DNA of 64,000 nucleotides. It comes from Edaphochlamys debaryana. Lineage: Eukaryota; Chlorophyta; Chlorophyceae; Chlamydomonadales. A model generated the notes under the pieces. The model searched no databases. It worked only from the letters and a program-made list of their open reading frames with translations, and was not told where the DNA came from. The first letter of the stretch is position 1, and the number at the start of each line of letters is the position of its first letter. This document shows, one piece after another, positions 1 through 64,000 of this stretch. The translations under genes were made by a program, and so were the position numbers. The stretch is taken from positions 124,001 to 188,000 of the forward strand of contig JAEHOE010000061.1 of the NCBI GenBank assembly GCA_016858145.1. The letters run 5' to 3'.

Positions 1-229
1 GCCACATGTCGTCAGACTCTGCCGCCGACCGCTTGCGCCCAATGAGGCTTTGTTCATGGACGGCCCTGTGGACGAGTCGATGTGCCATAGTTTGCGCCGG
101 CGCCGGCGCCCGCGGCGGAGCGGCGGTGAGGTGCGCAGGCAGCCTGCCGCGCCGGATGGGCCGCCGAGTCCTGGGCCCTGGTGCAGCAGGCTCCTGGAGT
201 CCCTGCGCACTCTGATCTGGAGCTGGAGC

Positions 230-1719
230 TCAAACTGGAGCCTGGGCGGCCCGGAAGATGACATCGGGCATGCTCTGCAGCTTGTTCTGCAGCAGGGCGT
301 CGCGCGGGTCCTTGTAGAACGTGCGCAGGCGTTGCCATAGCGCGTTGCCCTGAAGGCGGGTGACAATGGGATTGCCCGGGGCCGTGTCCGCCAGCTCCAG
401 CAAGTCCTGCACGGCCACCTCTGCCAGCCACTCGACGGCCTCCAGGTGCTGGTTGGCGTGCTGCGCGTGCGGCAGGGCGGCAGCGGCGGCGACGCGCTCG
501 CTCTCTGGCATGGGGCCCAGCCTGGCCCGCACGCTCAATTTCGTCATGTACGGCGGCAAGACCCAGGTCAACGGGCGCGTGGCGTACATGACGTGCCTGC
601 GGAGCATCAGCGCCCTGACCTGTCCCGTCCGCGCGCTGGCGGAGCTTCTCCTCGTGCGCTTCACCATACTCGGCGAGGCGTACCCGGACCCCCGAGACGC
701 CAACGACTGGCTCAAGCGCCCGCTGCTACGGGGCGTGCTCCAGCAGACGCGCGGCATGGGGTACAAGCGGCTCCGCCAGGCCGTCGCCGACCTCTTCTGG
801 CTGCTGCGCATTGTGACCAGCAAGCGGACCCACGCCATGCGCGTCGGCGGCGCGTGCGCGCTGAGTGCGGCAGGGTGAGAGCACGTAAAGTATGCCCCCC
901 ACCCCACCCCCCACCCCAAAGCCCGGCCCGGCCTGTCGCCGCTCTCGCTTGACCCCTCTGATCAACTACTGCCCTGAACCCGCTGACATGCAGCGTGATG
1001 CTCGACATCATCCGCCGCATGGGCCATTGGGACAACAGCGTCGTCGTGGCGGGGGCGGCCAGGTCGCAGAGGCGCAGGTTCAACGCGTCGCTGGCGCGGC
1101 CCAGGCAGGCGTGGAGGAGGAGGATGGCCAGTTGCACCTGCGCCAGCACGAGCTGCCCCCACCTGAGCTGGACGCGCGACGCCGTACCCCGCGCCAGGAA
1201 CGCGCCCATGCGCCGGTGCTGCTCCGGCGTGTACGTGTCGTGGGCGGTGGCCGCGAGCAGGTCGCCAGCGGGCCGCTCGTCAGCGCCGATGGCGTGCTGC
1301 CGCGCGACCTTGCACTCTGCGTTGAAGACCTCGCTCCGAGCCAGCTCCAGGTCGCTCTCCCAGCCCTTTGCCAGCCGGCGTGTCTGGTCATGGTGCACGA
1401 GCGCCTTGCGGGCCTGCTCGATGGTGGAGAGGCCCACGCGACCAACGCGTTGGACACCGACATAGCTGCATTCTCGCTGCTGCTTTGCGGTCTCGCCGAG
1501 CAGCTTCATGAAGCGGGCGGCCTCCGCCGCCAGGGACTCGCCGCGGAGCCCATCTTCGTCCACGCACCGCGCCTTGCAGTGTTTGCTGAATTTGCGCAGC
1601 TGCTTTTCGTAGGCGATGAGCGTGTTACGGTCAAGGGTGCGCTGCGCACGTTGCGCGAGGTCCCCGCGCTCTGCTTCAGTGTACGCGAGGTCCTCAGTCT
1701 CATGGACGCTGGTGGGCAT
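230..1719 (-). pseudogene. Crypton/Ndc10-like tyrosine recombinase, split by an internal inversion
   Basis: The N-terminal half reads on the minus strand from an ATG at 1719 (MPTSVHETEDL) down to about 1057. It has a SAM-like core-binding segment (TLIAYEKQLRKFSKHC) and ends in GRASDALNLRLCDLA, which fits the first catalytic Arg motif of tyrosine recombinases. The next part of the protein is found on the plus strand at 528-1063: GGKTQVNGRVAYM, CLRSISALTCPVRALAELL, then THAMRVGGA (H-x-x-R-like) and, after a probable intron at 875-993 (GTGAGA...ATGCAG), IIRRMGHWDN. These match the second domain of Crypton/Ndc10-type proteins. The C-terminal tail resumes on the minus strand from 520 to 230. All three pieces join in one frame if 521-1063 is flipped. 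I do not see a clear nucleophilic Tyr after GHW, so activity is doubtful. Family call inferred from motifs; no search was run. Confidence 0.7.
521..1063. other. Inverted segment bounded by a 7-bp inverted repeat
   Basis: CCTGGCC at 521-527 and GGCCAGG at 1057-1063 are exact inverted copies. The recombinase reading frame enters at codon boundary 1059/1057 on the minus strand, continues from codon 528 on the plus strand, and leaves from codon 1061-1063 to codon 520 on the minus strand, with frame kept at both joints. The inversion itself is inferred; the repeats and frames are seen directly. Confidence 0.7.
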
Positions 1720-1806
1720 GTCCAGGAACACTACTACAGTATGACTATGCCAACAACAACAACACCAGCAGCCGGTCAGCCAAGCGGCACCACTCACAAC
1801 AAAATC

Positions 1807-2463
1807 TTAGAATGCCGTACATCGACGACTCCTCCTATTCCTCCATCGACGACTCCGCCCTTGCGGCAAGCCAGACCTGCCTGGTGAAGGCGACAACCTC
1901 GCGAGCCCGCCGAGCGGCCACCTGGCGCGGTGAGAGGTGGTTGCCCCTGGACTGGACGTCGCCGAGCAGCATGTGAAAACCTGGTGGAAACTGCCCGCTG
2001 GGACGATCTCAAGAAGCTCCCTCACGTGGTTGGGGAGTAGTGGGAGTCGTGCGTGGGAGTAGAGGAGAAAGCCTTCAAGCCTAAAAAGGCGTACGCCTTT
2101 TACAGCATACCCTTGATCTCCGCCTTGTTGCTTCGTCATCGCCCGCTTCTGCGTGTGATCGAAGCCCTGCTCGACCATTTCGTGGGCGCTTTTGAGGACC
2201 TTGTTGTGCAGGGCCATGTCACCCCTGTCATTGTTTGCCGTGTGGTTTGCAAGGCTTTGCACGCCCTTCGTGAATGCGGTAATCGCTCCCGCCTTCACGC
2301 TGAGTTCCTTGGCCTTGGCCTGACTGAACTGCTTGTTGAATACTTGCGGCTGCACCTGGGGCTGCTGCTGGACCTGAACCTGGACCTGAGTCTGGACCTG
2401 AGTCTGGACCGGGGCTGGAGACCTGGGCTGAGCCCACGTCTGAGGAGCCTGCTGAGCGGACAT
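1807..2463 (-). CDS. Hypothetical Gln-rich protein
   Basis: The start is placed at the ATG at 2463 (MSAQQAPQTWAQ), where coding-like composition begins; an upstream in-frame extension to 2589 looks non-coding. Residues about 15-45 are a Q/V/P repeat made of VQTQVQ-like units from a 12-base DNA repeat (about 2360-2420). A lysine/alanine-rich helical stretch follows (SQAKAKELSVKAGAITAFTKG). The last 70 residues are low in information and read antisense through a degraded copy of the neighbouring 4303-5013 gene, so the true stop may lie earlier or the tail may be recent. I recognise no family. It sits head-to-tail between the recombinase and the Thr-rich membrane protein on the same strand. Confidence 0.4.
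   Translation of the reverse strand: MSAQQAPQTWAQPRSPAPVQTQVQTQVQVQVQQQPQVQPQVFNKQFSQAKAKELSVKAGAITAFTKGVQSLANHTANNDRGDMALHNKVLKSAHEMVEQGFDHTQKRAMTKQQGGDQGYAVKGVRLFRLEGFLLYSHARLPLLPNHVRELLEIVPAGSFHQVFTCCSATSSPGATTSHRARWPLGGLARLSPSPGRSGLPQGRSRRWRNRRSRRCTAF
1935..2040 (+). pseudogene. Degraded duplicate of the 3' end of the 4303-5013 gene
   Basis: The plus strand reads a decayed version of the last 40-50 codons of the gene at 4303-5013. The clearest match is the end: W-D-D-L-K-K-L-P-H-V-V-G-E-stop here against W-E-D-L-K-K-L-P-R-V-Y-W-E-stop at 4972-5013. The preceding GGDCP-like and DWTSPS-like stretches match the parent only with gaps. It lies antisense inside the 3' end of the Gln-rich ORF. 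Confidence 0.65.
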
Positions 2464-2595
2464 GTCTGATGACTGATGTCTGTGGATCGGTAGGCTTGTA
2501 TGTAGTAGGTGTTCGGTTGCGGAGTTGCACGATAATGTGGACCTGGCGGAACTCAATTTTTCCCCGAGTTGGTTCACGTTCCTTTCCATAACCTG

Positions 2596-4065
2596 TTACG
2601 CAGGCTCGAATGCGCGTATGAAAGGGTGGGGGCCCAGATCCTCTTTACTTTCCTGCAGCTCTTTAATGCCTTTAGCTGTCGCAATGATCCATCTTGCGAG
2701 GTCCATAGAGACGGCTTGCACGTCCTGATTGATCGGCGTGTTTGGGTACCCCATGTGGTTGAAGAATTTCCAAGTCAGCAGAGCGCGCATGTCGCAATAC
2801 GCAGTCGTGAAGGCGTCAAAGTGCTTGTCAAAGTCATCTCCATTGGGGGCCTTGGCCCTGGTGTAAACGTACGAAAAATACTCGTGCGAGCCACCGTTGC
2901 CGGCATTTAGGACCCCTTTTACGTAGGCGGCGTACGCTTCCCAAGCCTCGCTGCACGCTTTATAGGCTGCGGACGCCCCAATCTTGCTAGTGCTCGTCAC
3001 CACGTGGTACTTCTCAATGATACCCGCCACCACTTTGAAAGTGTCGCACATCAACATGTTGAGCACCTCTGCGTAAAATGACGAACAAGCAGCCACGAGC
3101 AGATTGTCGTGGTCGAGGTTGACATCGGCAGTTGAGAGCCCCAGTGGCGCGTACATGTGGAGGAACCCTTCAGTGTATGCGTCATTGTTCGGAACCCCTT
3201 TCTTCTGAAGGGAGCCAGCATATGCGTCAAGGATGTCATGGTACTTTGTGCGTATCGTGTCACCAGCTTTACTGAGGTAAAACTCATAGACTTTGACATC
3301 TGCCTTGTGGATGATCATCGACTGTGTACCCCTGGGTGGGCATGGCAAGGCAAGAAGTGGGGCAACTTTCTTAGAGTACCCTTCACTTGTTAGGATTTCG
3401 CCAGTAGCCGTCACTCCAGTCGTCGTCGCTCCAGTAGTCGTCGCTCCAGTAGTTGTTGCACCAGTCGCACCAGTGGTGGTCGCACCAGTGGTCGTCGCTC
3501 CAGTGGTCGTCGCTCCAGTCGTCGTCGCTCCAGTAGTCGTCGCTCCAGTAGTCGTTGCACCAGTCGCACTAGTGGTGGTCGCACCAGTGGTCGTCGCTCC
3601 AGTGGTCGTCGCTCCAGTGGTCGTCGCACCAGTGGTCGTCGCACCAGTGGTCGTCGCACCAGTGGTCGTCGCACCAGTGGACGTTGCTCCAGTGGCCGTA
3701 GCTCCCGTTGCTTGAGTAGTCGTTGCTTGAATAGTCATAGCAGCAGCAGTTGTCGTAGCAGCAGTCGTTTCCGCGCCCGGACTGCCCGGACTACCCGGAC
3801 TACCCAGACTACCCGGACCAGCAGGACCAGGCTGTACAGTGAAGCCAGCATTCGTGCGCGCTGCCGGGGCTCCAAATTGATCAGGTCCGGCGGCGGGTCG
3901 GGCGGGGAACCCGGGCTGGCCTTGGGTGGGCTGGGCGGGTAATCCCCCTGCACGCCATCCAAATCCGGCCGAGCCACCCAGTCCTTGGCGACGTGTTGCC
4001 AGAATCCCGCCCACTATCAATACTGCTGCCACGTTTACGCCGACGATGGGGCCGACGACGTCCAT
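2596..4065 (-). CDS. Thr-rich (mucin-like) single-pass membrane protein
   Basis: The chosen start is the ATG at 4065 (MDVVGPIVGVNVAAVLIVGG), which puts a hydrophobic signal anchor at residues 4-22, followed by basic residues. Next come a Pro/Gly/Gln-rich linker, a short collagen-like GSPGSPGSPG run, and about 90 residues of GATTT pentapeptides encoded by 15-base repeats (3411-3715). Thr this dense suggests heavy O-glycosylation. The C-terminal 250 residues are a globular, mostly helical domain with several Cys and Trp that I do not recognise. The layout (anchor, glycosylated stalk, globular head) suggests a surface or virion-envelope protein; that is inference. It is divergent from the plus-strand gene starting at 4303. 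Confidence 0.6.
   Translation of the reverse strand: MDVVGPIVGVNVAAVLIVGGILATRRQGLGGSAGFGWRAGGLPAQPTQGQPGFPARPAAGPDQFGAPAARTNAGFTVQPGPAGPGSLGSPGSPGSPGAETTAATTTAAAMTIQATTTQATGATATGATSTGATTTGATTTGATTTGATTTGATTTGATTTGATTTSATGATTTGATTTGATTTGATTTGATTTGATTTGATGATTTGATTTGATTTGVTATGEILTSEGYSKKVAPLLALPCPPRGTQSMIIHKADVKVYEFYLSKAGDTIRTKYHDILDAYAGSLQKKGVPNNDAYTEGFLHMYAPLGLSTADVNLDHDNLLVAACSSFYAEVLNMLMCDTFKVVAGIIEKYHVVTSTSKIGASAAYKACSEAWEAYAAYVKGVLNAGNGGSHEYFSYVYTRAKAPNGDDFDKHFDAFTTAYCDMRALLTWKFFNHMGYPNTPINQDVQAVSMDLARWIIATAKGIKELQESKEDLGPHPFIRAFEPA
3411..3715. repeat. 15-bp coding minisatellite (GATTT)n
   Basis: About 20 near-identical 15-base units (plus-strand form like CCAGTCGTCGTCGCT) inside the Thr-rich gene. 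Unit length is a multiple of three, so copy-number change preserves the frame. Units with Val- or Ser-type substitutions interrupt the array. Confidence 0.9.
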
Positions 4066-4302
4066 TTCCAGTATGCCTAGATGGTATATGCCAGTATACC
4101 ATCTTGACACAAAAAGCACGTGACCGTCGACACAGCGCCGGTTCTGCCGTCGGCCGAAGGGAGCATGGTCGTGGTCTGGACCGACCCTCACTGTAGGGCT
4201 TCACGAATCTTCTCGGGGGGAAAGACTGCCTTGAACATGTTCACCCGACATCTGCAATCACTTACAAAATCAAGTATTCCACGTAGTAAGGACGAGGCAC
4301 AC

Positions 4303-5013
4303 ATGGCGTCCCCGACCGCCCCCGACCGGAAGACTAGACTCGCGCAGCAGGCGGACTGCATTGCGCGTTTCGTCCGCTACGAGAAGCGCACAAGTGACAA
4401 GAGTTACCGCGTCATTCAGGGCAAGTTGCTGGATGACGGTCGGGTAACACAAGATGACGATAGGACTTCATTTGTCCCACCCGGCTTCCGACGCGTCCCA
4501 GTGCCGAGAGACCGAGTCGCCTCCTTGTTCTGCCCCATAGCCGTCGACCGGACCCCTCTTGCCAGGGCCGGAGCTCTGGCAGGCGAGGCGTGGGTGCGGG
4601 CGGCCTCAAAGTATTGCTTGACAGTCAAGGACATCGTGAGCATGGCGCCTGGTGAGCACGTGAAGGTCCTCGTCCTGGACCGCAACGCATTTGACGTGGC
4701 CGCAGACGAGGGCACCAACACGCATGGGCGCGCATACACGGCGCGCCACTTCTTCCGCATGAACAGCGCGGTCTACACGCACGACGCGGGGCTCACGGGG
4801 TACCTCAAGCAGAGGTGGCAGCGGCAGGCCGAGCCTTTTAAGTTCCAGGTCCTGGTCCACGTCCAAGGCAGGCGCTTGTGGTTGCTGGTGGACGTCGCAG
4901 AGCGCCTCGGGAAGTCGCGGAAACCGCCCGCCGGGACGACGGTTGTCGGCTGGCGGGGCCCCATGGTCCGCTGGGAAGATCTCAAGAAGCTCCCCCGCGT
5001 CTACTGGGAGTAG
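4303..5013 (+). CDS. Hypothetical protein, 236 aa
   Basis: The start is the ATG at 4303 (MASPTAPDRK), because the in-frame extension upstream to 4120 runs through the neighbour's promoter and 5' end and is poorly coding-like. The product is mixed alpha/beta by appearance, without signal or membrane segment, with a notable middle stretch VKVLVLDRNAFDV followed by TARHFFRM and a C-terminal W-E-D-L-K-K-L-P-R-V-Y-W-E. A broken duplicate of its 3' end occurs at 1935-2040, so the family has at least two members here. It is convergent with ligA, with only 14 bases between stop codons. Function unknown. Confidence 0.6.
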   Translation: MASPTAPDRKTRLAQQADCIARFVRYEKRTSDKSYRVIQGKLLDDGRVTQDDDRTSFVPPGFRRVPVPRDRVASLFCPIAVDRTPLARAGALAGEAWVRAASKYCLTVKDIVSMAPGEHVKVLVLDRNAFDVAADEGTNTHGRAYTARHFFRMNSAVYTHDAGLTGYLKQRWQRQAEPFKFQVLVHVQGRRLWLLVDVAERLGKSRKPPAGTTVVGWRGPMVRWEDLKKLPRVYWE

Positions 5014-5027
5014 TAGGACTGGGAGAA

Positions 5028-7067
5028 CTACACGTTGACGCCCGCCTGCTCGGCGCGTCGGCGCACATCCGCCCAAGCCAGCAGCATGATCTGCGCACGG
5101 CCACCCGCGTTGAGTTGCAGCGCCTTCTCGTACTTGCCGCGTGTATCCGCGAAGACGATCACGTCTGTGTTTGCGGACACGCTTGTCCTGACCACGCCGC
5201 TAACAGCCGCAATCTCGACCTCCAGAGCTTTGCTGCGCACACCCGTGAAGACGACGCTGCGCCCGTTGCCGAGAGTCGTCCGCAGCCAGGACGTCCAGGC
5301 CCCATCCGCGGTGCCCTCCCGGAGGGACCGTCGGCCCTGTCCGCAGGAAAGACCCTGAGTGTCTAGGAACGTGCGGAAGGAGGTCAGGCCCGCCAGGAAG
5401 CCCTCCGCTGTCTTGGCCTGCACGCCTGGCAGGGCGAGCAGCTGCTCCAGGGTCACCTCCATGGCCGCATCAGGCGTCCGGCCCGTACGCCCGAGCCCTG
5501 CCAAGATGGCTTCTATCTTGCGCTTGCCGAAGCCCGCACCAAAGGCGTTGCTGGCGCTCATGAGATCCACGCAGCTCACCGCCGCCACTGCGCTGCGGAC
5601 GGCGTGACTCGTGGACGCCGCCTTGCTCGACTCAAACCCGGGGATCTCTCGGAGCGCCGCGGGCGTCGCGTCCAGCACCGCACGCACCGTCGTGTAGCCC
5701 ACGTTGAACAGGCGCTCGACGGTCTTGTCGGAGACGCCCTTGGCGCCCAGCGTCTTGAAGAAGTATGAGAGCTGCCGCAGGAGGACGTCCCGGCTCTCGT
5801 GCCCAGCAAGCAGCACGGCATCCTTGTGCGTTTTCCCCCACTCCCAGCGCTGCGCGGGCATCTGCGGTCCTGCAGGCGCGGGCCGGACGACGCAGAGTAT
5901 GTAGGGGATGACGTCGCCGCTGCGCGTGACCTCGATGACGGCGCCCGGGCCGACCAGGAACTTGAAGATGAACTCGGCGTTGTGGCCCGTGGCGCGTCGT
6001 ATGGTGACGCCTCCTAGGCTCACCGGCTCGAAAACGATGGTGGGCTTGAGCAGCCCGTCCTTGCTCGCATTCCACTCAACGTGCTCGACGCTGACCTGCG
6101 CGGCGGTCTGAGCGCTGGCGCTCTTGAAGGCAAACGCATAGGACGGGTTCTTGCCCGGCTCTTGCGCTTGCCCGCCTGCGTCGTGCTCCACGACGATGCC
6201 GTCTACCTCAAACGGAGACTCTTCTTTGCGGCTCAAGAGAAGTTGGAGGAGCTGGTCCGCAGCCTTCTCTCTCAGGCTTGTTGACGTCATGGACCACACG
6301 GTCGTGAAGCCCATGGTGCGCAGCTGCTTGAGCTGAGCGCTCTTGGCCATGCCCGCGGGCATGACCAGTTCGTACGCTACGAAACGGGTAACCGCGGCGG
6401 TGTCCGGGTCGGGGGTCTTGCTGTTCACAATGCCAGACACGGCGTTGCGCGCGTTGGCCATGCGCCCCGAGAGCCCCCCCTGGAAGTCATCTCGGGTGAT
6501 GATGAGCTCGCCCCGGACAGCCGTGCCCGTGACTAGGGACTTCTTGTTGAGGCCAAGAGGCACAATTCGAGGCAGCAGGAAACTGATATCCTGCCCCTCG
6601 CGCCCGTCACCGCGGCTGTACATCCGCAGCGAGCCGTCGGCCTGGACGACCAGGAGAGCTGACACGCCGTCGAGTTTGTCGCTGACGACGACGGGGCCGG
6701 CGTGCTTCCGTCGCCAGGACGCCAGGGCCTTCGCGTCCTTGACCTTATCCAGGCTGCCCATCCAGTGCGGCAGGTGGACCTTGCGACTCCTAGTCACCGG
6801 CGCGCCCACTCGAGTCTGACCTGACCCTTCGGCTTCCAGGAGGTCCCGCAGCGTGTCGTATGCGGCGTCGCTGAGGAGCGGCGTGCCGCTGTTGTAGTAG
6901 GCGAGGTCGGCCTCCTTCATGAGTGCGCGCATGCGCTTCTCCGCAGCGTCCCTGCGCTGGTAAGCACTGCGGAGTTCCTGGAAGAAGCGCGTGGGGTCCC
7001 GCTCGATTCGCGCTGCTAGCTTGGCGAGGCTTGCGCGGAACGGGGCGGGCGCGGCCATGTCGTTCAT
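5028..7067 (-). CDS. ligA: NAD-dependent DNA ligase
   Basis: A 679-aa ligase that would seal nicked duplex DNA using NAD+ as the AMP donor. The N-terminal Ia-like segment has Y-Y-N-S-G-T-P-L-L-S-D-A-A-Y-D. The adenylation motif K-L-D-G is at K131 (SDKLDGVSALL), followed by YSRGDGREGQDIS. An OB-fold region, helix-hairpin-helix segments (GVSDKTVERLFNVG, LPGVQAKTAEGFLAG) and a C-terminal BRCT-like region (RSVVFTGVRSKALEVEI) are visible. The four-Cys zinc finger found between OB and HhH domains in bacterial LigA is not evident: the expected interval holds no Cys cluster. Length is normal for the family. NAD-ligases occur in bacteria and some large DNA viruses and are not the nuclear ligase of algae, which supports viral ancestry for this block. 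Confidence 0.92.
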   Translation of the reverse strand: MNDMAAPAPFRASLAKLAARIERDPTRFFQELRSAYQRRDAAEKRMRALMKEADLAYYNSGTPLLSDAAYDTLRDLLEAEGSGQTRVGAPVTRSRKVHLPHWMGSLDKVKDAKALASWRRKHAGPVVVSDKLDGVSALLVVQADGSLRMYSRGDGREGQDISFLLPRIVPLGLNKKSLVTGTAVRGELIITRDDFQGGLSGRMANARNAVSGIVNSKTPDPDTAAVTRFVAYELVMPAGMAKSAQLKQLRTMGFTTVWSMTSTSLREKAADQLLQLLLSRKEESPFEVDGIVVEHDAGGQAQEPGKNPSYAFAFKSASAQTAAQVSVEHVEWNASKDGLLKPTIVFEPVSLGGVTIRRATGHNAEFIFKFLVGPGAVIEVTRSGDVIPYILCVVRPAPAGPQMPAQRWEWGKTHKDAVLLAGHESRDVLLRQLSYFFKTLGAKGVSDKTVERLFNVGYTTVRAVLDATPAALREIPGFESSKAASTSHAVRSAVAAVSCVDLMSASNAFGAGFGKRKIEAILAGLGRTGRTPDAAMEVTLEQLLALPGVQAKTAEGFLAGLTSFRTFLDTQGLSCGQGRRSLREGTADGAWTSWLRTTLGNGRSVVFTGVRSKALEVEIAAVSGVVRTSVSANTDVIVFADTRGKYEKALQLNAGGRAQIMLLAWADVRRRAEQAGVNV

Positions 7068-7197
7068 GACGTTCCTTTGCTCCGTCCTTACACTCGATCA
7101 ACATCAATGTGAAGCGCGTGTTAGCGCGACTGTCACGCGTGAGGTCACTCGCAAGAGGACGCCCTGTCACGAGTCATCGTGGTACATCATGAACCGC

Positions 7198-7410
7198 TCA
7201 AACAACCACCGGGTGGAATACGGTGTCTAAAAGGTACAGTGCATTTTTGATGGGCATCTCTGGCTCAATAATGATGCGCAGTTCTTCGTTGCCGCTGCGG
7301 CCCACAAACACCTGAACCCCGTTGGCTGGCAGCCCAGTGGTCACATAGCCAGAGATGTCCATTGCATCCGCCAACACCTGCTGAATCACGTGGCGTGTTT
7401 GTGGATGCAT
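7198..7410 (-). CDS. Small hypothetical protein, 70 aa
   Basis: The start at 7410 (MHPQTRHVIQQVLADAMDI) gives a compact acidic protein with alternating hydrophobic beta-like stretches (VQVFVGR, ELRIIIEP) and no low-complexity bias, unlike the shadow ORFs around it. An upstream in-frame start at 7455 is possible. It is on the same strand as ligA and the MYND gene. No family recognised; coding status is plausible, not proven. Confidence 0.35.
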   Translation of the reverse strand: MHPQTRHVIQQVLADAMDISGYVTTGLPANGVQVFVGRSGNEELRIIIEPEMPIKNALYLLDTVFHPVVV

Positions 7411-7627
7411 TGAGTTCCGCCTGCAGCATCCGCAGGACTCGACCAGGTCTGTCACGTGCAGGCATCACCAGAGTGAGCAGGGTAGGAACAGACGATTGAA
7501 AACTGAGTACGCGGTCCATGCTTCTGTGTGGCCTTGTGCTGCTGTAGCCCCCCAAAAGGTCTGCTTATGTGCAGCAGCTACAAGAAAACCCCCCTGCACT
7601 TGACGAGCCTGCTCCCCGACGCCCCTC

Positions 7628-10046
7628 TCAGCGCGTGGAGCACGCCGCCTCGTGCCCCGCCTTCCAGTGCTCCCGCTGGCACTCCCTGGAGCAGTATTCC
7701 ACCCGCCCGCACCCCCCGCACTTCTGCCGCTGCAGCGCTATCTCGCTGTCGCCCGCCAGGTTGACGCAGGCGGGGTTGGCGCAGGCGGGCGGCAGGCCCA
7801 GGCGCCGCCGGGCCTCTGCCGGCGGCACGAGCAGCGGCGACAGCGCCGGCAGCAGATTCGGAAGTCTGGGGTCCGGCGGTTGCGCCAGCACGCGGCCCTT
7901 GAACTCTGGTAACCCCGCTTCCAGGTGCTGCGCCAGGCGACAGAGGACGACGGGCTCGAGACGCGCGCCGGAGCTCTCACTCTCCTGCGCGAGAGCCCGC
8001 ACTGCCTCCGGCCGCCAGGCGAGGTCGCCGTGCGCCCGCAGGACCTCGTCGGGGGCGGCGCAAGCGAGCTGTACCGCCCAGTCGGCGACGGAGCTCTCCT
8101 CCATTCCGCAGCTGGGGCCTGGGAACACTTGCATCGCCGCGCCCACCAGCGGCACGAGCCCCGCCTGCCTGATCGCGTCGCGGCGCCAGCCGTCACCGGA
8201 GCGGGACGGCGAGAGGAAGCCGGCACACATGGACGTAACCATGACGATGCGGAATGAAGTGCCCCACGCTTGCTGCGTGGCGACACAGGCCCGCGCGCTT
8301 TCCAGGAGCCGCAGCCACAGCAAACTCGAGAGCGCCGGCAGCCACTCGCCGACGGCGATGGACAGCACGAGGGCCCATGTCTCCGTCCTCTCCGTCCTCT
8401 GCGCCAGAACCGCGGCGCCATCGAAGACCTTGGCGTCGATAGCGGCGGCCAGGACGCCGGTGGCCAGCCAAAAGCCGATATAGCCGGGAGAGCCTAGCGA
8501 CAGCAACGCCGCGGTCCGCTGCCGCTGCTTGGTCACCGAGGCCATGAAGGCCGCCGCCTGGAGGCCGTCCCCGTAGGCCAGGAGGGACATGACCGTGCGC
8601 TCGAGTCCGAGGTGCTTGCCCTCCCGGATCAGGGCCCGCAGCAGCCGCTCCGCCCTGGCAGCCTGGCCGGCCTCCTGCGGCGTGCGCGGCAGCATCGACC
8701 CGGAGCGCCGCAGCAGCCGCTCCAGGAAGGGCAGCGCGCCGCCGGCCAGCGCCGCCGCCATGCCCGGCGGGCCTCCGCCTCCGCAGTGACTCCCGCCTGC
8801 GGGGGGAGAACCAAGGGACACTCATGGGAACAATCGAGATGGAGACTTTGGCTGTCTGTTGACACTATGGCGCTACTGCATTACGCACTGGCGTCGGCGT
8901 CGACGTCCAGCATCTGCGCGAGCCCCGCGACAGGGACTGCGACCGCCTCCCAGGCAATGCTGCGGCACTCGACCGGCATGCACGCGGCCACCTGGCGCCA
9001 GACGTCGGCCGCCAGCTCCGCCCAGCACCCGGGCCAGGGGCGGCGGGACAGGATGCCGTCCACCAAGGAGCACATCACGACCGCGGCGACCCTCATGGCG
9101 TCCTCCTCAGACTCAGACCCCAGCAGGCAGCCGGGCCCGCGCGCCGCCGCCGCGGTCCACGCGCGGAGGAGTACCTTGACCGTCGCGAAAGGGCCCCACG
9201 TGGGCGGCAGCAGATCTGGGTGTAGCCTGCTCGCCAAGGTCCTCAACGATAGGACTCTGCTCTGCTTGTTGTGCGCGGTGGCTAGCTGCCCGATTCCGGC
9301 GTCGAGTCCGCCGCGCAGCGCCGACCACCCCAGGGCGCAGACCATGTGGCTGGCCCAGTGGCTGGCGAGGGCCCGCCGCAGCTGCTCCTTGGTGCGCGTG
9401 TCCACTTTGATCAGGAGGTCGAGGAACAGCCCGTAGGCCCTTGCGTACTCTTGGTACATCTTGGCCAACTCGCCCTCCGTCAAGAAGGGGCCGCACGTGC
9501 ACTGAGCGGTGTCGAGGAAGAGCGCGGCGTGGTCCAGGACGTGTGAGGACGCCAGGGCCGCCACCAGCGGGCCACGCAGAGCTGCGCCGTGGGCGCCTTC
9601 CGCGAACTTGGCAACCCCGGCCAGGATCAGCAGGGGCGCCAAGAAGACGGACGATGCATGGAGACGACCTGGTTTCAGGACCAGCGGCGGCGGGCCCGCC
9701 TCCCGCAGGAGCTGCGCCGACGCTGCGAGCTGTGCCGCAGCAGCGTGCAGGGCCTTGACCTTCTCGTCGAGGAGCAGGCGCTGGGCTAGCTCCAGCTGCC
9801 CTGCCACAGCCAGCGGCCCAGATGGCTCCCTTGTCAGCAGTAACTCCGCGTATTCGCACGTGTAGACCCGCACTCGCAACGGGCATTGTCACCCTGCAGG
9901 AAGGCCCTCAGCTCCTCTAGCTTGTCGAGCGTGTCGAGCTCAGGAAGACTGCTGGACAGGAGGAGTCGCTGCGCAAGCTCTCCCAGGCCCGCGAACTTTG
10001 TGAGCTTCTCACGAGCGCGTCGTATGACTTGCGCACGCGGCGGCAT
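7628..10046 (-). CDS. MYND zinc-finger protein, volvocine type (spliced, one frameshift)
   Basis: The protein starts at 10046 (MPPRAQVIRRAREKL) and ends in a C-terminal MYND finger with ordered Cys/His ligands: C-x4-C near ANPACVNLAG, C-x2-C in KCGGCGRVEYC, C-x3-C and H-x3-C at the end. Long leucine/alanine-rich helical proteins ending in a MYND finger are a large family in Chlamydomonas relatives; MYND fingers mediate protein-protein contacts. A 92-base intron at 8797-8888 (donor GTGCGT, acceptor CCCCGCAG) joins the two long exons in frame. The first exon (10046 to about 9890) is one frame off the second, at about 9855-9895, with no credible intron, so there is a frameshift or base-call error. 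It looks algal rather than viral despite sitting beside ligA. Confidence 0.8.
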
Positions 10047-10496
10047 TGCACAAATCCTACAGCTCCGCAACAGTCGGCGCGGAGATGGCCTGGACTGGCC
10101 ATCGCAGGCTCGCTGCTAGGCCTTCGATGTTTGTTCGAGAGTCAAGCAGGGCGTTCAGGAGGCTTGTGGAGAGCTTCTGAGCTGCATTACTGAGTTACTG
10201 GCAATGAGTTAATGACAGCTACTGGCATGCATCCTTCCCTGGAGTGATGTTCCGTGGCGAGTTGTGGCCAACGCTGTCCACTGTTTAGACAGCGCACCCG
10301 CACGCAGCACGAGTCATATAGCGACCGTGCAACAAAGCCACTTGTGCCATCACGACTTCCGCTGTTGCGCAACAGCGCTCGCGAACAGGAAAAACCCCGG
10401 ATGAAGGAAAGCATAAAGTAAGTGGATGCGTTAGTTGCTTGCTGAGCTGAGCTAAGCTGAGCTGAGCTTCTGCTACAGCCTCTCGAAGCTCTCGCG
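10047..10496. other. Intergenic region between divergent MYND and kinesin genes
   Basis: No credible gene. Holds the presumed promoters of both flanking genes and a short GAGCT-type repeat near 10443-10470. No recognisable RNA or promoter element was found. Confidence 0.5.
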
Positions 10497-12750
10497 ATGG
10501 CTCATGTTGCCCAGACTGCTCAGTCTTGCGTCTCAGGCCGCTCAGGCCGTGCAACGGCGCTTCGGACACGAGCGCGTGGGAGACCGATGGCACGGCGTGC
10601 AGAGAAACGCGCCCCCCTGGCTGCGAGGCGCCGCAACGCAACCTCTTCAGCACGCCGTCGCGGGCCAGTGGCGGTTGCGGCGCCTGGTGCAAAGTGGACG
10701 GCGTCTTCACTGGGGGGGCTAGCAACCGAGACCTCTACAATGTGGTGGCACGCCACCTTCCCAGGCGGCTACTCGCTGGCTTCAACTGCTCGCTAATGGC
10801 CTACGGCCAGACCAGCAACGGCAAGACGCACACCATGCGCGGCACCTCCCAGGACCCCGGGCTCATGTGCATGATCACCACGGAGGTGCTGGAGCTCATC
10901 GCCGAGGAAGAGGACGCAGCAGAGCGCTCGTACCTGGTGCGGGTCAAGTACTGCGAGATCTACAACGAGGAAGTCTACGACCTGCTGGCCACGAAGGGGC
11001 AGCAGCACGCCCTGAAGGTCCAGGACTGTCCCAAAGGGGCGGGCGCGTACGTGGAGAAGCTCACCGAGCGCCTGGTCAAGACCCCGCTGACGTCATGCGC
11101 CTGGTGGAGCAGGGCGACGCGGTGCGACGCGTGGGCCAGACGGACATGAACACGAACAGCAGCCGCTCGCACTCCATCTTCACCATGGTCGTGGAGAGCC
11201 ACGAGCGGGGCGCGCCGTCCGCAGGTTCCCGGGAAACCCCGGACTCTGGCGGCTCCCGGGACTCCCCCGTGCGCATCGCCATGCTCAACATCGTGGACCT
11301 CGCCGGCTCGGAGAAGAGCGAGAGCGGGGCGCAAGGCCAGCAGCAGCGCGAGGCCGCGCGCATCAACAAGAGCCTGCTGGCGCTGAGCTGGGTCATCGAT
11401 GCCGACACCACGTCCTCCGCCGCGTGCCACATCCCCTACCGAGAGAGCAAGCTCACCCGCCTGCTGCAAGTCACGCTGGGCGGCAACGCGATGACCAGCA
11501 TCATATGCACCATCAACCCCGAGCCCGGTTACCTCGACGAAAGCCGCAACACGGTGCGCTTCGCTTCCCGCGCACTGCGCCTCTCCAACAACGCGACGCC
11601 CAACGAGGTTCTCTCGAACGAGGCGCTGATCAAGCGGTACGAGCGCACCATCGGGGACCTGACGGACTGGCTCAAGCAACAGGGCGTCGGCTTCACTCCC
11701 GGGGCGATGGTCGAGCTGGGGAACCACGTGCTCCAGCTGGAGCAGGCCAAGAAGCACATCGAGGAGGTGCTGTTCGAGCAGCTTGGGTGCACGCGGGAGG
11801 CCCTGGCGCACGCGGTGGAGAAGCAGGTGTCACTCGAGCAGGCCGCGTCCACACTATCGGCGACGCTGGATGCGGAGAAGGTGGAGAAGGCGGCGCTCGT
11901 GGCGCTCATGGCCAGCACCAGCGCGCAGAACTCTGCCCTGCAAGCCCAGCTGGGCGAGTGCCGACACGCACTGACGCGCGAGCGCTCGGCCAAGGCGGAG
12001 CTCGAGGCGCAGGTGAGGGCGCTTGAGGCCGAGCGCAGGCGCGATGCGGCGCACGCAGCCGAGCTTGAGAGGCGCACGCGCGCGCCGCTGTACGGGCGGA
12101 AAAAAGAGGAGATGGTGGCGCACGCTGAGGCGGAGCGGGACCAGTACCGGAAGGCCGCGACTGCGGCCATCGAGGACGCCATCAAGGCGCGGCGCGGACT
12201 GGAGCTGCTCCAGGGCGAGCTCGCATCCGTCAGCGAGACGTGCACCTCCAAGATCCGTGAGGCGGAGGGCAAGGCCCTGCTAGCCATGCTGCAGAAGGAA
12301 GCCCTGGAGCGGGCACTCGCGGACGAGCGCGCCGCCCGCGACTTGCAGGCCGCGGCTGACCTGGACCGCCAGAAGGAGATCGTGAGCCTCCAGGCCCAAA
12401 TTCTCGGCCTGGAGGCCGCGAACGCGGCCCTCCAGGATGCCTTGCGCCAGGGCGCGTCGTCCGAGCTGCTGCGTGTGGCAGACACGAGCCGCAAGCTCAA
12501 GCCCAAGCCCTCGCAGCTGCAGATGGCCACGCCGCGGTCGCGGCTGCAGACGGCCACGCCGCTGGCGCAGCTGTCGCGGCTGCAGACGACCACGCCGCGG
12601 ACGCAGGTGCAGACGAAGGCCTTCATCATGGACGACGACGAGTGGAGGGCGCTCAGCACCGCAGCAGGGGATGACGTGGAGAACACGCCGCCGCCGCCCG
12701 CGTCGATGCGCCGCGGCCTGCGGCCGCTGCTCGAGTCCTACCGCGGCTGA
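10497..12750 (+). pseudogene. Kinesin heavy-chain-like motor protein, frameshifted as read
   Basis: The N-terminal motor domain shows the VRLRP-like start (LRLRPLRP near 10526), the P-loop GQTSNGKTHTM (about 10805), switch I NTNSSRSHSIF (about 11150) and switch II DLAGSEKSE (about 11300), then YRESKLTRLLQ. This is an ATP-driven microtubule motor. After the neck comes about 350 residues of Ala/Glu/Arg-rich coiled coil, then a short basic tail with TP repeats (TATPLAQLS, TTTPRTQ). The frame changes once within the motor at about 11083-11090 (run of C), and the start region near 10497-10526 also needs a shift to use an ATG. No introns are seen, unlike typical algal kinesin genes. Kinesins are known in some giant viruses, so a viral copy is possible. 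The motor looks slightly short before the P-loop. Confidence 0.8.
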
Positions 12751-13003
12751 GCATTCCGCACGAGGACGAGGATGCAGAGAAAGCATGGGAATGCATGGGA
12801 AAGCATGGGAGCTAGCGACCACGAGAGGCGGGGCGGGTGTCGAGCGAAGACGAGATGTGACGTTTGTGACTCTGAAATGAATAGTGAGGTACATGGTGCT
12901 TTGGGTGTTGTTCAAAAGGCGACACACAATCGTGGTTTGGCTCGTGAGACCCGGGAGCTTGTAGCTGCTACAGTAGACGGAGCGACGAATTACAGGTGAC
13001 TTA
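12751..13003. other. Intergenic region after kinesin
   Basis: No gene visible. Contains a few GCATGGGAA-type direct repeats at 12781-12812. Ends at the TA dinucleotide that precedes the transposon terminus. Confidence 0.4.
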
Positions 13004-13005
13004 TA

Positions 13006-13141
13006 CAGTGCCGTCGGGTAATGAATCGAACGGGTACCCCCAGACCGCTCATCACCGTCCAGCGTTTCCGTCAGGTACCATATTGCTGGGGTCTAACTAT
13101 CCTAAACCCCGGTTTACTCGCTACCATCGGGCGTAATCACA
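13006..13141 (-). ncRNA. Candidate Fanzor guide (omega) RNA region, copy A1
   Basis: This is the interval between the Fanzor stop codon and the element terminus, where Fanzor/TnpB guide RNA scaffolds lie in known systems. It is almost identical to 29133-29268 and shares most of its length with 43262-43392. On the minus strand an 8-bp hairpin can form from GGGGTTTA and TAGACCCC with a 7-base loop, and a GGTACC pair brackets the next 45 bases. Function is inferred from position and conservation only. Confidence 0.5.
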
Positions 13142-14425
13142 TCAATGTGCGAGCTCCCCAACGCCATCCTCCTCCTCCCCGCGCTCCTGCGGAACCGCTC
13201 GAGCCCTGCGCGTCTGCTTCCGCAGGTGCGTAGGCCTCTCTTCCTCGCCTCGCAGGAGCGCCTCCAGCACCAGGAGCAGGTTCTTGGTGGCGTTGATGTC
13301 GCGGTTGAAGACCCTGGATGTGTGCTCCTGGGTGCGTCGACCACGCACCACGCACAACTTCAGCGTCTCCAACTCCCTCCCCTTGTTGCCCCTTACGCCC
13401 AAGAGCTCCACCCCCTCTTCCTGGGGGTGGTGAACCACCTCGCTCGGCCTCGTGCGCAAGAGCTTACACCACGTGTCCACGCCCTCGCCACCCAGATGCT
13501 CGTGGCAGCCACGGCACTCCTTCAGCCCCCGCAGAGCTCGGCCGTGGTCGTCCTTGATGTCCTGCAGCACGTTGCCGCACCGGTGACACGTGGCGGTGGA
13601 ACGCGTCTCATCCAGCGGCTGTACGCGGCTCTTGGGGTGCCGTGTCTTCAGCGAGCCGAGCGCCTTGCACGCCGCCTTGCCCATAGCCTTGGTCGGCACG
13701 GACACTTCGCCGCGGCCAGTCGCGGCAAAGCCGGCGTCACCACGGCCCAAGACCACTGCCGCGCCCTTGAGCGCATACTTGCGGATGAGGTCGGCGTAGT
13801 ACTGCGCCATCACCCCCTGTCGCCGCCGCCACAGCAGCATCTTCCAGCGCGCGTACCAAGGATCGTACACGTGCTCTTCCGCCAGGATGTCTTGGACCAC
13901 CGCCAGCCGCCGCAGCATCGCCTGGAAGTCGCGAGGGTTGCAAGTGCGCCTGGCCTCACCGCCGCCGCCCAGGTGGCTAATGCCCAAGCGCAGCAGCTGG
14001 TCTTGCCGGCGGTGAAGCTTCACCTCCTCTCCGTGTCGTGTCTGGAGCGACCGCCGCAGGTAGGACGCACGCGTCAGGCGCTCCTGGTGCTCCTCCGCGG
14101 GTGCGTGTGGCGAGTCCAGCGGCGGGCACTTGACCAGCGCCTGCGACAGGTTGACGCGCCCTGGGTCCCTGGAGGAGCAGGGGGCGTGAACGACACAGGG
14201 TCTACCGCGCATGGAGTAACCGTAGATGGGCAGCGTTTTCTCCGAAAAGTAAGACTCATCAATGGAAACAAGAGGTGATCCAGCGGTGAACGCTTGCTGA
14301 AGGCTTTGCAGGAAAGCGGTCTCGCGCGCATGCTGTACGGGTGGGTCAACCAGCCTGGCCAGGCGCTTTGACGTGCGCTTCTTGGAGACCCCGAGCTGCT
14401 TCAGCATGGTGCGGACATAATCCAT
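13142..14425 (-). pseudogene. Transposase-Fanzor fusion ORF (deletion chimera)
   Basis: A single 427-codon open frame. Residues 1-85 are the IS630/Tc1-type transposase up to just past its first catalytic Asp (D56 in SIDESYFSEK). From residue 86 it is the C-terminal half of a Fanzor nuclease: RuvC-I-like DPGRVNLSQ (D87), a central helical region, VVLGRGDAGF at the RuvC-II position where the usual Glu is replaced, the alternative Glu in DETRSTATC, two CxxC zinc pairs (CHRC, CRGC) and RuvC-III FNRDINATKNLL (D376). Copy A2 shows the two genes are normally separate, so the fusion arose by internal deletion. It lacks transposase residues two and three of the DDE triad and the Fanzor N-terminal guide-binding half, so neither enzyme should work. 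Confidence 0.85.
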
Positions 14426-14452
14426 GTCGGCGGGAACATTGAACCGAGCGTC

Positions 14453-15613
14453 GTGAGCTCCTTCGACCTGGGGAGCGCGGTGAGCCCGATGCGCGGGGTC
14501 TTCACGGATACGTTGACCGCCGGGAGCTACGCCCTAGCCGCTGGCGGCGCGCTGCTGCTGGACTCCTTCACGTCCTCGAGCGCCTCCAACGCCGCCACGG
14601 CGGCCGCGTTATCGAACGTCTACAACAGCAGCCTCCGCCTGACCGGCGGCTCCGTCGACGGGAGCGTCACGGTCACGGGTACCTTGACAGCCGGAAGCCT
14701 GACCGCAGGGAGCTACGCGCTTGCCATGGGCGGGTCGCTGCTGCTGGACTCCTTCGCGTCTTCGAGCGCATCCAACGCCGCCACCGCGGCCGCGCTCTCC
14801 AATGCCTACGGCAGCAGCCTCCGCACCAGCGGGGGCATGGTCGCCGGCAACCTATCGGTCGCCGGCAACTTCACGGTGACGGGAACGACGACGACGCTCA
14901 ACACGCAGGAGCTCACGGTTGCGGACAACATCATTGTCCTCAACCAGGGCTTCTCGAACGCGACGCCGCCGACCACGTTCCTGAGCGGCATTTGCGTGAA
15001 CCGCGGCACGGAGTCAAACTATTACTTCATGCTCGAGGAGGCCAGCCAGTATTTCAAGGTCAGCACCAGCAACGCGCTCCAGGCCGTGTGCACCCGGGAT
15101 GACAACTTGTCCGCTGGCTTTCCGTACTTCGACCCAGCGACAAAGAAGCTCGTCAGCCGCTCGCTGAGCAACAGCGACGTCGTAGATGCGCCGTGGCTCT
15201 TCGCCACCAGCAACAACGGACTCAAGAACACGTATTTTACAACGAACAGCAACGGGCCCTTCACGGGCATCGGCACCAGCAACCCGGACTACAAGCTCAC
15301 GGTCAACGGGCAGATTTACACGTCAGACGACATCGTTGCCTTCTCGGACAGGCGCCTGAAGACGGACCTTGTCGTCATCCCGGACGCGCTGGACAAGGTC
15401 CGGCAGTTGAGCGGCTACACGTTCACCAAGGTCGGGTCCACCCGCGTGACTGCTGGCCTGGTCGCCCAAGAAGTCCAGGCCGTGCTCCCCGAGGTCGTCT
15501 ACCAAAACGAGCAGGGCTACCTCAGCATCGCATACGGCAACGTGGTTGCGCTGCTAGTCGAGGCTGTGAAGGCGCTCGACGCGCGCGTGGCCACCCTCCT
15601 GCCCGCAGCCTGA
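14453..15613 (+). CDS. Fibre-like protein with S74 intramolecular-chaperone domain
   Basis: A 386-aa protein. The N-terminal part has two near-identical repeats ([18 protein letters not shown]...[15 protein letters not shown]) followed by beta-rich sequence ([15 protein letters not shown]) typical of trimeric fibre shafts. The C-terminal 90 residues form a peptidase S74 domain: [10 protein letters not shown] with candidate Ser298/Lys303 dyad, then [15 protein letters not shown] and [19 protein letters not shown]. In phages and large viruses this domain trimerises the fibre and cuts itself off. The start at 14453 follows the truncated transposon copy A1 by 28 bases, so its promoter may have been replaced. 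A strong marker of viral origin. Confidence 0.88.
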
Positions 15614-15614
15614 T

Positions 15615-15805
15615 GCCCGGCTACCACGGCTACCACGGCTACCACGGCTACCACGACTACCACGGCTACCACGGCTGCCACGGCTACCACGACTACCACG
15701 GCTACCACGACTACCACGGCTACCACGGCTACCACGGCTACCACGGCTACCACGACTACCACGGCTACCACGGCTACCACTGCTACCACTGCTACGCAAC
15801 CACGG
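15615..15805. repeat. 9-bp minisatellite (TACCACGGC)n
   Basis: About 20 units of a 9-base repeat start at the stop codon of the S74 gene (TGATG overlap at 15611-15615). In frame +1 an ATG overlapping the stop opens a reading frame of GYH repeats (15613-15948), but its non-repeat end is antisense to the last exon of the minus-strand gene, so I treat it as satellite DNA. Confidence 0.85.
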
Positions 15806-15841
15806 ATGCCACGCAACCCGTCATCAACCTCGTCCACTTTC

Positions 15842-18800
15842 TTAGTCCAGCTTCGGCCACGTCATCAACTCCACATTCTCCACATTCTCCAGCGGCAACC
15901 ACAGGGGGGAGACCTCAAGTAGATAACGCTGCACAGGACGGAACATGACGGGTGACTTGGGAGTGAACACCATGCCGTACCAGCCAACCACATTATGCTG
16001 CAGCAGGTACTTCACGTTTGTATTCCGGTGGACCGTGAAGAAGCAGGAGGAGGCTGCCGTAGCTGGTCTGCTCCAGGCTCTGCGAGGATGGATGAAGCAG
16101 TCTCTAAAGAGAGCCCATCCGACGTAAAGAGCGGAGCTGATGCGGAGCTGAATCTTACCCGCGAGGTAACACCATGTGAGGGAGACTCCACGCCGCGCGT
16201 GGACACGTCGACGCCGCAGCGGTTGGCGCGCATCTCCGGATGCGTCACCGTCGCCTCCGAATCAGCATCCTGCGCGGAGTAGCATTCATGAGAAGCCCCA
16301 GCAGGAGTGAGTGCCAGCATACCAGCGCTTACCATCGCGGCGCCACCGCCCTGGCCACCGAGCGCAGGAGCCGGTGCCGGTGCGGGCTGAGGTCCGGGGA
16401 GCTCAGACATGGCGACGCCCTGCAGGGAGTGGAAAGCTCTTCATCAGTCGGTGCAAGTTTCGGGTTCATTCCCCCTTCACAGGATCATCAACAAGGATAC
16501 AGCACTCGCCGTCGGGGGGTCCCCGCCGTCCGCGGGGCCCTGCTCGTTCTGGCCTTCGCCCTGGCAGCTGAGGTACTCCGTGCCGCTACCGCTACCGCCA
16601 CCGGGTCCAAGCGGGTCCAAGCGCGGGGTGAGGTCCGGGGTGTTCCGACGCGGCGACGACCTGCAAAGCAAAAAAAACTCATTTCGTGAAGAGCTTGCGA
16701 CGAGCAGATACATACAAATGCAGGGGTATCAGTGACTTACCGTCGCCCCGCCGTCCACGGCGCCCTCCTCGCCCTTGCTCTCTCGCCGGTGGTGGACGCC
16801 CCGGTCACTGTGTTGCTGCTGCTTTTGGGCATGAGCGCCCTTCGCCCGCTTCTCCCGTCCTCCACTGCGCTGCGTTTGAAGGTGTGTAGAATGTGTAAGT
16901 TTTGCGAACCCTTAGAGGTTCCATCGTACATTGTACCTGCGCACCGCCCTCCTCGCCATCGCCCTCCTCGTCATCGCCCTCCTCGTCCTCATCGTCCTCA
17001 TCCACCTCCTCGTCCTCGTCGTCCTCATCCACCTCCTCGTCCTCGTCATCCTCATCCACCTCCTCGTCCTCACTGGACTCCTCCTGTCGGCGGGGCGGGA
17101 CGGAGGGTTGCGGGCACGACTGGGCACTCTCCGTCCCCCCCTCCCCCGCATCACCTGGGCCTGCTTGTTGTTGCGACGGGGCTTCTTGGATGGCGGCTGC
17201 GCAACACGAATGGTTGTCTTCAGTGTACTGCCAGCCCTTGAATGGTTGCTTTCAACGTACCTGCATCATCCTCATCGTTCTCCTCGAAGACTCCCCCCGC
17301 ATCACCTGGGCAACTCCGCCTCGGCCTCCGGTGGAGCCTCGGCCTCCGCCTCTGCCTCGGCCTCGGCCTCGGCCTCCGCCCAGGCGTCTGTCATCGGGCT
17401 CGTTGCCCTTCGACAGAGCCGGCTGAGTGCGACGGGGCCTCTTGGATGATGTCTGCGCAGTACAGATGGTTGTAAAAGTTAGAGCGCTGCCAGCCCCTGA
17501 ATGATCGCTCCCTCCTTGCCGCCTGCGCGATACAAACCGTTGCCCCTAAATGAAACCTACCCCGGCAACCTCCCGTTGTGGGCGGCGCTCCGAGCCGCTC
17601 CCAGACTCCGAGCAGCTCCCAGACTCCGAGCCGCTCCCAGACTCCGAGCCGCTCCCAGACTCCGAGCCGCTCCCAGACTCCGAGCCGCTCTTGCCACCCG
17701 GCGGCGGCCGCTTCTGACGGCGGGGGCGGGTACGACAAATACTCACGACAGTGAGGACTAAAACGAGGTGAGGACTCAGACGAGATGAGGACTCAAACGG
17801 CACTCACCTGGGCACCTCCGCCTCCGCCTTGACCTCCGCCTCCGCCTTGACCTCCGCCTCGGCCTTGACCTCCGCCTCGGCTGCGGCCTCCGCCTCCGCC
17901 TGGACCTCCGCCTCCGCCTGGACCTCCGCCTCGGCTGCCGCCTCCGCCTCCGCCTGGACCTCCACCTCGGCCGCGGCCTCTGCCTCCGCCTGGACCTCCG
18001 CCCAGGCCGCGGCCGCGACCTCCGTCTCCGCCTGGACCTCCGCCTCCGCCTGAACGTCCGCCTCGGGCGCGGCCGCGGCCTCCGCCTCCGCCTCCGCCAG
18101 GAAGTGCGGCCTGCGGCAGACAGATTGAACGTCGACTTCAAGTGCTGACTCCGAGTGAGGAAGGACGAAGTCAGGGAGGTCAAGGAGGTCGCCCATGACC
18201 TACAGCTTCTGCCTTGCGCCTGACGAATTGCCGGATGCTATCCTTCTTCCTGTGCTCGGGCTGGAATGAGTTCATCCGCTCCAGGAGCCACTCCGTGGCT
18301 GCATTGACATCCATGCCGTGCTCGGTCAGGGCCCCCTGCACCAACGCGTGCTCCTGTGGTGGCCAAAGGTCAACCATCACACACATGACAGATACTAACT
18401 GCGATTGCCACGGTTGCCTTGGTTTGGCTCGTACACACCCACCACCCACCGCTTTGTTGTACGGTGTTCTCGACCCCGTTGACCCTGCATGTTTGGGAAT
18501 GGAGTTGGTGTCAGCTCCATGGGGTGACAGCTCCAACTTGCGCGTCCGTGTACGCTTGAACTTACGCTTCTTCTTGGGACCGCCAAGCTGCTTGCCGGGC
18601 GCCTGCTGTAGGGATGGGTTAGCAGGTGGGCATTGAGAACAGCACGACTACCTCAAGAAGACCCACCCTCTTTCGGGGGGTTGATGGGCCGGCGGCGCTG
18701 GGGTCAACCTCCTCCGCCTCGTCCTCGCTGACCTCGCTGCTGACCTCGCTGCTGACCTCGCTGCCATCACCGCTGCCATCACCGCTGCCATCATCGCTGT

Positions 18801-21800
18801 CCACCTCTATGGGCGCGTCGGCCTGGCGAGAACAACGAAGTACAGTCACTCTTTGCTGTCTGTCTGTTGCGACACTACACACCTTGTCATCGTCCGCGGG
18901 GCGAATGCTGCTATAGGCGCAGTCTGCGCCTCCGACTCAACTCGCACCTCGGCTCGCACCTCGACCTCATACACCTTGCTCGTCCCTTCCAGAGCGCTCA
19001 CCGTTCCCGCTTGCTGGGCTCGCTGTGTGTTGCGGTGGATTGGTAAGCAAAACAGTTGTCAGAAACGTACACTGAATGTACAATGAACGTGCAATGAGAA
19101 CGTACAATAAACTTACCTCCTGCAGCGGCGGAGAGCGATGCGTGACCGCCACTGACGGGTCGGGCTGGGCGACGTTCCTTGCGTGAGCCACGGGAGGCGC
19201 CCCGACCCCACCCAGCGCGGGATGACCGCCCCGGCCTTTCGCGAGACCCCCTCCACCACCCGCCGCGGCAGGCCCGCCCCGGCCTCTGCTGGCGCCCCGG
19301 GCTGCACCGGCGCCCCGCCCCGAAACGAGCGCCCCGGCCGGGGCGTTTCGCTGCTGGGGTCCCGCGGCACGGGAGACGGCGGGAGGGTCGTTGACCTGGT
19401 TGACGTGCAACAAAAAATATGTAACATCACTTGATTCAAGATCGACTCAAGTAGTTTACGACGCTCACCTGCGCGGGTGCCGCATGCCCGGGGGCGTGGA
19501 TGCCGTCATGCGCCCGCCCTTGACCGGTAGCACTGGCGCCGCCCCCACCGGCGGCAAGGCAGAGGGCATCAAGGCGCCCGGCCCTTTCTTCCGCTCGGAG
19601 CGGGGGGACCCTCGCGTTGGCGAGCGCCATGAGGGCTGAAGCCATCTGGGCACTGCCTGAGGCGCCGCTGTTCACTTGTCCAACCGCCAGCGGCGGTGCG
19701 GCGGGCTGAACGCCGCCCTGAACTTGGGCTAGGGCACCGGAAGGCCCCGCAACGGCCTGGGCCAGAACACCGCCCTGCCCCTGTCCAGCGGCCGGTGGCG
19801 GTGGCGGTGGTGGTGGCGGTGGTTGCGGCGCGGGGCCCTGGACGCCCCCTTGGTCTTGGCCTGGAGCAACGGGGGCCTCAGCAACGACATGGGCCTCTCC
19901 CTCCCCCGGACCGAGAGCCTCCGCGCCACCCTGCCCCTGCCCCGGACCGGGGGCCACCGCGGCGGCCTGGACGCCGTCCTGCGCCTGCCCTTCCCCCGGA
20001 CCGGGAGCCTCCACGCCCGCAACGGCCTGGGCCAGAACGCCGCCCTGCCCCTGCGCCGGGCCGTGGGCCTGCGCAGCGGCCGGTGGTGGCGGTGGTTGCG
20101 GCGCGGGGCACTGGACTTGGCCAGGTGGAAGAATGGGCTGGGCGCCGCCCTCGCCTTGGGGTTGGACGGGGCCCTCCGCGACGTCTGGTGGCGCCAGCGG
20201 CGGGGCGGCGGGCTGAACGCCGCCCTGGACTTGGGCTGCGGCACCGGAGGCCCCCGCAACGGCCTGGGCCAGAACGCCGCCCTGCCCCTGCGCCCGGCCG
20301 TGGGCCTCCGCAGCGGTCGGTGGCGGTGGCGGTGGTGGCGGCGCGGGGCCCTGGACTTGGCCAGGTGGAAGAATGGGCTGGGCGCCGCCCTCGCCTTGGG
20401 GTTGGACGGGGCCCTCCGCGACGTCTGGTTGCGCCAGCGGCGGGGCGGCGGGCTGAACGCCGCCCTGGACTTGGGCTGCGGCACCGGAGGCCCCCGCAAC
20501 GGCCTGGGCCAGAACGCCGCCCTGCCCCTGCGCCCGGCCGTGGGCCTCCGCAGCGGCCGGTGGCGGTGGCGGTGGTTGCGGCGCGGGGCACTGGACTTGG
20601 CCAGGTGGAAGAATGGGCTGGGCGCCGCCCTCGCCTTGGGGTTGGACGGGGCCCTCCGCGACGTCTGGTGGCGCCAGCGGCGGGGCGGCGGGCTGAACGC
20701 CGCCCTGGACTTGGGCTGCGGCACCGGAGGCCCCCGCAACGGCCTGGGCCAGAACGCCGCCCTGCCCCTGCGCCGGGCCGTGGGCCTCCGCAGCGGCCGG
20801 TGGCGGTGGCGGTGGTTGCGGCGCGGGGCCCTGGACTTGGCCAGGAGGAAGAATGGGCTGGGCGCCGCCCTCGCCTTGGGGTTGGACGGGGCCCTCCGCG
20901 ACGTCTGGTTGCGCCAGCGGCGGGGCGGCGGGCTGAACGCCGCCCTGGACTTGGGCTGCGGCACCGGGGGCCCCCGCAACGGCCTGGGCCAGAACGCCGT
21001 CCTCCCCCTGCGCTGGACGGTGGGCCTCCGCAGCGGCCGGTGGCGGTGGCTGTGGTGGCGGCGCGGGGCCCTGGACTTGGCCAGGTGGAAGAATGGGCTG
21101 GGCGCCGCCCTCGCCTTGGGGTTGGACGGGGCCCTCCGCGACGTCTGGTGGCGCCAGCGGCGGGGCGGCGGGCTGAACGCCGCCCTGGACTTGGGCTGCG
21201 GCACCGGAGGCCCCCGCAACGGCCTGGGCCAGAACGCCGCCCTGCCCCTGCGCCGGGCCGTGGGCCTCCGCAGTGGCCGGTGGCGGTGGCGGTGGTTGCG
21301 GCGCGGGGCCCTGGACTTGGCCAGGTGGAAGAATGGGCTGGGCGCCGCCCTCGCCTTGGGGTTGGACGGGGCCCTCCGCGACGTCTGGTTGCGCCAGCGG
21401 CGGGGCGGCGGGCTGAACGCCGCCCTGGACTTGGGCTGCGGCACCGGGGGCCCCCGCAACGGCCTGGGCCAGAACGCCGTCCTCCCCCTGCGCTGGACCG
21501 TGGGCCTCCGCAGCGGCCGGTGGCGGTGGCGGTGGTTGCGGCGCGGGGCCCTGGACTTGGCCAGGAGGAAGAATGGGCTGGGCGCCGCCCTCGCCTTGGG
21601 CTTGGACGGGGCCCTCCGCGACGTCTGGTTGCGCCAGCGGTGGGGCGGTGGGCTGAACGCTGCCCTGGACTTGGGCTGCGGCACCGGGGGCCCCCGCAAC
21701 GGCCTGGGCCAGAACGCCGTCCTCCCCCTGCGCCGGACCGTGGGCCTCCGCAGCGATCGGTGGCGGTGGTGGTGGCGGTGGTTGCGGCGCGGGGCCCTGT

Positions 21801-22739
21801 AAACCCTCATGGACTTGGCCAAGAGGAAGAATGGGCTGGGCAACGCCCTGGGCCGCGCCGTCCCTCGGACCGGGAGCCTCCGCGCCGTCCTGCGCCTGCC
21901 CTGGACCGGGAGCCTCCGCGCCGTCCTGCGCCTGCCCTGGACCGGGAGCCTCCGCGCCGTCCTGCGCCTGCCCTGGACCGGGAGCCTCCGCGCCGCCCTG
22001 CGCCTGCCCTGGACCGGGGGCTACCGCGGCAGCCTGGACGCCGCCCTGCGCCTGCCCTGGACCGGGGGCTACCGCGGCGGCCTGGACGCCGTCCTGCGCC
22101 TGCCCCGGACCGGGGGCAAGAATGTTGCCCTCCGCAACGGCCGGTGGCGGGGCGGCGGCCGGTGCATGGGGGTTGCCGCCAGGGCCTTGTACGGGGCCTT
22201 GTACGGGGCCTTGTACGGGGCCTTGTACGTGACCTTGTACGTGACCTTGTACGTGGCCTTGTACGTGGCCTTGCACGTGACCCTGCTGCTGAAGCGCTAG
22301 GGGTCCCTGCGGAAGGTGAGAGCATTGTCCGTGTGACATTGGTTTGGAGGTGAGGGCAAGACAGTCTGTGCGTGACGGCTTACCAGTGCGGCCATCATCT
22401 GGAGAGCTTGTTGAGTTGCAGGAACCGGCTGAAGCGGCACCGCAGGAGGGGGAGCGCGTGTAAGTCAAGAGAGCTCTCCCTTCATAAGGAGCCTGCAGCA
22501 GTTCTACTCACCAATCCGACGACAGGTAGCCCTGCGCCCCCTAAACCTTGCAGTTGCGCTGGTGCGACATGGGGCGGCGCCGCAGCCTGCAACATGGAGA
22601 GGACGCGTCGACGAGTGAGCGTCAACGAGGGAGAGTGGGGTCGGGGCGACACACACACACGCGTGCCCCAAGCGCTCACCTGAAAGTATTGTGCGAATGC
22701 GGAGAGTATTGCCGAAAGCAGCTGCTGCAGCGGGTCCAT
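15842..22739 (-). CDS. Large intron-rich Gln/Pro/Ala-rich repeat protein
   Basis: Exon 1 starts at 22739 ([20 protein letters not shown], donor GTGAGC). Exon 2 is at about 22595-22515 ([13 protein letters not shown]..., donor GTGAGT). Exon 3 is Pro/Gln-rich ([14 protein letters not shown]). A 2.8-kb exon (about 22307-19470) encodes [16 protein letters not shown] and seven 80-residue PAQPPPPPP-type repeats. Further small exons carry [10 protein letters not shown], acidic [32 protein letters not shown] and [12 protein letters not shown] low-complexity stretches. Near 18200-18345 a UBA-like helix pair is visible ([20 protein letters not shown]). The C-terminal exon ends at 15842 with a well-conserved-looking tail ([19 protein letters not shown]...). 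The exon list is partial and frames of small exons are uncertain. Composition suggests a nuclear scaffold or transcriptional cofactor; that is a guess. Introns and style look algal. Confidence 0.5.
17590..17697. repeat. 18-bp repeat encoding SGSES
   Basis: Six near-perfect 18-base units (GAGCCGCTCCCAGACTCC on the plus strand) within an exon of the minus-strand Gln/Pro-rich gene. Confidence 0.85.
20050..21800. repeat. 240-bp tandem repeat, about 7 units
   Basis: The phrase CTGGACTTGGCCAGG recurs at about 20110, 20350, 20590, 20830, 21070, 21310 and 21550, an exact 240-base period. Units differ by a few bases. The array encodes 80-residue repeats on the minus strand and also stays open in other frames on both strands. 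Flanking this, 21880-22110 holds a 36-base repeat and 22190-22280 a 12-base repeat. Confidence 0.92.
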
Positions 22740-24234
22740 TGCGCTGTTCTAGCGGGGCCAAGGGCTTCTAGAAACGCAGGGTCGATCGGTGAGTCGATCG
22801 GCGAATGTGCCACATCTACAGGGGCCATTTAGGGAGTGGTTGGTGAAGTCAATGCCAGTAATCCTGCAGAAGCGCGCGAGGCGCGGGAACTTCTGGCCGC
22901 GAGCTCTGGGCGCAGTGGTCGGCGCCCGCTCACACTCACCGCGTCCCGCGCACCGACCACCGTGCCCATGTCCGCTGTTATGAGCATTGTTGTAGCTGAG
23001 GAAAGTCGGCGGGCTTCGGGGCTTGCACCGCGCGCCGTCCCCGTCCTCGGGCGCAAACGAAAGCCTGTTCCCCAGCCCAAGCCGATCCGCGCCAAACAAC
23101 ATGCAGCGACCTAGCGACCTGCACGAGGCGAGTGGTGCGTGAGGCGTGGGAGTAGAGCAGGGCAAAACAACGGCCATGGCGCGGTTCAAGCGGCTCTTTT
23201 GCGAGGCGCTCACCTGTGGACAAAGTCTAAGGTCCAGTCCACAGTTCAGAGAGTCAGTTGTGTTTGCTTGAGCGGTGCGGCTAGTCGGTTTTGCAAGAAA
23301 AGTGCCAGGCTGTCACCTCGGAGGTCGCGTGGGGCCGGGGCTAGAGGTGAGCGGTTCGTGGCCCGCGCGGCTGGCGGTGCTGCCTCCCGGCGCCCCCCTC
23401 CGCCCCCAGTGCCTTGAAGAGCCGCGAGCCGCGAGGCAAGTTATGAAGCCTTAGCTCTGCAAGTAGTGACCACCGGTGGCGCGGGCTCCTCGCGCAGGCC
23501 CCTGGCGCGGCCGGTTGGGGGCGGACACCCTGTCCGCGGCCGCGCGGCCTTGCTGGCTCGCCCCCGCGTGCGCCGACCGGGGCAGGGTGCTCTAGGTCAC
23601 CTCAAAGGTATCTTGCGCCACAAGCGCGGCCCGCCGCGGGCACCTCGCCGCCGGGGCGGACTGACTCGTAGCCTGCTGACTCGGCTTCTGACGGTGAGGA
23701 CCCGTGGGTCGGCCTCGAAGGTTGGTCTGAGCCCAAGTTCGCCCCCAGGCCGTGCGTGGCCCCTGAGAGCGCGCCTCTGCGCGACGCCCCTGCACACGCA
23801 CTCGTTGCTGCAGCTCGCATCCCATACAACCTCGCGTCCCATACACCGGTGCATATAGTGAGCAGCGAGAGCCACCGGCACAGGGCAGAGCACCACTCAG
23901 CCGCGAGGTGAGCAAGGCTTGTAGGGGGAATAGCTTGGGGGATGCTTGCGAGCTCTGGCGGCAATGCGAGGCGCTGGGCGGAAGCCCGGGCGCGGTGGAA
24001 ACCGCCACGCTCTATCCTCGGCCTGCCTGCAGCATCGAGGGGCGACCGCTCCGAGGTGAGCAGGGAGAGGCTGCGAGGCGTGCTCTGTGGTGCGATATGT
24101 GCGGGGCGTGCGGCGAGGCGTGCAGGCTTGCTCCTGCTGCCTGCGTAGCGAGAGAGACCCTCGGCCGTGACCCACCGGTTGCAATGGCTTTCCCCTCTCG
24201 CCTCTCGCGTTCTCCGCAGCGCGCGGCGGACACC
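22740..24234. other. Divergent promoter region, no gene seen
   Basis: About 1.5 kb between two divergently transcribed intron-rich genes. It is GC-rich, with no coding frame that survives scrutiny, no tRNA-like fold and no obvious repeat. It presumably holds both promoters and 5' untranslated exons. Confidence 0.5.
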
Positions 24235-25766
24235 ATGAGCGGGCGGCTGGACACCATTAGTCGCGTGGCTCTGAAAGCGGAGTCGTTTTCGGTACGTCGG
24301 GGTTGCACAAGTGCAGGTCCCCTAACTCCACTCTCTAACTGACACCACCACCCCCCTCGCCTCATCTGCAGGTCACGAGCAAGTTCATTCGTGTGGACCA
24401 GAACCAACCGCTACTGAAGGCTGCGTCGGACATCATCGACAAGGAGTTCCACAAGCCTCTGGTGTTGGGCACGCACGAGCACCACACTGACCCGTACCCT
24501 CTCATGGCAGTGCGCACCGTTGGGGACGCCGCTGTAAGCGCGGCACAAGTGGCGGTGTGCATCCGCGGCGAGAATTCCCCGTACCTGCACGTGCGTTGGG
24601 ATGCGTTAGGAGGGGTGTTCAGCGACGCTTTGAGCATTTTGACGTTGTGTGACGTGCAGATTCAGCGCATGGCCACCGCTGAGGGTTTCCGGCGGATGGG
24701 TCACGGCAAGGTGCTGGTCGTGATGATCAAGGAGGCAATGCTGGAGGCCGGAATCAAGGTATGCTCCTTTCCCAAGCGACTTGGGGTGTTTGACAGGAAG
24801 AGGTCGTCCCCCACCCACCCACCCCTCAACCCCGCCCCGCCTCGCCCCCCCCCCCCCCGCCCCGCCCCGCCCCGCCCCTCCCCGCCCCGCCCCGCCCCGC
24901 ACCGTCCCGCCCCACAGGTCATCATTCTGCAGGCGCTCAACGAGGCGGTGCCGTTCTGGAGCAAGCAGGGGTTCGTCGACAAGACGAAGATGCACGACCA
25001 GGCGAAGCTGGTCGTGAACGATGTGGTGCAACGCCGGGCGCGGGGGGTGGACGAGGAGACCACCGCCATGGCCATCTACCTGAAGAACGTAAGTGCTGCG
25101 CATTTGTGTCAAGTTGCCTGCATGTACTTTACGGCTTTTACGACCGTACTCTCCCCCTTGCTTGCAGAAGCGGACGCCCAGCGGTGTCGCCGCTGCCTCC
25201 GTCCCCGCCAACACCCCCGGTGCCGCCGCTGCCTCCGCCGCCGCCGGCAGCGCCGGCGGCGCCACCGACATCCGCCCCGTCAAGCGGGCGCGGCAGGGGC
25301 AGGTGCGTTGCGGGCATCACACGAGCCTCACATGAGTTCTGCGTCCCTTGTCCCTATACCCCTCTGATGGGGGAAGCAGCTCTTGAGATCGATCCTGGGG
25401 TGTAACAGAATTCCACTTGGCAGACTGTAACTGTGCTGGGCACTTCTCCCTCTGCAGTTCGAGGGTGGCATAATGCCTCCGGCCGAGGCGGTTGCCCTGC
25501 TGCGCCAGGTGGGGGGCTCGTACGAGGCCGCGCTGCGCAAGATCACCGAGGAGCAGGAGGCGCGCCGGTCGACCGAGAGTGTCCTGGCGGGGGTGCACGC
25601 GGACCTGAAGAAGGCCGAGGCGGCGGTGCAGAAGGCGCGGAAGGCGCGGAAGACGGCTGATGCAGAACGCGAGCAGCTGCGGCTGCGGCTGGAGAAGGCG
25701 GAGGGTCTCGTGGAGAAGGCGGAGGCGGCCAAGGCGTCCATCACCCAGATGATGCAGAGCTGGTGA
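24235..25766 (+). CDS. GNAT-family acetyltransferase with coiled-coil tail (5 exons)
   Basis: Five exons join in frame at 24235-24291, 24372-24758, 24918-25088, 25168-25302 and 25458-25766; all introns are phase 0 with GT-AG ends (GTACGT, GTATGC, GTAAGT, GTGCGT donors), giving 352 residues. Exon 2 carries a GNAT-like fold ending in the acetyl-CoA-binding region (CDVQIQRMATAEGFRRMGHGKVLV), and exon 3 continues it (VIILQALNEAVPFWSKQGF, the usual late GNAT strand). Exon 4 is Ala/Pro/Ser-rich with a basic KRAR patch that could be a nuclear signal. Exon 5 is a long Ala/Glu/Lys coiled coil. Likely an N-acetyltransferase, possibly nuclear; substrate unknown. The second intron contains a CCCCGCCCC-rich tract (24830-24915). 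Confidence 0.72.
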
Positions 25767-26426
25767 ACGGAATGCGGACCTCGGTGGTCTGTGAGCCCCC
25801 TGGGCGGGGTCCCTAGCTGGGGCTCTTGGTGGCTCCCTAGCGGGGGCTCGGCGCACGTCCTTGTGGGCTGCTCTTACGGGGCAAGCTCACTCGTGAGTGA
25901 GGTCGGCCAGTCGGTCCGGGGGCAGCTTGCACGGAGGTTGCACGGAGGTTACACGCAGGTTGCACGGAGGTTACACACAGGTTGCACGGAGGTTACACGC
26001 AGGTTGCACGGAGGTTACACGCAATGTACTAGCTTCAGAGCAGTACGCATGCGGAGGAGAGACTGCCTGGGAGGGGTGCTTGGGAGGGCACCCAGAGCGA
26101 GAGAGCCAAAGCTGGATCGTGAGTGGGTGTAAGGTGTGGGTTGGCGTACCACTGCTGCGTGGCCCATCCTGGAAGGCTTTCAGGGGTGAGTGAGTGCGTG
26201 GGATTGACGGTGAGGGACGTCTGGAAGCTGAGGGGGCATTTGGGTCGACCAGTGCTGACTCCTTGGCTGCGTCCGCTCTGAGGGCGGAGCCGCGCTGTAG
26301 GTGCGAATGGATGAGCTGTGCATGTGTAGTCGGCAAGATTGGATGCAAGATTGCATGTAAGGTTGCATTGGCTGTACTCCGCTGTTTGTAAACTCGTCAG
26401 CGGTTGACTGACACCAAACTCGCTCG
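25767..26426. other. Non-coding spacer with 12-bp minisatellite
   Basis: No gene. At about 25925-26022 lie eight alternating 12-base units (TTGCACGGAGG and TTACACGCAGG). The rest is unremarkable GC-rich spacer. Confidence 0.6.
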
Positions 26427-26879
26427 TCAGCGGTTGACGACGGCGACCGACAACAAGCTCAACAGAAAAAAGATGGTGGCTGCGACAAGCGCTCCTGATG
26501 AGAAAGCGCAGACCTGACGCGCCAACAGGGAGCCTTCAAACGCCCATGCAGCGAAGCGCTCAGGCTCCAGCGTCGGCAGCTTGTGCACCATCAGCCCCAC
26601 GCACCCCTTGGCCCACGCAAGGACGTCCGCATATGCATACCCCGGCTCCGCGTCCACAATCTCTGTGCTCTCGAGTTGGGCTCCAGCGATGAAGAAGTCT
26701 GCAATCTTCGTCTCAACCACCGAGGCGCTTGGGGCGTCGAAGTGGATGACGTCGGAGGGGCTCGACAGGATGCCGTGGTGCCAGAAGGAGACGCCATTTG
26801 AGTTGACAGCGCGCACCCTGATCCAGGTACCCGTTTTCAGAATTTCAGCTGCCGCCACGCCGCCTCCAGACAACATCAT
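26427..26879 (-). CDS. LRAT-like domain protein with C-terminal anchor, catalytic Cys not conserved
   Basis: The start chosen is the ATG at 26879 (MMLSGGGVAAAEIL); an upstream ATG at 26975 would overlap the transposon terminus. The core resembles the LRAT/HRASLS fold (H-box type thiol acyltransferases/phospholipases): TWIRVRAVN, then FWHHGILSSPSDVIHF, matching the usual HYGIYxGxxxVIH motif, then KIADFFIAG. Where the family has N-C-E-H-F with the nucleophilic Cys, this protein has E-P-E-R-F, so catalysis is probably lost. It ends in a hydrophobic segment (ALVAATIFFLLSLLSVAVV), a tail anchor as in animal HRASLS proteins. Its 5' part was copied twice by the adjacent 1,061-bp duplication. Confidence 0.5.
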   Translation of the reverse strand: MMLSGGGVAAAEILKTGTWIRVRAVNSNGVSFWHHGILSSPSDVIHFDAPSASVVETKIADFFIAGAQLESTEIVDAEPGYAYADVLAWAKGCVGLMVHKLPTLEPERFAAWAFEGSLLARQVCAFSSGALVAATIFFLLSLLSVAVVNR

Positions 26880-26968
26880 TTCAGAATGCAATACCCACTG
26901 ACTTGAATGCGATACCCACTTACAGCGTGTTTCAAATTTATATCCGGACACTTTGAATTCGTCTCGAA

Positions 26969-27115
26969 ATGGCAACTAAGCGCGTCTACGGGGCGTCTAC
27001 GGTAACCCGCTGCCTCAAAATGTACTTTCGTTTGCAAAGTCTACGGAAGGTCTCCAGTCTCCTCGGCGTCCCCAAGTCAACAGTTCACGACTGGGTAAAG
27101 CGCCTGGGTAATGTC
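26969..27115 (+). pseudogene. Transposase N-terminal HTH of element B (truncated)
   Basis: Starts 20 bases inside the terminal repeat at MATKRVYGASTVTRCLKMYF and reads a helix-turn-helix (LQSLRKVSSLLGVPKSTVHDWVKRLGN) typical of IS630/Tc1 transposase N-termini but different from the element A transposase. After about 49 residues it runs into antisense Fanzor sequence, so the catalytic domain is lost. An identical copy lies at 28030-28176. Confidence 0.7.
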
Positions 27116-27853
27116 CCGGCCTCGTCGGACCACCCGAGATTCTTGAGGATCGTACACGTGCTCCTCCGCCAAGACGTCCTGGACCACCGCCAGCCGCCGA
27201 AGCATCTCCTGGAAGTGGCGAGGGTGTCTTGTGTAGAGCGCTACAGACTGCGGAGTAGGCAGCCACCGATGACGCATGAAACAGGCCCTGGTGTTGGAGT
27301 CAGGTAGCGCGTCTGCTTAGGGTGCAGAGAGACGTGCGGTAGGCCTGCTCTATACACGAAGAAGACGGGAAACAAATGGATGCTGAGGTGTCTCAGAATT
27401 CATTTGATCGAGTGTACAAGTACGCCAGGACACGCCGCCCCCGCCCCCGCCCAGGTGGCTAATGCCCAGGCGCAGCAGCTGGTCTTGCCGGCGGCGAAGC
27501 TTCACCTCCTCTCCGTGTCGTGTCTGGAGCGACCGCCGCAGGTAGGACGCTCGCGTCAAGCGCTCCTGGTACTCTTCCGCGGGTGCGTGTGGCGAGTCCA
27601 GCGGCGGGCACGTGACCAGCGCCTGCGACAGGTTGACACGCCCTGGGTCCTCCGCCATCTTCGCCAGCGCGCGGTGCTCCTCCGGTGACAGCGACGCCAG
27701 GAAGCGGCGTAGCTACTCCGCCTGGCTGATGGCCTCCAGCTCACTGCGTTTGGCTCGCGACATCAGCAGCTTCACCTCAAGGACGACGCACAGCGCCACG
27801 CCATCCGTCATCACCGAGCGGCACCGCGGCTCCTGGGCATCGTCCGGCCAGCT
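27116..27853 (-). pseudogene. Fanzor-A fragment in duplication unit 1
   Basis: The minus strand carries pieces of the same Fanzor as A2: the SELEAISQAE-stop-LRRFLASL segment, RuvC-I-like EDPGRVNLSQALV, the following helical region to LGISHLGGGG, and further away FQEMLRRLAVVQDVLAEEHVYDP. Pieces between are deleted or replaced. The in-frame TAG just before RuvC-I is at the same place as in A2. Confidence 0.8.
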
Positions 27854-28176
27854 GCCATTTGAGTTGACAGCGCGCACCCTGATCCAGGTACCCGTTTTCA
27901 GAATTTCAGCTGCCGCCACGCCGCCTCCAGACAACATCATTTCAGAATGCAATACCCACTGACTTGAATGCGATACCCACTTACAGCGTGTTTCAAATTT
28001 ATATCCGGACACTTTGAATTCGTCTCGAAATGGCAACTAAGCGCGTCTACGGGGCGTCTACGGTAACCCGCTGCCTCAAAATGTACTTTCGTTTGCAAAG
28101 TCTACGGAAGGTCTCCAGTCTCCTCGGCGTCCCCAAGTCAACAGTTCACGACTGGGTAAAGCGCCTGGGTAATGTC

Positions 28177-29092
28177 CCGGCCTCGTCGGACCACCCGAGA
28201 TTCTTGAGGATCGTACACGTGCTCCTCCGCCAAGACGTCCTGGACCACCGCCAGCCGCCGAAGCATCTCCTGGAAGTGGCGAGGGTGTCTTGTGTAGAGC
28301 GCTACAGACTGCGGAGTAGGCAGCCACCGATGACGCATGAAACAGGCCCTGGTGTTGGAGTCAGGTAGCGCGTCTGCTTAGGGTGCAGAGAGACGTGCGG
28401 TAGGCCTGCTCTATACACGAAGAAGACGGGAAACAAATGGATGCTGAGGTGTCTCAGAATTCATTTGATCGAGTGTACAAGTACGCCAGGACACGCCGCC
28501 CCCGCCCCCGCCCAGGTGGCTAATGCCCAGGCGCAGCAGCTGGTCTTGCCGGCGGCGAAGCTTCACCTCCTCTCCGTGTCGTGTCTGGAGCGACCGCCGC
28601 AGGTAGGACGCTCGCGTCAAGCGCTCCTGGTACTCTTCCGCGGGTGCGTGTGGCGAGTCCAGCGGCGGGCACGTGACCAGCGCCTGCGACAGGTTGACAC
28701 GCCCTGGGTCCTCCGCCATCTTCGCCAGCGCGCGGTGCTCCTCCGGTGACAGCGACGCCAGGAAGCGGCGTAGCTACTCCGCCTGGCTGATGGCCTCCAG
28801 CTCACTGCGTTTGGCTCGCGACATCAGCAGCTTCACCTCAAGGACGACGCACAGCGCCACGCCATCCGTCATCACCGAGCGGCACCGCGGCTCCTGGGCA
28901 TCGTCCGGCCAGCTGCCTGCACCGCAGCGACTCTTCTGCTTCCGGCCGCTGCTGCCCGTCGCGACGGCCTGCCCGTGTTGCAAGCGAGCGGCCTTGTTCG
29001 CGTCGAGCCATGCGCTGCGGTGTGCTCCGAATGCCCAGGCCAGCAACGAGACGCCCACAGCTGCCGCGGGGCGCTCCTCATACGAGGCGGGG
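28177..29092 (-). pseudogene. Fanzor-A fragment in duplication unit 2 and flank
   Basis: Same content as the unit 1 fragment but extending further upstream in the Fanzor frame (LLAWAFGAHRSAWLDANK, then QKSRCGAG-like segment), up to about 29092. Ends 40 bases before the terminus of element A2, so two Fanzor copies abut here. Confidence 0.8.
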
Positions 29093-29132
29093 GTGGGGAG
29101 GAACCAGTGCACGCGCCTGGCACGGCGGCTTA

Positions 29133-29268
29133 CAGTGCTGTCGGGTAATGAATCGAACGGGTACCCCCAGACCGCTCATCACCGTCCAGCGTTTCCGTCA
29201 GGTACCAAGTTGCTGGGGTCTAACTATCCTAAACCCCGGTTTACTCGCTACCATCGGGCGTAATCACA
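29133..29268 (-). ncRNA. Candidate Fanzor guide (omega) RNA region, copy A2
   Basis: Between the Fanzor stop and the left terminus of A2. Differs from the A1 copy by only about three bases over 136, a level of conservation higher than needed for a terminal repeat alone. Same predicted hairpin (GGGGTTTA / TAGACCCC on the minus strand). Confidence 0.5.
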
Positions 29269-31709
29269 TCAATGTGCGAGCTCCCCAACGCCATCCTCCT
29301 CCTCCCCGCGCTCCTGCGGAACCGCTCGAGCCCTGCGCGTCTGCTTCCGCAGGTGCGTAGGCCTCTCTTCCTCGCCTCGCAGGAGCGCCTCCAGCACCAG
29401 GAGCAGGTTCTTGGTGGCGTTGATGTCGCGGTTGAAGACCCTGGATGTGTGCTCCTGGGTGCGTCGACCACGCACCACGCACAACTTCAGCGTCTCCAAC
29501 TCCCTCCCCTTGTTGCCCCTTACGCCCAAGAGCTCCACCCCCTCTTCCTGGGGGTGGTGAACCACCTCGCTCGGCCTCGTGCGCAAGAGCTTACACCACG
29601 TGTCCACTCCCTCGCCACCCAGATGCTTGTGGCAGCCACGGCACTCCTTCAGCCCCCGCAGAGCTCGGCCGTGGTCGTCCTTGATGTCCTGCAGCACGTT
29701 GCCGCACCGGTGACACGTGGCGGTGGAACGCGTCTCATCCAGCGGCTGCACGCGGCTCTTGGGGTGCCGCGTCTTCAGCGAGCCGAGCGCCTTTCACGCC
29801 GCCTTGCCCATAGCCTTGGTCGGCACGGACACTTCGCCGCGGCCAGTCGCGGCGAAGCCGGCGTCACCACGGCCCAAGACCACTGCCGCGCCCTTGAGCG
29901 CGTACTTGCGGATGAGGTCGGCGTGGTACTGCGCCATCACCCCCTGTCGCTGCCGCCACAGCAGCATCTTCCAGCGCGCGCACCAAGGATCGTACACGTG
30001 CTCTTCCGCCAGGATGTCTTGGACCACCGCCAGCCGCCACAGCATCGCCTGGAAGTCGCGAGGGTTGCAAGTGCGCCTGGCCTCGCCGCCGCCGCCCAGG
30101 TGGCTAATGCCCAAGCGCAGCAGCTGGTCTTGCCGGCGGTGAAGCTTCACCTCCTCTCCGTGTCGTGTCTGGAGCGACCGCCGCAGGTAGGACGCACGCG
30201 TCAGGCGCTCCTGGTGCTCCTCCGCGGGTGCGTGTGGCGAGTCCAGAAGCGGGCACTTGACCAGCGCCTGCGACAGGTTGACGCGCCCTGGGTCCTCCGC
30301 CATTTTGACCAGCGAGCGGTGTTCCTCCGGTGACAGCGACGCCAGGAAGCGGCGCAACTGCTACACCTGGCTGATGGCCTGCAGCTCCCGGAGTTTGGCT
30401 CGCGACATCAGCAGCTTCACCTCAAGGACGACGCACAGCGCCACGCCATCCGTCATCACCGAGCGGCACCGCGGCTCCTGGGCGTCGTCCGGCGAGCTGC
30501 CTGCACCGCAGCGACTCTTCTGCTTCTGGCCGCCGCTGCCCGTCGCGACGGCCTGCCCGTGTTGCGAGCGAGCGGCCTTGTTCGCGGCGAGCCATGCGCT
30601 GCGGTGTGCTCCGAATGCCCAGGCCAGCAACGGGACACCCGCAGCTGCCGCGGGGCGCTCCTCATACGAGGAGCCACCGATGCACAGCGCCAGCAGCTCC
30701 TTGAGGACCCGCTCGTCGATGTACGCAAACGTGCGCGACGTCTTGATGATGGGGCAGGCGCTCCAGGCGTGGTCGCCACGCGCCGCGCCTCGGCCTCGAG
30801 GGACAACTCCATGTGCAGCTTGAACACTCTCGGCGTCAGCTTCAAGCGGTCCATACGCGCACTGCCTGTCAGCCCGCAGCACCAGCGCAGCTCGGCCACC
30901 AGCGCTGCCAAGGCGGGTGGGAGCCTCATGCTGGGCGTGGCCCCGGCGTTGAGGGCGGTGTATGCGTTGCTGGCGAAGCAGGCTGCGTCACCAGGATACG
31001 TCACAACGTTACGGCCCGTCCGCGCGTCCTTGCGCGTGTACCCTCCCATGTCGGCGAAGCGACGCTGGAATAGCCGCGTCACTCGAGCGGTCAAGTGCGT
31101 CGTCACGTGCGCGGTCAGCACGCCCTCATACTCCCGGGCCATGTCGGTGAGCACCTGGTCCCACCTCATGAAGCGCAGGTCGTCCAGAGTTGGGTAGAGC
31201 GGCTCCAGCAGCGGCAGATTCGCCTGCCACACGTGCGCCAGCTCGGGGTGGGGCGGGCTCGCGGCCTCACGGATGGACACGCCCGGCATCGGCAACGACG
31301 CCTTGAAGGGCATCATGCAGTACTTGAGGAACGTGGTGTCCTTGAACGTCTGGTCCAGGAAGCTTGGCTGGTCGAAGAGGCCGGCCTGGAAGGCGTGCTG
31401 CGCGAAGAGGTTGGCCACCTTGGAGCCCGCGGCGCGCACCAGCGACGCCGCGGTGACGTAGCGCTCGATGGCGTCCAGGAAGACGGGGTCCTTGACCATG
31501 GTCCGTAGGTAGCGCTTGCGGACGATGTTCTCTTTCTCATCCGTCCGGTCGTACTCCAGGTCGGTGACGAGGTTGGCGCGGCGGGCTTGCTCCAGCAACT
31601 CCTGGCGCGTGTAATTTCGGCCATCCTCTAGACAGGCCTCGGGCGTGTTGCTCGCCTGGAGCCGTTTGACCAGGATCTCCTTGGAGAGTACTCCAAGCTT
31701 TGGAGGCAT
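29269..31709 (-). pseudogene. Fanzor-type RNA-guided nuclease (TnpB relative), near full length, broken as read
   Basis: Starts at 31709 (MPPKLGVLSKEILVKRLQ) and spans about 813 codons, the usual size of Fanzor1 proteins. The N-terminal 340 codons are helical and contain LTPRVFKLHMELS. Then SRTFAYIDERVLKELLAL, RuvC-I DPGRVNLSQ, VVLGRGDAGF at the RuvC-II site (Glu replaced), alternative Glu in DETRSTATC about 47 residues later, zinc pairs CHRC and CRGC, and RuvC-III NRDINATKNLL. The replaced RuvC-II Glu with a downstream substitute is a known Fanzor hallmark. Lesions as read: a frameshift near 30770, TAG at about 30361 and TGA at about 29796 (TGC in copy A1). The likely role is guide-RNA-directed DNA cleavage at the donor site after transposition. 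Confidence 0.87.
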
Positions 31710-31749
31710 GCCATCCTATGGGGTACTCAAGCAGTAGCTTTGGCGGCTT

Positions 31750-32731
31750 TTATGTGGGATATATCATTGCGCGTCCTGACTTCTTCAGAAGACCCCAGAA
31801 GACTACAGAAGCCTGTCGAGAAGGTGGCGGAAGCTGCCCCGCACATGGCCTGCAGGAAGCTGCCTTACCGCGGCCTGGACGCATGCGTCGAGCCCCCCTG
31901 GCCACGGCCAAGACGCGCACGCGGAAGGCGTGCTTGACCCAAGCAAACACATTTTCGATGGGGTTGAACTCGGGGCTGTATGGAGGTGTGAATAGGGGGG
32001 TGTACCCCTTCTCGTGGAAAGCTGATTGACAAGCGCCTCCACGGTGGATGCTAGCGTTGTCCAGAAGAAGCGTGGCCCCAGGCGGGTACGGCAATGCTAA
32101 GATGAAATTGCAGAACACCTGGCGGTTGACAGGACCACGAACAAGCTCCGATGTGCTTGTGCCGTCAGCTCCCACAGCCATGAGGAGAGAGCGGTGTTTC
32201 CAGGAGGAGCAGGGGGAGTGAACGACACAGGGTCTACCGCGCATGGAGTAACCGTAGATGGGCAGCGTTTTTTCCGAAAAGTAAGACTCATCAATGGAAA
32301 CAAGAGGTGATCCAGCGGTGAACGCTTGCTGAAGGCTTTGCAGGAAAGCGGTCTCGCGCGCATGCTGTACGGGTGGGTCAACCGGCCTGGCCAGGCGCTT
32401 TGACGTGCGCTTCCTGGAGACCCCGAGCTGCTTCAGCATGGTGCGGACATAATCCATGCCAACCCGCAGTGACAAGGAGTCCTGAAGGTGTTGCCGCATC
32501 TCCAGGGGTGGTCACAGGGTTTGCACACAGAAACGACCGGAGGACCTGCAGGGCTCGCTCGCACTTGCGAACGGGCCGCCCTTTTGGTTTGGTCAACCCA
32601 TGGGCAACACCTCGAGTAGCCCAGCGATGCAGGGTGCTCGTGCTAATTTTACTGAACCTTGCGGCCTTCCGAAAACTGCCAATCCTCCACAGGTACGCCA
32701 CGGCGAGCCTCCAAAACTCGATGGAGTACAT
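31750..32731 (-). pseudogene. IS630/Tc1-type DD34E transposase of element A2 (one frameshift)
   Basis: Starts at 32731 (MYSIEFWRLAVAYLWRIG) with an N-terminal HTH (SFRKAARFSKISTSTLHRW) and a GRP-like linker (KPKGRPVRKCER). The frame shifts near 32500 (CCACCCC in place of CAACCCTTT as in the 43-kb copy), then continues LQDSLSL into the catalytic domain: first Asp in SIDESYF, second in LLLDNASIHRG, and Glu in SPEFNPIENVFAWVK with 34 residues between, i.e. DD34E. Cut-and-paste transposition into TA is expected. The C-terminus runs on in Arg/Pro-rich sequence to 31750 and may be rearranged. Confidence 0.85.
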
Positions 32732-32904
32732 TGCACCATACTCTCTGTTTCGATTCATTATCAAACCGCACTGTAGGCGCATGGCTCCCCAGTTCCACGG
32801 CGCGAGCCTCGTGGCTACTACTACCCCAACCCGCGACTGACTGCACTTTGCAAGTCTCATCTCATCTGCGCGTCTGAAGGCTATAGCACGCACAAGTGTC
32901 CGCG

Positions 32905-33755
32905 ATGGCCGGCACGATTCCCGACGAGCCTCGTCCTTCTCCTCGCTACACGGTATGTACTAGCTGTGTATGCACACCTCAGAGAAGAAGCTGGGAGTTG
33001 CTCCTCGCTCGCGGCTGTAGCAGTGAGTGTAAGCAGCTAAGCTTAGCAGACCCTCCCCATCTTCAGCAAAAGGAGAAGGCTGCTGTGCGGAAGAAGCTGG
33101 CGCGGACCCTGAATGCCGCGCACAAGACGCCGGGTGAGGCTCAACTCGCGACTCGTATCGATCGCCCTTGCCCTTGCCTCACTTGCATCACGCTGTCTTA
33201 TACTCTGTGCCTTACTCTGTGCCTCACTCTCTGTCCTACCTGTCCTTCCCAACTCGCAGGTCCACCTGCATCGATGGCAAAGCGCAGGCAGTCGGTGCGC
33301 ATCATGCAGTCCCAGCACAAGCAGCCGGTGCGCATCCCGCGGACCCAGCACACGGTGAAGACCCGCCCCCGGTCGAAGTGGACGGAGGAGGTGCGTGCGC
33401 ATGTGCTCGCGAGCGGAAGTCCTCAAGGGTTTGGCCTGGGTACCCGTACCCAGGCCAAACTTGAAGTGCTCCTCTGTCTCAACCCGCGACCCCCACGCGC
33501 AGGAAATAAAGGAGGCCAAGTACCTCATTCGGGAAGGAGGAGGAGGACGTGGAGGAGGACGTGGAGGAGGACGACGAGGAGGACGAGGAGGAAGAGACGG
33601 AGGAGCTCTGCCGCCGCGTGCGCGCTGTGCTCGGCAAGCGCAAGGCTTGCATGGACCAGAAGGACGAGGAGATTGCGCACCTGCGCGAGCAGCTGAAGCA
33701 GGCCAAGCTCCAGCAGGCCAAGCTCCAGCTCGCGCTCGACCAGGTCAACCAGTAG
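32905..33755 (+). CDS. Small basic protein with acidic/coiled-coil tail (4 exons, frameshift in last)
   Basis: Exons at 32905-32952, 33067-33133, 33260-33390 and 33503-33755 join in frame with GT-AG introns. The product is MAGTIPDEPRPSPRYT, then a short Lys/Arg-rich helix (QKEKAAVRKKLARTLNAAHK), a basic region (KRRQSVRIMQSQHKQP...RPRSKWTEE), EIKEAKYLIRE, an acidic run and a coiled coil (EIAHLREQLKQAKLQQAKLQ). Within the GA-rich run at about 33525-33535 one base must be skipped to reach the acidic/coiled-coil frame. The SKWTEEEIKEAKYLI stretch is faintly SANT-like. No family recognised. It lies between the A2 right end and the element B right end. The third intron holds a perfect hairpin. Confidence 0.5.
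33429..33460. repeat. Perfect 15-bp inverted repeat with 2-base loop, in an intron
   Basis: GTTTGGCCTGGGTAC, CC, then GTACCCAGGCCAAAC: a 15-bp perfect hairpin inside the third intron (33391-33502) of the small spliced gene. Confidence 0.9.
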
Positions 33756-34159
33756 TCCGTAACTCCGTGATTCCGTAACTCCGTAGGGTGGCAAACAGCG
33801 AGCGAGTGATGGAGTAGAGAGTGTGAGTGAGAGCGAGTGAGAGTAAGTGAGAGAGTACTGATGGAGCTGCTGAAGATAGAGCTTGTAGCTGCTGACGTCA
33901 ACGAGGAAAAGAACCTAAGGATCAATTTTACGATTCCCATGAGTTCTCCACACTGTCACGGTGGGCTGCGCACTGTTCCACGACGAAGAGACCAACCACG
34001 TGCCTGTCTGGGGGCTGCAGGGTGGGGCCAGAAGTATCCTGGACTCACGGCCCTTGTTTGTAAAGTCGCTGTGCAACCGCCGGGCGTTGTGGGTACTGCC
34101 CAAAGCGCCGCGCGCCTGAGCCTCTTGCACATGCAAGTCTCCGTGGACTCAGCAGACCT
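33756..34159. other. Spacer downstream of the small spliced gene
   Basis: No gene supported. Contains GTGAGAGCGAGTGAGAG-type microsatellite at about 33800-33855. The right part continues the degraded Fanzor-B sequence on the minus strand without a recognisable motif. Confidence 0.4.
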
Positions 34160-34467
34160 TGGCCTTGGCGCCAATGTTGAGCGCCCCCAGCGCGTCCCTT
34201 GACGCTCGCACGTGTCTTCCTCACACCGCAAGAGCCCGCACACGCCACGGGCGGTCGCGACGTCGGACAGGCAGCAGGGGCAGTAGCTGGACGTCCAGGT
34301 CTCCCGGACCGTGACGGTTCCGTGCACAAAGTGTAGCTCCCTGCGAAGGCCGATGCCTGGAGTCGGTGCCTGGTTCTTCAGGTTGGGGCGGCGCCCCCAG
34401 TCGCCGTAGTAGATCACGACGGTCCGGGTGTCTCCGCTACCAAACAACTCCTTGATCTTCTCCGGAT
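34160..34467 (-). pseudogene. C-terminal fragment of a second, distinct Fanzor (type B)
   Basis: From the edge of the element B terminal repeat the minus strand reads VVIYYGDWGRRPN (RuvC-II region, Gly/Asp instead of Glu), PTPGIGLRRELHF, VRETWTSSYCPCC (substitute Glu, Thr-Ser, first zinc pair), GLLRCEEDTC (second pair) and, one frame over, RDALGALNIGAKA, a RuvC-III motif. This sequence is clearly different from Fanzor A. The protein lacks its N-terminal part, cut off by the terminal repeat, and has a one-base shift before RuvC-III. Confidence 0.72.
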
Positions 34468-34519
34468 ATAAATTTGAAACACGCTGTAAGGTTGTTGCCT
34501 CTCCTGCAAGCCCCCGACC

Positions 34520-35131
34520 ATGAGATTCGACCTGAATCACCGGCTCAGCCGCATGATTCCTGATGAGTTCGGCGCATCGGTCACCGCACGTGGACCGCAC
34601 CTGGAGCACCTGGAGCACCAGCACTCGAAGGTCTACACTCTCACCACTGAGCGTCCGTATGCAGCAGATGTACACGTGCAGTTCAGTTTGAGTGTGTGGC
34701 GGTACATTCCAGACAGGGCAGGGCGCATGCTGTTCACCTCCGCGGACTGGCTGCAGGATGTGAAGGGGTCGCGGTACCGGACCTGTATACTGAATCACTC
34801 CTTTGTGGGCGCCATGTCACTCGAGTTCATGGGTGAAGAGCGTTTCTATGCAGAGGTCTTTGACTTGGGAGGCGGCATGGCCAAGCTGTACATGTTCTCT
34901 GATGCGGAGCAGAGCGGCGAGTGCATCGGGACTTTGCTGTTCCTCTTCAAATACGAGGAGGGCCGCATGGAGGAGGGCGTCCGCAACAGCATTCTTGAAG
35001 CGCTTACAGCCAGGCGCGCAAGGTGTGCGACCAAGATCCAGCGGGGCTGGCTTGCAGCAAAGCACAACCCAAAGTACCTAGTCTGCAGGCGCCTCCTGCT
35101 CCGAGACATGCACACTGTCTTTGAAGCGTGA
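34520..35131 (+). CDS. Hypothetical protein with C-terminal IQ-like motif
   Basis: A 203-aa protein, start MRFDLNHRLSRMIP. The central region is beta-rich (VHVQFSLSVWRYI, FYAEVFDLGGGMAKLYMFSD). The C-terminus, ATKIQRGWLAAKHNPKYLVCRRLLLRD, resembles the short IQ-type helix followed by NPxYxxCRxRL that recurs at the ends of many giant-virus proteins (recalled, not searched). It begins 32 bases after the element B right end, so the insertion sits in or near its promoter. Probably viral; role unknown. Confidence 0.55.
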   Translation: MRFDLNHRLSRMIPDEFGASVTARGPHLEHLEHQHSKVYTLTTERPYAADVHVQFSLSVWRYIPDRAGRMLFTSADWLQDVKGSRYRTCILNHSFVGAMSLEFMGEERFYAEVFDLGGGMAKLYMFSDAEQSGECIGTLLFLFKYEEGRMEEGVRNSILEALTARRARCATKIQRGWLAAKHNPKYLVCRRLLLRDMHTVFEA

Positions 35132-35290
35132 CTTTCTTGTACGCCTTCTACATGTCATCGGTCATGAGACGTCCGTCTCATCGTCGTACCACCATCAACA
35201 TGTCATGAAATCCACAGATACTCCAACTTCCCTCGCCGCCAGCTACTCTCTTGCGGCGAGACTCCGCTACTCTCTTGCGGCGAGACTCCG

Positions 35291-37139
35291 CTACCCAGAG
35301 GGGTGGAGGATTTTGTACAGCGTGATGGCTCTTGCGTTCTCCAGGGTCGTTACGTACGGGGACGCGGTGACGTTTCGGACAGTCAGCGCGACCGGGAACT
35401 TGCAGACCTCCTTGATTTCCGCCTCGTTGAAGCCCATGCCCTCCAGGACCCGCTTCGCGTTTTGCGAGGTCAGGGTTGTGATGCCGTACTCCTGCATCAG
35501 ACACAGCCCCTGCTGTTGAACATACTGCGTGACCTGGTCGAACATGCTGACCTCCTTCCGCGACGCAAGCATGGCGAGCTCGGCCTCCAGTTGAGCCACC
35601 CTGTCCTCCGTAATCTTCATGTCGGCCTCGTGGCGTTGTCGTGCGATCTGCACTTCCCCCTTGGCGAACTGCGCTTGCCTCTTGGCCAACTCCGCGCCCT
35701 CCTTGGCTTTCTTCAGCCCCCGCTCCAGCTTTGTCCTGACACCGGCAAGCTCCGCCTCCTTGGTCGCCAGCTGATCCCTGACAGCGGCGAGCTCCGCGTC
35801 CGACGCTGCCGACGCCGCCCGCTCCACCTCCTTGGTCGCCACCGCCGCCACTTCCTTGGCCGCCAGCGCCACTTCCTTGGCCGCCAGCGCCTCCTCTTTG
35901 GCCGCCAGCGCCACTTCCTTGGCTGCCAGCGCCTCCTCCTTGCGCGCCAGCGCCTCCTTCCTGAGCGCCAGCGCCTCCTCATTGGCGACCCGCGTAGCCT
36001 CCCCGGCCGACACCTCAGACGCTTCTCCGCCCCCGACGGTCGCTGGCGCCATGGCTTTGGCCTCGTGCTGGGCCGCCGCCACCAGCACTTCCAGGGTGCG
36101 AAGGATCTGCTTCAGCCTCGCGCCCTCTGGGGCTCGCGTCCGCCGCGGCGGCCTCCTGGGCTCCCGTGTCCGCCGCAGCGGCCTCCTGGGCTCTCGCGGC
36201 GCCCTCCTGGGCGCTCGCGTCCGCCGCGGCGGCCTCCTGGGCTCCCGTGTCCGCCGCAGCGGCCTGCTGGGCTCTCGCGGCGCCCTCCTGGGCTCTCGTG
36301 TCCGCCGCAGCGGCCTCCTGGGCTCTCGCGGCGCCCTCCTGGGCTCTCGTGTCCGCCGCAGCGGCCTCCTGGGCTCTCGCGGCGGCCTCCTGGGCTCTCG
36401 CGTCCGCCGCGGCAGCCTTGGCTTCCGCCTGTGCGCTGGCAGCCTCCGCCGCGGCAGCCTTGGCCTCCGCCTGAGCCCTGGCCTCCGCCTGAGCCCTGGC
36501 CTCCGCCTGAGCCCTGGCCTCCGCCTGAGCCCTGGCCTCCGCCTGAGCCTTGGCCTCCGCCTGAGCCTTGGCCTCCGCCTGAGCCTTGGCCTCCTCCGCG
36601 GCAGCCTTGGCCGCCGCGTCAGCGTCCGCCTGAGCCTTGGCCTCCTCCGCGGCAGCCTTGGCCGCCGCGTCAGCGTCCGCCTGAGCCTTGGCCTCCTCCG
36701 CGGCAGCCTTGGCCGCCGCGTCAGCGTCCGCCTGAGCCTTGGCCTCCTCCGCGGCAGCCTTGGCCGCCGCCTGAGCCTTGGCCCCCGCCTGAGCCCTGGC
36801 TACCGCCGCGGCAGCGTCCGCCTGAGCCTTGGCCGCCTCCGCATCTTGCATGCGCTTGAGCTTCAACCTGAATGCTCCGTCCTCACGGTGCGACGGCTGG
36901 AGGTTCTCGTTGTTTACTACGTACGGTTTCAAGTCTCCCCAGTTGTCTCTGTATGCATCGACCAGTGTGCGTACCTCCGCCTCCTCCTGCGCCGGGGGTG
37001 CCGGGTTCAAGTACAAGGCGTCTGGAGACACGCAGCCAACGGCGTTCTGTTACCCCTTACCTCTGACGTCCAATGGACTCGCCCCCGCTTCATGGGGGGC
37101 TCGATAATTTCGCAGTCAGAGTCTCCGGTTGGGTCCTCG
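35291..37139 (-). CDS. Long Ala/Glu/Lys-rich coiled-coil protein (frameshifts near 37050 and 36130)
   Basis: The most likely start is ATG 37139 (MGEDPTGDSDCEIIEPP), which needs one small indel near 37045-37060 to enter the frame DALYLNPAPPAQEEAEVRTL. A conserved-looking N-terminal region (AYRDNWGDLKPYVVNNENL) precedes about 300 residues of Ala-rich helix with 17-residue AKAAAEEAKAQADADAA repeats and AQEAAAADT repeats. Near 36130 the frame changes, then coiled coil resumes (EALARKEEALAAKEVAL, ERGLKKAKEGAELAKRQ). The C-terminal 80 residues look globular (SMFDQVTQYVQQQGLCLMQ...KFPVALTVRNV). Likely structural; viral or algal not decided. The first 20 residues hold a KRGR patch. Confidence 0.55.
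36130..36800. repeat. Ala-rich coding repeats
   Basis: Three perfect 51-base units at about 36596-36748 (AKAAAEEAKAQADADAA) and several 60-70-base units at 36130-36400 (AQEAAAADT), all in the coiled-coil gene. Confidence 0.8.
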
Positions 37140-37299
37140 CCCATCGTCGGAGACCGCCGCACGCTTCGCAAACGAAGGACCTCCCATCAACTTGCTTGAG
37201 CGTTAACAGCCCAGAATGTCCGTCAGGCACGCTTGCGCACTGCCTCGGGCGACAAGTGCTTTTTCTGCAACGGCTTGGACTCAGGCTTGGACTCAGGCG

Positions 37300-37683
37300 G
37301 TCAGCGGTTTAGTTACGTAGTTCGGATAGGGTCCAGCATAGCTCGTCGAGGCCAGCTCCGAAAGAATCTGGTGGCCCTCGTGTTCGAGGAGGGCCAGGCC
37401 GTACGCCTCGTCGTCACCATCGGAGGGTTGGTCGGACGGCGGTTGGCATGTCCTGCGGGGGCTGCCCTATGGCACTACTTGAGTCCGTAATGGGGGGGTA
37501 GAGTCCCTTGTCCTCGGTAACCGGCGGCGGCGGCGCACGCCCGCTGCCTACCCCACCGCCAGGAGGCCGCCGTGAGCGTGGGGCCGCCCAGGCGTCAAGG
37601 CTGTCCTGAAGGGCCTCGGCCACGTCACGGAGCGCCGCCAGCACCGCCTCGTGCGCCTCCGGCCGCCGGCTGCTGCTGAGCAC
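37300..37683 (-). pseudogene. Possible small gene remnant
   Basis: The minus strand reads MLSSSRRPEAHEAVLAALRD with helical AEALQDSLDAWAAP, then shifts frame near 37440 into DEAYGLALLEHEGHQILSEL and ends at AGPYPNYVTKPLTA-stop. Both halves look protein-like but need a frameshift. No family recognised. Confidence 0.3.
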
Positions 37684-38093
37684 GGAGGCGCCCTAGAATA
37701 GCTGGGCAGCGGTATATGCGTGCAGGCACGGTGGAAAGCGCGGGGCCGTGTGGCGTGCTCCGCGTGTAGCTTCGGGGGGGCAGGGGGCCGACGATGGACA
37801 CGGGGCGAAACACATTTCCACGCCGACCGGCGACAAAGTGTTGCCCGAGGTTTGACCTGGAAGCCGCGAAGCATCGCAATGTGGTCCCATCGTGGCCGCG
37901 GGCCGGTGAAATCTCAAATCTGCACGCCTTCCGCCTTCAGACACACACAGCAATAGCACAGCTTTGTCACGTTGTTTTCTGGTTAGCTCGGCAGCTCGGC
38001 ATGTGCCCTCGCGCCACAAACCGGCCCGCTCCGTAGCTGGCCCAGCGACCTTGTCGCAGCTGGCCTCAGCAAAGAGGGAACGAGCGCTTGAGA
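37684..38093. other. Spacer upstream of the Hsp70 gene
   Basis: No gene seen on either strand; likely holds the Hsp70 promoter. Confidence 0.4.
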
Positions 38094-40893
38094 ATGGACG
38101 CAACTTGTTGTAAGTGCGAGCATGGCTTTGTTATTCAACTTGGCGATCGCACCCTCGGCCTGCAGTGTGCGTGGCGTGGGGCTTCAGTGCCTCCTAGACT
38201 CCTTGAATACTCACCCCCGTCCTTCCCTCCCCAAGGTTACGGAATCGACTTGGCGACCACGCAAAACGCCGCGGCGCGCATAGACATGAAGACGGGCAAG
38301 ACCGTCCTGAGCCTGGATGCGGAAACCAACAACGAGACGCACCCGGCAGTCGTGACCTTCGACGAAAAGACGGGTGACATCAAAGCTCTGCGGCAGGCCG
38401 AGAAGCAGCAAGGCAAGCCGGGGTTCACCTCCGTCCGGAACCTCAAGGTTGCCAATGGCTACGACTTTGAAAGCCTCAAGAAGGTCAACAAGGTGGTCGG
38501 TCTGTGGGATGAGTCGACACTCGGCAAATTCAGCGCCAAATTCCCCGTGCTCTGCATCAAAGTCCCCATCGGCGGCAAGACCTACGAGCTCACCCCCATC
38601 GTCTACCAAGCCATCATCCTCAAGAAGCTGCTCGAGGTCACCGGCGTCGAGCCAGGCGCGCCAGTGGTCATCGCCATCCCCGCTTACTTCAGCCGTCCCG
38701 CCGAAGCGGGTGTCCGGCAGGCCGCCGAGATGGCCGGCATCACGAGACTGCTCGCGGTGATCCGTGAGCCCGTGGCGGCCGGGCTGGTGGCCTACGACAT
38801 CCCGGTGTGGCGCGAGGAGCTGTGCGTCGTGGTGGACTTCGGCGGCGGCACGCTCGACATCAGCCTGCTGTACGTTTCCAAGGAGAGGATGTCCGTGCTG
38901 TGCTCCAATGGACACCACTTCATGGGCGGCGGCATGGTGGACGCGTTCATGGCCAGCACCAAGTTCAAGGAGATGATGGAGGCGGTCGACGCGTTCCTCG
39001 AGGCGATGTCGGATGAGAGCCTCCTGGAGCAACTGCGCTCGGTGGTTGTGGACGCCAAGGGGCCAGAGTACGTGAAAGACTGGGCCAAGCTCCCGCAGAG
39101 GCTGTACGAGGCGAGCGGGGCCGTCGTCAAGAGCGCCATGCAGTCCCTCAAGGGCGCGGACGCGGACGTCGAGCTGACGGCGCTGGGCGTCATGGTCCGC
39201 GCCGTGGAGAAGTACTCCCCAGAAGCGGCGGCGGAAGCGGCGCTGTCCAGTCTCTTCGACAAGAGGAAGGTCTTCGCCCGACTGCAGGCGGCTGCCCGGA
39301 AGGCCAAGGAGGAGTTCGCCGGTGACAAGGAGGTCGAGATCACGTCCAAGGTCAGCTCGCACTCCTGACTATGCAGGACTAAGCAGGACACCTGACTGTA
39401 TTCTATTTTCGCCGCAGGATGTCTTCCCGGCCGTCAACATCACCTTCGAGCGGCAAGACCTAAAGGACGCTGTCAACGCGGTCGTCTTCAAGACCGGGGC
39501 CCCGGTGCACGTCCAACCCGGCGACTACGTCAACCTTGGCCTCATGCACCTGCTGCGGGAGTTCAAGCGGCAGATGGATGCCAAGGTGGCCGACCTCGGC
39601 CTGTCCGAGCTGTACCGCACGGTCCTGTTCACCGGCGGTTCGGTTGACCTGCCCGGCTTCAAGGACGCCGTCAAGGAGGAGCTGGGGATCACGGAGGTAT
39701 GATAAGGGTCACGGCATGAAGCGTTGTCCTCGGGTCCGGCATGACATGAAAATCCTGTTCCTCGCGCAGGTCATGCAGCTCAGGGTGCCAACAAGTACAC
39801 GGCCGTGGCCGTGGGCGCCGCCCACGCGGCGGCGTTGATGCTCAGAAACAATGGCGTGCAGGAGGCGGAGCACAAGTTCGCGATTGTGGACTCCACCGCG
39901 AAGAAGCTCATGACGGCAATGTGGAAGGACGTGCCGGAGGTCATGAAGGGGGTCGAGGACACGCGCCCCAACCTGCAGTACTGGGTGGAGAAGGTCAACG
40001 GCAAGAACGTCAAGAAGCTCAAGCAGCTGACCGCCTACGTGCTGGTGGACCGCAACACGATCCTGCCGCACGCGCCACCCGGCCCCGTCCACTTCGCCAT
40101 CCCCCTCTCCAAAGAGCAGGTCACGGTCACGCTGGACCTGTTTGAAGGCGACAACGAGGAGGACGTCCTGAAGAACGACAAGCTGGCGGTGCTCATGGTG
40201 CAGATCGACCCGGAGGAAGACTACAAGTCGAACAGCGTCGGCATCTACATCAGCGTCGATGCGAACCAGCAGATCACGTTCAAGGTGAAGTCGAAGAAGG
40301 ACGAGCGCGAGGTGTGCTACCAATACCTCACCGGGCGGATGCCGGAGAATGTCGCCAAGAGGCACCAGCACTACATCAGGGACATGCGGGTCCGTTTCGA
40401 GAAGGACGAGAACATCCTTGCACGCCAAGGGGCTCTGCAGGACCGCCTGGCCAAGGTCGCCGAGGCCGTCGTACCGGTCGCCAGCGCGCTCCAGGGGGCG
40501 GACGACGACTTGAAGTCCCTGCGCGAGCAGGCCACCTCGCCGGGCACCGATGACGAGCTCTGGCAGATGGAGGCCAACTGCGCGGCCTTCCTGCAGCGCC
40601 TCGCGCAGAAGCTCGGCCTGGACTCTGCGTCGACGACGGGTACGTCGGTCGAAGGGATCGCGGACCTGGTCATCCGGCGGCTGGAGGCCAAGGCGGCGGA
40701 GAAGGCGGCGGCCGTCGGCCGGTCAGACGACGAGGACGACGGGTTTGACGGCGGCGGCGGGTTTGACGGCGGCGGCGGGTTTGACGGCGGCGGCGGGGAC
40801 GACGGCGACGGGGGCGACGACAGCGACGGGGGCGACGACAGCGACGGGGGCGACGGCGACGACATGGGCACCGGGCGAACGCGAATGCCATGA
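38094..40893 (+). CDS. Divergent Hsp70-like chaperone (4 exons, about 839 aa)
   Basis: Exons 38094-38109, 38236-39350, 39418-39696 and 39784-40893 join in frame (introns GTAAGT...AAG, GTCAGC...CAG, GTATGA...CAG). The start MDATCCYGIDLATTQ matches the Hsp70 nucleotide-binding loop with Ala in place of the usual Gly. Further actin/Hsp70 motifs are VVIAIPAYFSRPAEAGVRQA, IREPVAAGLVAYD, VVVDFGGGTLDISLL, TVLFTGGSVDLPGF and YTAVAVGAAHAAAL. A substrate-binding-like half follows (LTAYVLVDRNTIL...VTLDLFEGDN), then an acidic Gly/Asp tail with FDGGGG repeats. An ATP-dependent chaperone is expected. It is long for Hsp70 and has a charged insertion before the third exon. Sequence divergence suggests a viral or specialised paralogue rather than the algal housekeeping gene. 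Confidence 0.82.
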
Positions 40894-41302
40894 AGGCGTG
40901 ACGGCATTTGGTGGGAGTCAGGCGGGGTCGGCGGGACTCTACGAGACTTACGCTGGGTTTACGTGGTGCATGGTCTGGACAGCGACAACGGGGACGATGG
41001 GGACGAGGGCAATGACGAGGGCGATGATGAGGGGCTGGGCTCCTAGCAGGACGCGTAGGCGACAACGGCGTGACGGCATCCGGTGGAACTCGGGCGGGGT
41101 CGGCGGAACTCCACAAGAGGGTTTACGTGGTGCATGATCACGGGAGTCAGGAGGAGTCAGGAGGAGTCAGGAGGAGTCAGGAGGACACGAGTTGCAGGCA
41201 CAAGCCTTGCTGTGGTACGACTGGGTGACCGGCAGGTGAAGTTGTGAAGGAGCGTTTCGAACGGCAATCCCAATTAATACGCTGCAAGAAGTGTAAAGCA
41301 CA
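40894..41302. other. Spacer with an imperfect direct duplication
   Basis: 40905-40978 and 41073-41138 are imperfect direct copies (both with GGCGTGACGGCAT, GCGGGGTCGGCGG and TTTACGTGGTGCATG). A GTCAGGAGGA decamer repeats at 41146-41185. No gene seen. Confidence 0.6.
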
Positions 41303-41740
41303 ATGACAACAGTGTATGACCTGCTGGTGCCGCTGTATTGGCCGCGGGTGCAGAGCGTTGTGTCCACGTTCAAAACGCTCTTCTTTCAGGGGGTCCAGCT
41401 CGCGCCCAAAGTGGAGGTACATCAACTCCTGGAGCGGGTCCTAGCCTCTACGGACTGCAAGCAGTCGCTGGTGGAGTTTGTGGAGGAGCTGGATGAGACA
41501 CCATGCCTCTCTGTATGCCCAGCGACGCACGGCAACGCCATTCGAGTGCTGCATGAAGAGTTGAGGGAGCTGCATGACGCTGGCGTTCCCGACCTGATTG
41601 AGCCCACGATGCCCGCGGCCGCGCACATCATTCGGCACTACGACCAGTTCCTGACCATGGCGGGTCTTTGGTGCTCAGTCAGTGTACGCTGCAGGAATGA
41701 AGAAGTGCCAAGTCATGCTGTAGTACGTGATGGCCACTAA
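41303..41740 (+). CDS. Hypothetical protein, 145 aa
   Basis: Start MTTVYDLLVPLYWPRVQ. A mostly helical, acidic protein (LLERVLASTDCKQSLVEFVEELDE, LHEELRELHDAGVPDL) without membrane segment. The last 22 codons are antisense to the 3' end of the membrane-protein gene at 41675-42190, so the two genes converge and overlap. No family recognised. Confidence 0.5.
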   Translation: MTTVYDLLVPLYWPRVQSVVSTFKTLFFQGVQLAPKVEVHQLLERVLASTDCKQSLVEFVEELDETPCLSVCPATHGNAIRVLHEELRELHDAGVPDLIEPTMPAAAHIIRHYDQFLTMAGLWCSVSVRCRNEEVPSHAVVRDGH

Positions 41741-42190
41741 GACAGCAATGCTGTGCAACCCAATGTAACGCGCAAACACCATGAACATGCAGTACGCTTT
41801 GAGGAGCCACAAGACGATGAGAGGCACCCTGGCAATTCCGGGCAAGCTCTCCATGTAGGGCTCCTTGTGCGGCTTGGCGCCCATCTCATAGTCGGGGGCG
41901 TACACGCGCTTCTCCCAGTAGTTGAAAATACACTCGCCTCGGCTCCCAGCGTAAGACACCAATGTCAGGACGACGAGCAGCACGTACAGGACGTCGAACT
42001 CTCTGTGGACCAACCACCACCACAGGCTGGTCATGACCATCACCGCGAAGTGAGCAGTGATGATGGCGTACAGCCGGAGGATGGCGTGGCGGGTCACTTT
42101 GTCCTTCCGGCCCCACAGTGACAAGTGAGCCCACGTTACGCAGAAGAGGATGACGAGGATGAGGTTGAGGTGCGGGAATGCTGAGGCCAT
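41675..42190 (-). CDS. Multi-pass membrane protein, paralogous to the C-terminal half of the 44286-45704 protein
   Basis: Start placed at ATG 42190 (MASAFPHLNLILVILFCVTW); four or five hydrophobic spans follow (LILVILFCVTWAHLSL, ITAHFAVMVMTSLWWW, VLYVLLVVLTLVSYA, VPLIVLWLLKAYCMFMVF, HSIAVLVAITYYSM). Between spans lies GECIFNYWEK...APDYEMGAKPHKE, which parallels RECILVWLDELLQDPDYIMGSDYKRT in the glycosyltransferase at 44286-45704. The shared E-C-I, P-D-Y-x-M-G pattern marks a common membrane module. Function unknown; probably endomembrane or viral membrane. Confidence 0.55.
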   Translation of the reverse strand: MASAFPHLNLILVILFCVTWAHLSLWGRKDKVTRHAILRLYAIITAHFAVMVMTSLWWWLVHREFDVLYVLLVVLTLVSYAGSRGECIFNYWEKRVYAPDYEMGAKPHKEPYMESLPGIARVPLIVLWLLKAYCMFMVFARYIGLHSIAVLVAITYYSMTWHFFIPAAYTD

Positions 42191-42271
42191 GTGACACCGT
42201 CCTTTACAAGTACCCAAAAAAATTGGCCACGACAGTGTATGACTGAATGGCGGCGGGAGTGACGGCTTCAA

Positions 42272-42964
42272 GTGATGTTACTATCTTCAGCCCTCATGGT
42301 CTTGATGGCCTTGTTGGCCTTGTTGGCTTTGTTGTACGTCCTGTACATCATCATGTTCTACATGATTCATTGGATGGCAACCGCCAGTAGCCCCAAGCAC
42401 ATATTGGAGTCTCTGCAACCCGGTGACGTTGTCTTCGTGGCGTCGCCGGGGTCGTCGCTGTACGCAGTGCTCTTGTCCGTCATGGCCGGCACCGTCTTTT
42501 ACCACGTGTTTGTTGTGGCACGTGTTGGCCAGCACCCCGTCTTCCTCCACTTTGTGGAGCCCGAGTATGAGTGCTTCTATCAGCCGACGTATCTGTGCGA
42601 AACCGGAGACCTGTGCATGAGCCATGCACCGAGCCTCATGGAAAGGTATTCGCTGGGTTCAACGTTCAAGGTCTTCCGCACGGGTCTTGATAACGACAGG
42701 GTCCTCGCGGCAGCAGTGGACGTCACCTGCGGCCGCCGGTATAACTCGGCGCACATCAAGACTTACATCGCGTCGTCTTTGCGTTGGCACGAGACGGATG
42801 ACATGCATTGCAACACGTTTGTCGGCCTGTGGCTCGAGCGTCTGGGCGCCGTGCCTGTGTCGGCCACTCCCAGCAGCACGTATGTCCCCTCGAGGCTCCA
42901 GCGAATCCTGGCGTCCAGCGGGCTGCCGAGTGACCTGTACCGGTGCTACAGTGAGGGTCGGTAA
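42272..42964 (+). CDS. Membrane-anchored permuted NlpC/P60-like (YiiX/G6-type) protein
   Basis: A hydrophobic N-terminal anchor (LMVLMALLALLALLYVLYIIMFYMI) precedes a papain-like region: LQPGDVVFVASPGSSLY, a His in TVFYHVFVVARV, and a late Cys in DMHCNTFVGLWLERLGAVPVS. A His before and Cys after, with CNxFV near the end, is the circularly permuted order of the YiiX/poxvirus G6-type NlpC/P60 families, which act on lipids or amide bonds. The 3' end has been altered by insertion of the 448-bp element at 42947: the last five or six codons and the stop lie inside the transposon terminus. Confidence 0.5.
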   Translation: MMLLSSALMVLMALLALLALLYVLYIIMFYMIHWMATASSPKHILESLQPGDVVFVASPGSSLYAVLLSVMAGTVFYHVFVVARVGQHPVFLHFVEPEYECFYQPTYLCETGDLCMSHAPSLMERYSLGSTFKVFRTGLDNDRVLAAAVDVTCGRRYNSAHIKTYIASSLRWHETDDMHCNTFVGLWLERLGAVPVSATPSSTYVPSRLQRILASSGLPSDLYRCYSEGR

Positions 42965-43394
42965 CGAATCGAAACAGAGAGTATGGTGTCTTTCACGATG
43001 TACTCCATCGAGTTCAGGAGGCTCGCCGTGGCGTACCTGCGGAGGGTTGGCAGTTTCCGGAAGGCCGCAAGGTTCTGTAAGATCAGCACGAGCACCTTGC
43101 ATCGCTGGGCTACTCGAGGTGTTGCTCATGGGTTGACCAAACCAAATGGGCGGCCCGTCCGCAAGTGCGAGCGAGCCCTGCAGGTCCTCAGTTCGTTTCT
43201 GTGTGCAAACCCTGTGACAACCCTTTGGGAGATGAGGCAACACCTTCAGGACTCCTTGTCATTGACATTGATGTGGTTACGCCTGATGGTAGCGAGAAGA
43301 CCGGGTTTAGGACTTCGCGGTACCTGACGGAAACGCTAGACGGTGATGAGCGGGCTGGGGGTACCCGTTCGATTCATTACCCGACGGCACTGTA
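42947..43394 (+). mobile_element. 448-bp deletion derivative (MITE-like) of the IS630-Fanzor element
   Basis: Begins TA-CAGTGAGGGTCGGTAACG and ends GTTCGATTCATTACCCGACGGCACTGTA-like (last bases CACTG-TA at 43390-43394). The left 310 bases match the 5' part of the A transposase, reading MYSIEFRRLAVAYLRRVG to LQDSLSL in one uninterrupted frame; the right 134 bases match the candidate guide-RNA region. Everything between is deleted. It has both ends and could be moved in trans. Confidence 0.85.
43262..43392 (+). ncRNA. Candidate guide (omega) RNA region retained in the 448-bp element
   Basis: Starts at ATTGACATTGATGTGGTTAC and runs to the terminus. It matches 13006-13141 and 29133-29268 (reverse strand) except for loss of about 20 bases in the hairpin region. 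Retention of this segment with the nuclease gone suggests it is needed for mobility, as terminal DNA, guide RNA, or both. Confidence 0.4.
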
Positions 43395-43447
43395 GCCTAC
43401 CAGCTTTTGTCACGTCGTACTATACTACATTGTGCTCGGGCCACCAG

Positions 43448-44380
43448 ATGTCTGCCCTGGACTTGACCGCATACATCATCAACATGCCGCATCAGGCCAA
43501 GCGGCGAGAGCGCATCACCCGCATGATGCAACGACTGGGCGTCGAGGATTACACATTCGTCGAACCGGTTGCGCCGTCTCTTGCAGATCTCCCCCAGGAA
43601 TTCCGCAAGCTGCCAAGTGCGTATGCGTCCCTGAATGCCACTGTGACGCATAAGATCTTCCCCATGCACCTAACACGCTTTCCGTCAGCCGCGGAGGAGA
43701 CGAGCAGTGCTCCATTCCTCGTTTTTGAGGATGACGCGGTCGAGCGTCTACCCGCATCGGCGATCCGGCAGCAGGTTGCCGACATCCTTGTGTCCTTGAG
43801 CACTGTGCCGCGGTGGGATATGGTGTACCTGGAGTACTGTCTGGAGTACTGTGCGAAAGCTGCAGGACTGCAGCGCCCAGGCCTGCAGCCGGCGAGGTTG
43901 CCGTACTGCACGGCGGCCATGCTCTACAACGCGCACGCCATCCCAAGGATCCGGCAGTGTCTGTACAGCGTCGCGAAGCTCATCGACTTTTCGTATGCGC
44001 ACTGCATCAAGAAGGGTGACCTGGTGACTTTCACGGCGTGGCCGCCTCTGTTCGCGCAGGATGCCGCTGCAGGGGCGGGCGACCTTGGGCACATGAACCC
44101 GGCACAAGTCCAGTGGTGGCTCAACCTCATCGTGCGGATGTACCCTGACCCAGACACACAGGGAGAGATGCCCGGGGCGGCACGGCTCCCCGCGTGCTGG
44201 AACTCGCGCGAAATGCTGGGCTACGTGAGGTGGGGGAATGTCGTCACCGCGCTTGTCATCGCCGTGCTTCTCATCCTGCTGGCGTTCAGCCTGCCTTTGA
44301 GGCTGTCAGGGAGTTCGAGTGGGCTGTCAGGGAGTTCGAGTGGAAGAAGAACAAGAGGAGCAGTGCATCCGCGACGATGA
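43448..44380 (+). CDS. GT25-like glycosyltransferase with C-terminal membrane segment
   Basis: Start at ATG 43448 (MSALDLTAYIINMPHQAKRR); upstream in-frame codons lie in the transposon. N-terminal YIINMPHQAKRRERI matches the GT25 opening (V-I-N-L-x-R-R-x-x-R), and PFLVFEDDAVERL supplies the EDD metal/nucleotide-sugar motif. The C-terminus has a transmembrane helix (VVTALVIAVLLILLAFSLPL). Probably adds sugar to protein or glycan on an internal membrane. The 3' end overlaps the convergent glycosyltransferase gene by 95 bases, in a segment holding a 20-base tandem duplication (44305-44344). Confidence 0.62.
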   Translation: MSALDLTAYIINMPHQAKRRERITRMMQRLGVEDYTFVEPVAPSLADLPQEFRKLPSAYASLNATVTHKIFPMHLTRFPSAAEETSSAPFLVFEDDAVERLPASAIRQQVADILVSLSTVPRWDMVYLEYCLEYCAKAAGLQRPGLQPARLPYCTAAMLYNAHAIPRIRQCLYSVAKLIDFSYAHCIKKGDLVTFTAWPPLFAQDAAAGAGDLGHMNPAQVQWWLNLIVRMYPDPDTQGEMPGAARLPACWNSREMLGYVRWGNVVTALVIAVLLILLAFSLPLRLSGSSSGLSGSSSGRRTRGAVHPRR

Positions 44381-45704
44381 GACCAGGGGCGCGCACCGTG
44401 CGGAAGAGCACCACCCCAATGCACACCATCGCCAGCGTGTTGACAATGCCGTCACCCAAGAACAGGGCGGCTTTGTGGCCGCATACGTCCGCGATGAAGG
44501 CGGTGCGCTTGTAATCGGACCCCATGATGTAGTCCGGGTCTTGAAGTAGCTCATCGAGCCACACGAGGATACACTCGCGCTTGAAGGGGGTCCAATGAAG
44601 GATGATGATGTGCATGATGAGTAAGTAATACACGTCGTACCGCCGGTGAAACGTGAAGATGTAGAGTGACACGAACAGCATGAATGAAAAGGGCAGACTG
44701 CGGACGACGAAGAGACCCAGCGCCCTGGACGGTGTGACGTGCGGCGCCTGGTCCTTAACATTGACCAACCGCATGGCCACGGACACGCCCCCCAGCACCG
44801 CGCCGGCGGTCACGTAGTACGCCAGCCCCTGCTTCCAAGACCAGCCCAACGTGGGGAGGAGTTTGACGACTGGGCATATCAGGGGCACAAGGCAAGCCGC
44901 AGCGAAGACGGCGAGCGCGACAACGGCTGCGAGGAGAGGGAGGAAAAGGAGAAGCCATAGGTACCTGTGCGACCGCAGCGTCGAGCACCAGTAGAAGAAC
45001 GACGTCCTTTGGAGGAGGCACTGGTGCTTCCGGAACATGAGCTCCGACGACGTGCCATATACAAAACCCGTCGTACTGGGTGATGCGCACCAGTCCTGAT
45101 CGAAGAGCATCGGCACGACCGAGAATCCGCCGTGCTCATAACGGAACAATTGCACGGTGAACTCGTTGTAGGGTATCGTCAGAGGCCCGTATGCGTGCTG
45201 CGCCAGGAGTTCTTGTCCTCGTTGAAGGACACGCTCCATGCCGCGGCGGCTCAGGGCGTAACAGTGCGTGAAGCGGCCGTAGAAACGGACAATGCCAGGC
45301 GCCACCTCCTCGCTGCCCATGAAGTCGACGATGTCGCGCACCTGATGGTCGTAGCCATCAAACAATGTGTATCCCAATGACAGAGCCCCCCATTCGTTGT
45401 CCGTGCACATGAAGGCCGCCGCCTCGGCAAGGCGCTCGTCGTTCAGAGCCTGCGTGGGCACCAGGTCGTCTTCCAGAATGAGCACGCGGTCGTAGCCAGC
45501 AATGACGCACGCTGCGATGACAGTCATGTGGGACTCAAAGCAACCGTGAATGCCATCATAGTTACGTTCCGCCAGGAAGGTCGTTGTCTTCTCGCCGAGT
45601 CCTAACGCCGAGATCAAGGGTGCCACCCGTGCACGACGGTCCGCGTGTTCTTCAAGGCTGATGCAGAAGACGTGGTCTAACGCATCCGCAAATACACGAC
45701 TCAT
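44286..45704 (-). CDS. GT25 glycosyltransferase fused to a multi-pass membrane module
   Basis: The 472-aa protein starts MSRVFADALDHVFCISLEEH, with HADRRARVAPLISALGL and VLILEDDLVP, a clear GT25 (LPS/procollagen galactosyltransferase-type) signature. The region to about residue 215 completes the catalytic domain (YALSRRGMERVL, LFDQDWCASPS). From residue 240 there are about six hydrophobic spans, with RECILVWLDELLQDPDYIMGSDYKRT between them, the same module as in the 41675-42190 protein. It likely modifies virion or cell-surface glycoproteins in the secretory pathway. Convergent overlap with the other GT25 gene. Confidence 0.72.
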   Translation of the reverse strand: MSRVFADALDHVFCISLEEHADRRARVAPLISALGLGEKTTTFLAERNYDGIHGCFESHMTVIAACVIAGYDRVLILEDDLVPTQALNDERLAEAAAFMCTDNEWGALSLGYTLFDGYDHQVRDIVDFMGSEEVAPGIVRFYGRFTHCYALSRRGMERVLQRGQELLAQHAYGPLTIPYNEFTVQLFRYEHGGFSVVPMLFDQDWCASPSTTGFVYGTSSELMFRKHQCLLQRTSFFYWCSTLRSHRYLWLLLFLPLLAAVVALAVFAAACLVPLICPVVKLLPTLGWSWKQGLAYYVTAGAVLGGVSVAMRLVNVKDQAPHVTPSRALGLFVVRSLPFSFMLFVSLYIFTFHRRYDVYYLLIMHIIILHWTPFKRECILVWLDELLQDPDYIMGSDYKRTAFIADVCGHKAALFLGDGIVNTLAMVCIGVVLFRTVRAPGLIVADALLLLFFFHSNSLTAHSNSLTASKAG

Positions 45705-46331
45705 CTTTGAGAGCAGGGCTCATTTGTTTGCTCAGTATCGCGCAGGAGACGGGCGACGCGTTGGCTACGAAGCGGAGGGGCCGGCCCCCCCCCCCTTAGT
45801 TTTGCCGCCCGCGGGGCGCCACGAGGTACTTGGCACTGCGAACGCGCTCCACTGCAGACATCTTTCCGTCTTCAAGACAGTCAAGGTTCTTGACTTCCCG
45901 GACGCGACGCCATGGAAGGAACACTGCAGGGCCGCTGTTGCCCACGGCGCTGACATGGGCCGTACGCCTGATGGTAGTGAGAAGACCGGGTTTAGGACTT
46001 CACATCGAGAGTAGTTGCTTGCAAGGGTCTGGGTCCGCGGCCCGATCCCAAGCAGAAAGGCTACCACTACCGGCCTGCCCCCGCATCTCTCCCAGCATGC
46101 CCAGCTCTCCCTATCTGCCCCCTCTTTCGTCCTTGCATCGTGGCATCCCAGGCCCAAAAGCAACCCATGTTCCCGAACGGAGGCAAGGTCCCTGGACCCC
46201 ATTCCTGGCCTGCCCTCCCGCCTCTCCCAGCGTGTGTAAACTGGGTTGGCGGTAGGCTGGGTAGGTGGTAGGCTGTTGGCCTGGGTGGTTGGCGGCCTCG
46301 GAACGGACGGGACACCACATGATGTGTGCTG
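45705..46331. other. Spacer holding a stray fragment of the guide-RNA region
   Basis: No gene. 45962-46000 matches the plus-strand segment near 43276 (ACGCCTGATGGTAG...AGACCGGGTTTAGGACTT), a 39-base remnant of the element's 3' conserved region with no terminus beside it. A run of 13 C occurs at about 45781-45793. Confidence 0.7.
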
Positions 46332-47333
46332 TCACTCCCCGATCCACACCGCGTTGCCGAGGCACCGGTACGCGTAGTGCAGAGCCCGGTTGCCGACCCC
46401 TGGCTGGCTGTACATCAGCTCTCCGTTCATGTCCAGGATGAGGACCACCTCGTCCTGGTTCGCGCCATCCAGGTGCCCCTCCTCCCAGGAGGCCAGGAAG
46501 TCGAGCGGGCGTGGCCCCCGCAGGTGCATCAGCCCCCAGTACATCTCGGCCACGTGTGCTGTCTCGGGCAGGCAGGCGCAGGGGTTGTCCAGGTCCACGA
46601 CCGTGACGCGTTCTGTGCCTGTGCACGTGCTCATCTTGAGGAACCCGGTGCGCTCGCCCGGGGCGCGGGGGCTCTGGAACCGCTCCAGGGCCAGGTACTC
46701 CTTGAGCAGCTCCTGGACGTCCTCGTCGAGCTCATCTCGACGAGCAAGGTCGAAGATGACAGTCAGGCTGTTGAAGTGGTTGGTCTCCGTGTTGGTCTCC
46801 GTCTCCGCCTCCGCCTCCTTCCACCACTCCAGCAGGAAGGCAACAGGTGTGGCCTCCAAGATGTCAGCCAGCGCGTAGGGGCTGATCCTGATTCGCCAGG
46901 GGTCCGACGGAATGTAGTGCGTCAAGAGTTCCTGCGTGAGGTGCGGCCGGCTCAGCGCGTGGATGATGGTCGTGACGTCCCGCGGGCTCTTGAAGCGGTG
47001 CTCCATGAGCTTCAGCGCAGCCGTGCGGATGCCGGCGGCGTCCAGCAAGTCCGCAAGCTCCAGAATGTGGACAAAGTCCTCGGTCCCGGCAGTCTTGAGG
47101 CCCTCGTACGCCCCCGCACTGGCGACGGGGGCGCCAGAGGCGATGATGTCCAGGATGAACTGGCACGCGGGGGCTGACGGCCGCTGCGCCATGCCCTCCA
47201 TGAGGTCCACATCGGCTTTCGAGGGGTCGATCCTAAAGCTCTCTCGAAGGATGGTCGACGCGGCCGCGACCCTGTCCTTGGCGACAGCCATCCGATGGTG
47301 GCCGTTGAAGTGGACAGAGACAGCTGAGCTCAT
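46332..47333 (-). CDS. BTB/SKP1-like domain protein (tentative)
   Basis: Starts MSSAVSVHFNGHHRMAVAKD, 333 aa. The first 110 residues have a BTB/SKP1-like run: short strand-turn-strand start, VAAASTILRESFRI, APACQFILDIIASG, then ELADLLDAAGIRTAALKLME, the expected two-helix ending. The middle is helical with an acidic ETETNTETN patch. The C-terminus (LPETAHVAEMYWGLMHLRG...EVVLILDMNGELMYS) is unrecognised. BTB proteins often serve as adaptors for cullin ubiquitin ligases; giant viruses carry many. The domain call is weak; coding status is better supported. Confidence 0.45.
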   Translation of the reverse strand: MSSAVSVHFNGHHRMAVAKDRVAAASTILRESFRIDPSKADVDLMEGMAQRPSAPACQFILDIIASGAPVASAGAYEGLKTAGTEDFVHILELADLLDAAGIRTAALKLMEHRFKSPRDVTTIIHALSRPHLTQELLTHYIPSDPWRIRISPYALADILEATPVAFLLEWWKEAEAETETNTETNHFNSLTVIFDLARRDELDEDVQELLKEYLALERFQSPRAPGERTGFLKMSTCTGTERVTVVDLDNPCACLPETAHVAEMYWGLMHLRGPRPLDFLASWEEGHLDGANQDEVVLILDMNGELMYSQPGVGNRALHYAYRCLGNAVWIGE

Positions 47334-48066
47334 TGAGTCTTCTTGGCGGTGGACCTGAGGGGTGATGGGGGAGGGGGAGTAGGGATGGCATCCTCAACAT
47401 CACGGCCCGGTGCAGCACCGGAGCCCCCTTGCGCCGGCTCCCTGTCACCCCCCGCTACTCCCCTCCCCTCCCAACCTCACCCTGGGTCTGGACGTGCGTG
47501 CGGCGCTGCAGGTCACAAGGCAGTGGCAGGAAGCAAGTCGGGTCAAGTCGGGTCTGAGTGTTTGCGACCGCGCCGCTGCGCCCCGCCGAGAGCCCTGAGC
47601 TTTGCTTGATGAACCCCGAATCGCGCCAACGCGCAGCCACCGCACCTCGCGAGCCTTTCCGTGCTTCGCCTCACTTCACTTCGCCAGCACGCCTGCACGC
47701 TAGTCAATCTGGTGCCGATGCAGCGCTAAGACTATTGCATTAGCTGCTAGAGCAGTCGTGGAGAGACAAGCTGCGCTTGGGAAAGAACTCGGCCTGAACC
47801 CGTCCAATGTCTAGAGGCGAACGGTTCGCAGTCGCCCGGGCAGAAAAGGGCCCGCTGCGAACACAGTCTGAAGGCAGTCTTGCAAGACAGCCGCCTCCCC
47901 CGCCTCCCCCGCCTCCCCCGCCTCCCCCGCCTCCATCTTGACGGAAAGTCCAGGTGCATGCTGCGCATTGCTTTCTCAAAGACCGAGATGCCATACAGTT
48001 GCAAGCAACATGAGGCACTGTGTTTGCCAGATGCTGCATGGCATTGGGCACAGCGCAGATGGAGCT
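47334..48066. other. Spacer, possible virus/host transition
   Basis: No convincing gene on either strand. Includes a CCGCCTCCC repeat at 47892-47932. Gene style changes from compact and intronless before this point to algal after it. Confidence 0.4.
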
Positions 48067-48673
48067 CACAAAGGGTCCATGCCACCATTGACCAACCTTG
48101 AGGTCCTTGCGCTGTACCTGCAGAAAGGCGTCCTGACCAGATCAGTATTGGACAAATGTGGTCTGATGAGCACATACAACCTCAACCTCGCCAGCCACGA
48201 CGTTCGGGTGGACAGCTGTGGCAGGAGAGGCAGGCGCTGCAGTGGCAGGGCTACCCGCCGACGACGCAGCGGCTCAAGGCCAGTTTCGCCATGGTGGAGC
48301 GCCAGCTCAACAGCGCTCTGGGGCTGAGAGCCTGGACGCGAGCATGGCAGAGGTGATTGGTGGCATGCTTGGGGACAGCCCTGATGCGTCTGCTGCTCCC
48401 TCGTGGTCTGGGCGCGAGCCCTGGCGTGCGTCGCTGGAGGGGCGGCTGAAAACACAGCTCATTCCTGCTGCGGACCTGATGGAGCCGCTGGCGCCCGACG
48501 AGCGGCAGCCGTACGACCTCCGCAAGGAGGCGTTCCGCTACAAGCCGCTCATGCGCGTCGATCCGTCCCACACAGCCGCCGTCCAGGCATTTGTTTTGAG
48601 GAAGGGGCTGCCTGCTGTGCCTGGCGATCTGGGGCTTTGGGTGGCGCAAGACGGGGCCCGAGACCATGGGTAA
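48067..48673 (+). pseudogene. Unrecognised gene remnant with frame changes
   Basis: The plus strand reads protein-like stretches in three frames in turn: LEVLALYLQKGVLTRSVLDKCGL, then QALQWQGYPPTTQRLKASFA, then SLDASMAEVIGGMLGDSP to AVQAFVLRKGLPAVPGDLGL ending at 48673. No family recognised. Either a decayed gene or one read with base errors. Confidence 0.35.
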
Positions 48674-49426
48674 CATCCTTAGCCAAAAGTACTTTGATTT
48701 GCGCAGCTTTCTCTTTGCAATGCGCACGGGCGCTGAAGCGCCCACAACCTTGGCTTTCTTGACCTGCTTCCTTTTTGCTCCCGAAGCCACATCCATTGCC
48801 CCCGCCGCGGCCCTGGTGCCCGGCCCCGGGGGCCCCCGGGCCCGCAGACATCCTCGCAGCTCGGGTCAACGTTGTCAACGAGGGAGTGTGCGCATGCCCC
48901 AGCGAGAGAGCGGACCGCAGCTGAGGGCACAGCACTTTGCCGAGCTCTGCAGGTGAGTGCAAGGCAACACACGCAAGCATAAGGGCTACTCGTGTGGCAC
49001 CAGAGCAGTTGCGCATGTTGTGGGGAACAGCAGAAGAGTGCAACGACGGATCAGGCGAATGGGACCGCGACAAACTGTGGCCAGAACCTCGGCTTCGCCC
49101 CTCACCATCGCCCCTCGCCCTCTTTCTTCCTCTCCCTGGGCTAGGGCGTTCCCCGGCCTCCGGCGGCTGACCCTTCTGGTGGGGCACCCGGGCTGCGTAC
49201 GGCTGAATGCGAGGTCGCTGCAGGTGTGTGGAGGCGGGGCTCACTCTGTTGATCTGCTTCTCATTCCTCTGCGGGCCCTCGCCTTGTCGTTGTTCTCTCG
49301 ACTTCCGCACTTCCTGGCCCTGCTCTGAACTGCACAGCGAGCCGAGGAGTCCAGGAGCAGGGGGGCCATGTTGCGAGGGTTGATAGACAGGGAGGGAGGC
49401 GCGCGTTAGGCTGCAGCAATCGTGAC
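48674..49426. other. Spacer, no gene seen
   Basis: GC-rich, with several short open frames in all phases but no motif and no consistent splice pattern. Confidence 0.35.
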
Positions 49427-50428
49427 ATGTCCTCTGGGATTCCACCCCCACCCGCCCGTCCCAGCAGGCCCTGCAGTACATCCCGTACATCCAGCTCGTC
49501 CAACTGCGCCTGGGCGGCCCAGGCGGCGGCGAGTGGGACGACGTCGGCGGCAGCGGCGCTGGAACCAAGTCCGCATCCGGATCGAATCCTGGATCCAAGA
49601 AGGCGGAACGTCGCGCGCGCGGGTGGCGGCAGCGAGGACCCCGGAGCCGGCGGCGGCGGTGCCGACGTGGCCGTAGAGGCCGCGGCAGCGCCGCCAGGCC
49701 ACGATCCGCCGCCGCCGCCGCCGCCGCCGCCACCGCCGCCAATGCCTGGCAGTGCCGCCGCCAGGGCGGTGCTGGAGGCCGCCCGCTGCCTGGCCCGCCG
49801 GAGCGGCGGCGGCAGCGGGGGTGGTTCACTCGCGCGCGGCAGGCGAGGTGAGCCTCTCCAGATGCGGCGGAACCGTGGGAACAAGGACACCAGCGACGGC
49901 GAAGACGAGGAGGACGACGGCGAGGAGGACGAGGGCGAGGATGAGGGCGAGGCGTCAAGCGGCGACGACTCTGCTGCAAGCTCCGACCGCGCGTCCTTTT
50001 GTAGTGAGGGCTCTGAGGGGCGGCGATACGACGGGCGTCCGACGAGGGAGGCGCCTGGCGCCTCTGGGCCCGACGGAGGCAGCGGCAGCGGAGCCTGGGG
50101 TCCATGCAACGTGCGGCCAGCCGGGTCTGGCGCTCCAACCGGGGAGAGAGAGAGGTTACACGGGCCGGAGCCAATCGGAGCCTGGGCTCAGCGGAGGGCG
50201 GAGGCAGTTCGGGTCCAGGTGGACTTTCTGAGCGGTGATGAGGTGGCGGCAGTGAACGCAGTGCTGAGGGCCGAGGCGGGGCCGCTGGGGTCGGGAGGGC
50301 AGGGTGGTAGGAGGGCCGGGGTGGGGGGCGGGGGCGGGCGGAGGGTGGTGGTGGAGGCGGGGTTGCGGCCGAGGTGGGTGTGGGCCGAGGCGGTCGGCCT
50401 TGGCCTGGGCGCATGCGCCGGGGGTTGA
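49427..50428 (+). CDS. Low-complexity hypothetical protein (tentative)
   Basis: An open frame of 333 codons with poly-Pro, Gly/Ser and acidic (EDEEDDGEEDEGEDEGE) stretches and one plausible globular segment (AQRRAEAVRVQVDFLSGDEVAAVNAVL). Introns may interrupt it; the 5' end could be an intron (an alternative frame reads QQALQYIPYIQLVQLRL there). Looks like an algal nuclear gene, if it is one. Confidence 0.25.
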   Translation: MSSGIPPPPARPSRPCSTSRTSSSSNCAWAAQAAASGTTSAAAALEPSPHPDRILDPRRRNVARAGGGSEDPGAGGGGADVAVEAAAAPPGHDPPPPPPPPPPPPMPGSAAARAVLEAARCLARRSGGGSGGGSLARGRRGEPLQMRRNRGNKDTSDGEDEEDDGEEDEGEDEGEASSGDDSAASSDRASFCSEGSEGRRYDGRPTREAPGASGPDGGSGSGAWGPCNVRPAGSGAPTGERERLHGPEPIGAWAQRRAEAVRVQVDFLSGDEVAAVNAVLRAEAGPLGSGGQGGRRAGVGGGGGRRVVVEAGLRPRWVWAEAVGLGLGACAGG

Positions 50429-50672
50429 GGCGGCGACCGAGTTGTGGCGGGCTGATGTGTTCAATGAGCGTTGCGGCGACGATTATTGGGGCAATGGGGC
50501 TTTGAGCAGAGGTGTCCGAGTTTGATGGCCCCAGGCATCCCATGTCCCAGTCCCTGCTTCGGTTGCCGTCCGATTTCGCCTCTGTCATTTGTGGGCCAAC
50601 AGGCAGAAATGTGGGCGAACCACCGCAGAGGAGGCAAAAATATGAGGGGAGACCACCGTGGAATAGACAAAA

Positions 50673-50782
50673 CGATCCTACCAGGGATCGAACCTGGAAT
50701 CTCCGGTTATCAGCACAATCTGTTCCGCATGCGAGCGGATCTGTTCCATAGACCGGCACTTTATCCATTAAGCCATAGGACC
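50673..50782 (-). tRNA. Intron-containing tRNA, Arg-type body with anticodon ATG
   Basis: On the minus strand: acceptor GGTCCTA pairs with TAGGATC, D-arm GCTTAATGGATAAAGT with the A20 usual in Arg tRNAs, anticodon stem CCGGT/ACCGG, T-arm CCAGG-TTCGATC-CCTGG. A 37-base intron (50709-50745) sits at the canonical position after base 37. TTTT follows directly at 50669-50672, a Pol III terminator. The anticodon reads ATG (plus strand 50747-50749); in the related partial copy at 53213-53306 it is ACG (Arg). So this gene has an Arg-tRNA body with an anticodon that would read His codons, or is a mutated or misread copy. Confidence 0.85.
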
Positions 50783-51060
50783 ACCCCCTTAACGGGCTAC
50801 GCTTCTGGACATCCGAGATCTCGCTCCCGGGCCGGATGACTAAGAGGCTCTTGTTCAGGCCAATATCTACCAACGCAAAGCCTACTACGGACTCAAGCGC
50901 GCAACCTACGAGCTGAAACCGTACGGCGTGCGCCTGCTGCTTCGGGTGGGGCGGGACGCTGTGGCGGGGGTGGGCGGGCACTGCCGCATGCACGCCTGGG
51001 CAGAGGGAGCGAGCGTGCGCAATGGAGGGAGGCAGGGTAGTTCCCTCGGCGTGCACTCTA
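50695..51060. repeat. Segmental duplication, copy 1
   Basis: Matches 53213-53578 at about 95%, including most of the tRNA body and about 270 bases beyond it (CCCCTTAACGGGCTACGCTT to GGGTAGTTCCCTCGGC). Confidence 0.88.
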
Positions 51061-53212
51061 CCGGTATGTGAGCCAGTGATGGAGTGCCGTGGGGGGCAGC
51101 CAGGGCAGGTCAAGCCGCATGGCAGCGGACGAGGCAACGTGCGCGAATTGTGCACCGCCCAACGCGCATAGCCTGTCCGGACCGCTAGCAGGACCGCCAG
51201 CAAGTGTTGCCGTGTGCACGCAAGAAGCCGGGCCATGCATACAGAACGGGGGAACAGACCGCGGCTGGGCCGAGGAGCCATGCAAAAAAACAAAAGCACT
51301 GAGCTGCGCAGCAGTCAAGGCTTGCCCCCTTTTTGGAAGTGGCATGTTCATGTTTAGCGTGAAGGGGTCAACGACGGGCGGGGGGCCACGGGGGTTCGGG
51401 GGGTTGGCACGCTGGGTACCGAGATCACCGACGAAACCGACCACCGACCCGCCTGTAGGCTCCGCAGTCCTCATAGCAACACAGTATTGTAGCATCAGAT
51501 GCACGTTGCGAAGCGAGCGCTGCGGCTGTGTCCGGATTTCGTCGCGCTCGTCGGCCGCATCATCGCTGATGGCAAGCGACACATAACACGCGACTTTGCA
51601 TGTGTTCGTCAGTGAGGCAGCTGTCTTGCGACCGCACTGCATGTCGGACTGCCCCTAACGTGCTTGGACGAGGTCAACGAACTGTAAATTGACGAGCGGT
51701 GTCCGCCAAGACACGATTGCATGGGCGTCTCGACCGCATTCTTCTCGGTCTTGGCCCAAGCCAAGTGGAGGGAGCAGGGAGCCACTCTCCGCCTCTCAGG
51801 TGGGGGACCCTGCAGTACCTCAGTGCATGCCACTGCCAGCCGTGGGACGCCCCCAAGAACCTTCGTGTCAGAACTGCAAGCGAGCTTTCGTGCACGTGTG
51901 TCGTAAGGCACGGGCCGGGGACGGCGTGAGTTTGGATGGATTTGGCATGCAGCCTGACCTTGGTCTCCCTGGGAGACGCCCAGCCTGACTTGAAGAGGGC
52001 CCTCCTCAGAGGCAGACCCTTGCAGTCCTCCGCCAGCCCCGGTCCTATCGTGCACTGCGCTGCACTGCGCTGACCCGGTCCTCCCATGCGTTCCCATGTC
52101 CAGGCCCTGGTTCCACTTGGGCAAAACCCCTTGCCTCCGCACGGAAACGCGGATAGGTATCAACGTTGGGTCCTATCCTCCGTAGTTGATACCTTCGTGG
52201 CGATATTTGCAATCCCGCTCGGGGGGTCGGGGCAGACCGAGGTGGGGTAGGTGCGTCCGGCCGCCGAGTAAGCCTTCGCCTCTCAAACCTTAAGCTGAGG
52301 AGTGCATATCGCGGTGCTTGGGTGCATTTCTGAGGGGAGCACGGTGCGCGATGCCCCGAACGACCGGTTGGCCGGCGGTCAGCGACCACCCGCGCCCATC
52401 TGAGCGTCGCGCTACTAAGAAAAAGGTTTCATAGAGCTGTAAGCAACTATAGAGTGAGTTCTGATGACTTTCGTGGATGTTGGCTGCCCAAGCATGTCGG
52501 CCGACATGCACCTGCGACCGACCGCCTCCAAGCACTCCAGGGCCTAGGATAGGCTCCTACCTTAGCTATACATTCTGAAGGGGGACCAGACGGGAAGCGG
52601 GGTGTGTGAAACCCGCGGTCGTCCCTTGTCCTCCCCCGGTTGCCCCAGCTCCCCAGTTACCGAGGCAGTTACGCCAACTTTGTGCGCATCTGTCGCGCGA
52701 GGATGTTTCAAAGACGATGGTGAAACCCGCCCGCAGAAGCCCATACCCATTTTAGGTTAAAAAAGGGGGGGGAGGGGTTGCATCCCCGCAGGTGCCACCA
52801 CCTGAGCGCACGAACGATTCGACCTGCGCACCACATCCATGGAAAGTGGTCGGGGCGAGGGCACTTACCCCCGCATGCCGCATCATTACATAGGACGTGT
52901 GCCTCGTGTGGGGCGGATACGTGCTTCTAGGCTCTCGACCGCAGAAACCATGAGCACAAAGCAGGCCTCTCCGGCGCGTACGGGAGGACAGGGAGGGGTG
53001 GTGGGACCGGGAGGACTGGGATAAGGGTAGGTGGGGCGAGCGGGGTGGGGCGGGGAGGACTGGGACAATGGCTGGGGTAGGATAGGTTACTGTGAGTCCT
53101 CCCAGGTGCGTGGGTTCCTCTACTGGCTTAGTGTGGTGCAGCATCAAGTAAGTAGAGTGTCAGAAGCAGGTGAGTGCTTTACCGCCAGTAGTCCACGGCC
53201 ATTGTCCTGCCC
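51061..53212. other. Non-coding algal spacer
   Basis: No gene I can support. Several short ORFs are shadows of GC-rich sequence. 52160-52760 has long stretches without G/C bias and could hold an unrecognised RNA, but it matches no tRNA, 5S, U1, U2 or U6 pattern I know. Confidence 0.35.
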
Positions 53213-53306
53213 CGAACCTGGAATCTCCGGTTATCAGCACGATCCGTTCCGCATGCGGGCGGATCTGTTCCGTAGACCGGCGCTTTATCCATTAAGCCAT
53301 AGGACC
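53213..53306 (-). pseudogene. Truncated tRNA-Arg(ACG) copy
   Basis: The minus strand has the same 5' acceptor GGTCCTA, D-arm, anticodon loop CTACGG with ACG anticodon, intron and anticodon stem as 50673-50782. The 3' half stops after GGTTC: the rest of the T-arm and acceptor strand is missing. Confidence 0.85.
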
Positions 53307-53578
53307 ACCCCCTTAACGGGCTACGCTTCTGGACATCCGAGATCTCGCTCCTGGGCCGGATGACAAATGGGGCTCTTGTTCAGGCCAATATCTACCAACG
53401 CAAAACCTACTACGGACTCAAGCGCGCAACCTACGAGCTGAAACCGTACGGCGTGCGCCTGCTGCTTCGGGCGGGGTGGGACGCTGTGGCGGGGGTGGGC
53501 GGGCATTGCCGCATGCACGCCTGGCAGAGGGAGCGAGCGTGCGCAATGGAGGGAGGCAGGGTAGTTCCCTCGGCATGC
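53213..53578. repeat. Segmental duplication, copy 2
   Basis: Second copy of 50695-51060. Its left edge falls inside the tRNA T-loop, which is why the tRNA copy is truncated. Confidence 0.88.
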
Positions 53579-54021
53579 GTGAGCGCTTAAGGCTTGCGGT
53601 GGCGTTCTGTGTGCGCCAGTGATGGAGTGCCGTGGGGGGCAGCGAGGGCAGGTCAAGCCGCATCTGGAGCGGGCGAGGCAATGCGAGCTTGCGCTCAGGC
53701 ATCATCATTTCTGCATCCTCCGGCTCACCCCACAAGAAAGCGCTCCACGCTGCTACTCAACACTCCGGGTGCCGCCCGCCACGCTTCCACCTGAGCGAGC
53801 CGTCGACTCTGCCCATCAGCCTCAGCCTGGCCTCTAAGCAAAGCACGGCGCCCCTCAGCTGGCACACCTCGGTCCATTGATTGACAACACCTGCACATAC
53901 AGCATGTCCTCTCCTGTGCATATTCTCTCTCCCTATCCCCCTCTCTCTCAGCCTCAGCGGCCTCGGCGCAGCCGGTTCATTCGTTCTCAACGTTCCTAAG
54001 CTCCCGTTCATCACAATCTAG
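53579..54021. other. Spacer downstream of the pherophorin gene
   Basis: No gene seen. Presumably 3' untranslated sequence of the minus-strand pherophorin gene in its right part. Confidence 0.4.
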
Positions 54022-57000
54022 CTAGGGGCAGCTGGCCACCTCCCAGCTCTGCTGCAGCGCATCACAGCCCGCCGCGTCTCTGACAGAGCCGCTCGTGCTC
54101 GCGAACTCCGCTAGGAACGACATGTCGCTGCAGGTGGGGGTGCCCGGGCCCGTGAACCCAGTCAAGGAGAGGGCGGCCCCCTGCCACCAGCCCTGCGTTT
54201 CGGCTGTGTACTCGGCGGCCATGGAGAGGGCCTCGGCAATCTCGGGTGTGGAGACGGGCCCGCACACCTGCGGTGGGTTGGGTACAGTGGATAGGGGGGC
54301 TGTGTCGGGGCGCAAGGATGGTGTCCGGTAGGGGAGGGTACGCTGCTGGATAGGGGTGTTGGGGCGCAAGGAAGGCAGGGCCCTCCCTAGCGGAGTCCGT
54401 GGGCCGGGATCGGCACGCTACCGAACGGCTCCTGGCTCGGGCGGGAAGGGGGCCATGCATGTGCTCATCTCGCCAGACCCAACACCGATCCCCGCCATTC
54501 ACCCCTCACCCCACTGGCATGCCCCAATACGCCTACCCAGACAGAAACGTACCGTGATCGCCAGGCTGTTGTAGACACCGTCAGACGTGGAGGCCGGATC
54601 GCAGGACGTCACTTCGAAGGCGTCGAAGGCGCCGAAGAGTCCGTCAGCCACATCGTCAGCCACACCCCTGGCCAGCGCTTGGCTGCAGGGATCAATCAAG
54701 GGCCAGGGATGGACAGGGATAGCATGGGGCAGGGGAGGTAGGGTGTGTGGTTCAATGGCAAAGCAAGGGAAGAGTGAGACTGTACGGGTTGCAATGGCGC
54801 CACCCGGGTGGCCCCCAGACCCCAGCTACCCTCGCGGCACCACTTCGAGCAGGCTGTACACGGCTGCACGAGGCAGTACGGAGCAGTACGGAACACGGAG
54901 CAGTACGGAGCAGTACGGAGTACGGAGCAGTTCGAGCATGCCTGCATGCCTGCAACATTCCGCACAGCAACCAACACCACTCGTGCAGCCCACCATACAT
55001 CTGCACGCCCCGGCCCCCGCCCTCCATTGATTCTTACCGCTGGGCCGCGTATCCGAACGACCACTTGAAACTGAAGAGGGCGGGGCTGCAATCGGGAACA
55101 TCAACTGCGTAGCCGAACACCGACTGCCGCTTGTCTTGCTTCACGGTCCATTTGAAACACGCCCCGTCACAGCTCGGCTTGCCGTGCACCGGAGGCGGCT
55201 GGGAGGTGCTGCGCGGGGAGGGCGACGGCGGGGGAACCGGCGGCGGCGGCGGGGGCGGCGGGGGCGGCGGAGGGGGCAGAGCCAGGCGGCAGGGTCCCGT
55301 GTCCATTCGGGCAGAGCACAGGGGGTTGCTGTTGGGGCCTTCGGCTGTCATGTTCCACTCCACACACTCATAGTAGGGGGCCAGGCGATACCCGGTCAAG
55401 GCCCGAGCGTGGTCGTTAAGGGTAACGAGGCCGTCCCAGGTCTCGCCCAGCGAAAGGGCCTTGGCGACCGCCGAGCCCACTCCCCGGGTCACGGGGCCGC
55501 AGAACTGGTGGGGCAGCAAGGGGAGAGGAGCAGGGGCAGCAAGGGAAGGGAAGGTCACTGGGGGCTGGGGGTTGCGCATGGTACTTGGGGGCCACTCAGG
55601 GGACCCCTTGTGAGGCGCTGCTTCGGGGGCCGGGACGGAGGGCCCAAGTAAGCCCCTCACGCACACCTCAACGGCTCGCCTGCCTAACCAGCCTTACTAA
55701 TGCGCCGTACGACACACCATGTGGACCCCCCCATCGATCGACCGCCCTTCCGGCCATCTGATGCCCCGGTTCCTCTCACCTCGACCTCTGTCGAGTAGAT
55801 GGTCAGCATGGGGTCATGGACGTGCGGGGCGGTATGCAGATCGCACGACGTCACCTGCCAGCTGCCCACGCCCGCTTCAAACTGCGGCACCGATGTGCCC
55901 TCAGTCATTAGCTTGATAGTGCGCTGGATGTCGCTCGCGAAGCTGTCAACAAAATGAGACATGGTGGAGTCGCAACTCTGCAGCACGTCGAGGTCCGGCT
56001 CGAGCGGTCCAGCGGAAGCGGTGAAAGGAGCACTCGGGCGGAGGCGGAGGGGTCCTCGACCGGGGCGGGGGCGCTGGGGACGGGGGTGGGGAGGAGGGCG
56101 GCCTGAGCGGAGGGCGTGGCCGGGGCAGGGGCGGGGACGGCGTGGCTCGGGGCGTGGGCGGGGATGGCGTGGGCCGGGGCTTGGGTGGGGAAGGCGTGAC
56201 TCGGGGCTTGGGTTGGGATGGCGCGGGCCGGGGCTTTGGCGGGGACGGAGTTGCTCGAGGCTTGGGCGGGGATGGCGTGACTCGGGGCTTGGGCGGGGAC
56301 GGCGTGAGTCGGGGCTTGGGCGGGGATGGCGTGACGCGGGGCTTGGGCGGGGACGGCCTGGCCCGGGGTGGGGAAGGCAAAGGCGGCGAGGGCGGCGGCG
56401 GTGCGCACAAGCTGGCCCAAGCGGCCTCGCAGTTCGACACCCTTTCTTCATAGTCGCCTTCCGTTTTTAAGGCGAAAGCAAGGATGGACACGGTGGGGTT
56501 GGGGCAGGTGGAGGCGGGCGTGGAGCCTTGGCCCGTCAGGATGCGGGCGTGCTCCTCAAGGGAGGTGTTGCCGCGCCAGTTTCTGTAAGACAGAGCCTGG
56601 GCAACGGCGGGGCCCACGCCTTCGGGTAGGTCCTCGTTGCAGATCTGTCGGGAATGAGGGAAGTGCAAGGGTCAGCAAACATGGGCTTTGGCTCAATGGG
56701 GACCGTAGCTCCGTCCTGCAGATTAGCTGTGGCTGTATGCGGTGTGCACGGCGCTGAACGGGAGTCGAACGTGTACACTCGTGGCGGTGGCGTTCTCCAA
56801 ACAGTCAACAGAACGAGGGGCGGGGCATGCCGGCGAACCTGTGGTGTGCTGTGGTGGTGTCCACTGAGCGGTGCTCCCTTGCGTGCACGCTGAGGGCCCT
56901 CAAAGGTCGGAGACGTCGCAACGCCGACCCGCCCCCTCCCCCCCGTATCCCCAAGTCCGAAAACCGCGGCGCACGTAACAGACTCCCTTCCCCAGCCATC

Positions 57001-60000
57001 CCCAGCAGATGCGTCACAAGCAGCGCCGGCTTGCAGGCGGAGGTGCTCTGGGTGGCGGCGTTGCTGGGCGCGGTGGATGGGCGGCCTGGGGCCGGGAGCG
57101 CATTTAGATATCAGGCTACGGTTTGCGGTGCGAGGCATGGGCGCGGCCATGGGCGAGGTGGCATGGGTTTCTGGGTTTGCGGCGGGCGGGACCCCACGGC
57201 ACTGCTGCTGGCTGCTGAGAACTGGGCGCTGCCGAGGGATGCCGCCTCTGGGCGCTGGGAGCTGGGCGCGGGGTCGAGGCGGTGGGCACTGCCGCCAGGC
57301 GCTGCCGCTGAACCCTGAGCGTTGAGTCTGGGCGCCGCCTGAGCGCTATGTGCTGGCGCTGGCCACTGCAGCTCAGAGGTGCCGCTGGGCGCCATTGCTT
57401 GGTGCTTGGCGTTGCCGCTGGGTGTTGCGGCTGGGCGCTGCCGCTGGGCGCTGCCGCTGGGCGCTGCCGCTGGGCGCTGCCGCCGGGCGCTGCCGCAAGA
57501 CCCTGAGCCTGGGCGCCACCTGAGCGCTAGGTGCCGGCGCTGGCCGCTGGGCGCTAGGCCCTGCGTGGGCGCTGCAGCTCGGAGCTGCCGCTGGGCGCCG
57601 TTGCTGGACGCTGGGCGTTGCCGCTGGGCGCGGCCGCTAGCTGGGGGCTGCCGCTGGGCGCTGCCGCTGGGCGCTGCCGCTGGGCGCTGCCGCTGGGCGC
57701 TGCCGCCGGGCGCTGCCGCAGGACCCTGAGCCTGGGCGCCACCTGAGCGCTAGGTACCGGCGCTGGCCGCTGGGCGCTAGGCCCTGCGTGGGCGGTGCAG
57801 GTCGGAGCTGCCGCTGGGCGCCGTTGCTGGGCGCTGGACGTTGCCGCTTGGCGTTGCCGCTTGGCGTTGCCGCTGGGCGTTGCCGCTGGGCGCTGCCGCT
57901 GGGCGCTGCCGCTGGGCGCTGCCGCTGGGCGCTGCCGCTGGGCGCTGCCGCTGGGCGCTGCCGCCGGGCGCTGCCGCAGGACCCTGAGCCTGGGCGCCAC
58001 CTGAGCGCTAGGTACCGGCGCTGGCCGCTGGGCGCTAGGCCCTGCGTGGGCGGTGCAGGTCGGAGCTGCCGCTGGGCGCCGTTGCTGGGCGCTGGGCGTT
58101 GCCGCTTGGCGTTGCCGCTTGGCGTTGCCGCTGGGCGTTGCCGCTGGGCGCTGCCGCTGGGCGCTGCCGCTGGGCGCTGCCGCTGGGCGCTGCCGCTGGG
58201 CGCTGCCGCTGGGCGCTGCCGCTGGGCGCTGCCACTGGGCGCTGCCGCTGGGCGCTGCCGCTGGGCGCTCCCGTTGGGCGCTGCTGTTGGGCGCTGCCGC
58301 TGGGCGCTGCCGCTGAGCGCTGCCGCTGGGCGCTGCCGCTGGGCGCTCCCGCTGGGCGCTGCTGCTGGGCGCTGCCGCCGGGCGAGCCTCGCCCGGCGCC
58401 CTGAGGGCGCTGTCGCTGGGCGTTGCCGGTGCGCGCTGAACGCTACCGCCGGGCGCTGGGCGCGGCCTGGCCGCTGCCGCTGAGAGGGCTCTGCTGGGGC
58501 ACCGCCCCCGTCCCTACCCTGCGATCGCTGCCGATTGCACGCCGGCGGCCTTCCCCTCCTGTGTCCCTCAGGCCCCGCCTCCCGCCTTCCGCTGCCTGCG
58601 CGATGTGCCTGGGACTGCGTCGCGGCGTTGCTCGTCGCCTCTACGCATGGCGCCTGCGGCCTAGCGCTCGTCGTGGCATTGCATGTCTGCTCTCCTGCTA
58701 TGCCTACGGCTCCTTGCCTCCGCATATTGTTCTGTTTTTGGTGCGGTGCTTGCGGGGCTGCCTACGGTGTCGCGGTCGATCGCGCTTGTCCGCGGTGCCT
58801 CCGATGCCGTGTGCCAGCGCGTTGCTGTTGCGTTGCGGTTGCTATCGATCACATCGTTGCTTCTCCGGGTGCTTCCTAGCTGCTCGGCCTCGCTCGGCTC
58901 ATGCAGGTTGGACGAGCGCCGGCCCAGCGGGTCAGCGGTATGTCCGCGACTTTCCCGTCGCTTCTCCCTGCCCGCTTGTTGAAGCCAGCTACCTTCACAC
59001 GCGGCTGGGCCGGTCCGTTTGGCGCGAGCGCTCCGTGGGTGACGGCAGACGGTCGCACGGTCGCACGGTGCAGCAGTCTCGGGGTATCCTCCGCTCTAAT
59101 GACTTCGCTCACGCTCCCGAACGCCCTAGCGGGGTCGGTTATCGATTCGCATCCGTTGAGCTACGGTGATTGAGGGAAGTGAAGGCAGGCTCCACGGGTA
59201 GAGGGTTGAAAAGGCAAGGTGGCCCAGGTGGGGGTTGCGGTGGGCGTGCGTGGCGGGGCACGGCATGGGGCACGTCAGACAGGGTCAGACCGTTCGTATG
59301 GCGGATGGATCAGAACTCAGGAGTGGAGCCGGCAGGGTTCTGCCTGCTGGTGACTCACCCCTCCGAGGGGCGTCCCACATCAACGTCTGAAAACCACACC
59401 CACTTACCTCGACTGTAGCGTAGTACTTGATTGAGTCGCCGTCTGTCTCGGCCATCACGCGCGGGCGGGGCCAGGGGCCGTCCGAGCCGTCCGAACCGTC
59501 CGAGCCGTCCGTGTGGTACGAGCAGTCGTCCAACAACCACTCGTTGGCTTCCGTCGTTCGGCGGAACGCTCCGATCATTGAGTTGGAAACGCCTCGCAAG
59601 CTCATGGACTGGATGACGTCAGGGAAGAACGTCGTGATGATGTACTGTTGGATCTCAATACAGCAGGGAGTCCGGCCATTGAAGTCCGCGTTCTGGGCAC
59701 ATGCTTTGAAGTCCCGCACGGGTCGTCGGGCCTGCTGTCAGACATGACTGTCTTGAACCGAATGCATTGATAGTCGCATGTGGGCCCCTCAGGGGGTGGG
59801 GGCAGGGCTGGCGGGCTCGGCGGACGAGGGCTCGGGGGCGAGCGGCGGGGGCTGGGCGGCGTGGGGGGCTTGGGCGCACGGCTGCGGGCCGAGGAGGGGA
59901 GGGACACATGCATGGCAGGGCACAGCCGTGAACGAACAAGAGGCAGCAGGGGCGGTGCAGCTTGGTTGCTCGCACCATCCTTGGATGGGATCCCTTCGTA

Positions 60001-61930
60001 GCTGGATGGGTCTCGCCCGTTCACATCCCCGTCACCACCACGGCCACCTAGGGCGTCGTACAGATGTACCCCAGTGGTGCACACTCTGCCGTACGCACAT
60101 GTCGCTTGGGGGCGAGGGGGGCCTCGGGGAGGGCGGTGACGGAGGATCCACGCGGCAGACCGTCTCTGTACTGCCGGTGCACGGTGGCATGCCGGTACCG
60201 AACCGCACGGTGGGGTAGAACGCGATCTTGTTTCTCACGCACGTGCTACGCGTGGCAGTTGGGAGCGGCCCCATGCAAGCAAGGCGGTTTGTAGCTTGGG
60301 GTACTTGGGGGCGTCTTGGACGTCACAGTGCATGTGCTGCATGCGCACAGTGCATGCTGTGCATGCATGCATGCACGCACAGTGCATGTGCTGCATGCGC
60401 ACAGTAGGGTGAAGCTGATCAGCCCGACGGTGCGTGAGAGACCCGTCCGAATTTGGTGGGCCCTCGCACCTCTTCTCATAGGCATCCGTGTCTGTCATGA
60501 CTCGAGCGTGCTTCTCCAGAGGGGTGAATCCAGTCCAGGTGTCAAAGTCGAGGACTTTGTCAATTACGGCGCGATAATAAGCTTCTCTAAACGGACCACA
60601 GAACTGCGTGTGGGGGGGGAGGCGGCAGAGCCAGTGGGTGAGGAACCAAGCAGGCGGAAGCGGGGAAGGCGGACCCAGTGCACATGAGGCAAGGAGGACA
60701 AACGGCGACCGCGGAAGCTTGGCAGAAGGAAGGGTCGCAGCACGGCGCGGTGGACCGGGGCAGACGCACGTGGGATGCAGATGCACGTGGGATGCAGATG
60801 TGAGACACGCCGTGAGTCCTGTGACGTACTCAAGCGCCCCTCGGGGCCGTCTGGCTTGGTGGGCTTGTTCTGCCCCCTCTGCCGCCCCTGTCCTGAGAAG
60901 GGGCTTGTAATCTCCCTCTGACGTCCCTGTCTTGAGAAGCGTGGTGCAAGCTTGCCACATACATCACCCCGGTCGCCCCTGCCTGTTTATTGGCCGCGCA
61001 CGCACGACGCACCCCACCTCGGTCTTGCTTTCAAAGCCGGTGACGCCCAGACTGTACGACACGCACTGCGACAGCTCCCATCTGCTGTGCGCAGGGGCAG
61101 CGGAGGCGGCACGCGCGGAGGCCACACCGGGCAACGAAGTGTTGAGGGGCAAAGAGGGCAAAGTAAAGGGTTGAGTGGGGGGAATTCCTGGGGCCACATG
61201 GTGCATCAGCAAAACAACTGAACATGCGGTTCATCAGTCACACTTGCTGCCCACCTCTGCAGAAAAGCGAGCGTAAAGTCATCTCCTCCCGCGGCGGAGA
61301 AGAGGTCAGGCAGAAACTCGTCCTTGAAGTAGGAGGTACGCTCGGGGCATCTAAGCTTGAAGTCAGACGGCTGATCCCAGTCCGGTATTGTCGAGAAGAA
61401 CTGTATGCAGATCATGCTACACTCCTGATTATCCTGAGCTCTCCTGAGGACGCAGGTGTTATGGGCCGGGGGCGGGGCTGTGGTGTAATTAGTTAGCCAA
61501 GCACGATGGCGACGAGGGCGAGGTAAGCGAGGCAATTGACAGCTGCGCTTGCGGGCTTGTGCGGCGCGTCGCTCGGGGGCCCCCAGGGCCGACGGGGCTG
61601 TGTTGAACCCAGTTCAATCACCGTGTTTCAGTCGCACGCGCACGGACACGCATCTGCTGCCTCCTCCGCGTAGCGGCGTCGAGAAAATTCTTCAAGCCCA
61701 GCTTGGCACGGCGCGTGTGCGGGTCACCGCGAAATTGCATGCCTGGCGTGCGGCATTTCTGGACAGCCACGGACATGAACCAAGCCGGTTGCTACCAGTA
61801 GCAACGTAGGAAAAGCTGTGACATCTCAAGTGAGACCCTGTTCGGCTATAAGCGGGTCCCACCATGCCACATCAACTCACGCCAGAGCGAAGGCCGCTGC
61901 GAGCAGCGCCACGACGGCAGTAGCTCTCAT
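54022..61930 (-). CDS. Multi-domain pherophorin-type extracellular matrix glycoprotein (many exons)
   Basis: Exon 1 (61881-61930) is a signal peptide, MRATAVVALLAAAFAL, with donor GTGAGT. Exon 2 (61255-61443) continues ARAQDNQECSMICIQFFST. Later exons read RWELSQCVSYSLGVTGFESKTE (about 61018-61088), FCGPFREAYYRAVIDKVLDF, NKIAFYPTVRFGTG, a Pro hinge (PPSPPSPRPPSPP), CDYQCIRFKTVMS and CCIEIQQYIITTFFPDV, ATVE with donor GTAAGT (59.4 kb), NEDLPEGVGPAVAQALSY (56.6 kb), a hinge of PSPPKPRVT repeats, CSFHRFRW, a third hinge with poly-Pro (55.25 kb), CDGACFKWTVKQDKRQSVFG, and a final exon ending SWEVASCP-stop. This gives about four Cys-rich pherophorin modules and three hinges. Frameshifts at about 59715 and 56000. 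Secreted hydroxyproline-rich wall protein. Confidence 0.82.
56150..56390. repeat. 30-bp repeats encoding the PSPPKPR hinge
   Basis: About eight 30-base units (GGCTTGGGCGGGGACGGCGT on the plus strand) encode SPPKPRxTP on the minus strand. Confidence 0.85.
57310..58400. repeat. 13-bp minisatellite in a pherophorin intron with higher-order repeat
   Basis: Dozens of CTGCCGCTGGGCG units, 13 bases each, organised into longer repeats that share CCTGAGCCTGGGCGCCACCT at about 57500, 57730 and 57985. It lies inside the roughly 2.7-kb intron between the 59.4- and 56.6-kb exons and produces spurious long ORFs on both strands. Confidence 0.9.
60315..60410. repeat. GCATGTGC/GCACATGC palindromic repeat
   Basis: Two near-identical 35-base copies (GTGCATGTGCTGCATGCGCA) separated by CATGCATGCATGCACGC, able to fold back on themselves; intronic in the pherophorin gene. 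Confidence 0.8.
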
Positions 61931-64000
61931 GTTGATGACGTTTGAATTGAAGTGGTGCTTACTATAGGCCTCCGAAGCGGAAACGTTGCGAGCGGCGGGT
62001 GCGTGCACGCGACTTCGGCGGAGCATACGCATCAGCCCGGCCAGAGCCTGGACCTCAATGCAGCCTACGGGTCGTATATGTGCAAGTACGGTGAGCTTCT
62101 GAGCGGAAGCAGCCCGCGCAAGGAGGTACGCACACTGCATTGGGGCCGAACGCTCCGCCCGCCAGGCCGCAATGCCTCGCTGCCTGACGTTCCATGTTGC
62201 AGACTTGCATGCGACCTATGCGGTGAGACCCATATCCGCTGGCGGGACTGCCCCTGTGCATGTTCACATCCTACGATGTCCGAGCCGCCGCCGCGCGTGA
62301 AGCAGGCGTGCACAATGATGCAGCGAATGCATTCACAGTGTTGAAGGTAAGCTTGACCTACCTGCGGAAGTTGGTTAGGACGGAGCTCCACGGTTGGTTG
62401 CAACGAACATTCATACATTGAACACGGCCGCGCGCTCTGCCGGTCGTGGCTGAAAGAAGCGCGGCACGAACATCCACACAAGCAGTCCAGTCACCTTACT
62501 CGCCGTGGGTCATCGCAGGAGCCCCAAGGTGACACCCGCCCGACAACAAGATGTGTGCGAGGACGGCGGATGTCACTCGCCATCCCGTGTCTACGTTGTC
62601 CAGGATCACCCCACCAGCAACTGCCAGGATCACCCCACCACTGGCAGTTGCTAGGAGCGACCCGCAGCGCAGGCTCCTTTGATTGGCTCGTGTACCTCGA
62701 CGTCCGTGGCGCCCGGCCGCGCGCCCCACCCCGCCCCGCCCCCGCATCGACCCGGCGGCCTGCAAACCCTTAATAAGAGGACTCCCCTTGAGCAAGAGGG
62801 TTGCGTCACTACTGTACTACTTATTCAGCTGTCAATGCGCAACCCGCGACAACCTGTCCCTCAGCTGGTGCTCAGTATCGTAGGGTCCGTCGTTGGGTCA
62901 ATCCTGCGCCGGGCATACCTCTACCGGTAGTCCGGTACACATGACACGAACCACGGAAGCGCGGGCCACCTCAGGCCGACGCCAGTCCGCTCGGTGCGTG
63001 CGTGATTGCAATGAGGGAAGACCCCCGCCCGCCCCGAGGATCACGGGCTTGCCTCCTGCAGCGTTAAGCCAACACGGCGCCCCCTCGGACGGCGGGCAAC
63101 GCCCCCACCAGCAGGGCTTTACCCAACGGCACAGAACTAGGGAAGTCCAGTGGCCCGTAGGTGTACCGCATGCACCTCCCCCTCTCTCCCTCCTCGGTCG
63201 CGGCCACGCAAGAATGAACGGGTGCCACCAGCAGTCCCCTGGCACCACTGAGTCCAAGTAATGCGACGGGCGGGACCGGCCCGCCCCACCCCTGCAAGGA
63301 TACATGCAGGGGTGGCCAGTGTGGCCAAGCAGCAGCAGCAGCAGCGAAGCTGGCAAACATGCGACAAGCGCTGGGCGCCCCCATGGGGGCGAAAAAGGGC
63401 TGAGCCCCTCACCCATCTGCTTTTGGTCCATCGAGCTTAGAGCAAGTGCACCGTGTCGCGACTGCCCTCAGAGAATTGCGCAAGGTTAGCTAGCAACACA
63501 CTCTGACTGAGTACGCGCGTGGAGGTTGAGCCCCCAGGCATGTCGCCGGCATGTTGGAGCGTGGTCGATAACTTTCCCTGCTCTTCATCACAAGCGATAG
63601 GGATAACGAAAGTAAAGCTTGTGGCATCGCGGGCCAGGCGTAAATCGCAGGTTCTTGCGTGACGCAGGCACGCACGCCACACGGGGAAATCCCGGGGGGC
63701 TTCGCCGCCCGAAGAGCCTAACGGCGGCGGCTCAGCCCAAAAAACCTTAGTTGGGGGCGCCGCCGCCAAGCCCAGATCAACAGCCAAGCGGTCTTGCACG
63801 ACAAGCGGGGGCCACCCAGAGCACCCAGCCCGAACACGTACGGTCAGGGGGCGCTGAAGGGGCGCTAGACAAGGATGGCTGCCCTCTGCCCTCTTGCAAA
63901 ACCAAGTGTAACTAATGAAAGCACGGACCAACGCGCGCGTAGGAATCCTCAGGCATGAATGGTTTGGGGGTAAGCAGAACGTACACCTCGCACCTAATCA
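61931..64000. other. Upstream of pherophorin: no gene supported
   Basis: Probable pherophorin promoter at the left edge. The rest has short GC-rich ORFs only. 63350-63800 has the look of dispersed algal repeat DNA (GGGGCTTCGCCGCCCG; GAAAAAGGGCTGAGCCCC), but I cannot name a family. Confidence 0.35.

Follow-up and report, generated by a model that had tools for sequence, protein, structure and literature searches.

The stretch of Edaphochlamys debaryana DNA analyzed here (hereafter the window: 64,000 nucleotides, bases 124001–188000 of a 703,050-base contig) contains at positions 29131–32775 a unit that is, judging by its sequence, a bounded IS630/Tc1 transposon with a DD34E transposase and a Fanzor1. 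The coding strand is the minus strand, and the TA is included at both ends. On this strand the transposase is followed by the Fanzor and then by the end facing 29131. The terminal inverted repeats lie at 29131–29157 on the 3′ side of the Fanzor, beginning TACAGTGCTGTCGGG, and at 32749–32775 on the transposase side; the inverted ends as a whole (29128–29157 and 32749–32778) form 30-nt arms with 83% complementarity and the pattern TACAGTG...CACTGTA. An earlier note on this DNA had claimed two termini at a TA site and both genes in order on one strand, and this anatomy bears it out, since the inverted ends start with TA, the Fanzor lies behind the transposase on the minus strand, and the boundaries 29131 and 32775 are base-exact when the TA is counted. 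All six two-ended sites examined start and finish with TA; a fully empty insertion site was found at none of the six sites queried. No Rfam family matched at the element at gathering scores. The bounded unit is more than a chance arrangement because further copies with these terminal repeats were looked for in the genome and found.

Transposase, Fanzor and decay of the window copy

The catalytic part of the transposase (31753–32499, minus strand) was recognized from its translation and from Pfam: DDE_3 matched with 87.1 bits (E = 1.3e-24, cut-off 28.6), and 34 residues separate the second D from the E, so that the DD34E assignment of the earlier note stands. Its putative N-terminal part is found in a frame at 32381–32775 (minus strand), inside the ORF 32378–32893. 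This part may contain a helix-turn-helix, as HTH_23 matched it at E = 0.056 only. The N-terminal and catalytic parts occupy different frames in the window copy.

The Fanzor aligns to intact relatives from 31709 to 29299 over two frames that join near 30780. The first frame (30783–31709, minus strand) encodes the N-terminal part with the REC region and is 60% identical to residues 1–307 of the relative P0002; the second (29299–30780, minus strand) has two stops and carries TDG, DPG, the alternative E, the C4 zinc site and NRD. The TDG of the WED domain, named as characteristic of Fanzor1 (PMC10711439), occurs in the window piece 30364–30882 and in all six relatives examined (P0002–P0007), and the same holds for the DPG of RuvC-I (window piece 29797–30357). 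The alternative catalytic E stands six residues ahead of the first CxxC in the window piece 29272–29751 (ETRSTATCHRC) and in five of the six relatives, the sixth of which (P0006, 606 residues) stops short of this position. Behind the C4 zinc site, in which both CxxC are kept, the RD of RuvC-III (NRD.NA..N) reads NRDINATKN in the window.

The structural evidence points in the same direction. A profile made from the alignment had a Fanzor1 as its best match among solved structures; apart from this, the first profile search returned three ribosomal proteins (E 0.089 to 0.2). Single-sequence PDB searches with the window piece, the L002 pieces and the Fanzor of a second family described below yielded nothing convincing (best E 0.55), in contrast to the alignment profiles. 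The predicted fold of a relative had Fanzors as all of its top seven matches, with 12–14% identity over the aligned fold; the nuclease half of this model is poorly predicted. The Pfam family Cas12f1-like_TNB reached 20.2 bits in the window piece, under its cut-off of 26.3, and 24.1 bits in a fusion ORF of the window (see below); P0002 scored 14.4 bits, and any match was obtained in only two of the six relatives. A score above this cut-off is a supporting trait of Fanzor1, and the cited papers do not make it a defining one. Taken together, the evidence from domains, motifs, profile and fold supports the assignment of the element to IS630/Tc1 with a Fanzor, and that of the gene behind the transposase to Fanzor1; the profile match to a Fanzor, which had been looked for, is present.

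The window copy is decayed: the Fanzor undergoes a frame change near 30780–30783 and has two stops in its second part, and the transposase is divided between two frames. In view of the frame change and the two in-frame stops, an intact Fanzor gene in the window was rejected. The earlier note had described the Fanzor as near full-length, which does not hold for a readable gene; its interpretation is sound as regards the element and the presence of a Fanzor, but not as regards the window copy as a working unit. The broken frames could in principle be assembly errors or introns in a copy that is really intact, given that indel errors can occur in long-read assemblies and that the frames were read on unspliced DNA; the published assembly (142.14 Mb, 527 contigs) is described as having had extra sequencing for error correction (PMC8226300). 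We consider this quite improbable, since the two Fanzor lesions are stops within one frame, an aligned relative crosses the second-frame stretch in one frame, and one of the stops is an amino-acid codon in a close copy.

Copies, further Fanzor lineages and viral surroundings

The genome searched comprised 141.9 Mb in 502 contigs. A DNA search gave 32 matches, all on contigs C61, C11 and C191, and the 25 ends located with the end pattern were confined to these three of 502 contigs (about 2.5 of 142 Mb). Three further full-length copies (L002, L003 and L004) were counted as one site, site B, because they are duplicates of one insertion with shared flanks: L002 and L004 are identical across 6620 bases, and L003 has the same insertion and flanks. 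Their Fanzor is present in two overlapping frames, with NSD where the window Fanzor has NRD. All other matches correspond to pieces that are shorter or carry deletions or truncations. Several of them are in the window itself, namely a deletion derivative at 13004–14426 (minus strand), a short non-autonomous derivative with both ends at 42947–43394 (plus strand, opposite in orientation to the main copy), and two older Fanzor fragments in tandem, at 28207–29087, adjoining the element, and at 27146–27856 (both minus strand). In the deletion derivative, the ORF 13145–14425 fuses the N-terminal half of the transposase to the whole RuvC part in an uninterrupted frame of 427 residues, with DPG, the alternative E and NRD complete.

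This uninterrupted frame was compared with the other copies. The window copy differs from it by 6 silent and 6 non-silent changes and 1 stop, and the site-B copy by 13 silent and 11 non-silent changes (five gapped codons omitted); five of the silent differences occur in both comparisons. With shared differences counted once, 17 of 31 were non-silent, against 74.5% expected (p = 0.014), which lends modest support to the view that selection acted on the nuclease during the spread of the family.

A genome search with DDE_3 indicated 20 places, and the DNA around ten of them was examined (four on C61, two on C115, and C10:809008, C163, C261:48123 and C11:708786). On C115, we found a 3501-base element of a second family with its own ends. 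Its transposase (319 residues) and its Fanzor (754 residues) are each encoded without a break in the frame. Over 147 residues, this transposase and the window one share about 40% identity; the Fanzor passes the Cas12f1-like_TNB cut-off of 26.3 with 28.5 bits and reads DKG in place of DPG. Two copies of this family, C115:130490 and C10:809008, are truncated ahead of the Fanzor, and a total of 17 of its ends were located on C10 and C115. A third Fanzor lies behind a same-strand transposase on C163, with TDG and DPG kept and the zinc site altered, and on C261 the strand that encodes the transposase carries, behind it, a Fanzor-like fragment of 71 residues (36% identical, E = 3e-7). The ends of the C163 and C261 families were searched for and not found. 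No Fanzor-free control family was found either, as the transposases on C163 and C261 are both followed by a Fanzor or a Fanzor-like sequence. The occurrence of several Fanzor lineages behind one transposase type in one genome offers a built-in comparison.

The surroundings of the element are probably partly viral in origin. The window contains genes for an NAD-dependent ligase and for an S74 peptidase. The ligase is 100% identical, over 98% of the query, to a protein annotated for E. debaryana; a viral metagenome is named for two among the 120 homologues listed of 2702. Ligase matches were found on C61, C10 and C97, and S74 matches also on C10 (two) and C11, where the one at C11:647000 is near the element end at C11:643568. 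The second-family ends on C10 share a stretch with S74 and ligase matches. It might be argued that we are dealing with an ordinary host transposon family with no special tie to viral DNA: capsid and VLTF3 profiles had no matches in the genome, although the control genomes gave none too, and seven scans of viral contigs yielded no relatives of the queried proteins, single-protein scans of this kind reaching close relatives only. We regard such a host origin as unlikely, given the confinement of the 25 ends to three of 502 contigs and their presence in a window with ligase and S74 genes, and given that the 17 second-family ends are restricted to C10 and C115, those on C10 sharing a stretch with S74 and ligase matches. 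The description of this DNA as virus-associated is supported indirectly, by the ligase, the S74 peptidase and the distribution of the ends; it finds no backing from capsid or VLTF3 genes, for which the controls were blank, or from relatives in the viral contigs scanned.

The Fanzor end and a one-sided flank motif

The end of the element behind the Fanzor plausibly corresponds to a guide-RNA scaffold that includes the terminal repeat. The candidate scaffold (29131–29275, minus strand) terminates in this repeat, and the flank at 29111–29130 (minus strand) would be the guide, with its position and length taken from known Fanzor1 elements (PMC10711439). For the final 145 bases of the Fanzor end in the window copy, the predicted fold has −54.5 kcal/mol (z = −3.48), a value reached by none of 200 shuffles, as compared with z = −0.64 for the opposite strand and 0.71 for the other end of the element. 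For this copy, the candidate guide-RNA segment of the earlier note is thus borne out as a stretch at the Fanzor end with a predicted RNA structure. Five other copies (131–145 nt) folded less well, with z-scores of −2.46, −1.44, −1.26, −0.89 and +1.14. The last 64 bases form a predicted hairpin with the terminal repeat as its 3′ arm, with z = −3.35 in the window, −3.36 in L037 and 0.27 in L050. In the second family, the 145 bases of the Fanzor end had z = 0.07, against −1.37 and −1.69 for the two strands of the transposase end, and the last 64 bases had z = −2.03, against −1.35 for the opposite strand and −1.48 for the transposase end. Among 25 consensus pairs, none had both sides changed in a covariation analysis.

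We scored the base before the TA per independent site, looking inward from the flank. For the first family, the three left and four right ends that are site-B duplicates count as a single left and a single right site, so that the 25 ends yield 11 left and 9 right sites; L019, missed by the end pattern, provided the tenth right site. On the transposase side, C preceded the TA in all 10 independent sites (with an adjacent second C in 7), whereas on the Fanzor side the base was C in 4 of 11 sites, T in 5 and A in 2. As background, C precedes 26.4% of the 2378 TA dinucleotides on the two strands of the window (binomial p = 1.6e-6; side versus side p = 0.0039). One Fanzor-side site, L044, may represent the site-D insertion again, on a paralogous stretch; without it, the comparison is 10/10 versus 4/10 (p = 0.011).

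The second family was treated in the same way, with all 17 ends counted (6 transposase-side and 11 Fanzor-side ends, assigned by their end sequences because the repeats match each other). A prediction for this family was noted as its flanks were retrieved, when one of the six flanks was already known. All 6 transposase-side sites had GC before the TA, and 5 of the 11 Fanzor-side sites had C there (p = 0.043; 5/5 versus 5/11, p = 0.093, without the copy seen first). With both families pooled, the difference was 16/16 versus 9/22 (p = 1e-4), and label shuffles on the last two flank bases gave 0.0012 and 0.0005. In the titles and abstracts of the Fanzor and algal giant-virus literature searched, which covers subscription papers little, neither such a one-sided flank motif nor this element was described.

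The guide of a Fanzor is the flank past the element end that carries the guide RNA, and the target-adjacent motif (TAM) is located on the opposite side of the target. The empty site left after excision would consist of the transposase-side flank, the TA and the Fanzor-side flank; therefore, the TAM would comprise the TA and the transposase-side bases immediately before it. Because the constant C sits where a Fanzor TAM must lie, we interpret the one-sided C-TA as a fossil trace of this motif, with the CTA at 32774–32776 (minus strand) as its proposed position in the window copy. The measured TAM of SpuFz1, CATA (PMC10432273), also ends in TA but is distinct from the C-TA proposed here. A paralogous stretch on C11 may illustrate such a target: it is 93% identical to the left flank of site B along some 1.5 kb, the similarity ends at the TA, no element is present, and the other flank is unrelated. 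The 24 bases beside the TA are the same as at site B and the base across gives C-TA, so that this stretch would be a matching target for the site-B copy.

The main rival to the TAM reading is a lopsided preference of the transposase, whose unlike ends would be placed in a fixed orientation to CTA, the Fanzor being uninvolved. Derivatives without most of the Fanzor (sites D, E, F and others), presumably moved by the same transposase, show the motif too, and the ends differ at positions 8–15, so that their orientation could be sensed. However, a Fanzor acting in trans would also serve derivatives that retain the guide-RNA end; the known target choice of Tc1/mariner elements is symmetric about the TA; and two families with transposases only about 40% identical place the motif on the same side. 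On balance, we rate a transposase preference as possible but somewhat doubtful. As to the wider proposition, that the sites of eukaryotic Fanzor transposons record the TAM of each Fanzor and that the two lineages here left (C)C-TA and GC-TA, we see the chances as evenly divided.

Proposed role of the Fanzor and comparison with known systems

Overall, we consider it likely that the element is a decayed Tc1/IS630-type Fanzor1 transposon in DNA of probably partly viral origin, in whose ancestors the Fanzor held copies at sites with the TAM C-TA. In such working ancestors, the transposase would have excised the element and inserted it at a TA. A transcript of the Fanzor end would have folded as a scaffold, with the terminal repeat as its 3′ arm, and run into the flank as guide. 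The Fanzor with this guide RNA would then have cut the empty site, the TAM being the transposase-side flank plus the TA, here C-TA, and repair from an occupied copy would have restored the element at the cut site. Copies at sites without the TAM would have been lost, leaving the one-sided C-TA of today. Anatomy, family, decay, copies and the one-sided motif are direct observations; the RNA fold and the selection for the protein are partly supported by the analyses above, and we infer the cutting, the exact guide, the retention by repair and the identity of the motif with the TAM.

A contrasting view would make the Fanzor a passenger with some other role and no help to persistence. It goes back to Bao and Jurka (2013), who put forward such a role, with a methyltransferase once proposed, on the basis of genes exchanged between Mariner elements (PMC3627910). 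Later work established that Fanzors are RNA-guided nucleases (PMC10432273), and the RuvC residues are kept, which makes a mere passenger very improbable.

The role of Fanzors for their eukaryotic transposons is the question that the flank motif addresses. If the motifs are TAMs, they would provide population-level evidence that elements are protected by their Fanzor at the sites from which they have moved, as TnpB does in bacteria, and would imply natural Fanzor activity at empty donor sites. The TAMs of uncultured Fanzors could then be read from genome sequence, which would permit cheap TAM prediction.

The element adds a member to a type already known, as Mariner elements with Fanzor1, such as PGv-1 and PUl-1, have been described since 2013 (Bao and Jurka, 2013; PMC3627910). 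These share with the present element a Mariner-type transposase with Fanzor1 and terminal inverted repeats, and their TA target duplications and links to algal viruses have probable counterparts here, whereas PGv-1 also has a gene for a GIY-YIG endonuclease. The one-sided flank motif is present in the E. debaryana families, and none was seen in the available portion of that account of Mariner-Fanzor elements; the same source assigns the Chlamydomonas reinhardtii Fanzors CRe-1, 2 and 3 to Helitrons. A combination of transposase and Fanzor is also found in an element of Ectocarpus endogenous giant viruses, reported in 2026 as confined to endogenous viral DNA (PMC13236599; also PMC3627910), but this has an IS4 transposase and an 8-nt target duplication and belongs to a brown alga. 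With SpuFz1, PpFz1 and GtFz1 (8gkh, 9cf0, 9cer), the relative modeled here shares the fold, and motifs are shared with PpFz1, although the identity over the aligned fold is only 12–14%. The IS200/IS605 elements differ from the present element in their prokaryotic peel-and-paste transposase and are not known to have terminal inverted repeats. Their TnpB, described in connection with retention and gene drive, resembles the Fanzor as proposed here in a guide that is the flank and in a TAM that is the insertion motif preferred by the partner transposase (PMC11870625).

Deletion Derivative and Neighboring Genes

A deletion derivative of the main element, the decayed IS630/Tc1 transposon with a Fanzor gene, carries a fused transposase-Fanzor ORF (13145-14425, minus strand) of 427 uninterrupted residues, in which the front of the transposase, up to the first catalytic D, is joined in frame to the complete RuvC (nuclease) part of the Fanzor. 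The truncation point of the derivative is the start of this ORF, and 63 bases separate the ORF from a divergent S74 (endosialidase chaperone) peptidase ORF (14489-15610, plus strand). The S74 peptidase has more matches elsewhere in the genome, two on contig C10 and also on C11. An NAD-dependent DNA ligase gene (5031-7067, minus strand) lies in the same algal nuclear DNA; two of the 120 homologues listed for it are named as viral metagenome, most being listed without a name.

Copies and Remnants of the Main Family

Two older Fanzor fragments, arranged in tandem (27146-29087), directly adjoin the left end of the main element. At site B, another insertion of this family, the full-length element is present as three near-identical segmental duplicates (L002, L003, and L004; C61:26523-53561), two of them in tandem. 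A paralogue of the left flank of site B without the element was found on another contig (L069, C11:701910-702011), and its match to this flank ends at the TA.

Other IS630-Fanzor Lineages

In a copy of the second IS630-Fanzor family (L085:352-3852, corresponding to C115:134851-138351), the transposase and Fanzor frames are both uninterrupted, and the Fanzor has DKG in place of DPG at RuvC-I. A third Fanzor lineage is located behind an IS630 transposase (C163:171358-173553, minus strand, within the labelled stretches L103/L104); this Fanzor has apparently lost the cysteines of the zinc site and retains both TDG and DPG.
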